In this document: one piece after another, positions 1 to 55,946 of the stretch
Layout of the letters: each line of letters starts with the position of its first letter
Numbering within the stretch: the first letter of the stretch is position 1
NCBI RefSeq assembly: GCF_029892285.1
Contig: NZ_JARXVM010000027.1
Span: forward strand, 1-55,946
From: Rhizobium sp. SG_E_25_P2
Lineage (GTDB): Bacteria > Pseudomonadota > Alphaproteobacteria > Rhizobiales > Rhizobiaceae
DNA length: 55,946 nt
Reading direction: 5' to 3'
Notes under the pieces: model-generated
Databases searched by the model: none
The model's input: only the letters and a program-made list of their open reading frames with translations
What the model was told of the DNA's origin: nothing
Made by a program: the position numbers and the translations under genes

Positions 1-195
1 ACCGGCAACGACATCCTCGATTACATCTCCAACAAGGAGGTGTTCCACTACGAGGACGGCTTCGTGTCGATCCCGCAGGGTCCGGGCCTCGGCGTCGAGG
101 TGGACGAGGCCTATGTGATCGAACGCGCCAAGGAGGGCCATCGGTGGCGCAACCCGGTCTGGCGACATGCCGACGGCAGCGTGGCGGAGTGGTGA
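1..195 (+). CDS. Enolase-superfamily dehydratase, C-terminal fragment (galactonate dehydratase-like)
   Basis: Only the last 64 residues are in the window, in frame 1, ending at TGA 193-195; the rest lies to the left. The tail RNPVWRHADGSVAEW is the kind of C-terminus seen in mandelate racemase/enolase-superfamily sugar-acid dehydratases annotated as D-galactonate dehydratase. Such enzymes are cytoplasmic and Mg2+-dependent and remove water from aldonic acids. The catalytic barrel residues are outside the window, so the substrate cannot be judged. The next gene is convergent and a strong hairpin lies between them, so this gene ends its transcription unit. Confidence 0.6.
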   Translation, partial: TGNDILDYISNKEVFHYEDGFVSIPQGPGLGVEVDEAYVIERAKEGHRWRNPVWRHADGSVAEW

Positions 196-204
196 GATCA
201 ATCA

Positions 205-231
205 GCGGGCGCCGGCGAAACCGGCGCCCGC
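205..231. terminator. Convergent intergenic hairpin (11-bp perfect stem)
   Basis: Arms GCGGGCGCCGG (205-215) and CCGGCGCCCGC (221-231) pair perfectly around a 5-nt loop. It lies between the stop of the rightward gene (195) and the stop of the leftward gene (238). There is no clear T-tract on either side, so a bidirectional terminator is inferred from position and stability. Confidence 0.6.
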
Positions 232-237
232 CCATCA

Positions 238-2040
238 TCAAGACAGGTGATGCGGCTTGGTCATGCCGTAAACAGGCGTATCCATGCCGACCTGGCGGGC
301 CTTGAGCTGTAGCGACAGATATTGCGAGTAATGCCGCGACTGGTGAAGGTTGCCGCCATGGAACCAGAGAGCAGGCTGCTGCGTCGGTTTCCACATATTG
401 CGCTGTTCTCCCTCCCAGGGACCGGGGTCCTTGGTGGTGTTGGAGCCGAGACCCCAGCATTTGCCGACCTTGTCGGCGACCTCGCGCGAGATGAGATCGG
501 CCGCCCAGCCATTCATGGAGCCATAACCGGTGGCGTAGACCACGAGATCGGCTGGCAGTTCCGTTCCGTCCTTCAGCACCACGGCGTTTTGAGTGAGATG
601 CGAGACATCCACGCCGGATTTCAGCTTGATCGAGCCGTCGATGACCAGGTCGCAGGCGCCGACGTCGATGTAGTAGCCTGAACCACGACGCAGATATTTC
701 ATGAACAGGCCGGACTCGTCGTCGCCGAAATCCAGCATGAAGCCGGCCTTTTCGAGCGCCGCGTAGAAATCGGCGTCCTGTTCACGGATCTTGTCGTAAA
801 TCGGGATCTGGAATTCATGCAGGATCCGGTAGGGAAGCGAGGCAAAGATGAGGTCGGCCTTGCGCGTGGTCATGCCGCCCTGCACCGCCCGCTCGGAATA
901 GAGATCGCCAAGGCCAATCTCCATCAGTGAATCCGATTTGACGATATGGGTGGACGAACGCTGCAGCATGGTGACATCGGCGCCGGCTTCCCAGAGTGCG
1001 GCGCAGATATCATGGGCGGAATTATTGGAGCCGATCACCACCACCTTCTTGCCGGCATAGGCGTCCGGACCCGGATGCTGCGAGGAATGCTGCTGTTCGC
1101 CCTTGAACACGTCCTGTCCGGGAAATGTCGGCACATTGGCCTTGCCGGACATGCCGGTCGCTAGCACCAGCTGCTTCGGCTTCAGCACCACCTCCTGGCC
1201 GGCGCGATCGACGATCACGGTCCATTCGCCGGTCGCTTCGTCATATTGAGCGGATTTGCAAGTGGTGGAGCCCCAGTAATTCAACTCCATGACCTTGGTG
1301 TACATTTCCAGCCAGTCGCCCACTTTGTCCTTGGGCGTGAAAACTGGCCAGTTTTCCGGGAAGGGAATGTAAGGCAGGTGATCGTACCAAACCGGGTCAT
1401 GCAGGCAGAGCGACTTGTAACGCTTGCGCCAGCTATCGCCGGGCCGCTCATTCTTCTCGATGATGATGGTCGGCACGCCGAGCTGGCGCAGCCGCGCGCC
1501 AAGCGCGATGCCGCCCTGGCCGCCGCCGATGATGACGACATAGGGCTGGGTGGAATAGCCGAGTTCGGCAGCTTCGGTCTCGCGGTTTTCCTTCCAGGTC
1601 TTGCGATTGCGGTCATGACCATGCTCGGCGCCCATCGGACGTTGGAAGCCTTTCGGCTCCTCATGGCCCTTGAGTTCGGTCATGGTGGTCAGCAGCGTCC
1701 AGATCAGCCCATCCTTGAGGCGGATGTGGCCATAACCACGCGCAACGCCTGTTTCGAATTCGAACCAGCCGTCCGTGACGCCGCCGGCCTCAGAGGCGGC
1801 CTCCTTGGAATCCTGCACGAAATTTGACGGCTTCGTCGCGGCCAACTGGGTGGCGAGCATGTCGCGGATCTGCTCATGGCCTTCTACGGTCTTGAGGTTC
1901 CAGGTGAAGGTCACCAGATCGCGCCAGTAGCAATCGGTCTGAAACAGGTTGACGGCAGCGTCGATGTCGCCGCTTTCGAGGGCTTGGCCGAGTTTTGAAA
2001 GAACCGAGTCGATCTTGGTTCCCGGGCTGATATCAAGCAT
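238..2040 (-). CDS. SnoaL/NTF2-like domain fused to flavin-containing monooxygenase
   Basis: The protein has 600 residues. The first about 140 form a SnoaL/NTF2-like domain; from about residue 165 there is a two-dinucleotide-fold flavoprotein with an FAD motif GGGQGG (near 171), an FMO/Baeyer-Villiger-like segment around FPGQDVFKGEQQHSSQH, a second GxGxxx fold VVVIGSNNSAHD (near 337, NADPH) and a C-terminal ATGYGSMNGW. The expected reaction is NADPH- and O2-dependent oxygenation of a small organic substrate in the cytoplasm. The start was placed at the ATG at 2040, because GGAGGA lies 7 nt before it; an upstream in-frame ATG at 2100 has no such site. It follows the alcohol dehydrogenase gene by 116 nt and probably shares its sigma-54 promoter. 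The substrate is unknown. Confidence 0.85.
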   Translation of the reverse strand: MLDISPGTKIDSVLSKLGQALESGDIDAAVNLFQTDCYWRDLVTFTWNLKTVEGHEQIRDMLATQLAATKPSNFVQDSKEAASEAGGVTDGWFEFETGVARGYGHIRLKDGLIWTLLTTMTELKGHEEPKGFQRPMGAEHGHDRNRKTWKENRETEAAELGYSTQPYVVIIGGGQGGIALGARLRQLGVPTIIIEKNERPGDSWRKRYKSLCLHDPVWYDHLPYIPFPENWPVFTPKDKVGDWLEMYTKVMELNYWGSTTCKSAQYDEATGEWTVIVDRAGQEVVLKPKQLVLATGMSGKANVPTFPGQDVFKGEQQHSSQHPGPDAYAGKKVVVIGSNNSAHDICAALWEAGADVTMLQRSSTHIVKSDSLMEIGLGDLYSERAVQGGMTTRKADLIFASLPYRILHEFQIPIYDKIREQDADFYAALEKAGFMLDFGDDESGLFMKYLRRGSGYYIDVGACDLVIDGSIKLKSGVDVSHLTQNAVVLKDGTELPADLVVYATGYGSMNGWAADLISREVADKVGKCWGLGSNTTKDPGPWEGEQRNMWKPTQQPALWFHGGNLHQSRHYSQYLSLQLKARQVGMDTPVYGMTKPHHLS

Positions 2041-2156
2041 GGTCATCTCCTCCATGGATGCTTGGTGGTTCGTGAGGAAGCGCCGGTTGCAGCGCTCCAT
2101 TCGACTTCAGCGCCTTGGCGTCCGGGCTCCTCTCCCGGAAACCGAGGCTGAAAAGT

Positions 2157-3230
2157 TCATTTCGAAAGATCGATCAGGATCTTCAGATGCGCGCCGGCGG
2201 GATCGAGCAGGACGTCGAATCCTTCCTTGACGGCTGTGTCGAGGGTGATGCGCTTGGTGACGATCTTGGTCGCCGGCAGCAGGCCTGATGCGATCAGCCG
2301 GATCACCCTCGGCCAGTAATGGGTCGGGTAGGCCCAGGAGCCCTTGATCTCGAGATCGCGAAAGGTGACCTGGAACCAGTCGAGCGGGTTTTCATGCGGA
2401 TGCAGGCCAGTCTGCACCACAACACCCTGTTTGCGAACGGCGTCGACGCAGGCCTTCAACGCATGTTCGTTGCCCACGCATTCGATGGCGACGTCGCAGC
2501 CGACATGGCCTTCCGTCAGCGAGCGAACGACATCGCCGACCTTGTCGCGCTTCGGGTTGATGGTGATGATATCGGGCAGCACGCCTTTCGCCAGCTCAAG
2601 CCTCGCATCATTGAGATCGGACACGAAGAGCTGCGCGGCGCCGGCGGCGCGGGCGGCGAGCAATGTCAGCATTCCGATGGGACCGGCTCCGGTGACCAGC
2701 ACGCTACTGCCGGCGGTCACGCCGCCGCGATCGCAGGCATAGACCGCGACCGCCGTGGGCTCGACAAGAGCAGCCTCTTCATCGGTCATGTCATCGGGAA
2801 TTTTCTGGACATTGTATTCGTTGACAACCGCCGCTTCGGCCATGCCGCCGCCATCCCAGCTCAGCCCGACCAATGCCAGTTCGGGGCTCAGATGAAACAG
2901 GCCGCGATCGGCAAAATAGTCGCCGGATCTCGGCATGACCAGCGGCTGGATCGACACCCGGTCGCCGACAGCAACGGACGTCACCCCTGCCCCGATAGCC
3001 TCGATCACGCCGCCGAATTCATGACCGAGAACCTGCGGACCATGTGCGCCGGTAAAGGGATGCGGCTCGGTGGGGATGAAGATCGGGCCGTAGCTATATT
3101 CGTGAAGGTCGGTGCCGCAAATGCCGACGAAGCGATTGCGGACCAGGACCTGCCCCGGCCCCGGCTGCTTGGGTTCGGCAATGTCTTCGAGCCGCAAATC
3201 CTTGGCGGCGTGAAATCTGAGCGCGCGCAT
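2157..3230 (-). CDS. Zinc-type medium-chain alcohol dehydrogenase (butanediol dehydrogenase-like)
   Basis: The protein has 357 residues and the MDR layout: catalytic-zinc ligands C38 (GICGTD), H70-E71 (GHEFGG) and E157 (VEPTA), then the NAD-binding fold VTGAGPIGML near 179-188. It resembles (R,R)-butanediol/sorbitol-type dehydrogenases that oxidise secondary alcohols with NAD+. The loop that normally holds four structural-zinc cysteines has none (MPRSGDYFADRGLF, about 99-112), so the structural zinc is probably lost. The start is supported by GGGAG just upstream. A sigma-54 promoter lies 37-52 nt upstream and the AcoR-type activator gene lies behind that, which suggests induction by the substrate. 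Confidence 0.87.
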   Translation of the reverse strand: MRALRFHAAKDLRLEDIAEPKQPGPGQVLVRNRFVGICGTDLHEYSYGPIFIPTEPHPFTGAHGPQVLGHEFGGVIEAIGAGVTSVAVGDRVSIQPLVMPRSGDYFADRGLFHLSPELALVGLSWDGGGMAEAAVVNEYNVQKIPDDMTDEEAALVEPTAVAVYACDRGGVTAGSSVLVTGAGPIGMLTLLAARAAGAAQLFVSDLNDARLELAKGVLPDIITINPKRDKVGDVVRSLTEGHVGCDVAIECVGNEHALKACVDAVRKQGVVVQTGLHPHENPLDWFQVTFRDLEIKGSWAYPTHYWPRVIRLIASGLLPATKIVTKRITLDTAVKEGFDVLLDPAGAHLKILIDLSK

Positions 3231-3266
3231 GTTTTCTCCCTTTGGTCTTTTTGACGTAAAGTGAGC

Positions 3267-3282
3267 TGCAACCCCCGTGCCA
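3267..3282 (-). promoter_or_regulatory. Sigma-54 (RpoN) promoter for the dehydrogenase/monooxygenase unit
   Basis: On the minus strand the sequence reads TGGCACGGGGGTTGCA, which is TGGCAC-N5-TTGCA, an essentially perfect -24/-12 element. It lies 37 nt upstream of the dehydrogenase ATG (3230). The neighbouring gene encodes an activator with a GAFTGA motif, the partner such a promoter needs. Confidence 0.85.
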
Positions 3283-3342
3283 GCGGCAGCGTGTGGTTCA
3301 ATTATTTGAATTCACGGCATTTTCTCGGTCGATTACCACATC

Positions 3343-3384
3343 TTGCGCCACAACTGTGGCGCAACAAGTGTGGCGCGCGCCACA
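3343..3384. promoter_or_regulatory. Two tandem palindromes, probable activator binding sites (UAS)
   Basis: Site 1 has arms TTGCGCCACA (3343-3352) and TGTGGCGCAA (3355-3364) around AC. Site 2 is the 16-bp palindrome TGTGGCGCGCGCCACA (3369-3384). Both carry the half-site TGTGGCGC. They lie 60-100 bp upstream of the sigma-54 promoter, the normal distance for an enhancer-binding protein, and just after the stop codon of the activator gene. Binding by that activator is inferred. Confidence 0.75.
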
Positions 3385-3393
3385 ACAGCGCCC

Positions 3394-5280
3394 TCAATGC
3401 GTCCGGTCTATGCCGAGCCGCTTCATGCGCCGATGCAGCGTGGTGCGGTCGATGCCAAGCCGCCGGGCGGCTTCGGACACATTGCCCTTGCAGGCGGCCA
3501 GGATGGCGCGGACATCCGCTTCAGCCGTCTCCTGATCGGCCAAACCGCCTATATGCGTGAGATGATCCGGAAGGTCGGCGACCTCGATCAGTCCGCCCTC
3601 GCAAAGCGCGGCGGCAAAGGCGATGGCGTTGTCGAGTTCACGGATATTGCCGGGCCAGGAATAGTTGAGGATCAGCATTCTGGCCGCGCCGGAAAGACGC
3701 AAAGGGCGGCCTATGGCTCCGTGCTTTTCGAGAAGTCTGTCCAACAACCAGACAAAATCCTCGCGCGCCGCCAAAGGCGGCAGCGACAGCACTGCGGCGT
3801 TCAGCCGGTAATAGAGATCCTCGCGAAATTTTCCGGCCGCCACCATATCGGCCAGCAAGCGATGTGACGCCGAGACGACACGGAAATCCACCTTGCGCGG
3901 CGCAGATCCGCCGACAGGCAGGACTTCGCCCTCCGCAAGCACGCGCAGCAAGCGGCTTTGCGCCGCAAAGGGCATGTCGCCGATCTCGTCGAGAAACAGC
4001 GTGCCGCCCTCGGCCTCCTCGACGAGCCCTTTGCGCCCCTTGGCGAGCGCACCGGTAAAGGCGCCGGGTGCGTGGCCAAACAATTCGCTCTCGATCAGTT
4101 GTTCGGGGATCGCCGCGCAATTGACCGCGACGAAGCGGCCGGCAACGCCACTCGCCTCGTGAATGATCCGCGCCAGGAATTCCTTGCCGGTTCCCGTCTG
4201 CCCCTGCAGCAGGATCGGCAAGCGGCTTGGCGCGAGCTTTGCGACCTTGCGCCTGAGACCGTCGATCAGTGGCGAAGTCCCGCCCAATCGGGAGATCGCG
4301 GGCGCCGGCCGCGCGAGCCTGGCGACCGGCGCGCCGGCGACACGGCTCTGCGGTTCGATCGCATGGGCATAGAGGAGGCCGCCGTCGCGCAAGGCGATCC
4401 GGCGATCCTGCGGCAGGCTGGCGCGCGTCAGCGAGGCAAGCTCATCAAGGCCTGCTTCGAAGAAGTCGGCGACGGGCTGGCCGATCATCAACTCGGGGCT
4501 GCGCCAATCCAGCCCGCGCGACCGGGCGAGAAGCCGCGCGCCGCCATGGGTCATCCCGGTGATGTGCCCGACGCCATCCACCGACACAGCCGCTTCCGGA
4601 TCGACATCCAGAAACTCGGGCGCTGCAGCGAAACGCAGAACCAGGTCATGGCGGCTATTGGCCATGAGATTGGCGAGTTCGATCCGCCGCACGGTGGAGG
4701 ACACGAGATGGCGCGCCATGTTCTGGCTCGCCTTCAGAATGGGCGAACTGAGGAGAGAAATGTCGAGCACCGCCGTCAACGCGCCTTGCGTATCATAGAT
4801 CGGGGCGGCGGTGCAGGAGAGCGGCGTATGGGTGATGTCGAAATGATCGGTCTGATGGATCGTCAGCGCTTCGCCGGTGGCGATGCAGGCGCCGACCGCG
4901 CAGGTGCCGGCGCGCGGCTCCGACCATTCCGAACCAAGATAAAGCCCAGCCTTACGCAGATTGTTGTTGAAGGAGGCGTCGCCGAGAAATTCGACAGTCA
5001 CACCCTGACGATCGGAAAGGAGCAGCACATAATTCTGCTCGGCGACCTGTCGATAGAGCCGCTCGAGACCGGAGCGGGCAATATGCACCAGATCCTCGGC
5101 CTGCTGGCGATGTTCGCGCAGCCGCGTTTCAGAAACGATCACCGCCTCGCGCGCTTTGGCCGGATCAAGCTGATACGTGTCCAGGCATCGACGCCAGGAT
5201 TCGACGACCAGCGCGTCCCTCCCCGTATTGCTGCCCTGCCCGACGCGCTCGATTTCCTTGACGTGCTCCGAAAAACCCAT
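3394..5280 (-). CDS. AcoR-type sigma-54-dependent activator (GAF, AAA+, Fis HTH)
   Basis: The protein has 628 residues from the chosen start. An N-terminal GAF-like sensor (about 60-180) is followed by a second sensory stretch, then an AAA+ domain with Walker A GQTGTGKE (about 360), the sigma-54 contact motif GAFTGA (about 406) and Walker B GGTLFLDEIGDM (about 425). A Fis-type helix-turn-helix (GNVSEAARRLGIDRTTLHRR) ends the protein. It should bind enhancer DNA and open RpoN promoters in response to a small ligand, as AcoR does for acetoin. In-frame ATGs are at 5331 and 5280; neither has a strong ribosome site, and the shorter form starts like other family members. It lies upstream of, and reads toward, the unit it probably activates. 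Confidence 0.88.
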   Translation of the reverse strand: MGFSEHVKEIERVGQGSNTGRDALVVESWRRCLDTYQLDPAKAREAVIVSETRLREHRQQAEDLVHIARSGLERLYRQVAEQNYVLLLSDRQGVTVEFLGDASFNNNLRKAGLYLGSEWSEPRAGTCAVGACIATGEALTIHQTDHFDITHTPLSCTAAPIYDTQGALTAVLDISLLSSPILKASQNMARHLVSSTVRRIELANLMANSRHDLVLRFAAAPEFLDVDPEAAVSVDGVGHITGMTHGGARLLARSRGLDWRSPELMIGQPVADFFEAGLDELASLTRASLPQDRRIALRDGGLLYAHAIEPQSRVAGAPVARLARPAPAISRLGGTSPLIDGLRRKVAKLAPSRLPILLQGQTGTGKEFLARIIHEASGVAGRFVAVNCAAIPEQLIESELFGHAPGAFTGALAKGRKGLVEEAEGGTLFLDEIGDMPFAAQSRLLRVLAEGEVLPVGGSAPRKVDFRVVSASHRLLADMVAAGKFREDLYYRLNAAVLSLPPLAAREDFVWLLDRLLEKHGAIGRPLRLSGAARMLILNYSWPGNIRELDNAIAFAAALCEGGLIEVADLPDHLTHIGGLADQETAEADVRAILAACKGNVSEAARRLGIDRTTLHRRMKRLGIDRTH

Positions 5281-5382
5281 GAAATCACCGGCCAGAAACA
5301 GGCCGCCTCCCGTGATCCTCAGGGAGAGCATAACCGCAATTGCGGCGAGAGCCTAATCGTTCAACAAAATCGGCAGCCTTTA

Positions 5383-5399
5383 TCGCGTCATTGACGCGA
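5383..5399. promoter_or_regulatory. 17-bp inverted repeat between TetR gene end and activator gene
   Basis: TCGCGTCA (5383-5390) and TGACGCGA (5392-5399) form a perfect inverted repeat around one T. It lies 103 nt upstream of the activator start codon and 29 nt beyond the TetR stop codon. It could be an operator of the activator gene or, folded with a 5-nt loop, a weak terminator. Function not settled. Confidence 0.4.
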
Positions 5400-5428
5400 C
5401 AGCCGGAGAGGCGCATCGCCCGGCAGGA

Positions 5429-6115
5429 TCACGGGCTCTTGGCGAGCGGTCCCAGCAGCACATCGCCGAACAGGGGCTGGTAGCTCTTTCGGATGTCCGG
5501 ATCTTCCTTGAACGACAGCGCGTATTGGCCGATCTGGTGGAAATAGGTGATGCGCGCCCGGACAATGCTTTCCTTGTCGGAATAGCCGATCTTGAGGAAA
5601 GAACGCACCAGAAGCTGGATGCGCAGTTCGTCGATCGCATCCACTTCCCCGGCAATCTTCTTGGATGTCCGCGCCCAGTCGCGGATGGCGAGATCGAGTT
5701 TCGGGCTGAAGGGTTTTTCGTCGACCCAGGTATGCACGATGTCGCTGAAGAACTGCACGCCGTCGGTAACCTCCCGTTCCACCATTGCCTGGAAAGGCGC
5801 GCAATTGGATCGCCGCCATTCCGAGAGCAATTCGTCGTGCAGATCGCTCAGGCTCGAAAAATGGAAATAGAAACTGCCGCGCGTCACCTTGAACTGTCGC
5901 GCCAGCCGGTCGATCTTCACCTCGGCGATGCCGCGCTTCTCCAGAACCTTGCGGGCCGCCGCCACCCAACCCTCGCGCGTCAGCGTCCTGCGGGCGACTT
6001 TGCCTGTATCCTCGGCGTCGGGAGCTGCGGATAACTGTTTCGCTTTTGCCAAAGGCTCTTCGCTTTCAAGACCGGAAATGGCCGGCGACATCGCCGGCCG
6101 GCCCGGATGTCTCAT
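5429..6115 (-). CDS. TetR/AcrR-family transcriptional regulator
   Basis: The protein has 228 residues from the ATG at 6115 (a second ATG at 6091 is possible; neither has a good Shine-Dalgarno). After a variable 45-residue tail, the N-terminal helix-turn-helix is plain: TREGWVAAARKVLEKRG, VKIDRLARQFKVTRGSFYFHF. The C-terminal half is the usual all-helical ligand and dimer domain with no identifiable ligand. It follows the nucleoside hydrolase gene by 29 nt on the same strand and is probably co-transcribed. The palindromes in front of that gene (7134-7163) are its likely operators. It is expected to be a repressor released by a ligand. Confidence 0.85.
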   Translation of the reverse strand: MRHPGRPAMSPAISGLESEEPLAKAKQLSAAPDAEDTGKVARRTLTREGWVAAARKVLEKRGIAEVKIDRLARQFKVTRGSFYFHFSSLSDLHDELLSEWRRSNCAPFQAMVEREVTDGVQFFSDIVHTWVDEKPFSPKLDLAIRDWARTSKKIAGEVDAIDELRIQLLVRSFLKIGYSDKESIVRARITYFHQIGQYALSFKEDPDIRKSYQPLFGDVLLGPLAKSP

Positions 6116-6144
6116 CCTGCCGTTAGCAACCAGCGGGCGCTGAA

Positions 6145-7089
6145 TCAAGGGAGCGCGCTGATCCGCTCCAACATAAGTGCGAAGAAGGGATCGGGATCGA
6201 TCCTGCGCAGCACGTTGCAGTTTCTCTCCTGCCCAGTGACATGCCACCAGTCGACCACTGTCATGCCGATCGTCACCGGCGACGAAATCTCCACCGTCAC
6301 ATGGCACTCGCGCTGCTCGAAAATCTCGGGCGCCAGCAGATAGCCGGTGACGCAGGCGTCGTGAATCGGCCGCGCTTCGGTCGGGAATTTGTGCGAGCCG
6401 TAGATGCGGAAGAAGTCGGCGAGATTGGCCGCCTCGATCGCCGCGCGGCTGCCGGTCGCCCGGAGCCTGGCGAGCCATTCCGGGGTCATCTGCGCGGTGT
6501 AGGTGCAATCGATCCCGGCCATGGTGACCGGCACGCCCGAGGCGAACACTTTATGGGCCGCGTGCGGATCGACATAGATGTTGAACTCGGCAGCAGGCGT
6601 GGCGTTGCCGCCCTCGAAGAAGCCGCCGCCCATCAACACGACTTCACGGATGCGCGGAATAATCCGCGGCTCCATTGTCATCGCCATGGCGAGATTGGTC
6701 ATCGGTCCGAGCGTGCAGACGGTGATCTCGCCGACCTCCGCCTCCATGATGGTGCGCACCATCCAGTTGACGCCGTGCTCGGCCTGCAGCGGCGTCACCG
6801 GTTCCGGCAGATCAGCGCCGTCGAGGCCCGTTTCGCCATGCACATATTCCGCCGTCATCAACGGCTTGACCATGGGAGCCGGGCAGCCGGCGAATACCGG
6901 AACATCAGGCCGGCGCGCCAATTCCACCACTTTCAGCGCATTGATCGCGGTAAGCCTGAGAGGAACGTTGCCCCCGACCGTGGTGATCCCGACGACCTCC
7001 AATTCCTTTGGCGAGCCGAGCGCGAACAGAATCGCAAAGGCGTCGTCCTGCCCCGGATCGGTGTCGATAATGATCTTGCGTGGGGTCAT
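6145..7089 (-). CDS. Nucleoside hydrolase (inosine/uridine-preferring family)
   Basis: The protein has 314 residues, the normal length. The N-terminal Ca2+-binding signature DTDPGQDDA (residues 9-17) and the downstream HDACVTGYLL, with the catalytic-type His-Asp pair, define the family. These cytoplasmic enzymes split the N-glycosidic bond of nucleosides to ribose and base; the specificity cannot be read here. The start at 7089 has only a weak upstream GGGA. It leads a two-gene unit with the TetR regulator and is divergent from the oxygenase/oxidase/ABC operon, with about 100 nt of shared control region. Confidence 0.88.
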   Translation of the reverse strand: MTPRKIIIDTDPGQDDAFAILFALGSPKELEVVGITTVGGNVPLRLTAINALKVVELARRPDVPVFAGCPAPMVKPLMTAEYVHGETGLDGADLPEPVTPLQAEHGVNWMVRTIMEAEVGEITVCTLGPMTNLAMAMTMEPRIIPRIREVVLMGGGFFEGGNATPAAEFNIYVDPHAAHKVFASGVPVTMAGIDCTYTAQMTPEWLARLRATGSRAAIEAANLADFFRIYGSHKFPTEARPIHDACVTGYLLAPEIFEQRECHVTVEISSPVTIGMTVVDWWHVTGQERNCNVLRRIDPDPFFALMLERISALP

Positions 7090-7133
7090 TGTTTTGATTT
7101 TCCCATGATTGACGAATGCCTATTGCCGATATC

Positions 7134-7163
7134 ATTTCTATGTGTAGAAATACAGTACTGTAT
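7134..7163. promoter_or_regulatory. Overlapping inverted repeats in a divergent control region
   Basis: ATTTCTA (7134-7140) pairs with TAGAAAT (7145-7151), and it overlaps a perfect 14-bp palindrome, ATACAGTACTGTAT (7150-7163). Both sit between the divergent starts at 7089 and 7190. A palindrome of this size suits a TetR-family operator and the TetR gene is in the adjacent unit, so control of both units from here is a reasonable inference. Confidence 0.6.
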
Positions 7164-7189
7164 CGTATGTTCAAGACAGGAGTTTGGCG

Positions 7190-8209
7190 ATGACCTCGAT
7201 CGACCGCGGCGACTTTTCCGAGATTCCGATTCTAGACGTCTCTTCGCTCTACGGCGATGACGAGGCGGCCATTCGCGCCACGGCGGCAACGCTGCGCAGC
7301 TATCTCGAGACCATCGGCTTCCTTTATGTCGTTGGCCACCCCATTCCCCGCGCCGATGTCGAGGCGGTCCGCGAAGCCAGCAAGCGTTTCTTCGCTCTGC
7401 CGGACGAGGAAAAGCTGAAGCTCAAGATCGACAAGAATTTTCGCGGCTTCCTGCCGTTCGCCGGCTCCACCATCGTCACCTCCTCGGTCGCCACTGTCAG
7501 CAAGCCGAACCAGAGCGAATCGATCTTCTTCATGCATGAAGTCGACGAAAACGATCCGCGCGCTATTGCAGGCGAGCCGCTGCAAGGCCCGAACCAGTGG
7601 CCGGATGAGGCGCAGCTCGCTGGATTCCGCGCCACGATCGAGCACTATGTGGAAGAGATGAGCACGCTGGCGCGCAAGATGGTGCGGGCGATCGCGCTCT
7701 CGCTCGGCCTACCCGCCGACAATCTCGACCGCTATTTCGAAGATCCGACCACGTTCCTGCGCCTGCTGCATTATCCCACCCAACCGCAGGAAGAAGGCCT
7801 GTTCGGCTCTGCGCCGCATACCGATTACGGCTTCATCACGCTGCTCGCCCAGGACGATGTCGGCGGCCTCGAAGTCAAGAACAAGGCCGGCGAATGGGTC
7901 CCGGCTCCGCCAATCCCGGATTCCTTCGTGATGAATGTCGGCGACATCCTCGCCCGCTGGTCCAACGACGTCTTCGTGTCGACCCCGCATCGCGTCATCA
8001 ATCGCACCGGTCGCGAACGCTATTCGCAGCCCTTCTTCTTCGATCCAGCCATGAACGAGATGATCGAAGCGCTGGATGTCTGCGTGCCCGCTGGCGCCGA
8101 GCCCAAATATCCGCCGGTTCAGTATGGCGATTACCTGATGGAGCGGATCGACAAGAACTATCACTATCGCAAGAAGCAGGCAGCGGAAGCCGCCGCCGCC
8201 AAGATCTGA
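7190..8209 (+). CDS. 2-oxoglutarate/Fe(II)-dependent oxygenase, isopenicillin N synthase family
   Basis: The protein has 339 residues. An N-terminal DIOX_N-type region is followed by the double-stranded beta-helix, with iron ligands H210 and D212 (APHTDYG) and H267 (TPHRVINR) and the 2-oxoglutarate clamp R277-x-S279 (RYS). Such enzymes hydroxylate or desaturate small molecules in the cytoplasm, using O2 and 2-oxoglutarate. The start is the ATG at 7190, with AGGAG 7 nt before; a TTG two codons upstream is less likely. It is first in a rightward run with an FAD oxidase and an amino-acid ABC transporter, which suggests it oxidises the imported compound. Confidence 0.88.
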   Translation: MTSIDRGDFSEIPILDVSSLYGDDEAAIRATAATLRSYLETIGFLYVVGHPIPRADVEAVREASKRFFALPDEEKLKLKIDKNFRGFLPFAGSTIVTSSVATVSKPNQSESIFFMHEVDENDPRAIAGEPLQGPNQWPDEAQLAGFRATIEHYVEEMSTLARKMVRAIALSLGLPADNLDRYFEDPTTFLRLLHYPTQPQEEGLFGSAPHTDYGFITLLAQDDVGGLEVKNKAGEWVPAPPIPDSFVMNVGDILARWSNDVFVSTPHRVINRTGRERYSQPFFFDPAMNEMIEALDVCVPAGAEPKYPPVQYGDYLMERIDKNYHYRKKQAAEAAAAKI

Positions 8210-8227
8210 ACCCGCCAGGAGGCTCGT

Positions 8228-9532
8228 TTGGGACCACAGGTCGATCCTGTCACGTCTGCCGAGACGCCGCCAGCGAAGGCCGATGTGGTCATCGTGGGCG
8301 GCGGCATTATCGGGCTGAGCACGGCGCTTTTCTTGGCGCGCCGCGGTCTCTTCGTGGTCGTCTCCGAAAAGGGCGATTTCGTCGGCGAGCAATCGAGCCG
8401 CAACTGGGGCTGGGTGCGGCGCATGGGCCGCGACCCGCGCGAATTGCCGCTGATCGTCGAGTCCATGCGGATCTGGGACGACATGAATATGCTGGTTGGC
8501 GCCGATGTCGGCTTTCGCCGGACCGGCATTCTCTATCTCTGCGACCAAGAAGACGATGTCGCACATCATGTCGATTGGCTGACGCGCGCGGGCGATTTCG
8601 CCTTTGACACCAGGCTGGTGCGGGGCGCTGAACTCGCCGATCTTCTGCCCGGCGCGGCGAGAAACTGGCATGCCGCGCTTTATACAGCGAGCGACGGTCG
8701 CGCAGAGCCGCAAAAAGCAGCATCGGCGATTGCGCGAGCAGCGGCGGCTGACGGCGCTGTCCTTATGGCCAATTGCGCCGTCCGTGATATCGAGACCACC
8801 AATGGACGGGTCTCTGCAGTCTTAACCGAACATGGGCGCATTGACTGTCACACGGTAGTTGTCGCGGGCGGCGTCTGGTCGACGAAACTGCTGCGTCGTT
8901 TGAATGTGAGACTGCCGCAACTCGGCGTTCGCGCCTCGGTGCTGCGCACCAGCCCAGTCTCGGGCGGCCCCGATGGCGCAGCCTGGTGCAAGGACTTCGC
9001 CTATCGCAAGCGACTGGACGGCGGCTATACGATCGCCGACGGCAGCCAAAACCGCCATGATATCGGCGCCGACAGCTTCCGCTATTTCGCAGATTTCGTG
9101 CCAATGATGCGGCAGGAATGGGGAAGCTTCAGCCTGGGCTTACCCTCTCCGCTGACCGTGGACATCAAGGGGGAAACAGAGTTTGAACGGATGCGCACGC
9201 TCGACCCCGCGCCCTTGAACCATCGCCTGACACAGACATTTTCAGACCTGCAAAAAGCTTTCCCGATTTTTCGGGGCGCCAAAGTCGAGCAAAGCTGGGC
9301 TGGCATGATCGATGCGACACCCGATGCGATCCCGGTCATTTCCAAGGTGCAGTCGCTGCCGGGATTGGTGATCGCGACGGGATTTTCCGGCCATGGCTTC
9401 GGCATCGGACCCGGCGCGGGCAAGCTCGCCGCCGATCTGGTCACCGGCGATGCGCCGCTCGTTGACCCCACAGCCTTTCGCTACGAACGCTTCATTGACG
9501 GAACGCGGCCAAAGCCGACGACGGGGGTGTGA
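8228..9532 (+). CDS. FAD-dependent amine/D-amino-acid oxidase family protein (DAO superfamily)
   Basis: The protein has 434 residues with the DAO fold: an N-terminal GGGIIG FAD motif (about 21-26), the family segment SSRNWGWVRRMGRDPRELP (about 57-75), and a C-terminal GFSGHGFGIGPGAG that closes the FAD site. It should oxidise the amine of an amino acid or N-substituted amino acid to imine or keto acid. The start is TTG at 8228, preceded by AGGAGG at 5 nt; no ATG fits better. It lies 18 nt after the 2-oxoglutarate oxygenase gene. There is no signal peptide, so it is cytoplasmic. The substrate is unknown; an imported opine-like or methylated amino acid would fit. Confidence 0.87.
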   Translation: MGPQVDPVTSAETPPAKADVVIVGGGIIGLSTALFLARRGLFVVVSEKGDFVGEQSSRNWGWVRRMGRDPRELPLIVESMRIWDDMNMLVGADVGFRRTGILYLCDQEDDVAHHVDWLTRAGDFAFDTRLVRGAELADLLPGAARNWHAALYTASDGRAEPQKAASAIARAAAADGAVLMANCAVRDIETTNGRVSAVLTEHGRIDCHTVVVAGGVWSTKLLRRLNVRLPQLGVRASVLRTSPVSGGPDGAAWCKDFAYRKRLDGGYTIADGSQNRHDIGADSFRYFADFVPMMRQEWGSFSLGLPSPLTVDIKGETEFERMRTLDPAPLNHRLTQTFSDLQKAFPIFRGAKVEQSWAGMIDATPDAIPVISKVQSLPGLVIATGFSGHGFGIGPGAGKLAADLVTGDAPLVDPTAFRYERFIDGTRPKPTTGV

Positions 9533-9641
9533 AGCAATCGAGAATTTCCGTCCAGCGGGTCTGGACCGGAAGCCAGCGGGACCAGGCTTAAAGCGGAACC
9601 CGGCGGCGGGAGTAACAACAAAGAAGAGAGGAACGACTGAC

Positions 9642-10499
9642 ATGAAATCTTATCTGACCTATGCAGGCCTCGGCCTCGCCGCCATGATGACGGTCTGGAG
9701 CGGCAACGCTGTTTCGGCTGACATCAAGGCTTCACCCGACGTGGCGAGCAGCGGCAAGCTTTCCGTCGCCAACACGCTGGATTACGCGCCCTTCGAATAT
9801 CTCCACGCCGACGGCAAGCAGACCGGCATCATCGTCGAACTCGCCGGCGAAGTCGCCAAGCTTGTGAAGGCGGAGCTCGATATCCAGCGCACGCCCTTCC
9901 CGTCGATGATCCCGGGCCTGGCCTCCGGCCGTTTCAGAATCGCCTGGGAAACCTTCTCCGCCAATCCCGACCGCCTCAAGCAGGTCGATTTCGTGATGTT
10001 CATTAAGGCCGGCATCGCCGCCTCGACTTCGCCGGAAAAGAAGGACAGCTTTACCGGCGACATGCCGCTCTGCGGCAAGCGCATCGGCGTCTCCGCCGGC
10101 AGCGCCTCCGACTTCCTTGTCGACAAGCTCAGCAAGGATTGCGCCGACAAGGGCCAGGAAGACATCAAGAAGTCCGTCTTCAACTCCTCGACCGACATCG
10201 TCCAGGCTGTGCTGTCCGACCGTGTCGACGCCCGTATGGACGACGCCACCGCATCCAGCTATTTCGAAGTCACCAGCAAGGGCCAGCTGGTCGTGCTGCC
10301 GACGCTTTATGACGTTGCGCCGCTCGGCCTCGCCATCGCCAAGGATGACCCGGCGACCGCCGAGATGATGGTGTCCGCGCTTGCGGAGCTATTCAAGAAC
10401 GGCAAGTATCAGGAGATCTTGAACAAATACGGCATGGGCGCCTATGCGATCAAGGAGCCCTATTTCGTCAACACGATGGAATCGCTCCGCGCGGAATAA
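9642..10499 (+). CDS. ABC transporter periplasmic substrate-binding protein, polar amino acid type
   Basis: The protein has 285 residues. The N-terminal 26 or so form a Sec signal peptide with likely cleavage after VSA. The mature part is an SBP_bac_3 (HisJ/GlnH-like) bilobal binding protein, with the typical opening NTLDYAPFEYLHADGKQTGI and the hinge-region DAPMDD-like segment RVDARMDDATAS. It captures an amino acid or a related cation in the periplasm for the permease and ATPase encoded next. The ATG at 9642 was preferred over longer in-frame extensions because the signal peptide starts there and a purine-rich GAGAGGAA lies upstream. A hairpin follows the gene. Confidence 0.9.
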   Translation: MKSYLTYAGLGLAAMMTVWSGNAVSADIKASPDVASSGKLSVANTLDYAPFEYLHADGKQTGIIVELAGEVAKLVKAELDIQRTPFPSMIPGLASGRFRIAWETFSANPDRLKQVDFVMFIKAGIAASTSPEKKDSFTGDMPLCGKRIGVSAGSASDFLVDKLSKDCADKGQEDIKKSVFNSSTDIVQAVLSDRVDARMDDATASSYFEVTSKGQLVVLPTLYDVAPLGLAIAKDDPATAEMMVSALAELFKNGKYQEILNKYGMGAYAIKEPYFVNTMESLRAE

Positions 10500-10519
10500 G
10501 GCCTGAAACCGGCTCCAAG

Positions 10520-10541
10520 AGAGCCTGTTGAAAGGCTCTTT
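10520..10541 (+). terminator. Intra-operon hairpin after the binding-protein gene
   Basis: AGAGCCT (10520-10526) and AGGCTCT (10533-10539) form a 7-bp stem with a 6-nt loop, followed by a short T-rich stretch. It sits 20 nt after the binding-protein stop and 100 nt before the permease gene. This is where transporters often carry an attenuating or mRNA-stabilising hairpin to keep the binding protein in excess. Confidence 0.55.
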
Positions 10542-10639
10542 CTGAGCCGTCCAATCCATGAGCGTCGCCGGACCAACAACGGCGGCGCATCGTCGGCGTT
10601 TCAATCCAGGCGCCATCCGAGAATACCAAGGACAGAGTC

Positions 10640-11587
10640 ATGAGCACCGCCGATCCTCCCCACTCCCTCGCGCATGCGGCCATCGCCGAGCAGGTCTCGC
10701 GCCTGAAGGTCGTGCCGCAGCGGCAATACGGCATCTGGATCGGCACCGCGATCGCTCTCGTGCTGGCCGGGTTCATTATCCGCGCCTTCGCCGTCAATCC
10801 CGCCTTCGACTGGGGCACAGTGATTGGCTATATATTTCATCCTCCGATCCTGCGCGGACTGGGCACGACGCTTCTGCTCACCGTGCTGATCATGGCGGTG
10901 GCCATCGTTATCGGCGCTGTCATCGCTATCATGCGCGTGTCGCCGAGCCCGATCCTGCGCGCTTTCGCAGGCGTCTATGTCTGGTTCTTCCGTGGCGTCC
11001 CGGCGCTGATCCAGCTGATCTTCTGGTTCAACCTGTCGATCCTGGTGCGTGAGGTGTCGCTGACGGTTCCTGGCCTCGGCACATTGTTTTCCATCCGCAC
11101 CAATGACCTGATGACGCCGTTTCTCTCCGCCGTCGTCGCATTGTCGCTCTGCGAAGCAGGCTATATGGCAGAGATCATCCGGGCGGGCATCAAATCGGTT
11201 CCCTCAGGCCAAGCGGAGGCGGCGAGCGCGCTCGGCATGCCCTATCGTCTGATCCTGAAGCGCATCACACTGCCGCAAGCCATGCGCTTTGTCGTTCCGC
11301 CGACCGGCAACGAAGCCATCAATCTGCTCAAAATGACCTCGCTCGTCACCTTCATCGCCGTCGACGATCTCTTCTATTCGGCGCAAAGCATCTATGCCCG
11401 AACCTTCGAGACCATACCGCTGCTCATCGTGGTGGCCGTCTGGTATCTGGCGGTGGTCAGCATCATGTCGGTCGGCCAGCATTTCCTAGAACGTCATTTC
11501 GGTCGGAGCGACAAGAGCGAGGAGTCGCTTCTGGCGGATATTCTGGCCAAACTCATGCCCATAAGCAGGAGGCAGAGTCATGTCTGA
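10640..11587 (+). CDS. Amino-acid ABC transporter permease (HisM/GlnP type)
   Basis: The protein has 315 residues. A hydrophilic N-terminal 35 residues precede five or six membrane spans. The binding-protein-dependent transport signature [29 protein letters not shown] (about 193-221, cut here only in description) is the EAA loop that docks to the ATPase. Only one permease gene is present, so a homodimeric channel is likely. AAGGA precedes the ATG. The gene overlaps the ATPase gene by 8 nt, so the two are translationally coupled. Confidence 0.9.
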
Positions 11588-12386
11588 GGCCAGCATATCC
11601 AACCGCGACCGCTTTCAGATCCCTCCCGAATCCATGGTGTTCGCCCGAGGCGTACGAAAATCCTATGGCAACCTTGAGGTTTTGAAGGGCATCGACCTCG
11701 ATGTTCCCAGAGGCTCCGTCACCTGCATCATCGGCCCTTCGGGCTCAGGCAAGAGCACCTTCCTGCGCTGCATCAACCATCTCGAGAAGCTCTCGGGAGG
11801 CCTGCTGCTCGTGGATGGCGAATTCGTGGGTTACGATCTGGTGGGCGACAATCTCCATGAGGTGAAAGACAGGCTGCTCTGCCAGAGGCGCGCAGAAATC
11901 GGCATGCTGTTTCAATCCTTCAACCTGTTTTCCCACATGACCGTGATGGAGAACATGATCGAGGCGCCAACGCAGGTGCGCCGTATGCCCGTCGACCAAG
12001 CCCGCGCCGAAGCCGAGGTGCTGCTCAAACGCGTCGGCTTGTCCGACAAGCTCGATCGCTATCCGCGCGAACTCTCAGGCGGCCAGCAGCAACGCGTCGC
12101 CATTGCCCGCGCCATGGCGATGAAGCCGAAAGTCCTGTTGTTTGACGAACCGACCTCGGCGCTTGATCCGGAACTGGTTGGCGAAGTGCTTGGCGTCATG
12201 CGCGACCTCGCTGAAAGCGGCATGACCATGGTGGTGGTGACTCATGAAATCGGCTTCGCCAGAGAAATCGGCGACCAGTTGATCTTCATGGACCAGGGCG
12301 TGATCGTGGAGCAAGGCGATCCGCGCGTGATGATCGCCGATCCGCAATCTCCCCGCACGCGGGAATTTCTCTCACGCGTGCTCTGA
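11580..12386 (+). CDS. Amino-acid ABC transporter ATP-binding protein (GlnQ/HisP type)
   Basis: The protein has 268 residues. Walker [10 protein letters not shown], signature [14 protein letters not shown], Walker [15 protein letters not shown] and the H-loop VTHE are all intact. It powers the importer formed with the preceding permease and binding protein. The start overlaps the permease stop (ATG at 11580, TGA at 11585-11587). It is the last gene of the run beginning at 7190. An aminotransferase relic on the opposite strand follows directly. Confidence 0.92.
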
Positions 12387-12399
12387 TTTCCGGGCAGCG

Positions 12400-12850
12400 G
12401 GCACATGGGACAGCACGCCGCCGCGCCGGAAAAGCAACCGGCTTCGACCACGCCGACTTTTTCACGGATGAGAGCAGCGGCGTCCTGAGCTTTCAGGCCG
12501 ACGCCTTTGATGTTCGGAAACGCATCGATCGCGCCATGCGGACTTTGGCAGAATATTCCGGGCGTCTGACTCAACCGACTGACGACAAGTTCGCGCTTGC
12601 GCCGGTCTTCGTCGTCCACCAGTTTCTCTTGCAGAGCCCGGCGCAGCGCTAGTTCGCCGCGCATGTCGGATCAATGCACCCATCCGTCCCGTAGCGCCTT
12701 TACCGTGGCGTCCTTGATATGATCAGGCGCGTCATGGAAGGGTTAACCGAGTTCGAGATGAATGGGATCACGTCCCTGACTTGCTATTGCGGAGCCTTCT
12801 GAGACATTCCGAAACTCTTGGGGGGTATCTGGGTAATCCGTTTCGCAAGA
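12400..12850 (-). pseudogene. Decayed class I/II aminotransferase (stops and large internal deletion)
   Basis: Read leftward in one frame this region gives the N-terminal motif QGRDPIHLELG, a stop where GEPDF is expected, then HDAPDHIKDATVKALRDGWVH, another stop where Y is expected, then SDMRGELALRRALQEKL. It continues directly with a C-terminal segment, RRKRELVVSRLSQTPGI, HGAIDAFPNIKG, and VGVVEAGCFSG. These are the start and end of a PLP aminotransferase of the aspartate aminotransferase fold. The middle, about 200 residues with the PLP lysine, is missing and there are two in-frame stops, so it is not functional. It occupies most of an otherwise gene-free gap. The ends given are approximate. 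Confidence 0.75.
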
Positions 12851-12928
12851 CGTGGCATGTCTGATCTCCAACATTGGCGTTTGGAACGGCGAACCGCGTC
12901 TTGATTTGGATCCAGCAGCTCTTGCGCG

Positions 12929-12938
12929 TTTGATCAAA
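12929..12938. promoter_or_regulatory. TTTGATCAAA palindrome upstream of the GntR gene
   Basis: This 10-bp palindrome lies 84 nt before the GntR start. The same core occurs again at 13868-13877, just before the next gene. Two copies flanking a GntR gene within 1 kb suggest its operator; this is inferred. Confidence 0.45.
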
Positions 12939-12970
12939 TGATGCCGCGCCTTGTTTTTCAAGGTTCTGAC

Positions 12971-12995
12971 AGATAGATTTTCGCCGCAGGCGAAA
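12971..12995. repeat. Short hairpin repeat (AGATTTTCGCC-GCA-GGCGAAA)
   Basis: TTTCGCC (12979-12985) pairs with GGCGAAA (12989-12995) around GCA. The element closely matches the tandem hairpins at 55732-55787 (AGATTTTTGCCGCAGGC), with compensating C-G/T-A changes in the stem. It is probably a dispersed intergenic palindrome of this genome. Confidence 0.5.
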
Positions 12996-13021
12996 CTGAC
13001 CTACCTGAAAAGGGATACGCA

Positions 13022-13711
13022 TTGGCTTTGGACGAGAATTTCGGCCCGGTTCTGGGGAGGGTCACAGTTCAGGACGCCGTTTACGTAAAGCTGCGAGAGG
13101 CCCTGCTTCTCGGCCGTTTCGATCCGGGTCAAGTGCTGACCATCGCATCACTTTCGCAATCGTTCGACACCAGCCACATGCCCGTCCGCGAAGCTTTGCG
13201 ACGGCTTGCCGCCGAAAATGCGCTTGAAGTCGCCCGCAACGGTTCCGCTCGCGTGCCAGCCGTCAGCTCCGCCCGCCTCGACGACCTCTGCCGCGCACGC
13301 GCTTCCATAGAGGGACTCGCCACGGAACTGGCGGCGCAATTGATTTCCATTGAGGAAATCGACGCGTTGGAGGGCGTGGTTGCCGCGCATGAACTCTGCG
13401 CCCAAAACGGCCAGGTGTACGAAATGCTGAGCGTCAATCGTGAATTCCACTATCGGATCTATAGCGCGTCGAGATCGGAAGTGCTCACCCAGCTCATCGA
13501 CACGCTTTGGCTGCGCTACGGCCCCTATATGCGCATGCTCCCGGCCTATGTCGCCCCGCGCATGGCCACCGAAGACTTTCGATCCTACACCGTTCATCAC
13601 CGCAGGATCATCGCGGCTATGCGCCAGCGCGACGCGGTGCGCGCGCGCGAGGAAATGGTTGCAGATATCAGAGACACGCAGGATCTCTTGCGCAGACTTA
13701 TCGACAATTGA
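13022..13711 (+). CDS. GntR-family regulator, FadR/FCD subfamily
   Basis: The protein has 229 residues. The N-terminal winged helix (about 15-80) contains YVKLREALLLGRFDPGQ and the recognition segment MPVREALRRLAAENALEV. The C-terminal all-helical FCD domain carries metal-ligand-like histidines (NREFHYRIY; YTVHHRRI). It likely represses the adjacent kynureninase-like gene or an amino-acid pathway and responds to a carboxylate. The start is TTG at 13022, with GGGA 6 nt upstream; no ATG is available near the expected N-terminus. Palindromes TTTGATCAAA occur both upstream of it and before the next gene. Confidence 0.88.
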   Translation: MALDENFGPVLGRVTVQDAVYVKLREALLLGRFDPGQVLTIASLSQSFDTSHMPVREALRRLAAENALEVARNGSARVPAVSSARLDDLCRARASIEGLATELAAQLISIEEIDALEGVVAAHELCAQNGQVYEMLSVNREFHYRIYSASRSEVLTQLIDTLWLRYGPYMRMLPAYVAPRMATEDFRSYTVHHRRIIAAMRQRDAVRAREEMVADIRDTQDLLRRLIDN

Positions 13712-13866
13712 GGCCGCCGCCACCCTACCGGGCTCCCTGGCGCCGATGACAAAAAGCTGGGAACTAAGTTGATGTTTTTTATATATTTTTTAGGAATAAA
13801 AATATTCTTCCGCCAGTTCAAAATTCCTCCCGCAGACCAGATTGACGAAAAGTCCCCAATATGATC

Positions 13867-13878
13867 TTTTGATCAAAA
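13867..13878. promoter_or_regulatory. TTTTGATCAAAA palindrome before the PLP-enzyme gene
   Basis: A perfect 12-bp palindrome lies 15 nt upstream of the ATG at 13894, at the end of an AT-rich intergenic region that also holds GAATA-AAAA-TATTC. It shares its core with the site at 12929-12938. A GntR operator that blocks initiation is inferred. Confidence 0.5.
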
Positions 13879-13893
13879 TAGTTGAGGCTTGAA

Positions 13894-15033
13894 ATGTCCA
13901 GGTACTTTCTCTTCCACTCCATCGGAACCTTTCCGGGCAAAGCAGAACAGATGAGCGAAGCGTTGTCGCGCTTTTCGCAGATCTGGTCTGCGGAAGACGA
14001 CGGCCAGTGGCCGGCAGCGCTCGCGGAACGTCAAGCCTTCATTGACGCCTGGCGTAGTGTAATCGGCGCCCCCCCGGGCTCGGTGACGACGGCCGAGAAC
14101 GTCACGACAGCGCTCTTCAGTTTGGTTGGCGGACTGCCCGCGAACCGGTTGCGCGGCAAGCGCCTGCTCGTGGCGGCAGATTGTTTCCCTAGCCTGCATT
14201 TCCTCTTGGCCGGCATAGCGCGGAGGTTCGACTTCGTCCTCGATACGGTGCCTTTCCGTCCAGGCGAGGCCTGGGTTCGCGACGAGGACTTCATTGCCCA
14301 TTGGCGAGAAGATGTCGGTCTCGCGCTCCTGACTTTCGTTTCCTCGACCACATCGCACCGCGTGGATGTTGAGCGGTTGGCGGCGCATGGGCGCGCGATG
14401 GGATCGGTCGTCGGCATCGACATTACGCAAGGCGTCGGCGTCGTTCCCTTTTCCGTGGCGGCCGACACTGTCGATTTCGTCGTTTCCACATCGCTTAAAT
14501 GGCTGTGCGGCGCATCAGGCGCCGGCGTTCTTTATGTTCGCCCCGACCTGCTCATGGACTGCCAGCCCGAACTGCGCGGCTGGTTCAGCCAGGAAAACCC
14601 CTTCTCCTGGGATCTCGACAAGTTCCACTACGCTGGCGACGCGCGTCGCTTCGATCACGGCACGCCTTCGATCCTGGCCTCAGTCGCTTCGCTTCCAGGC
14701 CTCAATTGGGTGATCGCGCGTGGGGTTGACGCCATCAGGGCCAACAATCTCGAAGCCGCCCACAAGATTATCGGTCACGCTCGGGATCTCGGCTGGAAGA
14801 TCGCGTCGCCTGTTAACGACGACGAACGCGGAGGCAGCGTCATGCTGACGCTGCCCTCGACGGTCGAGCCCACAGCGGTGATCTCGGCGCTCCGGGCTGA
14901 GGCGATCTATTGCGACGCGCGCGGCAGCACCATGCGGCTTTCGCCAGGCGCAGTGACGTCCGAAAGCGCCGTCGATGAGCTTTTCACTGCGCTTGAACAT
15001 ATTGCGCCGAAGGGAAGCAGCACGCGCGCATGA
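13894..15033 (+). CDS. Class V aminotransferase-fold PLP enzyme (kynureninase-like)
   Basis: The protein has 379 residues. The fold is recognisable from the cofactor loop TTAENVTTALFSL, the PLP-ring aspartate segment VGIDITQGVGVVP, and the Schiff-base lysine segment STSLKWLCGASGAGVLYV, near the middle. Family members include kynureninase and cysteine desulfurase-like enzymes; the D-x-x-Q and SLKW pattern is nearer to kynureninases. No tryptophan pathway gene is adjacent, so the reaction is not assigned. The start is the ATG at 13894, with GAGG 6 nt before. It follows the GntR gene on the same strand after 182 nt of AT-rich DNA and has its own promoter region. A hairpin follows the stop. Confidence 0.75.
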   Translation: MSRYFLFHSIGTFPGKAEQMSEALSRFSQIWSAEDDGQWPAALAERQAFIDAWRSVIGAPPGSVTTAENVTTALFSLVGGLPANRLRGKRLLVAADCFPSLHFLLAGIARRFDFVLDTVPFRPGEAWVRDEDFIAHWREDVGLALLTFVSSTTSHRVDVERLAAHGRAMGSVVGIDITQGVGVVPFSVAADTVDFVVSTSLKWLCGASGAGVLYVRPDLLMDCQPELRGWFSQENPFSWDLDKFHYAGDARRFDHGTPSILASVASLPGLNWVIARGVDAIRANNLEAAHKIIGHARDLGWKIASPVNDDERGGSVMLTLPSTVEPTAVISALRAEAIYCDARGSTMRLSPGAVTSESAVDELFTALEHIAPKGSSTRA

Positions 15034-15076
15034 CATGAGAACCACCGCGCCCTGATGGACGCGAACCGCCCCACCT

Positions 15077-15119
15077 ATGGTTAACCATTTGAAAAGCGGG
15101 TGTTTATGCCGCTTTTCAA
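15077..15119. terminator. Convergent hairpin pair between the PLP gene and rpiR-like gene
   Basis: A 12-bp palindrome ATGGTTAACCAT (15077-15088) is followed by an 11-bp stem TTGAAAAGCGG (15089-15099) / CCGCTTTTCAA (15109-15119) with a 9-nt loop. It lies between convergent stops at 15033 and 15161. The stem has A/T-rich ends that could serve both strands. Confidence 0.6.
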
Positions 15120-15160
15120 GGTAAAAAGAGCCGGATTATTCGCGGTCAGTGGCGATGACT

Positions 15161-16006
15161 TCAGAAAATATTGAGCCGCCGCATCAGGATTTGCCAGCGG
15201 TCCAGCCGCAACGTGCTGGCGCCATGATTGCTGCGGGCGACGGCATCGACGAGCACATTCAGGATCAGCGTCAGGGCGACTGTCGACTCGATGAACAGTC
15301 CCGAGCCGGACGCTGCAAACATCGTGTGGTCGGCGACATCATGCGCCCAGTCACAGAATTCATCGCTGATGACGATCACCTTGATGCCGTTTTCCTTGGC
15401 GATCTGCGCCACTTTCAAACCGTCATTGGCATAGGGAACGCCGTCGATCAGAATTAGAACCAACGGCTTCGGACTGGGGTCGCCGATAAAGGACAGCCAT
15501 TCCCCGAGCATATCGTCATGGGCGGACATGAAGCGGACATTGTCTCGGGCGAGAGCCAGGCGGCGAGAAAAATCCTCGGCTGTGCCGCGCAATGCCTGAA
15601 AACCCGTCACGAAGATCTGCTCCGCGATGGTCGCGGTTTCCACAAGTTCGCGCCAGGGCGCGCCCTTGAATTCCACGAACAGCCGTTCGATGGAGCGGAT
15701 CTCATTCTCGCGCACCTCTGCGTAAATGTCGGGCGAAGCAGCGCTTTCGCTCTCGTCTGACAGATGCCTCTCGTTGACTGCCTCGACTTTCAGCTCAAGC
15801 TTCAGGCCGGCAATGCTTTTATAGCCAGCCCGGCGCAGGAAACGGCTGACGGAGATTTCGCTGACCGATACCTTGCGCGCCAGCGAACTGCCGGTTTCGA
15901 AAGGAATCTGGTCGATATGCGCGATAATGAAATGCGCAATTCTGGCCTCGGTCGGCGTCAATTCTGGAAGCAGCGATTGAAATTTTCGGATTGTGGTTGC
16001 GGACAT
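15161..16006 (-). CDS. RpiR/MurR-family regulator (HTH_6 and SIS domains)
   Basis: The protein has 281 residues. An N-terminal helix-turn-helix (about 1-75, with LARKVSVSEISVSRFLRRAGY) is joined to a SIS domain (about 120-265; ILIDGVPYANDGLKVAQIAKENGIKVIVISD). SIS domains bind phosphosugars or related ligands. The ATG at 16006 matches the family start; a longer frame to 16099 would add a hydrophobic tail unlike the family. It is divergent from the peptide-transport operon and probably controls it from the shared 131-nt region. Since the target imports peptides or amides, the ligand may not be a sugar phosphate. Confidence 0.87.
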   Translation of the reverse strand: MSATTIRKFQSLLPELTPTEARIAHFIIAHIDQIPFETGSSLARKVSVSEISVSRFLRRAGYKSIAGLKLELKVEAVNERHLSDESESAASPDIYAEVRENEIRSIERLFVEFKGAPWRELVETATIAEQIFVTGFQALRGTAEDFSRRLALARDNVRFMSAHDDMLGEWLSFIGDPSPKPLVLILIDGVPYANDGLKVAQIAKENGIKVIVISDEFCDWAHDVADHTMFAASGSGLFIESTVALTLILNVLVDAVARSNHGASTLRLDRWQILMRRLNIF

Positions 16007-16052
16007 CAATGTCGCGGCTTCGCCGCCTCCGGTTGAGACAGAAATATACCAT

Positions 16053-16068
16053 AATAATGTTATTGACA
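16053..16068 (+). promoter_or_regulatory. Inverted repeat overlapping a TTGACA -35 box
   Basis: AATAA (16053-16057) and TTATT (16060-16064) form an inverted repeat that runs into TTGACA (16063-16068), a consensus -35 hexamer about 70 nt before the dppA-like start. The -10 is poor (GATTGT after 17 nt). Repression or activation by the divergent RpiR protein at this point is inferred. Confidence 0.4.
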
Positions 16069-16137
16069 GAAGTAAACGCCAAGAAGATTGTTTACCCATA
16101 AATGAGCAATGAAAACATTCGCCATAGGGGAACTACA

Positions 16138-17682
16138 ATGAATCGTCGTAACTTTATCAAATCAGTCATATCCGCAGGCATCGGGGCGCCGTTCCTGCTC
16201 GAACAACTCTCTTCAATAGCCGCCGCAGCCGGAAAGAAGGTCCTGCGCATCGGCTATGCGGCCCCGGTGCAGACGCTTGACCCGATCAAGACGGTCTTTG
16301 CTCCCGATATCATCAGCCAGGGCATGATGTATGCCCGCCTGTTGAAGGCCAATGCCGATCAGAGCGAAGTTGGCCCCGGGCTTGCCGAAAGCTGGACAAT
16401 CTCCGACGACGGACTGACCTACACATTCAAGCTGCGCGCGGGTCTGAAATTCTCGGATGGCAGCCCGCTGACGGCCGAAGACGTCGCTTTCAGCTACAAC
16501 CGCATGCGCTTCCAGAAAGATACCGTCTACGCGGCGCCCTTCCAGCCGCTGGTAAAGATTGAAGCCGTGGACGCGGTCACGGTGAAATTCGGTCTCGATC
16601 GTCCCTTCCCGCCGTTCCTCAAGCTCTGCGAGATCTGGAATACCGGCATCGTCTCCAAGAAGACCGTGACTGCGATGGGCGACGAGGCGTTTGGCGCGAA
16701 GCCGGCCGTCACATCCGGTCCGTTCAAATTCGTCGAATGGAAGACCGGCGACCGCGTGATCATGACGCGCAACGAGCACTATTACCGGGATGGCCTTCCC
16801 CATCTCGATGGCATCGAGTTCATCTTCGTGCCGGATGTGAATACCGGCGTCTCCATGGTTCAGGCCGGCGAACTCGACGTCAGCATGGGCGTGCCGTTCG
16901 CGCGCATGAAGGAGCTTGAAGCAGCCGGCGTGACTGTTGTCTCCGAGCCGTCGAGCGCCACCTCTGATATGCTCATCAATCACGCCAAAGCGCCATTTGA
17001 CAATCTTGCCTTCCGTCAGGCCGTGAGCTTTGGCATCGATCGCCAGCAGATCAATGACGCGGTCACCGCAGGTTACGGGACCGCCGCATCATCGATCTTC
17101 AGCCCCAAGCTCGATTTTTACGACAAGGACTTGAAGGTCATCACCCGTGATGTCGAAAAAGCCAAGGAACTTCTGGCGAAATCGGGGGTGGCGGACACAT
17201 CCTTCACGCTTCTGACCAATGCCGGGGCCACCGATGAAGACAAGACGGCCGTGCTCATCCAGGCGCAGCTGTCAGAGATCGGCATCAACGTCACAGTGAA
17301 TTCGATTGATCCAGGGCAGGCCTGGACCCAGCTCGTGGCGGGCGATTATCAGGCGCAGCTTAACTGGTGGTACAATGAAACAACGGACCCCGACAACGCC
17401 GTGCGCTGGTGCGTCTGGGGGGCCGGCGCTAACAAATCCTATTACACCAACTACAACAATGACGAGGTCAATAAGCTGATCGACGCTGCGGCAGGCGAAG
17501 CCGACCAGACCAAGCGGGCCGCCATGTACAGCCAGATCCAGAAGATCTGCGTGGATGAAGTAGCGCAAGTCGCGCTCTATCATCCGTCTTGGACAAGCGC
17601 CCGCTCAAAGGCGGTCACAGGACTGGTGTTCGACCTTGGCTCGCAATATGCGGCAATCGACGACGCTGACCTCAAGGGCTGA
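16138..17682 (+). CDS. Peptide/nickel-type ABC transporter substrate-binding protein (DppA-like, Tat signal)
   Basis: The protein has 514 residues, normal for SBP_bac_5. The N-terminus MNRRNFIKSVISAG has a twin-arginine motif (RRNFIK) and a hydrophobic stretch, so export is probably by Tat, with cleavage after the alanine run. The mature part follows the family pattern: PVQTLDPIKTVF, then GLAESWTISDDGLTYTFKLR, and SDGSPLTAEDVAFSYNR. It collects an oligopeptide or a peptide-like compound in the periplasm. The ATG at 16138 has AGGGG upstream. It heads an operon of permeases, a fused ATPase, an aminopeptidase and an amidase. Confidence 0.9.
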   Translation: MNRRNFIKSVISAGIGAPFLLEQLSSIAAAAGKKVLRIGYAAPVQTLDPIKTVFAPDIISQGMMYARLLKANADQSEVGPGLAESWTISDDGLTYTFKLRAGLKFSDGSPLTAEDVAFSYNRMRFQKDTVYAAPFQPLVKIEAVDAVTVKFGLDRPFPPFLKLCEIWNTGIVSKKTVTAMGDEAFGAKPAVTSGPFKFVEWKTGDRVIMTRNEHYYRDGLPHLDGIEFIFVPDVNTGVSMVQAGELDVSMGVPFARMKELEAAGVTVVSEPSSATSDMLINHAKAPFDNLAFRQAVSFGIDRQQINDAVTAGYGTAASSIFSPKLDFYDKDLKVITRDVEKAKELLAKSGVADTSFTLLTNAGATDEDKTAVLIQAQLSEIGINVTVNSIDPGQAWTQLVAGDYQAQLNWWYNETTDPDNAVRWCVWGAGANKSYYTNYNNDEVNKLIDAAAGEADQTKRAAMYSQIQKICVDEVAQVALYHPSWTSARSKAVTGLVFDLGSQYAAIDDADLKG

Positions 17683-17715
17683 AACCCGGTATTCTGACCG
17701 CGCAGGTGTTTTTCA

Positions 17716-18654
17716 ATGACGCGATTCGCCTTTCTGTTGCGAAGGCCGTTCGAGCTGATCCCGGTTTTATTCGGGATCAGCCTGATCACCTTCGTTCTGT
17801 TGCAACTCACGCCAGGCGACCCTGTCCGCCTTTTGCTGGGTCCCAAGGCGGGCGAGGCCGCCATCGCCCTGGTGCGTGAACGCTACGGGCTCGATAAACC
17901 GCTGCTGGTTCAGTATTTTTATTACATCAAGAATGTTCTGTCCGGCGATTTCGGCCAGTCGATCACCTATCGATCGGCCATCGGGCCCGTGATCCTCGAA
18001 CGGATCGGCCCGACCGTCTACATCCTTCTCTATGGCCTATCGCTCTCGGTGCTCCTGACGCTGGTCCTGGGTGTTATGGCCGCGCGTAGCCGTGGCGGCT
18101 GGGTCGATCAGACCATCCGCATTCTCTGCGTTGTGGGAGTGGGCGTGCCATCTTATGTCGCCGGCCTGCTGCTGGTGCTGGTGTTCTCGCTGTCGTTCAA
18201 GCTCTTTCCAGTCTCAGGCTATGCAGACGGCGTCTTTGCCAATCTCCATCATCTCTTCCTGCCGGCGCTCACCATCGCCATTTCGGTCACGCCGATCCTA
18301 ACGCGGAATTTCCGGGCCACTCTGCTGCAGCAGATGAATGCCGGCTATGCGATTGCGGCGCTGTCCAAGGGCGTGTCACAAAGGGCGGTGTTCTGGCGGC
18401 ATGTATTCTGGAACTCGCTTCTGCCGACCGTGAGCCTGTTCGGGGTCGTCGCGTCCTTCCTGATCGGCGGCACGGTGGTGATCGAGAATGTTTTCAACAT
18501 TCCAGGTCTCGGCCTGCTCCTGGTGCGCTCGGTGCTCAGCCGCGACTATCTCGTCGTGCAGGGCGTGACGATCGTTATGGCGCTCGGCATCGTGTTGTCG
18601 AACCTGATCGTGGATATCCTGATGGCGGCGCTCGATCCGAGGGTCAACCCATGA
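17716..18654 (+). CDS. Peptide ABC transporter permease (DppB-like)
   Basis: The protein has 312 residues and about six membrane spans. It opens with the family signature ITFVLLQLTPGDPVRLLLGP, and the EAA-type loop near NAGYAIAALSKGVSQRAVFWRH contacts the ATPase. It forms half of the inner-membrane channel. It lies 33 nt after the binding-protein gene and overlaps the next permease gene by 4 nt (ATGA). Confidence 0.92.
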   Translation: MTRFAFLLRRPFELIPVLFGISLITFVLLQLTPGDPVRLLLGPKAGEAAIALVRERYGLDKPLLVQYFYYIKNVLSGDFGQSITYRSAIGPVILERIGPTVYILLYGLSLSVLLTLVLGVMAARSRGGWVDQTIRILCVVGVGVPSYVAGLLLVLVFSLSFKLFPVSGYADGVFANLHHLFLPALTIAISVTPILTRNFRATLLQQMNAGYAIAALSKGVSQRAVFWRHVFWNSLLPTVSLFGVVASFLIGGTVVIENVFNIPGLGLLLVRSVLSRDYLVVQGVTIVMALGIVLSNLIVDILMAALDPRVNP

Positions 18655-19481
18655 CGCGCGCGCTTATGTGGTTACGACGTGAGGCTCCGCGATCGCTTCT
18701 CGTCGGTCTTGCAATCACCCTGTTTTGGATTGTGGCGGCGGCGCTTGCGCCAGTTCTCAGCCATTTCGACCCGATCAAGATTGACGTTATCAACGCCTTG
18801 CAGCCGCCCGGCGGCGCGCATCTTCTCGGCGCCGATTCCGTCGGCCGCGATGTGCTGACCCGCATCCTCTATGGGGCGCGGATGGATCTGCTGATGGCGG
18901 TCGCGGGCGTCGCCGGCCCGTTCATTCTGGGCACTGCGATCGGCCTTCTCGCCGGCTATTCCGGCGGCTGGCTGGACGCCTTGCTGATGCGCATCCTCGA
19001 GGTGACCATCTCATTCCCCTACTTCGTCCTGGTCATCGCCATTGTCTCGATCATGGGGCCGGGTCTGCAAAGCTACATCATCTCGCTGACCGTGGTGAAC
19101 TGGGTCACCTATGCGCGGCTCGTGCGCGCCGAAACGCTGGTGCTCAGCAATGCCGATTTCGTGCTGGCGGCGCGTGTGCTGGGCTATCGCCCCGGACGGA
19201 TCATGCTGCGCCATATTTTCCCCAACGCCATCATTCCATCGAGCGTGTTTCTGATGACCGATGCGGTTCTGACCATCGTGCTGGGATCGTCTCTCGGCTT
19301 TCTGGGCCTCGGCGTGCAGCCGCCGACACCAGAATGGGGCGTCATGATCGCCGAAGGCAGGACTTATCTCGGGTCTGCCTGGTGGATCTCACTGTTCCCA
19401 GGGCTCGCTCTCTGCTCGCTGGCGTTCGGCCTGTCGCTGGTCGCCGATGGCATGGCGCAAGTCCTGGACCCGGAGGCCTGA
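18651..19481 (+). CDS. Peptide ABC transporter permease (DppC-like)
   Basis: The protein has 276 residues. A first membrane span near residues 15-40 is followed by the characteristic periplasmic LQPPGGAHLLGADSVGRDVL and then by about five spans; the EAA loop is AARVLGYRPGRIMLRHIFPN. It pairs with the DppB-like subunit. Translation is coupled to the previous gene through ATGA, and the fused ATPase gene starts 1 nt after its stop codon. Confidence 0.92.
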   Translation: MTRALMWLRREAPRSLLVGLAITLFWIVAAALAPVLSHFDPIKIDVINALQPPGGAHLLGADSVGRDVLTRILYGARMDLLMAVAGVAGPFILGTAIGLLAGYSGGWLDALLMRILEVTISFPYFVLVIAIVSIMGPGLQSYIISLTVVNWVTYARLVRAETLVLSNADFVLAARVLGYRPGRIMLRHIFPNAIIPSSVFLMTDAVLTIVLGSSLGFLGLGVQPPTPEWGVMIAEGRTYLGSAWWISLFPGLALCSLAFGLSLVADGMAQVLDPEA

Positions 19482-19482
19482 A

Positions 19483-21089
<1,607 letters not shown>

Positions 21090-21093
<4 letters not shown>

Positions 21094-22199
21094 CTTCCAT
21101 GACCAAACCCCGCGCCCGCGCGCTTGGCCTGCCATTTCCCGGCGCACCTGGCCCCAACAACGCCATCACCGATGTGCCCGGCGTTCTCGTGGGTTTTTGC
21201 ACGCTGACGGATCCGGCGCAGAACATGCGCACGGGCGTCACCGCGATCATCCCGCGCGCCGAGAAGGATAGCCCCCATCCGGTCTGGGCGGGATTTCACA
21301 CCCTCAACGGCAATGGCGAAATGACCGGCGTCCATTGGATCAATGACGCGGGTTACTTCGTCGGACCGGTCTGCATCACCAATACCCATGGCGTAGGCGC
21401 TGTGCACACCGGCGCCACGCGTTGGATGATCGATACATACGCCAAGCATTTCAAGGAAGAACACGCCTGGGCGATGCCTGTCGTCGCCGAGACCTATGAC
21501 GGCTGCCTCAATGATATCAATGCGATGTTCGTCAAGCCGGAACACGCTTTGGCGGCGCTGAACGACGCCCGCTCCGGCCCCGTGGCGGAAGGCTCCACAG
21601 GCGGTGGCAATGGCATGATCGCCTATGGCTTCAAGGGCGGCACCGGAACCTCGTCGCGACGGGTGGTGATTGGCGGACAGACCTATACGGTGGGCGTGCT
21701 GGTGCAGGCCAATTTCGGCATTCGCCCCTGGTTTACGGTGCTGGGCGTGCCTGTCGGCCGCGAAATGGGCGAGGACTGGCGTCAAACCAAGGAAACCGGC
21801 TCCATCATCGTGGTCATCGCGACAGATGCGCCTTTGTCGGACGCCATCCTGCGGCAACTGGCCAAACGCGCCTCGATCGGCATCGGACGATCCGGCTCGC
21901 CGGGCGGAAACGGGTCCGGCGATATCTTCCTCGCATTTTCCGTGGCCGATGAGATGCCAAATTCGCTGCATGCAGGGTCGGTCATCACGCGCCATTCGCT
22001 CAATTGGGAAGAGCTGGACCCCTTCTATGAAGCAGCGGTTGAAGCAGTCGATGAAAGCGTGATCAACGCCATCGTTGCGGGCGAAGATGTCGAGACCTTC
22101 AAGCCGCAAGGCTATATCTGCCCCGCTCTGGACACCGATCGACTGATGGCCATCATGGCCGCCCATGGGCGCGCCGGCGGACAAAAGCAAGGAGACTGA
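21090..22199 (+). CDS. P1-family (S58) self-cleaving aminopeptidase, DmpA/BapA-like
   Basis: The protein has 369 residues. The N-terminal Ntn-like domain has NNAITDVPGVLVGF, and the middle has EGSTGGGNGMIAYGFKGGTG. The autocleavage site is Gly237-Ser238 in ETGSIIVVIATDAPL, where Ser238 becomes the N-terminal nucleophile of the beta chain. The family (DmpA, BapA) removes N-terminal residues from peptides, amides or beta-peptides, often tolerating D- or beta-amino acids. No signal peptide is seen, so it should act on imported material in the cytoplasm. It overlaps the ATPase stop by 4 nt; a second ATG at 21099 is possible. The pairing with a peptide importer supports a scavenging role. Confidence 0.9.
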
Positions 22200-22201
22200 T
22201 C

Positions 22202-23083
22202 ATGGCTCTCAACCAGGCAAGAGAAGACGAACGATTTCTGGTGACCGGTGTGCAGATGCCGGTATCGCTGACCGAGGACAATATCCCCGCCATGCGCGCC
22301 AAGGTCGCGGAGACCATGGCGCTGTTTCCCGGAACCGATATGATTGTCTTTTCCGAGCTTGCCATGCATGGCCCGCTCGACGCGCGCATCTCGCCCGATC
22401 CATCGAAGGATATCGAGGTATTCCAGGCGCTGGCGGTCAAGCACGGGGTCTGGATCATCCCTGGGTCAATGTATGTCCGGCGCGAGGGCCTGGTCTTCAA
22501 CCACGCCGTCGTCATCAGCCCCGATGGCTCCATTCAGGGCCAGTATGACAAGATGTTCCCGTTCAAGCCGTTTGAGTCGGGCGTGGCTGCGGGCGCTTCG
22601 GTTCTCGCTTTCGACGTGCCGCGCGTCGGACGCTTCGGCCTCAGCATTTGCTATGACATCTGGTTTCCCGAGATCATGCGGACCCTGTCGAGCATGGGCG
22701 TCGAAGTGTTGATCCATCCGACGCTGACCGGCACCACCGACCGAGCCGCCGAAAACGCGATCTCCAAGGCAACGGCGGCGATGTTCCAGTGCTATGTTGT
22801 TGATGTCAACGGTCTCGACGGCGGCGGCAATGGCCGCTCTCTGGTCGCCGATCCAAGCGGCAACACCGCCTATCAAGCCGGGCAGGTCTCGGAAATTTTC
22901 CCGGTCATGCTCGATCTCGGGCTTGTGCGTCAGGCGCGTCGCGACGGCGCCAACGGGCTTGGTCAGGTGCTGAAATCCTGGCGCGACCGGGAAAGCGAAT
23001 TCGACATCTATGCGCCCGGAAAAACATCGGCCTATCTGGACAGGCTCGGTCCTCTGGAGCCGATGAGAAAGCGGCCTTTGTAG
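22202..23083 (+). CDS. Carbon-nitrogen hydrolase (nitrilase superfamily aliphatic amidase-like)
   Basis: The protein has 293 residues. The catalytic triad is visible: Glu52 (VFSELAMHG), Lys117 (QYDKMFPF) and Cys150 (GLSICYDIWFPE). It should hydrolyse an amide to acid and ammonia. The family includes formamidase, aliphatic amidase and N-carbamoyl amino-acid hydrolase, and I cannot choose among them. AAGGAG lies 7 nt before the ATG, 2 nt after the aminopeptidase stop, so it is the last gene of the peptide operon. Aminopeptidase plus amidase suggests complete breakdown of an amidated or modified peptide. Confidence 0.87.
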   Translation: MALNQAREDERFLVTGVQMPVSLTEDNIPAMRAKVAETMALFPGTDMIVFSELAMHGPLDARISPDPSKDIEVFQALAVKHGVWIIPGSMYVRREGLVFNHAVVISPDGSIQGQYDKMFPFKPFESGVAAGASVLAFDVPRVGRFGLSICYDIWFPEIMRTLSSMGVEVLIHPTLTGTTDRAAENAISKATAAMFQCYVVDVNGLDGGGNGRSLVADPSGNTAYQAGQVSEIFPVMLDLGLVRQARRDGANGLGQVLKSWRDRESEFDIYAPGKTSAYLDRLGPLEPMRKRPL

Positions 23084-23171
23084 CTCACGATCCCGGCCGC
23101 AAAAGCGGCGTTGCGCACACGGGCGTCTTGATGATTTGCCCTACAGCCGCATGAAGCGACACCTCCGGTTG

Positions 23172-23504
23172 TCAGAGAATCTCGACGGGCTTGGTCCACT
23201 GGATGAGCACGACACAGCCTTCCTCCGATGAAACGGAATGGATGCTGCCCTCGGGATTGGCGACCAGCGAGCCCGGTCCGTAATGGCCGTATTCGTCGCT
23301 TTGCGAGCCTTCGAGCACCAGGATCGTCTCCAGCCCTGTATGCCGATGCTTCGGCACGCTGGCGCCCGGCGCATAGCGCAGAAGCGCCAGTTCCGGCTCG
23401 CCGCGCAGGATACGGCAAATCTCGACGCCGTCGCGAAAATGTTCGAACGCGCAGTGACGCCAGCCGCTCGTCAGGAATTGCGCCATATGCAGGGTGTCAG
23501 TCAT
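23172..23504 (-). CDS. Small cupin-domain protein (ChrR-like)
   Basis: The protein has 110 residues forming a single cupin. Motif 1 is visible in [21 protein letters not shown] (two His and a Glu as metal ligands) and motif 2 in [19 protein letters not shown]. Such cupins can be isomerases, oxygenases or ligand sensors, and the activity here is unknown. The ATG at 23504 overlaps the end of the upstream hydrolase gene by 8 nt, so it is the last gene of the leftward biuret-type operon and may assist that pathway. GCCGC-AAAA-GCGGC downstream (about 23094-23107) may terminate it. Confidence 0.78.
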
Positions 23505-24162
23505 CAAGGGCCTCAACAATCTCATCGACAATGGCCGCCCATCCGACGATCGCGCCCTGGGCGGTCATCATGTCGATGGCGGCTTTCTTGAATTCGGGGA
23601 AATAGCTTTCGGTGGCGTCCGTCGCGAGCAGGCACTCATAACCACGGTCATTCGCCTCGCGCATGGTGGTCTGAACGCAAACTTCGGTGGTCACACCCGC
23701 AAACACCAGTTGGGAAACGCCTTTTTGCGCGAGGATATCGCCGAGAGGAGTTGCGTAGAACGCGCCCTTTCCCGGTTTGTCGATCACGGTTTCACCAGCC
23801 AGGGGATAGAGAGCCTCAACGATATCCGCTCCGTCCTCGCCCGCAATCAGGATGCGGCCCATGGGGCCCGGATCGCCGATGCGCAAGGACGGTTTGCCGC
23901 GCGTCCGCTTGGCCGGCGGGCAGTCGGAAAGGTCGGCTGCGTGGCATTCCCGCGTGTGGATGACAGGTAATCCGGCCTTGCGGAAGCCGGCGATCAGCCG
24001 CGCCGTGGCGGGCACGATCGCCTGCAACAGCGAGACGTCGTTGCCGAGCGTCGCGCCGAAGCCGCCCGGCTCGATGAAATCGCGCTGCATATCGATGACA
24101 ATAAGCGCGGTCTTGTCCGGGATGAGAGTGAAGTCGAAGGGACGCGCCTTGATCGTCGCCAT
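23497..24162 (-). CDS. Isochorismatase-fold cysteine hydrolase, probable ureide (triuret/biuret) hydrolase
   Basis: The protein has 221 residues. The catalytic triad is Asp24 (IVIDMQRDF), Lys129 (DKPGKGAF) and Cys162 ([11 protein letters not shown]); Gln202 lies 40 residues after the Cys, as in biuret hydrolase. It is a paralogue of the hydrolase at 25697-26374, sharing [12 protein letters not shown] after the Cys. Known organisms pair biuret hydrolase with a triuret hydrolase (TrtA) of this type, which removes one ammonia from triuret; I recall its nucleophile also being Cys162, unverified. The ATG overlaps the stop of the ABC ATPase gene by 1 nt. N-carbamoylsarcosine amidase-like activity is the alternative. 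Confidence 0.82.
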
Positions 24163-25700
24163 CAGTGATGTCCCGCCATGTGTTTTCCGATGTCCCCGAT
24201 ATCCGCATTTGCCGCCGGTGTCTCATAGACGATGCCGCCGTCCGACATGACCAGAATGCGATCCGAAAGCTCGAGGATTTCGTCGAGATCCTCGCTGATC
24301 AGCAAAACCGCCGTCCCTGCATTGCGCGCCGCCATGATGCGGGCGCGGATTTCCGCCACCGCCGAGAAATCCAGCCCGAAACAGGGATTGGCGATCAGCA
24401 GGAGATCCACCTTGCCATTGAATTCACGCGCCAGAACCGCGCGCTGGACATTGCCGCCCGAAAGCGCTGCGATCGGCGTGTCCAGCGACGCCGTCTTCAC
24501 CTTGTATTCGCCGACCAGACGGGCAGCCAAGGCCGCCATGCGACGGTTGTCGAGCCAGAATTTCGGTTTGCCTTCGGCAAAGTCGAAATCGCGGAAGAAG
24601 ATGTTCTCGGCGACGCTCATTTTCGCCGCGCAGGCGTTGCGCAGCGGTTCTTCCGGCAAAAAACGGACATTCAACGCGCGCACCTGGCTGCGCGTGGCGT
24701 GAAATGGCGCGCCGCAGACCTCGATTGCGCCCTCCGACACCGGACGCTGGCCGGACAGGATCTCCATCAACTCCATCTGGCCATTGCCGGAAATGCCGGC
24801 AATGCCGACGATCTCGCCGGACTTAACCTGGAGTTCATCAATCGCGATGGTCTTCAAGCCGGAGCGGTCGGAAGCCGTCACGCCCGAGACTGTCAGAACA
24901 GGCTGTCCATTGTGAACGAGACGAGCGGCTGGCCGCACCAGTTCTTTCTCGCCGATCATCATTGCCGCCATGTCCGCAGTCGACAGATCCGTGACCTTGC
25001 CGCCGCCGACATGTTCGCCGCGCCTGAGCACGGAGATTTCGTCGGCGAAGGCCGTCACCTCTCGGAATTTGTGGGAGATCATCAGACAGGTGAGGTCGCC
25101 GCTGGTGGTCAGACCGCGCACCATGCCGAGCAGTTCATCCGCCTCTGCCGGCGTCAGCACCGAGGTCGGTTCATCGAGAATGAGGAAACGACGCCCGAGA
25201 TAGAGTTGCTTGAGCAGTTCCAGTTTCTGCTTTTCCCCCGCCGCCAGTCTGCCGACGGGAACATCCAGCGGCACGGCGAAAGGCATCTTTTCCATGAAGG
25301 CGGCAAGGGCTGCGCGTTCCCTCTCCCAGCGAATGCGCGTCGGCACGTCATTGCGGCTGATCACGAGATTTTCGGCCGCCGTCAGCGAGGGCACGAGCGT
25401 GAAGTGCTGGTAGACCATGCCGAGACCAAGATCATGAGCCGCGCGCGGGTCTGGCGCGTCCACTTCGCGGCCCTCCACCACCATCTGCCCTGACGTCGGC
25501 CGATAAAAGCCCATCATGCATTTGACGAGGGTGGATTTGCCTGCGCCGTTTTCCCCGAGCAGGACGTGAAACGAACCGGCGTCTATCTTGATCGACACGT
25601 CGTTCAACGCCGTAAAGGACCCGAAGCGCATGGTCATGCCGATCGTTTCCACACTTATGGCGCGCGATGGCGTTTCGTGCTGAAGCGGCGGAACCCTCAT
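24162..25700 (-). CDS. ABC transporter ATPase with two ABC domains (BMP/simple-sugar-type importer)
   Basis: The protein has 512 residues. Domain 1 has Walker [10 protein letters not shown] and the Walker B segment [13 protein letters not shown]. Domain 2 has a degenerate Walker A ([10 protein letters not shown]), signature [15 protein letters not shown] and Walker B-like [12 protein letters not shown], in which the usual Asp-Glu pair is replaced, as is common in this family. It belongs with the two RbsC-type permeases and the BMP lipoprotein-like binding protein encoded upstream. The ATG at 25700 overlaps the stop of the biuret hydrolase gene (ATGA). A longer frame to 25832 would overlap that gene extensively and was not used. 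It energises import of the ureide or nucleoside-like substrate. Confidence 0.9.
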
Positions 25701-26374
25701 GGCAGGGCCTCGACGAATTTGGCGCTGTCGGAGACCGCGCCGAATACGCCGCCCTGCATCTTCACCATCTTGATCGCGGCGGCGTGATTGCCGGGGTCCG
25801 TCGCCGCGCAGCAGTCTTCGAGAAGCAGACATTCGAAGCCGCGGTCATTGGCCTCCCGCATCGTTGTATGGACGCAGACATCAGTAGTTATGCCAGAGAG
25901 CACGATGTTCTCGATGCCGCGTGTTCGAAGAAGCAGTTCGAGATCGGTGGCGCAGAAGGAGCCCTTGCCGGGCTTGTCGATGATTGGCTCGCCTTCAAGC
26001 GGCTTGAGCTCGTCGATGATCTCCCAGCCCGGTTCGCCGCGCACCAGAATGCGCCCACAGGGACCGGCGTCGCCGATGCCGGCGCCGATCTGGCGCGAGC
26101 GCCACCGCTTGTTCGGCGGCAGGTCGGACAGGTCGGGCCGATGGCCCTCGCGCGTGTGGATGATGTGGTAGCCTTTCGCCCGCATGGCCCCGAGCACCGA
26201 CTTGATCGGCTCGATCGGCGCGCGGGTGAGCGAGATGTCGTAGCCCATCGTATCGACATAGCCGCCCGGTCCGCAGAAATCCGTCTGCATGTCGATGATG
26301 ATCAGGGCGGTGTTTTCCGGCCTGAGATCGCCGTTATACGGCCAGAGATAGGGGTCAGCCTGAATGGTGGTCAT
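25697..26374 (-). CDS. biuH: Biuret amidohydrolase (isochorismatase fold)
   Basis: The protein has 225 residues and hydrolyses biuret to allophanate and ammonia in the cytoplasm. Asp28 (IIIDMQTDF), Lys134 ([10 protein letters not shown]), Cys167 ([11 protein letters not shown]) and Gln207 (KMQGG) keep the spacing of the catalytic Asp36, Lys142, Cys175 and Gln215 that I recall for Rhizobium leguminosarum biuret hydrolase, and the motifs around them match that protein as I remember it. The start is the ATG at 26374, with GGAG 6 nt upstream; earlier in-frame ATGs lie on or before that site. It is embedded in an ABC importer operon. No allophanate hydrolase gene is in the window, so the last step must be encoded elsewhere. 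Confidence 0.8.
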
Positions 26375-26412
26375 CATAGTCTCCATTCGCATGTCGCCGG
26401 ACACGGCGCTTT

Positions 26413-27336
26413 TCATTTGGTGATGCTGAGTTCGCCAGGCGCCGAAGGCATGGCGCGGGTGGTCGAGCTGGTCGCGACCAGAAGTCCGAGAGTGAGCACG
26501 TAAGGCGCGGCGTAGAAGAGATAGTAGCCGCTGGTGACGCCGACCGATTGCAGCGCCGGCCCGAGTGCTCCAGCGCCGCCGAACAGCAGCGAGGCATAAA
26601 GGCAGTTAACAGGATTCCAGCGGGCGAAAATGACAAGCGCAACCGCCATCAGGCCCTGTCCGGAGGAAATGCCTTCATTCCAGCTGCCGGGATAATAGAG
26701 CGAGAGATAGGCTCCGCCGACGCCGGCCAGAGCGCCGCCCGCCGCCGTGCTCCACAGCCGCACACGGTTGACGTTGATTCCGAGCGCGCGGGCGGCGTCG
26801 GCGCTGTCGCCGGTGACCCTTATGGTCAGCCCGATTCGGGTGTTTTTCAGCATCCAGGCGGTTGCAAAAGCCAGAACGATCCCAATGAGGAAAAGCACAT
26901 TGACGTTGAGAGCCGCCTGAACCTGCGGCAGGCCGGACAAGAAGCCGAGTGGTATTGCGGGGAGATCAGGCGCGACAGGCTGCACATAGGGCTTGCCGAA
27001 GAAGAAGGCGAGGCCGGTCCCGAAGATCATCAGCGCGATGCCGATGGCGATGTCGTTGACACGCGGCAGCTTGCAGATCCAGCCATGCAACAGGCCGAAC
27101 AGCAGGCCGGAAAAGGCGGCGGCCATGACGCCCAGCCAGGGCGATCCTGTGTGATAGGCCACCGCATAGCCGCTCAAAGCGCCGAAGACGAGCGTGCCTT
27201 CCAGCCCGAGATTGATGCGTCCGGCGCGTTCCGTCAGGCATTCGCCTATGGAGACGAAGATGAACGGCGTGGACACGCGGATCGCGCCGCCGAGGATGGC
27301 GAGGGGCACGCCCCACAGACCGATATCGTCAGTCAT
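26413..27336 (-). CDS. ABC transporter permease (simple sugar/nucleoside type, second subunit)
   Basis: The protein has 307 residues and about eight to nine membrane spans. The BPD_transp_2 features are [20 protein letters not shown] near residue 32 and [20 protein letters not shown] in the middle. It forms the channel with the next permease. The ATG at 27336 overlaps the stop of that gene (ATGA). An in-frame extension far to the right runs through the neighbouring permease in another frame and is not real. Confidence 0.9.
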
Positions 27337-28442
27337 TTCTGCCTCCGCTCGAAGATAGACATGAACCGCAGCCGACCCTGAAGCGTGTCGGACAGGAGGA
27401 TGGCGATGAAGACCATGCCCTCCAACACCAGAACCGTCGCATCCGGCATGTCCATGCGTCTTTGAACCAGCCCGCTCGATGCTTCGAAGCCGGCGAAAAG
27501 AATGGCCGCGGGGATGATCGCCAGACCGTTGTGGCGGGCGAGAAAGGCAATGAGGATGCCGGTGTAGCCATAGCCCGCCGCAAGCGATGCATTGGCCGAA
27601 CCATGGACCGCCGCCACCTCGAACATGCCGGCAAGGCCCGCAAAAGCGCCGCCGAGGGCTGTGAAGCCGATGGCGAGGACGCCCGCCGGAAGTCCCTGGA
27701 TCTGCGCGGCGCGAACATTTCCGCCGACGATCCGGGCTGCAAAGCCAAAGGTTGTGCGTTCGATCAGCACCCAACTCACAATACAGGCGATGATGCCGAC
27801 GGCAAGGCCCCAATGCACGCCAACGCCGGGGATCTCGCCGATGCGCCATGCTTCGGGCAGCGGCGCGGTGGACGGTTTGTTGAGGCTTGCGGGATCGCGC
27901 AGCGGGCCTTCGATGAGGTGGTTCATGAGCGCGATAGCGATATAGGCCATCAACAGGCTCGAAATGGTCTCGTTGACGCCGCGCAGCCGCCGGAGCGCCC
28001 CGACGCCGCCAATCCATACGCCGCCGACGACCATGGCCGCGATCGCCATAAAGGCGATGCCGATGGGCGCCGGCATTGACGGCGCTAGCATGGCGACGGC
28101 GCCCGCCGCCACACCGCCCAGAACAATCGCGCCTTCGCCGCCGATAATGACGAGGCCGAGCCTTGCAGGCAGCGCCACGCAGAGCGCCGCCAGCAGCAGA
28201 GGCGCTGCGCGCGCCAGTGTGTTCGTCCACGAAAAGGCCGTCCCGAAACCAGCCTTGAAGACCAGCAGGTAGAAGTCGACGGGCGATTTGCCGAGCACTG
28301 CGAGAAAGGCGGCGAATGCCGCCATCCCGGCCAACAGCGCCGCCAGCGGCAGGATCGCTGCCTCGATGCGGCGGGCTCCGGCTTCACTCAGGAAGCCCGC
28401 CCGCCCGGTGGATGACGCCACAAGTTCGGCCTGCATGCTCAT
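27333..28442 (-). CDS. ABC transporter permease (simple sugar/nucleoside type, first subunit)
   Basis: The protein has 369 residues and about nine to ten membrane spans. Typical segments are LPARLGLVIIGGEGAIVLGG and ERTTFGFAARIVGGNVRAAQIQG. The start is the ATG at 28442, because GGAGG lies 7 nt before. It lies 29 nt after the BMP-family binding-protein gene and is coupled to the second permease. Importers of this set (BMP protein, two RbsC-like permeases, double ATPase) usually take up nucleosides or purine/urea-like heterocycles. Confidence 0.9.
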   Translation of the reverse strand: MSMQAELVASSTGRAGFLSEAGARRIEAAILPLAALLAGMAAFAAFLAVLGKSPVDFYLLVFKAGFGTAFSWTNTLARAAPLLLAALCVALPARLGLVIIGGEGAIVLGGVAAGAVAMLAPSMPAPIGIAFMAIAAMVVGGVWIGGVGALRRLRGVNETISSLLMAYIAIALMNHLIEGPLRDPASLNKPSTAPLPEAWRIGEIPGVGVHWGLAVGIIACIVSWVLIERTTFGFAARIVGGNVRAAQIQGLPAGVLAIGFTALGGAFAGLAGMFEVAAVHGSANASLAAGYGYTGILIAFLARHNGLAIIPAAILFAGFEASSGLVQRRMDMPDATVLVLEGMVFIAILLSDTLQGRLRFMSIFERRQK

Positions 28443-28471
28443 GGTCTGCCCTCCAGTCTTCAGATGCCGTG

Positions 28472-29596
28472 TCAGGAGGTGGAGCCGACAACGCCTTCGA
28501 CCAGATAGCTCATGCTTTCCAGCGCCACATCCGTTTCGACGAAGGCCTGTCCCTCTGTCGCCACGACATTGCCCTTGTTGTCCTTGAGCGGGCCCTTGAT
28601 GGCGGCAAAGCCGCCCTTCATAATCTCGGCCTTCACCGCTTCGAACTGAGTGCGCGCCTGTTCCGAAACGGCCGGGCCAAGCGGGCTCATCTTGATGAAG
28701 CCATCGGCGATGCCGCCGCGCACAAAGTTTTCGATCGTCCCGCCGGCAAGCGTCGTCTTGACCATGTCGGTATAGACCTTGCCCCAGTTCCATTCAGCGC
28801 CCGTCAGATATTTTTCAGGCGCAAGCGCGCTCTGGTTGGCGTGATAGCCGCACAGAAACATGCCGCGGCCTGCGCCTGTTTCCATGACCACCTTGGGGCC
28901 GTCCACATGACAGGTGATCACGTCGACGCCCTGATCGGCCAGAGCATTCGTAGCCTCTGCCTCCTTGACGGCGAGCGACCACTCGCCGGTAAAGATGACA
29001 TGGCACGTGATCGTGGGGTCGACGGCGCGAGCGCCGAGCAGGAAGGAGTTGATGTTCAACAGCACCTGCGGAATGGGTTTGGCGGCCACGAAACCGATTT
29101 TCTTGGTTTTTGTCGCATGGCCTGCGGCAATCCCGTTCAGATACTGACCCATGCCGATATAGCCGAAATAGGATCCGACATTCTTGGGCTTGTCCGGCGT
29201 CCACAGGCCGCCGCAATGCTCGAAGCGCACGGCGGGATTCTTCGGGGCCACGGCCAGGATATGCGGATCGAAATAGCCGAAGGATGTCGGAAACAGCAGT
29301 GTTGCGCCGTCAAAGCCGATCATGCTTTCCATGGTCTTCTGGACGTCGACGGTTTCGGGAACCTGTTCCTCTTCGACGACAGTGACGCCTTCCATCGCCT
29401 TGACGGCTGCGGCCCCCTGGGCATGGGACTGATTGTAGCCGAAGTCGTCTTTCGGACCGACATAAATGAAGCCGACGGTGAGCCCGGCGGCGCGCGCCAT
29501 TCCTGCGGGCAGGATGCCGGAAAGGGCGGCTGCGCCGGCCATGCCGGCCGTGCTCTGCAGAAACTGGCGACGATTGGGCATCAGGATCTTGGACAT
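28472..29596 (-). CDS. BMP-family ABC substrate-binding protein with Tat signal
   Basis: The protein has 374 residues. The N-terminus has a twin-arginine motif, NRRQFLQSTAGMAGAAA, and a cleavage region ARAAG, so a folded protein is likely exported by Tat. The mature part opens with LTVGFIYVGPKDDFGYNQSH, the BMP (basic membrane protein/Med) signature. The family binds nucleosides and related ring compounds. Its operon with biuret-type hydrolases suggests a ureide ligand. The ATG at 29596 has GGGGAA upstream. It is the first gene of the leftward operon, divergent from a LysR gene. Confidence 0.9.
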   Translation of the reverse strand: MSKILMPNRRQFLQSTAGMAGAAALSGILPAGMARAAGLTVGFIYVGPKDDFGYNQSHAQGAAAVKAMEGVTVVEEEQVPETVDVQKTMESMIGFDGATLLFPTSFGYFDPHILAVAPKNPAVRFEHCGGLWTPDKPKNVGSYFGYIGMGQYLNGIAAGHATKTKKIGFVAAKPIPQVLLNINSFLLGARAVDPTITCHVIFTGEWSLAVKEAEATNALADQGVDVITCHVDGPKVVMETGAGRGMFLCGYHANQSALAPEKYLTGAEWNWGKVYTDMVKTTLAGGTIENFVRGGIADGFIKMSPLGPAVSEQARTQFEAVKAEIMKGGFAAIKGPLKDNKGNVVATEGQAFVETDVALESMSYLVEGVVGSTS

Positions 29597-29724
29597 GCGA
29601 AAGTTCCCCACTTTTCGTTAGACCGGTTGCGCGTTTATGGCTCCGAGCGGCCCGCGCCTTTGAATTTCGCCGTCAGTAATCCAGATAGACGCGCTTCTGT
29701 CTTGTGCTATGTTTTGGCTGGACC

Positions 29725-29741
29725 GCTGCAAGAATTGCAGC
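29725..29741. promoter_or_regulatory. LysR-type operator (T-N11-A) between BMP operon and LysR gene
   Basis: GCTGCAA (29725-29731) and TTGCAGC (29735-29741) form a perfect 7-bp inverted repeat around GAA and contain TGCAAGAATTGCA, a T-N11-A motif. It lies 18 nt before the LysR start and 128 nt from the divergent BMP gene, the usual place for a LysR autoregulatory and activation site. Confidence 0.65.
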
Positions 29742-29759
29742 AGCTCGGAAAGGCCCGCC

Positions 29760-30668
29760 ATGCGCTATCTCTCGTCCATCCGCTATATAGACGCTGTGGT
29801 GAAAGCCGGGTCCATCCGCGCGGCCGCAGATACGCTGGCAATCACCTCGACGGCGCTCAATCGCCGCATTCTGGCGATGGAAGCGGAACTCGGCGTGCCG
29901 ATTTTCGAACGCATGCCGCATGGCGTGCGTCTGTCGGCAGCCGGCGAGATCTATATCCACCACATCCGTAACCAGCTTTCCGATATGGAGCGGGTGCGGT
30001 CGCAGATCGCTGATCTTTCGGGGGTGCGGCGGGGTCATGTCTCCATCGCCTGCAGCCAGGCGCTTTTACCTTATTTTCTGCCCAGCCAGATCGCGCTTTA
30101 CCGGAAGGAACATCCGAATGTGACGTTCGGCGTGCATCTGCGCGACCGAGAAGCCGCCGAACAGGCGCTCGTCGATCATAGCGCCGATCTTGCCGTGGTG
30201 TTCGAACCCGTCCGGCTTACGGATTTCATGACCCTGATCCGGGTGCGCCAGCCGGTTCACGTGGTGATGTCCTGGGATCATCCGCTTGCGGCGAAGACAA
30301 ATGTGCGCCTTTCAGATTGCGTCGATTATCCGATATCGCTTCCCACCACGCCCTATGGCGTCCGGCATCTGCTCGACATCGCCATGCGGGTCGCCGGGGT
30401 GCGCCTCGACCCGGTCATCCAATCGGACAATTTCGAATTTCTCCGCAATCACGCCGTGTCGGAAAACATCCTGACCTTCCAGATCCCGATCGGACTTGCC
30501 GAAGAAACATCCACCGGCCGGCTGATCTCCCGCCCGGTGGATGGTCGCGATGTGCCCGCAGGAATTCTTTATCTCGGCCAGTTGAAGGGGCGTACCCTGC
30601 CGGTTGCAGCCGCCCGCTTCGCCTCCCAACTCACCAGCGCGCTCGCAAGTCAGTTCGAGGCATCATAG
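29760..30668 (+). CDS. LysR-family regulator of the biuret-type operon
   Basis: The protein has 302 residues. The N-terminal winged helix-turn-helix is plain (YIDAVVKAGSIRAAADTLAI, TALNRRILAMEAELGVPIFER), and a periplasmic-binding-protein-like effector domain follows. The ATG at 29760 has GGAAAGG upstream. It is divergent from the BMP/biuret hydrolase operon, so it most likely activates that operon in response to the ureide or another nitrogen signal through the T-N11-A palindrome in between. Confidence 0.88.
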   Translation: MRYLSSIRYIDAVVKAGSIRAAADTLAITSTALNRRILAMEAELGVPIFERMPHGVRLSAAGEIYIHHIRNQLSDMERVRSQIADLSGVRRGHVSIACSQALLPYFLPSQIALYRKEHPNVTFGVHLRDREAAEQALVDHSADLAVVFEPVRLTDFMTLIRVRQPVHVVMSWDHPLAAKTNVRLSDCVDYPISLPTTPYGVRHLLDIAMRVAGVRLDPVIQSDNFEFLRNHAVSENILTFQIPIGLAEETSTGRLISRPVDGRDVPAGILYLGQLKGRTLPVAAARFASQLTSALASQFEAS

Positions 30669-30806
30669 ATGGCGCGAAACAGCGTCAACCGGCGCTATTT
30701 CCCGCCAAATATCGCTTTTGCGCTGACAACGGTCTGCGGTCCGGTCACGACTCCGTCACCGAACATTCGCCCGGCGCTTCAGCAATTTTGACGTTGCGGC
30801 GGGATT

Positions 30807-32210
30807 TCAGAAAAAGGTTCCGGCCATTTCAGGAGAGCCCGCAAGAGCGTGCTCCATGAACTCGAGCGCGCTCTTGAGGGTATCGCGTTTTATTGGCCCG
30901 CCGAGGCAAATGCGCACGGCTTCGTCGGCCTGGCCATCAACAGTAAATGCGTCACTTGCGACCACGCCAATGCCGGAGTTACGCATTTGGGTCCCGAAGG
31001 TCGAACGAGTCCATCCGTTGGTCAACGGCAACCATATATTGAAGCTGATTGGGTCGCTTCTGTAGCTGCCTGCCGGCAGCACTTTCGCCACCAGGGCCTG
31101 GCGAGCGGCAGCTTCGGCGCGGATGAAGCGCAGGATACTGTCCGCTGTGCCATCCTCTATCCAGCGCGTGGCCAGGGCGGTGGAGAGCGGTGACGCCATG
31201 ACGCTGGCCGCGCGCATGGCGCTGGCGAAGGGCCACGCCGCCCTGGTGTCGGGCACGACAACATAGGCCAGCCGCAGGCCGGCGCCGATGCATTTTGCAA
31301 GTCCACCGATATGCCAGGTCAGGTCGGGCGCCATGGCCGCAAGCGGAGCCGGGCCGTGCAGCGGAATAAACCCATACGCATCGTCCTCGACGATCGGGAC
31401 GTGATATTTGCGGGCGACAGCGCAGATTTCCTCGCGCCGCTTTTCCGGTATCGTCAGCGTCATCGGGTTTTGAAGCGTCGGATTGAGGTAGAGCGCCTTC
31501 GGTTTGCCGGTTTTGCACATCTCGGCAAACGCAGCGGGAATGACGCCCTCATCGTCCATCGGCAACCCCACAAGATTAAGGCGAAGCTGAGCGGCAATCG
31601 AGCGCATGCCGGGATAGGTTATATTCTCCGACAGCACCAACTCACCCGGCTTTGCCAACAGCCCGAAAATCGCCAAAAGCGCCGGATGCGCCCCGGGCGT
31701 CACGAAGATACGTTCTTGCGAGGGAACCAGTCCTCGGCGACTAAGCCATGAAGCGGCGGCTTCCTTGTCCATTCCGGCGCCGCCAAAACCCTGATAGCGC
31801 AGCAGCGGGATCAAATTGGTGGATACGGCGGAGAGCCCCTCCTGCATACGCGCCAGAAGATCCGGATCATCCGGTTCCGGCGGCATATTCATCGAAAAAT
31901 CGACGACGGAGGTGCGTCTCGCATCCAGCGCGGCCTGCGAGACGAAACCGCGCCGTTCCTTTTCGGGGCCGCCCGTGACGAAAGTTCCGCGTCCGACATG
32001 GGGGGCAACCAGTCCTCGCTTTTGCGCCTCGACATAGCCGCGCGCAACGGTGGTGAAATCGATCGCCAAGCGTTTCGCAAGCTCTCTTTGTGGCGGCAAC
32101 CTGTCGCCAACCAGCAGCTTGCCGCTCTTCAGATCCATCTCGATGACGTCGGCGATCGCCATGTAGCGTGGGCCGCTGCTGCGGGAGAGGTCTGGAAGCC
32201 AGGATTTCAT
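30807..32210 (-). CDS. MocR-family regulator (GntR winged helix fused to aminotransferase fold)
   Basis: The protein has 467 residues. An N-terminal GntR winged helix (about 15-80; GDRLPPQRELAKRLAIDFTTVARGYVEAQ, given here as a location) joins a class I aminotransferase-like domain. That domain has the PLP aspartate in VEDDAYGFIPL and the Schiff-base lysine in GLAKCIGAGLRLAYVV. MocR proteins (PdxR, GabR, TauR) sense an amine, amino acid or PLP through the bound cofactor and often bind direct repeats. It is divergent from the nitrilase cluster, and repeated TTGAATGCA sites lie between them. The start has only a weak GATGAG site. A role as regulator of the cluster is inferred. Confidence 0.87.
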   Translation of the reverse strand: MKSWLPDLSRSSGPRYMAIADVIEMDLKSGKLLVGDRLPPQRELAKRLAIDFTTVARGYVEAQKRGLVAPHVGRGTFVTGGPEKERRGFVSQAALDARRTSVVDFSMNMPPEPDDPDLLARMQEGLSAVSTNLIPLLRYQGFGGAGMDKEAAASWLSRRGLVPSQERIFVTPGAHPALLAIFGLLAKPGELVLSENITYPGMRSIAAQLRLNLVGLPMDDEGVIPAAFAEMCKTGKPKALYLNPTLQNPMTLTIPEKRREEICAVARKYHVPIVEDDAYGFIPLHGPAPLAAMAPDLTWHIGGLAKCIGAGLRLAYVVVPDTRAAWPFASAMRAASVMASPLSTALATRWIEDGTADSILRFIRAEAAARQALVAKVLPAGSYRSDPISFNIWLPLTNGWTRSTFGTQMRNSGIGVVASDAFTVDGQADEAVRICLGGPIKRDTLKSALEFMEHALAGSPEMAGTFF

Positions 32211-32332
32211 GACAACTCATCTATCGTGAACATTGACCGTATATTGTTGCTTTCCGGCTCTGTCACGCAAAAAGCGACTGCTCAACTCGGCAGCAACGCG
32301 CTTTCCGTTTGCCAAGCAGAAGTGACAGCACA

Positions 32333-32443
32333 TTGACTGCATTCAAAGTCGATCAACGCGCCTACGAGTTCACCAGATTTTTGCCCAGAGTTTAGCGTGA
32401 GCGAGATATTCCCAGCAACATTGAATGCATACTTGAATGCAGA
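32333..32443. promoter_or_regulatory. TTGAATGCA repeats, probable MocR operators
   Basis: TTGAATGCA occurs at 32423-32431 and again at 32435-32443 as a direct repeat with 12-bp periodicity. An inverted copy, TGCATTCAA, is at 32338-32346, overlapping TTGACTGCA (32333-32341, one mismatch). All lie in the 338-nt region between the divergent mocR-like gene and the nitrilase cluster, 38 bp or more upstream of the sigma-54 promoter. Direct repeats are the usual target of MocR proteins; binding is inferred. The rest of this intergenic region shows no gene. Confidence 0.65.
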
Positions 32444-32481
32444 TCATGCGGTTTTGATTTGATATTAGGCAAAACGCGGAC

Positions 32482-32497
32482 TGGCACACCCATTGCA
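32482..32497 (+). promoter_or_regulatory. Sigma-54 (RpoN) promoter of the Nit1C cluster
   Basis: The sequence TGGCACACCCATTGCA is TGGCAC-N5-TTGCA, a near-perfect -24/-12 element, 51 nt upstream of the first cluster gene. RpoN control agrees with the nitrogen-starvation response known for the homologous clusters. No gene for an enhancer-binding activator is adjacent, so a global one such as NtrC is likely; I did not find a clear NtrC site. Confidence 0.85.
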
Positions 32498-32548
32498 ATT
32501 GAATGGCAGTGGCCCGCCCTGGGCCGAGGTCAAAACAGGAGCCATTTC

Positions 32549-33031
32549 ATGCCCGCTATCACCGCCCCCGCCCACGCTGATGGAGATTTCTTCGTCGACT
32601 ATGAGGAAAAGGTATTCGAAGATGTCCAGGCGATGGAAGGTGAAAAAGCCCTCATCACCTTCCACACCGTCGCCTTCGAAGGCTCGATCGGCCTTGTCAA
32701 CCTGCTCCAGGCCAAGCGTCTGAAGCGAAAGGGTTATGACACCTCCGTACTGCTCTATGGCCCGGGCGTTACGCTCGGCATCCAGCGCGGTTTCCCCAAA
32801 CTCGGTTCCGAAGCTTTCCCCGGACATCTCAACTTCAACAACCAGATCAAGGGCTTTCTGGAGGAAGGCGGCAAGGTCTATGCCTGCCGGTTTGCCCTTC
32901 AGGCGCTTTATGGCCACGGTGAGCCGGCCCTCATTCCCGGCATCACTCCCATCAGCCCGCTGGATGTGCTCGATCTCATGTTGATCCACCGCCGCGCGGG
33001 CGCTGTCATCCTGGACACCTGGACGCTGTAA
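32549..33031 (+). CDS. nitB: MSMEG_0572/Sll0783-family nitrogen-starvation protein (Nit1C)
   Basis: The protein has 160 residues and no known catalytic motif. I recognise the family from the sequence around [20 protein letters not shown] and [20 protein letters not shown]: the Sll0783/MSMEG_0572 proteins that head Nit1C clusters and rise under nitrogen starvation. The fold looks like a DsrE-type small alpha/beta protein (conserved YGPGV), but this is a guess. The start is the ATG at 32549, with AGGAG 7 nt before. It is first in the cluster, directly behind the sigma-54 promoter. The symbol follows the Nit1C naming as I recall it. Confidence 0.82.
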
Positions 33032-33113
33032 CCCCACTCATCCGCGTCCATCTTGGCGCGTTCGGAAGGCGGGGTCCGCTCCGCCTCCTTCACCTCAATT
33101 CAAGGAAATCGTC

Positions 33114-34157
33114 ATGGCTGACAACAGGACAGTTCGGGCCGCCGCCGCACAGATCGCGCCGGATCTCACCTCAGGCGACAAGACGTTGACCCGGGTGCTT
33201 GAAACGATCCGCGAAGCCGCAGCCAAGGGCGCCGAACTGATCGTATTCCCGGAGACCTTCGTCCCCTGGTATCCCTATTTTTCCTTCGTCCTGCCGCCGG
33301 TCCTTTCCGGCCGCGAACATTTGCGGCTCTATGAGGAGGCGGTCACAGTTCCCAGTGCTGCGACCGACGCGGTAGCGGCAGCAGCCCGCGAAAACGGCAT
33401 GGTCGTTGCGCTCGGCGTCAATGAGCGGGATCATGGCACGCTCTACAACACCCAGCTCATCTTCGACGCCGACGGGACCCTTGTCCTCAAGCGGCGCAAG
33501 ATCACCCCTACTTTCCATGAGCGGATGATCTGGGGCCAAGGGGATGGCTCCGGCCTCAAGGTGGTCGACAGCAAGATCGGACGCATCGGCGCGCTCGCCT
33601 GCTGGGAACATTACAATCCCCTCGCCCGCTACGCGTTGATGGCGCAGCATGAGGAAATCCATGTCGCGCAATTCCCAGGCTCCATGGTCGGTCCGATCTT
33701 CGCCGACCAGATGGAAGTCACCATCCGCCATCATGCGCTGGAAAGCGGCTGTTTCGTCGTCAACGCCACCGGCTGGCTGATGGATGAGCAGATCCGAACC
33801 ATCACCCCGGACGAGGGCCTGCAGAAGGCCCTGCGCGGCGGCTGCATGACGGCGATCATCTCTCCGGAAGGCAAGCACCTGGCGCCGCCGATCACCGAGG
33901 GTGAAGGCATCCTGATTGCCGATCTCGACATGAGCCTGATCCTCAAACGCAAGCGGATGATGGATTCCGTGGGCCACTATGCGCGCCCGGAACTGTTGCA
34001 TCTCGTCATCAACGACCGCCCGGCAAACACGATGGTAGCCGCTCATCCTTTCCTCGAAACCGCACAGACAGGGAGCAATACCCATGGACACCAGACCCCA
34101 GCTTTCGACGGAAACCCTGATCAACGAATTGCAGTCGTTCGGCGCGAGGCTCGTTGA
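33114..34157 (+). CDS. nitC: Nit1-type nitrilase (Nit6803-like)
   Basis: The protein has 347 residues, the length of Synechocystis Nit6803 homologues. The catalytic triad is Glu47 ([12 protein letters not shown]), Lys129 ([11 protein letters not shown]) and Cys163 ([15 protein letters not shown]), with the nitrilase-type CWEHYNPL rather than an amidase motif. It hydrolyses a nitrile to acid and ammonia. In other bacteria the Nit1C cluster is linked to assimilation of cyanide as nitrogen source, and its natural substrate is probably a cyano compound made by or processed in the cluster. Its 3' end overlaps the radical SAM gene by 74 nt in another frame, an unusually long overlap. Confidence 0.92.
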
Positions 34158-35202
34158 TCCCAAGGCCGGCCACGAGAGCCGCCGCGGCGGCGCTGGCCCC
34201 TCCGATCACAAAGCGCTCACTATCGACGGCATGACGGTCATGGTCCCGGTGCACACGGCGCCCGCCTTCGAAAGCCCCTACCTTGTCGAAAGACCGGATG
34301 AAGCGGGTAACAGCCGCATCAGTCGTGACGGCCGGGTCATCGGCGAAGTCTCCTTCCCCCTGCGCCCCCGTTTTTACGAGCGCTCGACGGCAGACGGCAT
34401 TCCCTATTCACAGATCGCCGTACTGCACGGACGCGACGTGCTGGCAACCACCGTGTTGCAGACCTGTATACGCTACCAGAGCCGCACGAAAACCTGTCAA
34501 TTCTGCGCCATCGGCCAGTCGCTGGCGGCAGGACGTACTGTCGCCCACAAGACGCCGGCGCAGCTTGCCGAAGTCGCCAAGGCCGCCGTCGAGCTCGATG
34601 GCGTCAAGCATATGGTGATGACCACGGGCACGCCGAAGGGCGACGATCGGGGCGCTGCGGTGCTGGCGGACAGCGCTCGCGCCATCAAGGCGGCAGTGGA
34701 TATTCCCATTCAGGCGCAATGTGAGCCGCCGGAAGACGACATTTGGTTTTCACGCATGAAGGAAGCCGGAGTCGATGCGCTCGGCATGCATCTCGAAGTG
34801 GTGACGCCGGAGATCCGCGCCCGCATCATGCCGGGCAAGGCGCAGGTCGGCATCGAGAAATATATGGCGTCCTTCAAGACGGCGGTCCAAATATTCGGAC
34901 GTGGACAGGTCTCCACCTATATCCTCGCAGGCCTTGGCGACACACGCGAAGCCATCCTCGACATCTGCGAAAGGCTGGTGGCGACAGGCGTCTATCCCTT
35001 TGTCGTGCCCTTCGTGCCGATCTCGGGCACGCCGCTTGAAAGCCATCCCGCGCCAAAACCCGAATTCATGCACTCGATCCTCGGGCCCTTGTCGAAACTG
35101 CTTGTCCAAAGCGGCCTGAAAGCCGTGGACATCAAGGCCGGCTGTGGCAAATGCGGCGCCTGCTCCGCCCTTTCCACCTATGAAAGGATGCTGACCAAAT
35201 GA
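34084..35202 (+). CDS. nitD: MSMEG_0568-family radical SAM protein (Nit1C)
   Basis: The protein has 372 residues. The 4Fe-4S cluster ligands are Cys128, Cys138 and Cys141, in [18 protein letters not shown], spaced CX9CX2C instead of the usual CX3CX2C; this wide spacing is a mark of the family. A barrel follows, with [10 protein letters not shown] and [16 protein letters not shown] second group, Cys354, Cys357 and Cys360 (CGKCGAC), ends the protein and may hold another cluster. It probably rebuilds a carbon or nitrogen skeleton by radical chemistry; the substrate is not known. The ATG at 34084 lies inside the nitrilase gene and has GGGAG upstream. Confidence 0.9.
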
Positions 35203-35741
35203 TGATCGAACCCTTCTCGCCCTTCCGCACCAGCGAATTCCAGGTGAAGTTCGCGACATCGGCCTGGGAACGTAGCCAGGCCCATGCCCTTCGCCGGGAA
35301 GTATTCTGCCGTGAACAGCAAATTTTCCAGAACGACGACCGGGACGCGATCGACGATTCCGCCACCCCCATCGTTGCGCTTTCCATGCTCGGCGTTGCCG
35401 CCGACCAGGTGGTCGGCACAGTGCGCATCCATGAGGAACAGCCGGGTCTCTGGTGGGGTTCGCGCCTTGCCGTCCACGAGGATTTCCGCAAGATCGGCGC
35501 GCTCGGCGCCACGCTGATCCGGCTTGCCGTTTCCTCCGCCAATGCCATGGGTTGCCACACGTTCCTGGCCAATGTTCAGGTGCAGAACGGGTTGCTGTTT
35601 CGCCGCCTGCATTGGGATGTGGTCGAAGAATTCGAGATCTACGGCAAACCGCACTTGCGGATGCAGGCGGATCTCAGCTGGTATCCGCCTTGCGCCACGC
35701 CGGAGGCGGGTTTCGTGGCGCTCGCCAAACGGGCGGCATGA
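35199..35741 (+). CDS. nitE: MSMEG_0567/Sll0786-family GNAT N-acetyltransferase (Nit1C)
   Basis: The protein has 180 residues. It is a GNAT-fold protein: AHALRREVFCREQQIFQNDD is the N-terminal segment and GTVRIHEEQPGLWWGSRLAVHEDFRKIGALGATLI covers strand 4 and the acetyl-CoA loop (location about 75-110). It is expected to acylate an amine with acetyl-CoA or another acyl-CoA. It overlaps the radical SAM stop (ATGATG at 35199) and the following gene (ATGA), so translation is coupled. In mycobacteria this domain is fused to the AIR-synthase-like one; here they are separate genes. Confidence 0.88.
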   Translation: MMIEPFSPFRTSEFQVKFATSAWERSQAHALRREVFCREQQIFQNDDRDAIDDSATPIVALSMLGVAADQVVGTVRIHEEQPGLWWGSRLAVHEDFRKIGALGATLIRLAVSSANAMGCHTFLANVQVQNGLLFRRLHWDVVEEFEIYGKPHLRMQADLSWYPPCATPEAGFVALAKRAA

Positions 35742-36718
35742 CGATGGCGGATGTCGACCTCGCCGCGCTCGCAGAAAAGCTACGAGCCAGCAACGGGATC
35801 GCGGCCAAACACGATATTGGCGGCGTCACCGCGCGGCTCGGCGTCAAGGATAAGTCTGTCCCCGTGGGGGACGACTGCGCCGCCCTCCCTGACGGGGACG
35901 GCTACCTGCTGTTCGCCATCGAAGGCTTCATGAACGCCTTCGTCGCCGCTGATCCCTGGTTTGCCGGCTGGTGCGGCGTCATGGTCAATATCTCCGACGT
36001 GGTCGCCATGGGCGGCCGGCCAACCGCCGTGGTCGATGCTGTCTGGGCCGATGGCGAGGCGGGCGCAGCTCCGATACTGGACGGCATGCGGGCAGCGGCA
36101 GAGGCTTATGGCGTGCCGATTGTCGGCGGTCACACCAATATCCGCACCGACCGGGGCCAGTTGTCCGTCGCCATTGTCGGGCGCGCAAAACGCCTGCTGA
36201 CCAGCTTCGACGCTCGCCCCGGCGACGTGCTGGTTGCCGCCGTCGATCATCGCGGCCGCTACCGCGCCCCCTTCGACAACTGGGAAGCCGCGACCGATGC
36301 GCCGGCTGACAGGCTGCGCGGCGATCTCGACATCCTGCCGCAGATCGCGGAAGCAGGGCTTTGTCTTGCCGCCAAGGACATCAGCCAGGGCGGGATCATC
36401 GGCACGGCGATCATGCTGGCCGAATGTTCCGGTGTCGGCGTCGATATCGAAGTTGCAGCCATCCCAATGCCCTCCGGCGTCAGCCTCGACCGCTGGCTGG
36501 GCACCTTTCCGAGCTTTGGCTATCTGCTGTCCGTTGCGCCTGACAATGTCAATGCTGTGCTCGACCGGTTTGCGGGCCGCGCGATTTCCGCCGCCATTAT
36601 TGGAGCTGTGCAGCCTGGCAGCGCCGTCTCGATCACGGACGGATCCAGGCGCATCCTTATCCGCGACCATGCGACAACACCCCTCATGCAGCTTGGGCCG
36701 ACGGAGGATTGCCGATGA
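35738..36718 (+). CDS. nitF: Sll0787-family AIR synthase-like (PurM fold) protein (Nit1C)
   Basis: The protein has 326 residues with the PurM/AIR-synthase layout: the ATP/Mg segment VPVGDDCAALPDGDGYLLFAIEG (location about 39-60), NISDVVAMGGRPTA, and GGHTNIRTDRGQLSVAIVG. PurM-fold enzymes phosphorylate an amide or carboxyl oxygen to drive attack by nitrogen or another nucleophile. Here it probably builds a C-N bond or a nitrile/amidine-type group in the unknown cluster product. The start at 35738 overlaps the GNAT stop; the ATG at 35744 is an alternative. It is coupled to the glycosyltransferase gene by ATGA. Confidence 0.88.
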   Translation: MTMADVDLAALAEKLRASNGIAAKHDIGGVTARLGVKDKSVPVGDDCAALPDGDGYLLFAIEGFMNAFVAADPWFAGWCGVMVNISDVVAMGGRPTAVVDAVWADGEAGAAPILDGMRAAAEAYGVPIVGGHTNIRTDRGQLSVAIVGRAKRLLTSFDARPGDVLVAAVDHRGRYRAPFDNWEAATDAPADRLRGDLDILPQIAEAGLCLAAKDISQGGIIGTAIMLAECSGVGVDIEVAAIPMPSGVSLDRWLGTFPSFGYLLSVAPDNVNAVLDRFAGRAISAAIIGAVQPGSAVSITDGSRRILIRDHATTPLMQLGPTEDCR

Positions 36719-37872
36719 TCCGGCCGCTTCGCATCGCCATGCTGACCCATTCCACCAATCCGCGCGGCGGCGTCGTGCATGCGATGCAGCTTTCCGAGGC
36801 GTTGACAGCCCAAGGTCACGCGCTGACGCTGCACGCGCCTGACGTCAAGGGCGGAGGTTTCTTCCGCACTCCCGCCTGTAAGACGGCCTGCCTGCAGGTC
36901 GGGCCAGCTTTAGCGGATATGACGGCCATGGTGGAGCAGCGTATTGCCGATTATGTCAGCTATTTCGAACCCGCGGCGCATCGAGATTTCGACGTCTTCC
37001 ATGCCCATGACGGCATTTCGGGCAATGCTCTGGCGACGATGAAGGAGCGGGGCCTGATTTCGGGTTTCGTGCGCACCGTCCACCACATCGATCAGTTTGA
37101 AGATCCGCGCCTCATGGCCCTTCAGGACCGTTCGATCCGATGCGCCGATGCCTTCTTCTCCGTCAGCAAGATATGGCGGGACGTCTTGCGCGACAGCCAC
37201 GGCGTGGATGCAACCGTGGTCGGCAACGGTGTCGACACCAACCGTTTCGCCCCCACCTGGAGCGGCGAACAGACCGCGCTGCGCGATCGGATAGGCCTTC
37301 CCGCCGGCCCGATTTTCTTGAGCATTGGTGGAATCGAGGCGCGCAAGAACACGCTCGGGATTCTAGATGCATTTCGACAGCTTCGCGCCGTCAGGCCGGA
37401 TGCGCAACTGGTTATCGCCGGAGGAGTGTCGTTGCTCGACCACCGGGATTATCAGGACGAGTTCCAGTCCCATTTGCGGGCGCTGCACGACGATGCCAGC
37501 GCGGTTCACTTGGTTGGCGCCGTGTCCGATGATGATATGCCGAACCTCTACCGGCTCGCCGACGCGCTGGTGTTCCCCTCGCTGAAAGAGGGCTTCGGTC
37601 TCGTCGTTCTAGAGGCCCTGGCGAGCGGCGTTCCCGCCATCGTGCCATCGATTGCGCCTTTTACCGAATATCTGGGCCGCGACGACGCCCTCTGGTGCGA
37701 TCCCCGCCACTCGGCTTCGATTGCCGAAGCCATGGCCCTGGGTCTGGTTCCGCAGATCCGCGAACGTGTCATCCCGCGCGGCATGGAGGTCGCGGGGCGC
37801 TTCACATGGCGGCGGGTCGCGGAATCCCATCTTTCCACTTACACACGATTGAAGGAGGCAGTTCATGCCTGA
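36715..37872 (+). CDS. MSMEG_0565-family glycosyltransferase (GT4, Nit1C-associated)
   Basis: The protein has 385 residues and the GT-B fold of family 4. The N-terminal loop is NPRGGVVHAMQLSEAL and the nucleotide-sugar donor motif is FPSLKEGFGLVVLEALASG (EX7E type). It should move a sugar from a nucleotide donor to an acceptor in the cytoplasm. It has no membrane segment. Such a gene is found in the mycobacterial version of the cluster and lies here between the AIR-synthase-like and MSMEG_0570-like genes, overlapping both (4 and 8 nt). This suggests the cluster product, or its stored form, is glycosylated. Confidence 0.88.
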   Translation: MIRPLRIAMLTHSTNPRGGVVHAMQLSEALTAQGHALTLHAPDVKGGGFFRTPACKTACLQVGPALADMTAMVEQRIADYVSYFEPAAHRDFDVFHAHDGISGNALATMKERGLISGFVRTVHHIDQFEDPRLMALQDRSIRCADAFFSVSKIWRDVLRDSHGVDATVVGNGVDTNRFAPTWSGEQTALRDRIGLPAGPIFLSIGGIEARKNTLGILDAFRQLRAVRPDAQLVIAGGVSLLDHRDYQDEFQSHLRALHDDASAVHLVGAVSDDDMPNLYRLADALVFPSLKEGFGLVVLEALASGVPAIVPSIAPFTEYLGRDDALWCDPRHSASIAEAMALGLVPQIRERVIPRGMEVAGRFTWRRVAESHLSTYTRLKEAVHA

Positions 37873-38152
37873 GATCCGCTTTGTCATCACCTGGCCGGAT
37901 GGCGAGGAAGAGACCTGTTATTCACCCTCCCTGGTCATTCGCGACTTTTTCACCGAGGGTGAAAGTTATCCGGTGGCGGATTTTGTCGACCGCAGCCGAA
38001 AGGCGCTCACCATCGCCAGTGATCGGGTCGCCGCAAAATACGGATTTGCCTGTTCTGCGGCACACGACCAACTCGCCCGCATCGAAGCCGCAGCCCTCCC
38101 CTTTCTGGAGCGCGCGGACGCCCGCGTCCGCTGCGAGACCTTCATCCTTTGA
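37865..38152 (+). CDS. nitG: MSMEG_0570-family small nitrogen-starvation protein (Nit1C)
   Basis: The protein has 95 residues and no catalytic motif I can name. The opening IRFVITWPDGEEETCYSPS and the helix VADFVDRSRKALTIASDRVAAKYG match what I know of the MSMEG_0570 family found only in Nit1C clusters. Because of its size and constant linkage it may be a carrier or an enzyme subunit; this is a guess. It overlaps the glycosyltransferase gene by 8 nt and ends 11 nt before the flavoprotein gene. Confidence 0.8.
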   Translation: MPEIRFVITWPDGEEETCYSPSLVIRDFFTEGESYPVADFVDRSRKALTIASDRVAAKYGFACSAAHDQLARIEAAALPFLERADARVRCETFIL

Positions 38153-38163
38153 AAGGACCCAAG

Positions 38164-39435
38164 ATGACCCGATCCCTGAAATCCCATTATAGCGCCGTTG
38201 TGGTGGGTGGCGGCCAGGCAGGCCTCTCCGCCAGCCATTACCTCAAGAAACACGGGCTCGACCATGTCGTGTTCGAAAAGAAGACCGTGGCCCATAAATG
38301 GAAGGACGAGCGCTGGGATGCGTTTTGCCTGGTCACCCCGAACTGGCAATGCCAACTACCCGACCATCCCTATGATGGCGCCGATCCGCATGGCTTCATG
38401 GTGAAGGATGAGATCGTCGCTTATGTCGATCGCTTCGTCAAAAAGGTCGACGCGCCGGTTTTCGAGGGCGTGAGCGTTACCGCGCTGGAGAAGTTCGGCG
38501 GTCTTTTCCGCGTCGAATCGTCAGCCGGGACCGTCACGACCGACAACGTCATCCTCGCCACCAGCCTCTACAGCCAGCCCTTCGCGCCGCGTTCCGCGGA
38601 ACGTCTCCCCGATGAAATCACCCAGATCCACACGGCCAACTACCGCAATCCCGCGCAACTGCCGCCGGGCGCCGTCATCGTCGTCGGCTCCGGCCAGTCC
38701 GGCTGCCAGATCGCCGAAGACCTGCATCTGGCCGGCCGCAAGGTGCATATGGTCACCGGCAACGCCCCGCGCTGCGCCCGCTTCTACCGCGGCCGAGACG
38801 TCGTCGACTGGCTGGCGGATATCGGCCAATACGATATCACCGTCGCCCATAACGGCATGTCTAAAAAGAAGCACGACACCAACCACTATCTGACCGGTCG
38901 CGATGGCGGGCGCGATATCGACCTTAGAAAATTCGCGCTGGAAGGCATGGCCCTTTATGGACGGATGGCGGGCGTTTCCAAAGGGAAAATGCTGTTCGAG
39001 CCAAACCTCAAGAGCAATCTCGATGGAGCCGACCGCGTCTATAACGGCATCAACGCGCTTATCGATCGCCATATCGCGGAAAAGGGCATCGACGCGCCGG
39101 CCGGCAGCCCTTATTTCCCGCTCTGGGAACCGGAGCACGAAACGACAGAACTGGATCTCGAAGCTGAAGGCGTCACATCCGTCATCTGGGCGACAGGCTT
39201 TACGCCCGATTGGTCCTATGTTGGATTGCCTATCTTCGACGGGACCGGATATCCCGTCCAGCGACGTGGGGTAACCGGGATGGACGGCGTCTATGTACTG
39301 GGCCTTCCCTGGCTTTGGACCTGGGGATCCGGTCGGTTCCTCGCCGTTGGCAAGGACGCCGAATATGTGGTCGACCATCTGGCGACGCGGCTGGAGCGGG
39401 CACGGCGTCCGCTGAAACAAGCGGCGAACGGATAA
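38164..39435 (+). CDS. nitH: MSMEG_0569-family FAD-dependent oxidoreductase (Nit1C)
   Basis: The protein has 423 residues. The N-terminal FAD motif [20 protein letters not shown] and a second fold [21 protein letters not shown] (NADPH) give a class B monooxygenase/YUCCA-like architecture; the linker [18 protein letters not shown] differs from the usual FMO FxGxxxHSxxY motif. It is expected to N- or C-oxygenate a cluster intermediate, for example an amine on the way to an oxime or nitrile. AAAGGA lies upstream of the ATG at 38164. Among Nit1C genes it is usually last; here one more gene follows 3 nt later. Confidence 0.9.
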
Positions 39436-39438
39436 GCG

Positions 39439-40299
39439 ATGAACCTCGCTTTCCGGCCCGCTATTTTGGACGAACCATCGAGCCGCGATCTTATGGACCG
39501 CGCGCTCGACCCGCACCTGCTCGTCGGCATGCCGCATCTGACGCCGCACGGCCTGTCGGAAACCTGGCTGATGAAGGAGTTGGGACATCGGCATTGGTTG
39601 ATGCTGGCGCGCGATCTCGGCATGGACGACGCCGATTTCCGCACTGTCGATGGAGAGCAAGCCTATGCGGCCATCTGTGCGACTTCGCTATGCGAAGCGC
39701 GCCTGGAATGCGTGAGGGCAAACAGCATCCTGACCATCCGTTCAGAGCTGTCGACCGTCTCGCGCACCCAGATCGCGACGAGCCACGACCTCTTCGCCGA
39801 AGGGAGCAAAATCGGACGGGTGGAATTGATCTCCGCCTTCGTTCGCAGGGAAATTCACGGGTGCAATCATTCTCTTGCACGCGCAGCGGTGCTAACGTCA
39901 GAGGCGGCCCCCTACAAATTCAACCAACTCGCAAAGACCGCCGCAGATATTCGCAATTTACGGATAGCGACCTATTGGGGCCTGCCAGTCACAGCCAAGG
40001 AGCCCCTGCGATCATTTCGATACGATCCTGCGGTCTCTCAGGAGTTCAATGGCGCCGGTCTTTTCTATTTTGCGGAATTCCAGGCTCTTGCGGAGCGCGC
40101 TCTCGACGCCTGGCTTCCCGAACGCGAACCGTTGAAACGGCGGGATGTCTTTTTTCTCGGTAATATAGAAAGGAGCGAAGGCCTCATCTTTGACTTGGTC
40201 GCAGCGTCAGACAACGGCGACGTGTTCAATGGCCAGATCAGACGGCAATCCGGTGATGTGATCGCGAAACTTTTCATGTCTTCCAAGGAACTGCCATGA
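39439..40299 (+). CDS. LnmK-like double-hotdog protein (Pnap_2097-type), end of the Nit1C operon
   Basis: The protein has 286 residues. The segment LVGMPHLTPHGLSETWLMKELGHRHW and, near the C-terminus, RRDVFFLGNIERSEGLIFDL recall the LnmK family, named after the bifunctional acyltransferase/decarboxylase of leinamycin biosynthesis, which has two hotdog domains. Such proteins act on acyl-CoA or carrier-bound acyl groups. The gene begins 3 nt after the flavoprotein stop, so it belongs to the operon, although it is not among the seven core Nit1C genes. It strengthens the view that the cluster makes an acylated metabolite. Family recall is moderate and the function is inferred. Confidence 0.68.
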   Translation: MNLAFRPAILDEPSSRDLMDRALDPHLLVGMPHLTPHGLSETWLMKELGHRHWLMLARDLGMDDADFRTVDGEQAYAAICATSLCEARLECVRANSILTIRSELSTVSRTQIATSHDLFAEGSKIGRVELISAFVRREIHGCNHSLARAAVLTSEAAPYKFNQLAKTAADIRNLRIATYWGLPVTAKEPLRSFRYDPAVSQEFNGAGLFYFAEFQALAERALDAWLPEREPLKRRDVFFLGNIERSEGLIFDLVAASDNGDVFNGQIRRQSGDVIAKLFMSSKELP

Positions 40300-40365
40300 G
40301 GACCAAATCATCGAAGGATCGTGGTCAACCCGTTGCCCAACGCCAACGTGCAATCGAGCCGCAGG

Positions 40366-41280
40366 TTATGGCCTGGAAAATGACGTATCTGTTCTGTGGA
40401 CACTGCGCATGAGTTCTCTCGCGATTATCGAGATGGCGCGGCCAGTTTTCGTCATTGCAAAGGAATCGCGGCGCCAAATGCCGGCATTGAATGTTGCAAG
40501 GGGGGAAACGCCATCGATGAAAGTCAGACCGACAGCGGGGAGGAAATGGCTGACATTGGTGGGCAAGGGCAGCAAACCGTCTGTTCGCGCCGCAATCAGC
40601 AGGGCGTTCAGCCAGGATGAGGTCTTGACGATCTTACCACGCACGCGACTGCGGATATCCCCGCCGCCCCAGGCGGGCTGGTCAAGCGCGTCATGATAGT
40701 CGATCCAGTCGCAGGCGAACACGCCGGACAGGTCCCCCAACGGCGCGCCCAACAACGGGTGGCCGATGCGTCCGGCCAGGCGCACCTCGACATGGACAAG
40801 GGCGTCGCCCGTCACGCGCGAATCGCCAGGGTCGATATCCGTGTTGCACAGGGCGATGTCGATTTCACCATCCGCCAGAAGGCGGACGAGGCGCGCCTCG
40901 AGATCGACATGGACGGACACTGAAAGATCCATATCCGTCGCGGCCAGGCGTTGCACCAATTCCGGAACGCAGCCAACGCTCCAGGACGGGCTGGCGCCGA
41001 TCCGCAGCGACTTGCGCCGGTTGAGCCCGACCGCGCGCGCGTCGAGTTCGAGATGGCGCATCTCAGCGTCAACCCGCTTGGCGTGACTGAAAACGCTTCT
41101 CCCCTCCTCTGTCAATTCGACGCCACGCGGGCCGCGCTCGACCAGTTGGAATCCGAGATGGTCCTCAAGCCGCCTCAGACTTTTGGTCAAGGCGGGCTGC
41201 GTCAGGCCGAGCCGAGCGGCTGCCCTGGTGACGCTGCCTTCCTCGATCAAGACGATGAAATGCCCCAGTTCCCGATACAT
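40366..41280 (-). CDS. LysR-family regulator (divergent from flavoprotein gene)
   Basis: The protein has 304 residues. The helix-turn-helix is ELGHFIVLIEEGSVTRAAARLGL followed by QPALTKSLRRLEDHLGFQLVERG, and a substrate-binding-type effector domain makes up the rest. It converges on the Nit1C operon end (66 nt apart) and is divergent from the FAD flavoprotein at 41401, which it probably controls through the palindrome at 41298-41314. The start at 41280 matches the family; longer extensions would run through that control region. Confidence 0.87.
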   Translation of the reverse strand: MYRELGHFIVLIEEGSVTRAAARLGLTQPALTKSLRRLEDHLGFQLVERGPRGVELTEEGRSVFSHAKRVDAEMRHLELDARAVGLNRRKSLRIGASPSWSVGCVPELVQRLAATDMDLSVSVHVDLEARLVRLLADGEIDIALCNTDIDPGDSRVTGDALVHVEVRLAGRIGHPLLGAPLGDLSGVFACDWIDYHDALDQPAWGGGDIRSRVRGKIVKTSSWLNALLIAARTDGLLPLPTNVSHFLPAVGLTFIDGVSPLATFNAGIWRRDSFAMTKTGRAISIIARELMRSVHRTDTSFSRP

Positions 41281-41297
41281 GAATGTCTCTCGCTTTT

Positions 41298-41314
41298 CAT
41301 TCCCACAAGGAATG
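41298..41314. promoter_or_regulatory. LysR-type operator (T-N11-A)
   Basis: CATTCC (41298-41303) and GGAATG (41309-41314) form an inverted repeat around CACAA and contain a T-N11-A motif (T41300 to A41312). It lies 17 nt upstream of the LysR start and 87 nt before the divergent flavoprotein gene. Confidence 0.55.
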
Positions 41315-41400
41315 TCAGGTGAATGAGATGAATTTGTAGTTATGGGAGGCGCGCAATACAACAGGCCGTGGAGAGCAATTCGACGTTCGGGAGGAACGAC

Positions 41401-42858
41401 ATGGAAAACAGCACGGAAACGGATCTGGCGATTGTCGCCGCAGGAGCAGCCGGTCTGGCGGCAGCGGTCGCGGCGGCGCAACTTGGCCTCGCGGTTGAGG
41501 TTTTTGAAAAGAATGCGACAACCGGCGGAACCGCCAATCGCGGCATGGGGCCATTGGGAATCGAAAGCCGGCATACGCGCGCCCGGCTATTCCGCCCCAC
41601 GCGCGACGAGGCGTTCGAAGCCTTCATGACCTATACGCATTGGCGGGTCGACGCCAATCTGGTGCGCGCTTTCCTCAACAAATCCGGAGACACCATCCAT
41701 TGGCTGGAGAGCCTGGGCGTGACTTTTGCCGAGCCAGCGACCTATTTCTCTGGATCCTATCCCACCTGGCATCTGTTGCAGCCCGAGAACGGGCCTCCGG
41801 GTCCCGGGGGCGGCGCCACGATGATGAAGATCCTGACGCAGCGCGCATTGGAGCTCGGCGTAAAGATCCACCTGAATTCGCCGGTCTCCCGCCTGATCAC
41901 GGAAGACGGCAAGGTGACCGGCCTGGTCATATCAGAGAATGGCGCCGCGCCGCACAGCGTGCGCGCTCGCTCGGTCGTGATCGCCACCGGCGGGTTCGGC
42001 AATAGCGAGGCGATGATCCGCGACCATACGGGCTTCGAACTCGACAAGGATATCTTTCCCTTCAAGATACCCGGGGTCACCGGCGACGGAATCCGCATGG
42101 CCTGGGAGGCCGGCGCGCAGAAGACCGAAATGGGGATGGAACTGGTCTATGGCATGCCCGACCCGCTCACTGTGCCGCCCGCCCTTCATGAGGCCTGCCG
42201 GCAGCCGCATCTGATGGTCAATCTGCTCGGCAAGCGCTTCATGGACGAAGCCGTCATGCCCAATGTCACCTTCACCGCCAACGCCATCGCCCAGCAAAAG
42301 GACAAGACGGCCTTCCTGCTGTTCGACAGCGGCATCCTTGAGGAGATGAAGCGGGACTTCGACACGCGCAATCGCGTTTTCCCGAAGGAGCGCTTCGACG
42401 ACGCCGAGGCTACGATCGACGCCTATCTCGCCAGCGGCAAGGGCAATTTTTATCGCGCTCCCACGCTCGCAGCGCTCTCGGCGCAAACCGGCATCGACGG
42501 CGAGACGCTGAGCAATGTCGTGGAAACCTATAACGGCTACTGCGCCCAAGGCTATGACGCGCAGTTCAACAAGGAGCGGCGCTATCTCCGCCCGCTGACC
42601 GGCGGCGTATGGTATGCGGCGCGGCATTTCCCGAGCGCCTATGGCAGCGCCGGCGGCATCAAAATCAATGAGAATGCGGAAGTGGTGGGCAAGGACTGGC
42701 GCCCGATCCCCGGCCTCTACGCCGCCGGCACCGATGCGTGTTCGATCTATGGCGACAGCTATCCGTTTATTTTCCCTGGCACATCGATGGGGTTTGCGCT
42801 GAACACCGGGCGCATCGCGGCGGAAACGGCGCACGCCTATATCAGCGGAGCGATATAG
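41401..42858 (+). CDS. FAD-dependent oxidoreductase, fumarate reductase/ketosteroid dehydrogenase family
   Basis: The protein has 485 residues. It belongs to the FAD_binding_2 family: an N-terminal dinucleotide fold AIVAAGAAGLAAAVAAAQLG (GxGxxG with the first Gly replaced by Ala), the FAD loop TTGGTANRGMGP, the conserved VVIATGGFGNSEAM and the C-terminal cap FPGTSMGFALNTGRIAAE. Relatives reduce activated C=C bonds (fumarate, urocanate) or oxidise ketosteroids. There is no heme or signal motif, so it is a soluble cytoplasmic enzyme. GGAGG lies 6 nt before the ATG. It is a single-gene unit under the divergent LysR protein and sits beside the aromatic-degradation operon, where a C=C reduction would be useful; that link is inferred. 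Confidence 0.85.
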   Translation: MENSTETDLAIVAAGAAGLAAAVAAAQLGLAVEVFEKNATTGGTANRGMGPLGIESRHTRARLFRPTRDEAFEAFMTYTHWRVDANLVRAFLNKSGDTIHWLESLGVTFAEPATYFSGSYPTWHLLQPENGPPGPGGGATMMKILTQRALELGVKIHLNSPVSRLITEDGKVTGLVISENGAAPHSVRARSVVIATGGFGNSEAMIRDHTGFELDKDIFPFKIPGVTGDGIRMAWEAGAQKTEMGMELVYGMPDPLTVPPALHEACRQPHLMVNLLGKRFMDEAVMPNVTFTANAIAQQKDKTAFLLFDSGILEEMKRDFDTRNRVFPKERFDDAEATIDAYLASGKGNFYRAPTLAALSAQTGIDGETLSNVVETYNGYCAQGYDAQFNKERRYLRPLTGGVWYAARHFPSAYGSAGGIKINENAEVVGKDWRPIPGLYAAGTDACSIYGDSYPFIFPGTSMGFALNTGRIAAETAHAYISGAI

Positions 42859-43239
42859 GGTCGGGGCAATTGCAAAAAAGTAATTGACCCGAAAATGATA
42901 ACTGGTTGCCTATTTTGGGTCTTCGTCATGCGAGGACCCGCTGGGACGGATTGCAGACTGCTCTGCGACTGTGCCTGATCCTCAATATAGCGTTTGGGCG
43001 GTGGCGACCGCCCATCGCGGGCAGATCCGGGATAAGCGGAAATTCTACTGATGAAGGCCGAGTGGCAAATGTAGGAATGACCTGGCGGCCTCGGCCACAG
43101 CCCGCAACGAGCGGTTTTCACCGGGCCTGTGCCTGACGATCTCCTCCGCAGAGTCATTCTCGCACTATGTCGAACCGAAGCGGCCCTCATTCCATCACGG
43201 AAAGAGGGCCGTCTTTAAATCGCGCAAGTTCAATCTTCG
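42859..43239. other. 381-nt gene-free stretch between convergent units
   Basis: No protein-coding gene is supported here. Near its left end TCGGG-g-CAATT (42861-42871) pairs with AATTG-a-CCCGA (42882-42892), a mismatched hairpin that may terminate the flavoprotein transcript. A second hairpin is at 43181-43211. The middle, about 42900-43170, shows no recognisable feature. Confidence 0.5.
43181..43216 (+). terminator. Hairpin with short T-tract between convergent genes
   Basis: CGGCCCTC (43181-43188) and GAGGGCCG (43204-43211) form a perfect 8-bp stem with a 15-nt loop, followed by TCTTT. It lies 24 nt beyond the end of the leftward cyclase gene and ends the intergenic space from the rightward flavoprotein gene. 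Confidence 0.6.
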
Positions 43240-44013
43240 TCAGTCTTCCGGAAACATCGCCACCGCCCGGCACCAGCCGGCTGAGCCGCCGCGGATCTTG
43301 ACCGGCAGGCACGAGACGGTGAAGCCGCGCGCAGGCAGTTCTTCAAGCCGGGTCAGTTTTTCCATATGCAGGAAAATGCCGTCTCGCCCGGCTTTGTGGC
43401 CTTCCCAGATCAGGCCGGCATTGCCCGTGACGGCAAAGCGTTCGGCGGTGATCCGAAACGGCGCATCCCAGGACCAGGCGTCCGTGCCGGTGATGTGCAC
43501 TCCCTGCGACAAGAGCCAAAGCGTCGCTTCACGGCCTATGCCGCAACCGCGGCCAATATAATCCGGCCGACCATAAGTCGCGCCCGCCGAGGTGTTGACG
43601 AGCACAATGTCAAATCGCTGGAGAGGAGCGCCTGTCGCTTCGACGGCGGCGCGCACTTCGTCTGCGGTCGCGACATGCCCATCCGGCAAATGGCGAAGAT
43701 CGAGCTTCACGCCTGGGCGTATGCACCAGTCAAGCGGGACTTCGTCGATCGTCCAGGCGCGCTCGCCACCATTCATGGTCGAGGCGAAATGCCAGGGCGC
43801 GTCCAGATGCGTGCCGGCATGCGCCGTCAGCGTCAACTGCTCCACCGCCCAGCCTTCCGCGCCCGGCAGGTCTGCTCGGTCGAGACCAGGGAAGAAACGC
43901 ATGACTTCGTCCGCGCCGGCCTGATGATCGGAATAGGTGATTTTTGGCCCAAGCCCTGGAGGATCGGCAGGCGTATCATTGTCGATGGCGACGGACAAAT
44001 CGACGATTTTCAT
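43240..44013 (-). CDS. Cyclase-family metal hydrolase (kynurenine formamidase-like)
   Basis: The protein has 257 residues. The family metal motif HAGTHLDAP is at residues 65-73 (HxGTHxDxP), and GTDAWSWDAPF near 175 is another common segment. The family comprises metal-dependent hydrolases such as kynurenine formamidase and isatin hydrolase, which open amide, lactam or lactone bonds. Within the ring-cleavage operon it could open a lactone or amide intermediate. It is the last gene, 73 nt after the FAH-family gene. Confidence 0.85.
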   Translation of the reverse strand: MKIVDLSVAIDNDTPADPPGLGPKITYSDHQAGADEVMRFFPGLDRADLPGAEGWAVEQLTLTAHAGTHLDAPWHFASTMNGGERAWTIDEVPLDWCIRPGVKLDLRHLPDGHVATADEVRAAVEATGAPLQRFDIVLVNTSAGATYGRPDYIGRGCGIGREATLWLLSQGVHITGTDAWSWDAPFRITAERFAVTGNAGLIWEGHKAGRDGIFLHMEKLTRLEELPARGFTVSCLPVKIRGGSAGWCRAVAMFPED

Positions 44014-44086
44014 GGTCTGTCTCCTGAAAGGGCCTCGCGGGCCAGAGATTGAAGATCTGCATCGCCGGCAAAGCCGAGGCCGCGCA

Positions 44087-45064
44087 TCAGGCCTTCACCA
44101 CCCGCTGGTCGATCACGCCGAACGGCGTCGCGCCATCGGGAAGCCGCGCCTCCATCCGCACCCGATCATCCCAGGTGAGGAACGGGGTGACGGACTCGCC
44201 CTGCTCGAGGAGTTCGATGACGCGGATTTCCGAAATACAGGAGGAACCGGCTCCCCGATCTGAGTTCGACACCGTGCCCGAACCGACAATCGTGCCTGCC
44301 GACAATTTGCGGGTCCGAGCGCAATGGGCGATAATGCCGTCAAAAGCGAAATGCATCTCGGCGCCGTTCGCGCGGCCAACCTCGCGCCCATTGATCTCAA
44401 CATGCAACGGCAGTTTCACCCGGGCATTGTCCCAGAAGGGTGCGATCTCGTCCGGCGTGATGGCGAGCGGCGCAAACGCCGTTGAGGGCTTGGCCTGCAG
44501 CCAGCCGAAGCCCGTCCGCATTTCGCGAGGCCCGAGCTTGCGCAGCGACCAATCGTTGATCTGCACCAGAAGCCGGACATGCGAGACGGCCTGTTCGGCG
44601 CTGACGCCCATGGGCACGTCCGACAGGATCACCCCGAACTCGCCTTCCATGTCGATCCACAGGCTGTCGTCTGGGAATGCAACATCGTCGACAGGACCGC
44701 GCAGATCGTCGCTCGCCCCCTGATAGACAAGCGGGATGGTCTCGAAATCGGGATTGACGGGATTGTTGAACGCCTTGTCCATCAGCCGGCCATGGTTGAG
44801 AAAGGCGGACGCGTCGAGCCATTGCGGCGCACGCGGCAAAGGCGCCATACAGCGGTCGGCTTCGAAGCGGGTGGCGAAGGCTTCTTCGCGGGAGTTCAAG
44901 CGACAGTAAAGCGCGTCTAGACGCGGAGAGACACTATCCCAGTTCTCGATCGCCTCCAGCATGGTTGTTGCAATGCCGACAGCAGGCGCCGCAACGGCAA
45001 GGTCTTGAGAGACTATCCATAACTGGCCATCGCGGCTGCCGTCTTTATAGGTCGCAAGCTTCAT
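44087..45064 (-). CDS. Fumarylacetoacetate hydrolase (FAH) family protein
   Basis: The protein has 325 residues. The FAH core carries the metal ligands in WIDMEGEFGVILSD (Glu-x-Glu type), DWSLRKLGPREMRTG and the loop SAGTIVGSGTVSNSD. Family members hydrolyse C-C bonds of acylpyruvates and fumarylacetoacetate or hydrate 2-oxopentenoates, typical late steps after aromatic ring cleavage. GGAGG lies 5 nt before the ATG at 45064. Its place behind the extradiol dioxygenase and hydrolase genes fits cleavage of a ring-opened product. Confidence 0.87.
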   Translation of the reverse strand: MKLATYKDGSRDGQLWIVSQDLAVAAPAVGIATTMLEAIENWDSVSPRLDALYCRLNSREEAFATRFEADRCMAPLPRAPQWLDASAFLNHGRLMDKAFNNPVNPDFETIPLVYQGASDDLRGPVDDVAFPDDSLWIDMEGEFGVILSDVPMGVSAEQAVSHVRLLVQINDWSLRKLGPREMRTGFGWLQAKPSTAFAPLAITPDEIAPFWDNARVKLPLHVEINGREVGRANGAEMHFAFDGIIAHCARTRKLSAGTIVGSGTVSNSDRGAGSSCISEIRVIELLEQGESVTPFLTWDDRVRMEARLPDGATPFGVIDQRVVKA

Positions 45065-45176
45065 CTGAACCTCCGGAAGACTATGTGCTGTTTCGGTCTG
45101 CGACCGGACAACGCCTCAGCGATCGCGGGCACGTAAACCCCATCCGATTTCGGAAAACACCGATCGGCCGGCCTCG

Positions 45177-46295
45177 TCATGCGGTCCTCGCTTTGCTGAA
45201 GAAGATGGTTGAAGCGACGGACACCAGCACAGCTGCGGCCCCAAGCGCGCCGAAGCCGAAATTCTGCCCGAGCGCGCCGCCGACAATCGGCCCGAGCGCC
45301 GCCCCGATCATCAGCATCGCGGGCGTCGCGGCCACCGCCCGGCCGGTGGGGTCGAGACGGGCAAGCAGGCCGAAGGCGAAAGTATGGGTGAAAATCTGGA
45401 TCGCCACGAAGAAGGCCGCGACTGGCGCCCAGAGCACGAAGGCCGTGGCGCTGGTGACGATGACGGCGAAAAGGGCCTGCACCGCCGGACCAATCTGGAC
45501 GACGCGCTCCGCCGCGAGCCGCTTCTGCAGGATCGCCGCAAGCGGCGAAGGAACTATGAAATTGACAACGCCCAAGGCGATCAGGGCGCCAAGCACGCCT
45601 TCCGGAGGGAAATCTCGCAACTTGCCTATCACTTCGACGAAGGAAAACACCATCGCCTGATTGAAGGTCATGATGCTGATGCCGAAGATGGTGAACCAGA
45701 CGGCGCGACCGAGAGGCGCGGCGCCATGCGCTTCACCGCGCGCCGGATTAATGAAGAAGATCGCGCAAGTCAGGCACGCGACAGCCATGACACAACCGAA
45801 TACGCGAAACAACATAGGCCCGCCGAAGGCGATCATCAATTGCGGCAAAGCGCCGAGAAGCACGATCCCCAGAAGACCGATGGAAATACCCGCCAGCGCG
45901 TAAAGTCGGTGCGGATTGACCGATTTACCGATTGCCCCATGCACCATGGATAGCGCGGCGCCAACCGAAAAGCCTGCAACGAGATGAAGGGCCGCAAGTT
46001 CGATATAGCCGCTTTGTGTGGAGGCGGCGAAGAAGGCCAATGCAGCCGCGCCATAACCCAGCGTCGCTGCAATCTTCTGGTTGATTTTATTGAGACGTGG
46101 CGCGACCACCACGCTTGCCGCTACCGCGCCGAGCAGGAACAAGGTCACGAGGCCGCCAGCCTGTTGAGGGCTGAACCCGAACCGCTCGACCAGTGCGCCG
46201 ACCCAGACCGGAAGCGCGATCAGATCGAGCATGCCGGCGCAATGCGACACCACCAGCGCGGCCGTTCCGCCCACGCCATATTTCTGTCCTGTCAT
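45177..46295 (-). CDS. MFS transporter
   Basis: The protein has 372 residues with about 12 hydrophobic spans and short loops, on the small side for the major facilitator superfamily. Between spans 2 and 3 there is only a weak form of the usual charged MFS loop (APRLNKINQKIAATLGYG). It probably imports the aromatic substrate or exports an intermediate across the inner membrane. GGGAGG lies 7 nt before the ATG. It follows the FAD hydroxylase gene by 70 nt in the operon. Confidence 0.85.
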   Translation of the reverse strand: MTGQKYGVGGTAALVVSHCAGMLDLIALPVWVGALVERFGFSPQQAGGLVTLFLLGAVAASVVVAPRLNKINQKIAATLGYGAAALAFFAASTQSGYIELAALHLVAGFSVGAALSMVHGAIGKSVNPHRLYALAGISIGLLGIVLLGALPQLMIAFGGPMLFRVFGCVMAVACLTCAIFFINPARGEAHGAAPLGRAVWFTIFGISIMTFNQAMVFSFVEVIGKLRDFPPEGVLGALIALGVVNFIVPSPLAAILQKRLAAERVVQIGPAVQALFAVIVTSATAFVLWAPVAAFFVAIQIFTHTFAFGLLARLDPTGRAVAATPAMLMIGAALGPIVGGALGQNFGFGALGAAAVLVSVASTIFFSKARTA

Positions 46296-46365
46296 TTTCG
46301 ATCCTCCCGGACCGGCGCGGCGCAGAGCCGTCGCGGTCCCCTCTCCCCGTTATGGTTCCACGCGC

Positions 46366-47496
46366 TCAGATGGTTTCAGCGAGCGTTTTCATGGATTGGC
46401 GCATTATTGCCGAATGCTCCTCGCGGCTGCCGCCATGAATTTCGATATCCGCAAGTTGAGCTGAATTCTCGACCACCATGCGACACCGCTCCCAGCGTCG
46501 CGCCTCAAAGGCTGCGAGCGCATCCGCCACGGTCGAGTGCCGCGCCACTTCCTCGGCGAGCACCATCGCATCCTCGATGCCGATGCAGGCTCCGGCCGCC
46601 AGATGCGGTGTGGTCGCATGCACGGCGTCGCCAATCAGCGCCACGCGGCCCTTCCTCCAGGGGCGCGGCATCAACATTTGTTCGAGCGGCCGATAAATGA
46701 CGTGATGCTCGTCGGACAGTTGATCGGCAATGGTCTGAATGATCGGCGAAGGAAACTTCCTCAAAAGCGCCCGCAGCGTTTCGACGAAGGTCTCCGGAGC
46801 CACGAAGTCGTTGACTTCTTTGTCTTCCGTCAGGAAGAGATAGGCCTTGTCGCGCGACACGCCGTTCAGGCCAACCTTCAGTTTCGGCCCCATCCACATG
46901 GCGACAGTGGTGATTTCTGCGGGCCGGGGCAGCACGGCTCGCCAGACCGATTGTCCGATGAAGCGGGGCTTGGGCGCTTCTGGAAACAGTTTGGCGCGAA
47001 CGCTGGAATAGAGACCATCCGCGCCCACGGCCAGATCGTATCGCTCCGGCTGGCCATCGCCGAACCCGACCCAGACGCCGTCCTCGCGGTTGTCGATCGT
47101 CGTGAAAGTTTCGCCGAGACGGACGTTCACGCCGGCGGCGACAACCGCTTCCTGCAGGATCTTGGCGAGCGCCGGCCGCATGATACCGCCGCCGCCGGCG
47201 ATATCGGGGCCTGCCACGCGCGGCGTCGGCAAGGTCACGAGAACGCGATCGTCTGGACCGCGCATTTCGACGCCGTCGGAGGCGAAACCCTCCGCCATGA
47301 AGCGATCGATCAGGCCGAGTTCCTTGAGCACGCGCAGGGTCGAGCCATGCAGGCTGATGCCCGCGCCATAAGAGCGCCAGCCGGCATCGATTTCGAAAAG
47401 ATCGACCTCGACGCCCTGACGCGCCAGCCGCGCCGCCGCCGTCATGCCGGCAAAGCCGCCGCCGATGATCAGTGCCTTGTTGATGCCTGCATTCAT
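46366..47496 (-). CDS. FAD-dependent aromatic hydroxylase (UbiH/salicylate hydroxylase type; FdeE-like)
   Basis: The protein has 376 residues. The FAD motif IIGGGFAGMTAAARLARQG opens the protein; VGADGLYSSVRAKLFP (DG motif, NADPH/FAD) is near 160 and ALIGDAVHATTPHLAAGACIG (GD motif) is near 285. It is a class A flavoprotein hydroxylase that adds oxygen to a phenolic ring to give a catechol-like substrate for the dioxygenase of the same operon. In Herbaspirillum the corresponding FdeE hydroxylates naringenin at C8. The ATG at 47496 has GGAGG upstream and overlaps the ferredoxin stop by 4 nt. Confidence 0.88.
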   Translation of the reverse strand: MNAGINKALIIGGGFAGMTAAARLARQGVEVDLFEIDAGWRSYGAGISLHGSTLRVLKELGLIDRFMAEGFASDGVEMRGPDDRVLVTLPTPRVAGPDIAGGGGIMRPALAKILQEAVVAAGVNVRLGETFTTIDNREDGVWVGFGDGQPERYDLAVGADGLYSSVRAKLFPEAPKPRFIGQSVWRAVLPRPAEITTVAMWMGPKLKVGLNGVSRDKAYLFLTEDKEVNDFVAPETFVETLRALLRKFPSPIIQTIADQLSDEHHVIYRPLEQMLMPRPWRKGRVALIGDAVHATTPHLAAGACIGIEDAMVLAEEVARHSTVADALAAFEARRWERCRMVVENSAQLADIEIHGGSREEHSAIMRQSMKTLAETI

Positions 47497-47870
47497 AGTG
47501 TTACCTCCTCCTCGGCCAGAGCGGCGAAAACTTCGCCCTGCTCGTTGACCGTCAACTCCACGCGCGTCAGCCCCTGCCCCAGGCAGGGACCCAAGACGCA
47601 TTCTCCCGTTTGCATGTCGAACAGTGCTCCATGCGAATGGCAGGCGATATGCGTGCCGTCGCCATTCAGGTAAGCGTTGGACCGCCAGGCCATCGGCGTG
47701 CCCTGCGGATAGTGAGGGCAGGCGTCGAGCCAGGCGTGCAGCCGCCCCTCCTTCCGCAGAACGATAATCTTGCGACGATATCCTCCGACCGGACCGAAGC
47801 CTTTGGCTTCGCCCTCGTCGACATCTCCGGTATTGCAGAGACCCACGAGACGCGATGCGGGGGACAGCAT
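47493..47870 (-). CDS. Rieske-type [2Fe-2S] ferredoxin
   Basis: The protein has 125 residues. The Rieske cluster ligands are Cys51 and His53 (CPHYPQGTP) and Cys77 and His80 (CHSHG). The spacing between the two pairs is longer than usual because of an insertion (WRSNAYLNGDGTH). It is soluble and should carry electrons to the dioxygenase or keep its iron reduced. The start is the ATG at 47870, 4 nt after the dioxygenase stop, with AAGG upstream; a longer frame would run into that gene. Confidence 0.88.
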   Translation of the reverse strand: MLSPASRLVGLCNTGDVDEGEAKGFGPVGGYRRKIIVLRKEGRLHAWLDACPHYPQGTPMAWRSNAYLNGDGTHIACHSHGALFDMQTGECVLGPCLGQGLTRVELTVNEQGEVFAALAEEEVTL

Positions 47871-47874
47871 CGGC

Positions 47875-48819
47875 TTAGCCTTTCGCGCCCGGAGGCGGTC
47901 CGCCGGGGGCCCATTTCTCACGCATTTCGAAGAGCACGATCTGGGAGGCTTCCGCGCCCATCGGCGCTTCACGGGCCACCCAGGCGTCGTCATGCTTGTC
48001 CATGTCGGCGTCATATTCGAAGTGACAGCCGAGCGGACTGTTGAAATACCAGAACCAGTTCGAACCGAACTTGTGGCGGCCGGGGCCCCAGAAGCTCTGA
48101 TAGCCCTTCTTGACGAAGCGCGTGCCGGCGACCATCAACTCGGTCGGACCGCCCATATGGAAAGCGAGATGTTCGCAGCCCTTCATATAATCCGGCGTGC
48201 GAATGAAGAAGAGCGTGTGGTGATCGTCATTGGCCTTCGGCCGCAGGAAGGGACCCGCGCCTTTCAGAACGTCGGTGATCACGAAGCCGAGACGGTTGCA
48301 GTAGAAATCCGCCGCGATTTCGATATCGGGGACGAAGAGAACGACATGGCTCAGCGACCGTGGCGCAGCCGGCATATCCTCCCAGACGCCGATTTCATTG
48401 GGCTTACGCTGGGCCGGCGCGCCAGGAGCGTTGATCTTTTCGGCCGGCATGTCCAACTCGCGACGGATCGTCACCTGGAACCTGAGTTCAAAACCATGCG
48501 CGTCACGGGTCTCGATGGAGCCGTCGGCGAGACGGGTGACGCGACGATCTTTCGACAGTTCTGCTTCGATCGCGTCGAGGTCTTCAGCCGAACGCACCCC
48601 GTATACCTGTTGGCGCAGCAGATTGGCTGTCGGAAGCGTCGCCGGCAGCGACGGATCGGATTTATGCCGGATGAGAATTCCGGTGCCGTCGAGCGCGGCG
48701 AACAGGCCGCCAGTTTGATCGACATCGACGGGCTGCAGGCCGAAATCGCGAAGATATTCCGAAGCGGCGGCGACATCGTCCACGCCGAAAACCAGATAAT
48801 CCGGTCCAATGATATTCAT
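47875..48819 (-). CDS. Type I extradiol ring-cleavage dioxygenase (VOC superfamily)
   Basis: The protein has 314 residues with two tandem VOC modules, as in 2,3-dihydroxybiphenyl 1,2-dioxygenase. The iron ligands are in the second module: His158 (LSHVVLF), His217 (EHLAFHMGG) and Glu268 (CHFEYDADM). It should open a catechol next to its hydroxyls with O2. GGAGG lies 6 nt before the ATG at 48819. It lies between the EthD gene (25 nt) and the ferredoxin gene (4 nt), directly downstream in the pathway of the FAD hydroxylase. This is the FdeC position in the flavonoid operon. Confidence 0.9.
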   Translation of the reverse strand: MNIIGPDYLVFGVDDVAAASEYLRDFGLQPVDVDQTGGLFAALDGTGILIRHKSDPSLPATLPTANLLRQQVYGVRSAEDLDAIEAELSKDRRVTRLADGSIETRDAHGFELRFQVTIRRELDMPAEKINAPGAPAQRKPNEIGVWEDMPAAPRSLSHVVLFVPDIEIAADFYCNRLGFVITDVLKGAGPFLRPKANDDHHTLFFIRTPDYMKGCEHLAFHMGGPTELMVAGTRFVKKGYQSFWGPGRHKFGSNWFWYFNSPLGCHFEYDADMDKHDDAWVAREAPMGAEASQIVLFEMREKWAPGGPPPGAKG

Positions 48820-48844
48820 GCTGATCCTCCCTTCGGCCGTCGCG

Positions 48845-49510
48845 TCAGCGACCGGCAAACATTCTGAATTCGCGGGCGATGAGATAGGCGGCGGCGCGTT
48901 TGCCTTCTGCCGCCCCGGCGTCGAGCGCCAGTCGGCAATGTTCGAGAAGACGACGCGCCTCCTCTTCGTCGCCAGCCCAGAATTCATCGACGACGGCGAT
49001 CGGTCCCGGCGTGACGGCCGTGTTGCGACAGTAGCCGGAATAGGCGACCTTGCTCAAAGCGATACGATCGGCGAGATCGACCGACGCCGCGCCCGCAGGC
49101 CTGACGACAAACAGTTTGAGATCGATCGATGCCGAGGCTGGCTCCTGCACGCGCTCTTCCGAGAATGGCTGCCCCAAAACATGGGCAATATCGACAAAGC
49201 GCGGCTCGTCAGGGCGCAGGCGCTCGGCATAGAAGGATGTTTCCCGCGACGCCTTGAGCGATTCGAGATCCTCGAACCAGATCTGGGTTACAAAATCCAG
49301 GCCGAGTCGCAGGGCGGCGGGCGCGGTGTCATCCTCGGCGAAGACCCCGTCCAGCCCATGATTTTGCGTATATTTGCGCGGGGCGTTTTGCGGCTCGGCA
49401 GCGATATAATCGAGCACGAGACGGCCGTGGACATCCTTCATGTGACGGCGATTTTCAGCCATCGTTTGGCCCGGAGCGCGGCGTCCGAACATCATCATCT
49501 TGACTGTCAT
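48845..49510 (-). CDS. EthD-domain protein
   Basis: The protein has 221 residues. The N-terminal half begins with KMMMFGRRAPGQTMAENRRHMKDVHGRLV, the EthD pattern of a small ferredoxin-like dimeric alpha/beta barrel (the His in KDVHG is typical); a second, weaker repeat of the fold may occupy the C-terminal half. Some such proteins are lyases, isomerases or lactonases, and others are accessory proteins. The start at 49510 overlaps the hydrolase stop by 4 nt. Its place between hydrolase and dioxygenase suggests it handles a reactive intermediate. Confidence 0.75.
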   Translation of the reverse strand: MTVKMMMFGRRAPGQTMAENRRHMKDVHGRLVLDYIAAEPQNAPRKYTQNHGLDGVFAEDDTAPAALRLGLDFVTQIWFEDLESLKASRETSFYAERLRPDEPRFVDIAHVLGQPFSEERVQEPASASIDLKLFVVRPAGAASVDLADRIALSKVAYSGYCRNTAVTPGPIAVVDEFWAGDEEEARRLLEHCRLALDAGAAEGKRAAAYLIAREFRMFAGR

Positions 49511-50679
49511 GCTGCGTCTCCATGCGCGATGCGTCCGCCGAGAATCTCCGCCACCCAATCGGCGATATAGGCGCCGGCATTGGCGGAATTGTCGAAGCTG
49601 GAATGCTGGACGCCGCCAGTGCGAGCGTCGAAGATCTTCAGTTCGCGGTTGGGGCTGTTGACCAGCTGATCATAAGTCGCTTGCGCCCAGTGCAGCGGGA
49701 TCTGGCTGTCCTTCTCGCCGTGAGTAACGAGGAACGGAACCCTGATACGGTCGAGCACGCCGTCGAGATGAACATTTTCGGCAATGCGCATGAAGTCGTC
49801 CATGTCCTTGGCGCCCCAGACCCAGCGGACATGCTCCCAGTAATGCGGCACCGGAAAATCGCCTTCACGGGCCAGACGCTTCTTCTGCACGTCGCGCCAG
49901 TCGTGATTGGCGCCCCAGACGACGCCACAGGCGAAACGCGGCTCGAAGGCCACCGCGCGGGGACAGTAATAACCGCCGAGCGAAACGCCTTCCATGCCAA
50001 TGCGCTTCGCATCGATTTCGGAACGCGTCTCAAGCCAATCCACCACGCGGCTGGCCCAGTGCTCGCTATCATAGCGCGCCGTAAGTCCCTGTAGACGCAG
50101 CGCTTCGCCGGTTCCCGGCTGGTCGACCACAAGCGACGCGACGCCTCGTTTGGCGAGCCAGACTGGCAAACCGACGAGGAACTTCATTTCCTTGGTGCTG
50201 TCGAGGCCATTGACCTGCACCAATACCGGCTGCGGACCGCTGACGCCCTCTGCCGGAATATACAGGGCGGATAGATGCGTTCCTTCATAGGGGATTTCGA
50301 CCCGGCGACATGCTGAACCCGACAGACGCAGACCTTTCTCGAACATATCGAGGAAACGCCGGTAAAGCGCCAAACGCCCCTCGGAGCCATGCGCCTGCAA
50401 CCGCTCGGCGGTCAGCAAATAATTGGCGGCGCGAATGAGCTTTTCGCCGGCGGAAATCAGTCGGCCCTTGGCCTCATCTTCTTCGGCCAGAGAAATGAGC
50501 TTTTCGCCCATGCTCGCCCAGGTCTGGCGAAACGCCATCACGCCGGCTGCATCCGGGGCCTTGGCGGCCTCCTGCAGCGGCGCGCACATTTCCTCGATCT
50601 CCCCGATACGGGCGCCCATCTCGATCGACAGGTTCACCGAGAGGTTCCAGACATAATTGGTGGGGAAATACTTGAACAT
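49507..50679 (-). CDS. Alpha/beta hydrolase (2,6-dihydroxypseudooxynicotine hydrolase-like)
   Basis: The protein has 390 residues. A helical N-terminal domain of about 120 residues precedes the alpha/beta hydrolase core, whose nucleophile is Ser233 (MEGVSLGGYY); the late His lies in GGVQHSSFDN near residue 363. This long-helical-domain type includes the nicotine-pathway C-C bond hydrolase and related esterases. It probably cleaves a C-C or ester bond of the ring-opened product. AGGAGG precedes the ATG at 50679 by 4 nt. It is the first gene of the eight-gene leftward operon, divergent from the NodD-like LysR. Confidence 0.87.
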   Translation of the reverse strand: MFKYFPTNYVWNLSVNLSIEMGARIGEIEEMCAPLQEAAKAPDAAGVMAFRQTWASMGEKLISLAEEDEAKGRLISAGEKLIRAANYLLTAERLQAHGSEGRLALYRRFLDMFEKGLRLSGSACRRVEIPYEGTHLSALYIPAEGVSGPQPVLVQVNGLDSTKEMKFLVGLPVWLAKRGVASLVVDQPGTGEALRLQGLTARYDSEHWASRVVDWLETRSEIDAKRIGMEGVSLGGYYCPRAVAFEPRFACGVVWGANHDWRDVQKKRLAREGDFPVPHYWEHVRWVWGAKDMDDFMRIAENVHLDGVLDRIRVPFLVTHGEKDSQIPLHWAQATYDQLVNSPNRELKIFDARTGGVQHSSFDNSANAGAYIADWVAEILGGRIAHGDAA

Positions 50680-50796
50680 CACGCCTCCTCAACTCTTTCG
50701 CGTCGCCGACGGCGACGCCACGGGGCGGCAATCCGCAGCCATGCCCTGGCATGGCTTCCCGATCGCTCCTCCCGGGCAAAGACTTAACGAAAATCA

Positions 50797-50825
50797 AAAC
50801 GTTTACAAAATTTGTTGTTTCAATC
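50797..50825 (-). promoter_or_regulatory. Nod-box-like half and palindromes between LysR and aromatic operon
   Basis: Read leftward, 50825-50801 contains AAACAACAAATTTTG, which resembles the conserved right part of rhizobial nod boxes (AAACAATC-ATTTTACCAATC). On the plus strand the same stretch holds the palindromes AAACGTTT (50797-50804) and ACAAAATTTGT (50805-50815). It lies 35 nt before the LysR start and 118 nt before the hydrolase start. The consensus is from memory and the left half of a nod box is not evident, so only a NodD-family operator is proposed. Confidence 0.45.
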
Positions 50826-50859
50826 CCACCTATTGATATGCTGAATACAAGGAGGAGCC

Positions 50860-51819
50860 ATGCGTTTCAAAAATCTCGACCTTAACCTGCTGGTGGCGCT
50901 CGACGCGCTGATCCGTCTGCGCAATGTCAGCCGCGCAGCGGAAGAAATGTTCATCACACAATCGGCCATGAGCAACGCGCTTGGGCGATTGCGGGACTAT
51001 TTCGACGATCCCCTGTTGATCCAAGTGGGCCGGATGATGGAATTGTCTCCGCTTGCGGCGTCTCTTGAACAGCCCCTGCGCGACATCATCGTGCGGATCG
51101 ACAGCGCCGTTGTGTCGACGCCATCGTTCAATCCGGCCGATTCCAGGCGCTTGATCGGCATGGTCGTTTCCGACTATTCGCTGCATACGCTGATCCCCAT
51201 CTTCATGGAAATCGTCACGGCAGAAGCCCCAGCGCTGCAATTTGATTTCAAACCTCAGCAGAACTTCCCGCATCTGCTGCTGGAAAAAGGCGAAGCCGAT
51301 CTTCTGATTGCGCCATCTGTGTTCTGCTCGACCCACCACCCTTCTGATGTCCTGTTCTCCGACGAGATCTGCCTGGTTACGGATTGCCGCAGCAGTTTTG
51401 CCACCGGAGAAAAAATAACCCGCGAACAATTTGAATCGGCCGGACATGTGGTGATGCGGCCACCCAATGGCGGCGAGAGCTTTGCCGAGCGGGCCTGTCG
51501 CGAAGTAGGCCTCGCCATCCGCGTGGAAGTGGCGACTTTTGCATTTTCGACGCTGTCTGTGCTCGTGCGCGGCAGCAACCGGCTCGCGCTGGTCCAGAAA
51601 ACTCTCGCCATCGAGATGATCAAGACGGGCGGTCTTGCAATCATCGATCCGCCGCTCGACCTTCCACTCCTAGAACAGTCGGCGCAATGGCACAGCTACC
51701 GCTCCCGCGACCCGGCCTTAACCTGGGTGCGTGAAAAATTGAAAACTGCTGCGGCAGAGCTTGCCGGCCGCTCATCGCGTTTGGCGGGCCAACGAGCCAT
51801 CACAGCAATCAATACATAA
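50860..51819 (+). CDS. NodD-like LysR-family regulator (candidate flavonoid sensor, FdeR-like)
   Basis: The protein has 319 residues. The N-terminus MRFKNLDLNLLVALDALIRL and the helix-turn-helix QSAMSNALGRLRDYFDDPLL closely follow NodD (MRFKGLDLNLLVALDAL as I recall it), and the effector domain keeps NodD-like segments such as ADLLIAPSVFCSTHHPSDVLF and the late IIDPPLDLPLLEQSAQWHSYRSRDPA. NodD and FdeR both answer flavonoids such as naringenin. AAGGAGG precedes the ATG. It is divergent from the eight-gene ring-cleavage operon and lies upstream of the porin gene, so it probably activates both when an aromatic ligand is present. Confidence 0.85.
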   Translation: MRFKNLDLNLLVALDALIRLRNVSRAAEEMFITQSAMSNALGRLRDYFDDPLLIQVGRMMELSPLAASLEQPLRDIIVRIDSAVVSTPSFNPADSRRLIGMVVSDYSLHTLIPIFMEIVTAEAPALQFDFKPQQNFPHLLLEKGEADLLIAPSVFCSTHHPSDVLFSDEICLVTDCRSSFATGEKITREQFESAGHVVMRPPNGGESFAERACREVGLAIRVEVATFAFSTLSVLVRGSNRLALVQKTLAIEMIKTGGLAIIDPPLDLPLLEQSAQWHSYRSRDPALTWVREKLKTAAAELAGRSSRLAGQRAITAINT

Positions 51820-51868
51820 TATTCCCAAACAAAATTTTACAAATGCCAACTCCCTGCCGTACCCAAAT

Positions 51869-51903
51869 GGATGGGGAGAGCATCAAACAAATTTCGGCAA
51901 ATC
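51869..51903 (+). promoter_or_regulatory. Degenerate nod-box-like sequence upstream of the outer-membrane channel gene
   Basis: GGATG (51869-51873), ATC-AAACAA (51882-51890) and CAAATC (51898-51903) appear in the order and roughly the spacing of a nod box, with one or two indels. It sits 50 nt after the NodD-like gene and 205 nt before the channel gene. The 289-nt region otherwise holds no gene. Recognition rests on a remembered consensus. Confidence 0.35.
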
Positions 51904-52108
51904 GCATCCTGAGCGCAAGTCCTACGCTCGGGAACCGGTTTCGACGCTCATTATACGCCGCCATGCCGGATTGCACCCGCGTGGCGCATAGCGGGCGCAT
52001 GGATATGCTCAAGACGAATGTCTCGAGCGGAGAAGGATTTGATTGCCCCGAACAGAGACACGCGACCAGTTCTTATGCGGCTGGCGCAGGTATTATGAGG
52101 AGGATGAA

Positions 52109-52996
52109 TTGAAGAATTACCGTAGCCTTATCCTGACAGTCGCCATCTGCGCCCTGGGCGGCTCCGCCATTGCGGCGGAGAACGGCAACAGCCAATATGC
52201 GCCGGGCGCAGCGCAATTCTACGGCGGCTCCATTCCGCCCTATGAAGGCCTGTATTTCCTGTCGCAAACCAGCTATTTTAGCGCTGACCGCACCAATGAC
52301 AGCGATGGAAACGAAGTACCGATTGACTTCAGCGTCAAGGCGGCAGTCGAAACCATGCGCTTTCTCTATGTGTCGGATATCAAGATCGGTGACGCCCAGC
52401 TCTGGGGACAACTCGTCCTTCCGGTAATCCATCTCGACATCGACACGGCGTTCGGCTCCGATAAAACGCTTAACATTGGCGACGCCACCACCACGATCGG
52501 GCTCGCCTGGCATCCGGACAAAGCGCAGACATTCGTAATCGGCATGGATATCGGCGTTCCGACGGGAGCTTATGATGAGCACGCCCTGGCCAATAGCGGC
52601 TTGAACCATTGGTCAATCCAGCCCACGGCGGCCTATCACTATTCTGACCCGGACGGACTTGAATTCGCCGCGGCGGCGCGCCTGATCTTCAACACCGAAA
52701 ACACCGCTACCGACTACAAGAGCGGTAACGAATTCGTGCTGGACTATGCCGCTGGCTGGAACTTCGGCAAGATCCGAGCAGGCGCTGTCGGCTATTTCAT
52801 CAAGCAGTTTACCGATGACCAAGGTCCGACGGCCGCCGCCGACGGTCATCGCGGTGAAGGCTTCGCCATCGGACCGTCGCTGACATACAGTTTCAATCCG
52901 GGGCTTCAGATCAGCGCTTCCTGGCAACACGATGTCTATGCTGAAAATCGCTCCCAGGGCGACTCCATCTGGATGAACTTCGCAACGAAGTTCTGA
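52109..52996 (+). CDS. Outer-membrane channel, phenol-degradation MetA/transporter family
   Basis: The protein has 295 residues. A signal peptide (MKNYRSLILTVAICALGGSAIAA) is followed by a beta-rich barrel with alternating aromatic strands, ending in the terminal Phe (WMNFATKF) typical of outer-membrane barrels. The Phenol_MetA_deg family (SphA-like) is common in aromatic-degradation operons and is thought to let hydrophobic substrates across the outer membrane. The start is TTG at 52109, because GAGGAGG lies 5 nt upstream and the nearby ATG is out of frame. Its place behind the NodD-like gene links it to uptake of the aromatic substrate. Confidence 0.8.
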   Translation: MKNYRSLILTVAICALGGSAIAAENGNSQYAPGAAQFYGGSIPPYEGLYFLSQTSYFSADRTNDSDGNEVPIDFSVKAAVETMRFLYVSDIKIGDAQLWGQLVLPVIHLDIDTAFGSDKTLNIGDATTTIGLAWHPDKAQTFVIGMDIGVPTGAYDEHALANSGLNHWSIQPTAAYHYSDPDGLEFAAAARLIFNTENTATDYKSGNEFVLDYAAGWNFGKIRAGAVGYFIKQFTDDQGPTAAADGHRGEGFAIGPSLTYSFNPGLQISASWQHDVYAENRSQGDSIWMNFATKF

Positions 52997-53109
52997 GGTC
53001 GCCCGGCGTTCCCACGACGCCCCAGAGTGCAAAAAGACAGCCTTCGCCGCAACGGCGCCTGCCGCTTCCGCAAGGTTGCCGGGGCACCTTTATTTCCGGA
53101 ACGCAAATT

Positions 53110-53134
53110 CACCCGGTGATTTTGTCACCGGGCG
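53110..53134. terminator. Hairpin terminator after the channel gene, similar to the tRNA-fMet terminator
   Basis: CCCGGTGA (53112-53119) and TCACCGGG (53125-53132) form a perfect 8-bp stem with loop TTTTG. The sequence around it (about 53094-53138) aligns with the terminator at 55606-55635: both have GAACGCAAA on the left and a CAGG on the right, and the stems differ by compensating changes. It would end the channel transcript. Confidence 0.6.
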
Positions 53135-53148
53135 TCAGGCTGCTGACA

Positions 53149-53172
53149 CCCCCCTGGCCACAGCCAGGGGGG
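53149..53172. repeat. Perfect 10-bp hairpin before the IS1182 remnant
   Basis: CCCCCCTGGC (53149-53158) and GCCAGGGGGG (53163-53172) pair perfectly around CACA. It lies 16 nt before the ATG of the transposase remnant and may belong to the left end of the insertion element. Confidence 0.5.
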
Positions 53173-53188
53173 CGCAGTTCACTGGGAC

Positions 53189-53485
53189 ATGTTGAGAAAA
53201 CCCACTCTTCAACAAACAGCTCTCGAGATTGTGACGCTCGACGGGCTTGTCCCCAAGGATTACCTGCTTGGCAAGATCGACGCGGTGATCGACTTTTCCT
53301 CCAACAATCGTCGCATCGCCGGGCTCTACTGCGCCGACAATTGACGTCAATCGCAAGACGGCCAGGGGCAAGGCGATCTCCAAGCGAGGAAAAGAGACAG
53401 TCGAGCGCTGCTACGCCGGCTCCAAGCAGTTGCACGACCACCGCTACGCCCGTTATCGAGGCCCGATCAAGGTGCAATGGTCAGG
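53189..53485 (+). pseudogene. IS1182-family transposase remnant (internal deletion and frameshift)
   Basis: From the ATG at 53189 the frame gives MLRKPTLQQTALEIVTLDG, LVPKDYLLGKIDAVIDF and AGLYCADN, the start of an IS1182-family transposase, and then stops at 53342-53344. In another frame directly after, KTARGKAISKRGKETVERCYAGSKQ and LHDHRYARYRGPIKVQ match the C-terminal end of the same family. About 350 to 400 residues between them are missing. The element is inactive. It marks a past insertion between the aromatic operon and the rrn operon. The right end is approximate. Confidence 0.8.
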
Positions 53486-53513
53486 CTTTTTGGTAGTTTG
53501 CGCCCAAGTCAAA

Positions 53514-54185
53514 TTATCGGATGGCGGCGCACACGCTTTCATTGCCTTCCCATGCGCCGCCGAAACTCTCCGTTATAAGAAAGCCAAGCGAGACATATTC
53601 GTGATAGATGTCCATCACCGACCGCGCTGCAGTATCGTCCACGATCATATGCTGCCCAGCTCGCCGCATCGCGAGGCAGTTGCTTATATCGGCGCGGCAG
53701 ATTGCGTCACCATGCCCACCGTCGACATGAAACACGTCGAAATTCAAGTGCCGGTGATGCGTGGCCAGAACCGGCAGAACATCGCGAGAATCTTCTCCGA
53801 AAAATGTTACACGGCCCGGGAATGCGGATAGCAGATATTCCGCAGCAAGCGGCGTGTATTTTCTAGCGCAGATATCTACGCCGACATAATGCAGACTTGG
53901 GTTGGTCGACAACGCCAAGAGCGCGCTATGCCCGGCGTTGAACCCGATCTCCAGAAGCATGCGCTTCGATCTCAGTGTCCTATGGAAATTGCGCCGTTTG
54001 TGAGCGCGCGACGGGTTCGGCCCTTCCATAATCATAAAATCGGTTTGCCGATGATGGTAAAATAGATTTCCTTCGAGCTCTTCACCAGTGCTTCTCACGA
54101 TGTCATTGAGCGCCTTTAAATGCGCCCTGAACATATTAGAAAGCACTTCCTCCTTCTGATCTCCGATTGTGTATGCGCTTGCCAT
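53514..54185 (-). CDS. Class I SAM-dependent methyltransferase
   Basis: The protein has 223 residues. Motif I LLEIGFNAGHSALLAL (about 77-92) and a following acidic loop VGVDICA give the SAM-binding Rossmann fold, and FDVFHVDGGHG is the motif IV-like segment, as in Methyltransf_24 proteins. The acceptor is unknown. AGGAGG precedes the ATG at 54185. It is divergent from the glycosyltransferase-like gene across 209 nt with no clear signal. Both are somewhat less GC-rich than the rest of the window and lie beside an IS remnant, so acquisition by transfer is likely; they may modify a surface glycan. Confidence 0.8.
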   Translation of the reverse strand: MASAYTIGDQKEEVLSNMFRAHLKALNDIVRSTGEELEGNLFYHHRQTDFMIMEGPNPSRAHKRRNFHRTLRSKRMLLEIGFNAGHSALLALSTNPSLHYVGVDICARKYTPLAAEYLLSAFPGRVTFFGEDSRDVLPVLATHHRHLNFDVFHVDGGHGDAICRADISNCLAMRRAGQHMIVDDTAARSVMDIYHEYVSLGFLITESFGGAWEGNESVCAAIR

Positions 54186-54403
54186 AAAACCTCCTACTGC
54201 TCACTTTAGGTAAGGCCGTGGCACATATCCTGCCAACTGCGCGCGCCTACACCGATTGCGTTAGGTTTGGCATTTTTATCAACCATAGAGCAACGCTAGC
54301 AAGACTTGTTTTCGCTCCGTAGTGCTGCCACTGTGGGTTAGACGCCTTTGGATGCTAGGCTCTCGGCTTTGAACTCTAAAACCCAAGCGACGGATTGAAG
54401 GAG

Positions 54404-55384
54404 ATGACGCACTTGGCGATTTACACTTGGGAGAGCGAAGCTGACGATATTTTTAGTGCGAACCTACTGCCATACGCACCGTTCAAAATTATACTGAAAA
54501 CCAAGGATGACCCATGGTTTGTCCGCGAGTGGTTCCGACATCACGCAGCGATCGTCGGCCCCGAAAACATCGTGATCTTCGACAACTTGTCCACCGATGA
54601 ATCGGTGCTGTCGTTCTACGAAGAAGTCGAGCCATCAACCACTATTGTTCGCAACCGTTTTGGCGTGAACCACATCCATAACATTCACAAGTGTCCCGCA
54701 CTCTATGTTGCTCTCACGCAATACTGCGATCGTTTCTGTATCCTTGATACCGACGAGCGGCTGATCATGATGAACTCGCCAGACAGCATCGCGGCTCCTG
54801 GAGACATCGTCACCGCCTTATCGAGGCAACAACCCGACGTCTTCATCCCCACTCTCTGGCTTGGAAACGCCTTTAAATCGCCTAGGCACATGAAGATGAA
54901 CGCTGAAGCCGACATGATCAACGCGCTGCGATGGGGCAAGCCAATCATCTCGACCGGAGATATCCCGGAGGGATTCATCAATCACAACTGCCAGATCGGC
55001 AAGATGACCGATAAAGTGGCAGCAACGAGCCGGATGCTGCTGCTTCACCTTAAAAACCTTCACCCGGAACAGCGCATATCAGCAAATCTCCGGAAGCTTG
55101 AGAGCTACGGGTTCATCGACGTCGGGACGCCAGCCGAGGAAGCTATCCACTGCGATCCGAAGAAGATCAATAAAGGCGATGCGACATACTGGATTTCTGA
55201 AATCCACAATTTACTTCAGTCGAAAGATGCGCCTGAACAGCGCGCCCAAATGACAATTGAAGATGATCGGATAACCTATTCGTCCGATATCGCACGAATA
55301 CTCATGACCGCGTATTTCGAAAACAGCAGCCAGTTCTACGCTCAAGCCGACATCACCCCTTTTCAGGCGGCGGCTGAGAGGTAG
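54404..55384 (+). CDS. Glycosyltransferase family 2-like protein (Glyco_tranf_2_4 type)
   Basis: The protein has 326 residues. KDDPWFVREWFRHHAAIVGPEN followed by IVIFDNLSTDESVL is the opening pattern of GT2-like enzymes with the NxSTD motif, and FCILDTDERLIMM holds a DxDE metal and donor site. It should transfer a sugar from a nucleotide donor in the cytoplasm; there is no membrane segment. The start is uncertain: AAGGAG (54398-54403) directly abuts the ATG at 54404, and TTG at 54413, 9 nt after it, would fit that ribosome site better; TTG at 54395 has no site. Its lower GC and its place next to the IS remnant suggest foreign origin. Confidence 0.72.
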   Translation: MTHLAIYTWESEADDIFSANLLPYAPFKIILKTKDDPWFVREWFRHHAAIVGPENIVIFDNLSTDESVLSFYEEVEPSTTIVRNRFGVNHIHNIHKCPALYVALTQYCDRFCILDTDERLIMMNSPDSIAAPGDIVTALSRQQPDVFIPTLWLGNAFKSPRHMKMNAEADMINALRWGKPIISTGDIPEGFINHNCQIGKMTDKVAATSRMLLLHLKNLHPEQRISANLRKLESYGFIDVGTPAEEAIHCDPKKINKGDATYWISEIHNLLQSKDAPEQRAQMTIEDDRITYSSDIARILMTAYFENSSQFYAQADITPFQAAAER

Positions 55385-55605
55385 GCACATCACTGTCGGG
55401 TTTCATGACAAGTTTTCATTATTGGCAAAGACTGTTGATGATCAGCTCTGTGCCTATAGAGTTGACCAAAGATACGGCTGTGGCCAGGTCTGCGGCAGCA
55501 GAAGAGATTGTTGCTCGCCGACCGGAGAATTCCCATCGAAACCGACGCCTTGCTCACTCGAGACTGGCCTGCTTTACCCGCCTCCCGCTGCGGTTCCCTG
55601 AACGC

Positions 55606-55635
55606 AAAAACGCCCAGTGATTTTATCACTGAGCG
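55606..55635 (-). terminator. Rho-independent terminator of the rrn/tRNA-fMet operon
   Basis: On the minus strand CGCTCAGTGAT (55635-55625) and ATCACTGGGCG (55621-55611) form an 11-bp stem with one mismatch and a 3-nt loop, followed by TTTTT (55610-55606). It lies 16 nt after the tRNA-fMet 3' end. This is a good intrinsic terminator for the leftward rRNA operon. Confidence 0.85.
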
Positions 55636-55650
55636 TTCAGGAATTGATTT

Positions 55651-55727
<77 letters not shown>

Positions 55728-55731
55728 TTAC

Positions 55732-55787
55732 CAGATTTTTGCCGCAGGCAAAATATCGACAGATTTTTGCCGTAGGCAAAATATCGC
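55732..55787. repeat. Two tandem 28-nt hairpin repeats between 5S rRNA and tRNA-fMet
   Basis: Units at about 55732-55759 and 55760-55787 both read CAGATTTTTGCCG(C/T)AGGCAA then AATATCG. Each contains TTTTTGCC and GGCAAAA arms around a 3-nt loop. A related single copy is at 12971-12995. They lie in the rRNA operon spacer and could be RNA processing sites or a mobile palindromic repeat. Confidence 0.7.
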
Positions 55788-55882
55788 TTAGTCTAGCAAG
55801 GCCTCGACGCGACAGGTGTTTTGCGTTTTGCAAAAGACCGACAGCGCGGATTGTGAAGAGATTGAGATGTTTGCATTTTGCA

Positions 55883-55946
55883 GACCTGGCGGCGACCTAC
55901 TCTCCCGTGTCTTAAGACAAAGTACCATTGGCGCAGGGGCGTTTCA
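55883..55946 (-). rRNA. 5S ribosomal RNA, 3' part (cut by window edge)
   Basis: The minus strand reads CGTGAAACGCC-type sequence from the window edge, then GGTACTTTGTCTTAAGACAC, GGGAGAGTAGG and finally CGCCGCCAGGTCT, the conserved 3' half of alphaproteobacterial 5S rRNA. The 5' half lies beyond the right edge. The exact 3' end is accurate to within two or three bases. Confidence 0.9.

Follow-up and report, generated by a model that had tools for sequence, protein, structure and literature searches.

The window, i.e., the whole stretch of 55,946 nucleotides from Rhizobium sp. SG_E_25_P2 analysed here, contains a Nit1C-type operon of nine open reading frames, all on the plus strand at positions 32549-40299. 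The operon, a promoter-like site and a divergent regulator gene have the following coordinates (profile scores and cut-offs in bits):

30807..32210, minus strand: MocR-type regulator with GntR and class I/II aminotransferase domains (Pfam PF00392, PF00155), divergent from the operon
32482..32496, plus strand: sigma-54 (-24/-12) promoter-like site TGGCAC-N5-TTGC, 67 bases ahead of the first start codon
32549..33031, plus strand: gene A, MSMEG_0572/Sll0783 family (TIGR04044, 274.6; cut-off 109.85)
33114..34157, plus strand: gene B, Nit6803-family nitrilase (TIGR04048, 589.3; cut-off 502.6; PDB 3wuy, E 1.2e-152)
34084..35202, plus strand: gene C, MSMEG_0568-family radical SAM protein with CX9CX2C (TIGR04043, 610.1; cut-off 303.7)
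35199..35741, plus strand: gene D, MSMEG_0567-family GNAT N-acyltransferase (TIGR04045, 239.7; cut-off 68.45)
35738..36718, plus strand: gene E, sll0787-family AIR synthase-like protein, PurM fold (TIGR04049, 465.9; cut-off 321.3)
36715..37872, plus strand: gene F, MSMEG_0565-family GT4 glycosyltransferase (TIGR04047, 516.3; cut-off 259.85)
37865..38152, plus strand: gene G, small protein of the MSMEG_0570 family (TIGR04042, 132.4; cut-off 79.85)
38164..39435, plus strand: gene H, MSMEG_0569-family flavin-dependent oxidoreductase (TIGR04046, 655.1; cut-off 498.35)
39439..40299, plus strand: gene I, Pnap_2097/LnmK-like double-hotdog protein, a likely acyltransferase/decarboxylase (TIGR04099, 287.1; TIGR04098, 227.3)

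All nine products exceed curated NCBIfam cut-offs in the profile search, which bears out the families named in the initial annotation (the Nit1C set, a GT4 glycosyltransferase and an LnmK-like protein). The genes are also as tightly packed as described there: neighbours overlap at five of the eight junctions (B/C by 74 bases, C/D, D/E and E/F by 4 each, F/G by 8), and the gaps elsewhere measure 82 (A/B), 11 (G/H) and 3 bases (H/I). Start codons are our choice from the list of open reading frames; those of genes E and F were set at ATGA overlaps, and the profile search used 35747-36718 for gene E and 36709 onward for gene F. The family of gene A has been described as DsrE-like (PMC6039565, PMC3901256). 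Cysteines C128/C138/C141 of gene C (numbering of L047) are conserved in 75 of 75 cases and C354/C357/C360 in 76 of 76. The structural model of the gene G product is confident (pLDDT 95.8), and a comparison of its fold with the PDB gave no match (best E 1.5).

The seven Nit1C families lie on one strand in the order described in PMC1199592, which in 2005 also placed a glycosyltransferase gene between the AIR synthase and MSMEG_0570 genes in Burkholderia and Rubrivivax. Compared with the cluster as portrayed in the accessible text of that paper, the window shares these seven genes and the glycosyltransferase and has three additions: the LnmK-like gene as a ninth member, the divergent MocR gene, and a sigma-54-type site whose position is conserved. 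An exact match to the sigma-54 consensus occurs within 300 bases in 46 of 73 relatives, compared to 0.12 expected from shuffled sequences; within 150 bases, 45 of the 73 have an exact match and another 24 a site with one mismatch, and the reverse-strand control yields none in 73 at up to one mismatch. The conserved site, as a sequence pattern, is compatible with NtrC-type or NitA-type control. The MocR product scores 460.4 bits against NCBIfam EhuR, below the cut-off of 480. A MocR homologue is adjacent and divergent in 59 of the 73 loci of an 80-locus set that have room for it and, among sampled clusters with room, in 19 of 19 with gene I and 22 of 23 without (the 23 including the cut piece L135). 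The conserved unit is slightly larger than the nine genes, comprising in addition the sigma-54 promoter-like site and the divergent MocR gene. The nine-gene set itself is not a chance arrangement but recurs complete in relatives: 72 of the 80 best relatives of gene I sit with all eight other operon genes (in L126, gene H is relocated between C and D). Rhizobium johnstonii 3841 (L056) also has the operon. We regard the nine genes as a putative single nitrogen-starvation operon, with a Nit1C core that is joined by the glycosyltransferase, a common companion, and by gene I as an optional member.

Gene I: relationship to LnmK and distribution

Gene I was proposed in the initial annotation to be related to LnmK, and profile, sequence and structure comparisons agree. 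Its product (39439-40299) exceeds the cut-offs of both the Pnap_2097 model TIGR04099 (287.1 vs. 125 bits) and the LnmK domain model TIGR04098 (227.3 vs. 100 bits), and matches LnmK chains in a profile comparison with E 6e-12. The AlphaFold2 model is a double hotdog fold (pLDDT 82.9), for which the top seven Foldseek matches are LnmK entries (best 4hzo, E 5e-15, TM 0.72); LnmK is the closest solved fold to the predicted structure. By score, gene I belongs to the Pnap_2097 family, and its relatives carry that NCBI name; the model type of TIGR04099 is "hypothetical equivalog", and a search of the open-access literature, with subscription papers mostly outside its reach, found no naming paper for the family. 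Gene I has no Pfam match.

In LnmK entry 6x7l, the counterpart of gene I residue Y76 is the Tyr with chain index 62, which we take to be a functional position, and that of N204 is the Asn of the D-V-N-G-V-G loop. The loop around N204 (residues 201-208) is poorly predicted in the gene I model (pLDDT < 50). Y76 is kept in 129 of 129 relatives and N204 in 125 of 129; among the four exceptions, L143 and L166 are frame-interrupted and the rows of L194 and L176 are alignment fragments only. Decarboxylation by LnmK uses the loop Asn, and MadB uses Asn45 likewise (PMC8666670, which also cites a paper titled for the (2R)-methylmalonyl-CoA specificity of LnmK). The malonyl-ACP decarboxylase MadA/MadB of that study resembles gene I as a hotdog decarboxylase with a catalytic loop Asn, paired in MadA with a GNAT domain; it differs in being a single hotdog of Pfam 09500. 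With LnmK of leinamycin biosynthesis (PDB 4HZN/4HZO/4HZP, 6X7L-6X7P), gene I shares the double hotdog, the Tyr, the loop Asn and TIGR04098; it differs in its low identity (17-18% in the Foldseek alignment), in its Nit1C context, in having GHRHW where LnmK has GDWTW, and in that LnmK has a dedicated acyl carrier protein partner, whereas no carrier gene was found within 60 kb of gene I in eight genomes. A thioesterase reading of gene I was rejected in that the loop Asp of the 4k00 type is Asn here, in a weak alignment (E 0.21).

The expected co-occurrence of LnmK-like genes with Nit1C was likewise found in the neighbourhood comparison, both in the 72 complete sets among 80 relatives and in 11 of the 13 sampled genomes with family members over the cut-off, where these strong members are linked to Nit1C. 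Gene I being LnmK-related and Nit1C-linked, neither a lack of LnmK similarity nor an absence from Nit1C clusters stands against the initial annotation. Its statement that the gene is not part of the core also stands, but the gene is a widespread accessory already named "Pnap_2097 family protein". Gene I is present in 24 and absent from 16 of 40 sampled Nit1C clusters of the window's gene order. The glycosyltransferase, which had been counted as a further extension, is already part of Nit1C as described in PMC1199592 and is not tied to gene I: both genes occur in 20 of the 40 clusters, the glycosyltransferase only in 13, the LnmK-like gene only in 4 and neither in 3 (Fisher p=1). For lack of association, genes F and I were rejected as a linked tailoring pair. 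The GNAT gene D was also rejected as a specificity partner tracking gene I, its shuffle-corrected residue signal being the highest but, with an excess of 0.029, only marginally above the 0.016-0.026 of the six other operon genes compared; no residues in the other operon genes clearly track gene I presence. Downstream of gene I, no conserved gene (among open reading frames of at least 90 amino acids, which misses smaller genes) occurs in more than 11 of the 80 loci, and no recurrent substitute after gene H was seen by eye in 23 loci where gene I is absent. Gene I is dispensable to Nit1C clusters.

A rather unlikely explanation of this pattern is that the cluster is an ordinary Nit1C and gene I a fast-drifting accessory, e.g., a thioesterase, with a minor role and carried along. 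The presence of gene I is indeed patchy, with 8 changes on the radical SAM tree (15.9 with shuffled labels), a count that does not support gene I as the marker of a single-origin clade; it is the most divergent of the nine genes (mean distance 0.54 vs. 0.14-0.38), frame interruptions affect 2 of the 24 copies counted, and some genomes contain a remnant. On the other hand, dN/dS values of 0.08-0.34 in 11 pairs show purifying selection on gene I, which closes the nine-gene series in the loci examined and retains Tyr, His, Trp and Asn among its relatives, the Asn contrasting with the 4k00 Asp in the weak alignment mentioned above; a methylmalonyl-CoA mutase (MCM) gene is, moreover, operon-linked in some relatives. 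Gene I also co-diverges with the operon (Spearman 0.55-0.82).

Methylmalonyl-CoA mutase genes beside gene I

In all ten betaproteobacterial (Burkholderiaceae) plasmid loci retrieved, the MCM start overlaps the stop of gene I by 4 bases, and in all four annotated plasmid loci the overlapping start is the annotated one. Genome G851 has the same 4-base overlap, and in G977 the MCM gene lies 74-125 bases after gene I. Conversely, wherever a plasmid record has an MCM with 59% or more identity to the coupled form, gene I is adjacent (12 of 12 records, ten by sequence and two by coordinates; for these strains the MCM search covered the plasmid records). The coupled enzymes score 955 (L186) and 1004 bits (L184) against NF006944, the cut-off being 876, and 873.3 bits in G851; all twelve keep the DGHDRG cobalamin motif, as well as the Tyr (in RQYAG or RQYTG) and Arg that we presume to be substrate-side residues.

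An MCM is present in 26 of 26 genomes with gene I and 17 of 29 without, in counts uncorrected for kinship; 25 of the 26 matches are over the cut-off and that of G851 is 2.7 bits under. It is also present in 30 of 30 named gene I genomes (30 of the 80 loci, overlapping the set of 26). As MCM is nearly universal in Rhizobiales, being found in 15 of 16 Nit1C genomes without gene I, its co-occurrence with gene I there says little. In Burkholderiales the base rate is 10 of 100 genomes over the cut-off, and gene I occurs in only 2 of 11 sampled Nit1C clusters; both genomes with gene I have MCM beside it and no second strong match, and none of eight Nit1C genomes without gene I has MCM. The coupling of gene I and MCM was seen only in Burkholderiales: no MCM lies within the flanks of the 80 gene I loci or among the genes bordering the operon of the window, and three of these 80, the betaproteobacterial Methyloversatilis loci L113, L116 and L122, have gene I without an adjacent MCM, which is located elsewhere in the genome.

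A mutase is similarly paired with a decarboxylase in the Sbm operon of E. coli, where MCM and the methylmalonyl-CoA decarboxylase ScpB convert succinyl-CoA to propionyl-CoA, but ScpB has the crotonase fold, gene I is a hotdog protein, and the operons differ. A nine-gene Nit1C operon from the Atlantis II brine of the Red Sea (PMC4751646, 2016) consists of hypothetical, nitrilase, radical SAM, acetyltransferase, AIR-related, hypothetical, FAD oxidoreductase, hypothetical and MCM genes, the last two being listed without interpretation in the accessible text; we infer that the eighth, hypothetical gene is probably gene I.

Proposed role of gene I in Nit1C clusters

The product of MCM, (2R)-methylmalonyl-CoA, is the substrate of LnmK, and an operon-linked MCM is compatible with gene I adding a defined acyl building block. 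We propose, tentatively and at a little less than an even chance, that gene I uses a methylmalonyl-type thioester and hands a propionyl unit to the Nit1C product. MCM would convert succinyl-CoA to (2R)-methylmalonyl-CoA, the foremost candidate substrate; gene I would decarboxylate the methylmalonyl thioester at the conserved Asn/Tyr site and pass on the propionyl group. The Nit1C product would then carry, or be built with, a propionate-derived arm. Rhizobiaceae such as the host of the window have a housekeeping MCM at another place in the genome, which would feed gene I. MCM is uncommon among Burkholderiales, and in their gene I clusters (those examined come from two genomes and twelve plasmid records) the MCM gene right behind gene I could do so. 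The pathway may yield an acylated and glycosylated metabolite, as suggested in the initial annotation, or may serve the use of cyanide or nitriles. The broader view that Nit1C is a biosynthetic pathway for a nitrogen-starvation metabolite, whose extended form decorates the product via a carrier-free LnmK enzyme fed by a B12-dependent MCM, operon-borne where the host lacks one, is possible but on balance doubtful.

Several observations count against the acyl-transfer proposal, among them the absence of MCM from the flanks of the 80 loci and from the genes bordering the operon in the window, the absence of gene I from 16 of 40 clusters together with its two interrupted copies, and the lack of a carrier gene near gene I. 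No carrier-protein gene was found within 60 kb of gene I in any of eight genomes searched with the Pfam carrier model, nor any annotated carrier near gene I in ten annotated Nit1C regions, whose gene tables are incomplete; a home-made three-sequence carrier profile, insensitive in that leave-one-out missed two of three known carriers, found nothing in Nit1C loci. Gene I relatives outside Nit1C have a carrier-protein gene nearby in three of four cases examined. A housekeeping carrier may serve gene I.

An MCM adjoining a decarboxylase relative with no carrier protein would also suit a methylmalonyl-CoA decarboxylase or thioesterase-like valve, which together with MCM adjusts CoA and redox pools under nitrogen starvation while nothing is attached to the product. 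Such a valve, which we consider unlikely, would accord with the failure of the sll0783 mutant to raise NADPH/NADP (PMC3901256) and with the increase in NADPH/NADP and peroxide resistance brought about by gpr (PMC6039565), and the GNAT core gene could use the resulting propionyl-CoA. However, these redox phenotypes were described for clusters in other phyla, that of M. smegmatis having eight genes, MSMEG_0565-0572, according to PMC6039565, and a general valve needs no tie to Nit1C, yet 11 of 13 genomes show one.

It is quite improbable that gene I serves the recycling of cyanide carbon, where the nitrilase would hydrolyse a 2-oxoacid cyanohydrin to a substituted hydroxymalonate (2-hydroxy-2-methylmalonate from pyruvate), and gene I and MCM would process such acids by decarboxylation to the lactate level or by mutase conversion to a malyl thioester. 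This chemistry, which is our own inference, would explain why one operon holds a nitrilase together with MCM and a relative of methylmalonyl-type decarboxylases; Pseudomonas NitC acts on a cyanide-derived 2-hydroxynitrile (PMC11049912), and oxaloacetate has been named (PMC6627978). However, the nine genes include no CoA ligase or transferase, the Pseudomonas cyanotroph cluster as given in the accessible text of PMC11049912 consists of nitA and nitBCDEFGH without gene I, and most core enzymes are left unexplained.

Nit1C occurs in many soil bacteria, is conserved across phyla and, in the literature as accessible here, has hitherto been studied as a system of cyanide assimilation, PHB and redox control, and peroxide resistance. 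The Nit1C core, the glycosyltransferase and the Pnap_2097 family name were already known; the new lead is the tight coupling of gene I and MCM in some relatives. An LnmK-type enzyme tied to MCM narrows the search for the Nit1C product to a methylmalonyl- or propionyl-derived unit. If the reading of a carrier-free LnmK enzyme fed by MCM is true, the succinyl-CoA surplus of nitrogen-starved cells would be linked to metabolite synthesis, and the first building block would be in hand for an unsolved pathway present in several phyla.

The Nit1C operon and its upstream region

The host genome comprises 5.56 Mb, of which the window is contig 27. Among named copies, those nearest to the window's come from rhizobia, which makes a host in the Rhizobiaceae probable. 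The initial annotation had placed a complete nine-gene Nit1C cluster at 32549-40299, and this is confirmed, each gene scoring above the curated cut-off of its own NCBIfam model.

Features of the window (genes A-I: 32549-40299, forward strand)
26413-29611: nucleoside-type ABC transporter with permeases and a BMP-type binding protein (assigned by visual inspection of ORF translations)
30807-32210: MocR regulator
A: MSMEG_0572/Sll0783 family
B: nitrilase
C, 34084-35202: radical SAM protein
D: GNAT
E: AIR synthase-like (PurM fold)
F: GT4 glycosyltransferase
G, 37865-38152: MSMEG_0570 family
H: MSMEG_0569 flavoprotein
I, 39439-40299: Pnap_2097/LnmK-like

With starts chosen by hand, genes overlap by 4 to 74 bases at 5 of the 8 junctions, and gene I follows a gap of 3 bases. 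The nearest solved structure for the nitrilase is 3wuy, which we take to be Nit6803. In the radical SAM protein the cluster motif is a variant, C-X9-C-X2-C, and the C-terminus holds an invariant C-X2-C-X2-C. Structure prediction for the MSMEG_0570-family protein is highly confident (pLDDT 95.8); its model found no match below E 1 in a Foldseek search of the PDB and possibly represents a new small fold.

The first gene is preceded, at a distance of 67 bases, by an exact -24/-12 element. Exact copies occur in 46 of 73 loci, against 0.12 expected from shuffled sequence, and copies with at most one mismatch within 150 bases in 69 of 73, compared with none on the reverse strand. A MocR gene is divergent from gene A in 59 of 73 loci (11 have no match and 3 a match elsewhere). 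Among sampled clusters it is found in 19/19 with gene I and 22/23 without, so that in the sampled proteobacteria its association is with Nit1C rather than with gene I. The window's MocR protein scores 460 bits on the model of the ectoine-utilisation regulator EhuR, just under the cut-off of 480. In Pseudomonas, by contrast, the divergent gene is described in a section of PMC11049912 as NitA, a sigma-54 regulator belonging to the Fis family, so that the sigma-54 link is common to both types whereas the neighbouring gene differs.

Family, fold and relatives of gene I

The proposed LnmK likeness of gene I holds: it is over the cut-off on both the Pnap_2097 model TIGR04099 (287.1 bits) and the LnmK domain model TIGR04098 (227.3 bits), and the predicted fold and aligned residues agree. 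Pfam gave no match at E 0.01 and gene I alone as query retrieved nothing convincing from the PDB; a profile of nine relatives retrieved LnmK at E 6e-12. In a Foldseek search with the AlphaFold2 model (pLDDT 82.9; loop 201-208 poorly predicted), the first seven matches were the seven LnmK entries, ranked above acyl-ACP thioesterases, the best being 4hzo (E 5e-15, TM 0.72). In the alignment with LnmK (6x7l), Y76 falls on the Tyr of chain index 62 and N204 on the Asn in the DVNGVG loop. According to a portion of PMC8666670, decarboxylation by LnmK and MadB relies on a loop Asn. Among 129 relatives, Y76 and W53 are conserved in 129, H52 in 128 and N204 in 125, the four exceptions to the last being two frame-interrupted copies (loci L143 and L166) and two rows reduced to fragments by the script (L194 and L176).

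Four relatives outside Nit1C were examined. In one (L175) a hexapeptide acyltransferase, a carrier domain and a LnmK-like domain are fused; in another, a LnmK (246 bits) adjoins a carrier protein and HMG-CoA synthase (L176); in Thalassospira marina (L185) an acyl carrier protein is encoded ~7 kb off, and an acyl-AMP ligase and a P450 are present too. For the fourth (L174), on a 9.5 kb contig, the four neighbouring ORFs scanned include no carrier protein. Around Nit1C-type gene I, the Pfam carrier model had no match within 60 kb in 8 genomes (G000, G203, G189, G580, G503, G070, G851 and G977), in 4 of which carrier matches sit on other contigs, and no carrier protein is annotated near gene I in 10 annotated Nit1C regions.

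Distribution and history of gene I

Species genomes were scanned with the nine-sequence profile, and the best 80 of 271 relatives were retained. All nine genes are present in 72 of these 80, among them L126, with a relocated flavoprotein gene, and L091, with a gene inserted ahead of I. Six of the eight incomplete loci are truncated by contig ends (L048, L049, L050, L055, L075 and L120), while L104 is without A, F, G and H nearby and L118 without D-G. Because these loci are the nearest relatives, genomes were sampled as well. TIGR04099 is over its cut-off in 6/101 relatives' genomes, 6/398 across the phylum and 2/250 Burkholderiales, and among the 13 distinct positive genomes (window included) Nit1C genes adjoin in 11; in G217 and G361 (~131 bits) the gene is not beside them. 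Over the cut-off, the nitrilase marker TIGR04048 occurs in 16/398 genomes of the phylum sample and the gene A marker TIGR04044 in 41/397 of the window's order and 11/250 Burkholderiales. Gene I belongs to 24 of 40 usable clusters of that order (window included, cut piece L135 left out, two copies frame-interrupted), 2 of 11 in Burkholderiales and none of the 7 phylum-sample clusters that fall outside the order. Gene I thus mostly implies Nit1C, but not vice versa. The extended-cluster interpretation is supported in part, and the LnmK-like gene is a genuine but optional Nit1C member.

Gene I has dN/dS of 0.08-0.34 (11 pairs of loci). It is the most divergent of the nine genes (mean distance 0.54, 72 loci), and its distances track those of other operon genes (Spearman 0.55-0.82). 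On a radical SAM tree of 47 clusters its presence requires 8 changes versus 15.9 with shuffled labels (0/500 as low). A remnant is found in L159, and interrupted frames, for which assembly errors may account, in L143 and L166. Gene I is an accessory gene, gained or lost repeatedly and under selection where present.

Several loci carry further genes. In Rhizobium hainanense (L091, 8535-9986) the flavoprotein and LnmK-like genes are separated by a gene for a chemotaxis receptor (MCP signal domain, PAS), and one is close by in Caballeronia (L186). In L153 (8628-9680; no match in Pfam) and L158 (8804-9742) these two genes have an additional, secreted-looking (by eye) ORF between them. Nit1C with gene I is plasmid-borne in Agrobacterium and Burkholderia (L051, L181, L182, L188 and L202), the plasmids of L181, L182 and L202 being typed conjugative, and a DUF983 gene lies near it on plasmids of Tabrizicola, Alloyangia and Methylocystis (L183, L187 and L193).

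Methylmalonyl-CoA mutase and the possible role of gene I

The annotated gene following Pnap_2097 on plasmids of Paraburkholderia sp. FT54 and Caballeronia zhejiangensis is methylmalonyl-CoA mutase. A plasmid search with that protein gave, among the best 40 of 357 records, 12 at >=59% identity, the next listed being at <=52%; for these strains the search covered plasmid records. Gene I adjoins the mutase in 12/12 (10 by fetched sequence, 2 by coordinates). The mutase start overlaps the gene I stop by 4 bases in 10/10 fetched plasmid loci and genome G851, and in G977 follows it by 74-125 bases. Two of these mutases clear the cut-off of 876 bits, scoring 955 and 1004, and the nearest structures are human and bacterial methylmalonyl-CoA mutase. 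The cobalamin motif, Tyr and Arg are kept in 12/12, the latter two being substrate residues. Judged by sequence, the gene is a mutase proper.

In a census of 55 Nit1C genomes, the mutase is present in 26/26 with gene I (25 over the cut-off; G851, at 873.3, just under) versus 17/29 without: 15/16 in the window's order, 2/7 in the phylum sample and 0/6 further Burkholderiales (G945 left out). With relatedness ignored, Fisher p is 0.00014 for all genomes and 0.022 for Burkholderiales alone (2/2 vs 0/8), where the base rate is 10/100 genomes over the cut-off. In both Burkholderiales genomes with gene I the mutase adjoins it, and a second strong match is absent. The mutase also occurs in 30/30 named gene I genomes, hand-picked for spread among the 80, and the window genome's own copy is at C1:378078-380180. 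Counting against coupling, no mutase lies within the flanks of the 80 loci, Methyloversatilis included.

Part of PMC9570651 states that LnmK helps install a methylmalonyl-CoA-derived unit, so a mutase partner gene makes the expected substrate. Gene I would act on a methylmalonyl-type substrate supplied by the mutase, decarboxylating the thioester, and the propionyl unit would then be passed on, giving a Nit1C product that bears, or is assembled with, a propionate-derived arm. We tentatively regard this as the most likely explanation of gene I, at slightly less than an even chance, the substrate identity being better supported than the transfer step. As for the pathway as a whole, published Nit1C phenotypes suggest a link to redox state during nitrogen starvation in two phyla (parts of PMC3901256 and PMC6039565) and to cyanide use in Pseudomonas (part of PMC11049912). 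A portion of PMC4751646, from 2016, gives the gene order, labelling two genes 'conserved hypothetical' and 'putative methylmalonyl-CoA mutase', and comments on neither. The tie between gene I and the mutase in Burkholderiales is a new, testable point.
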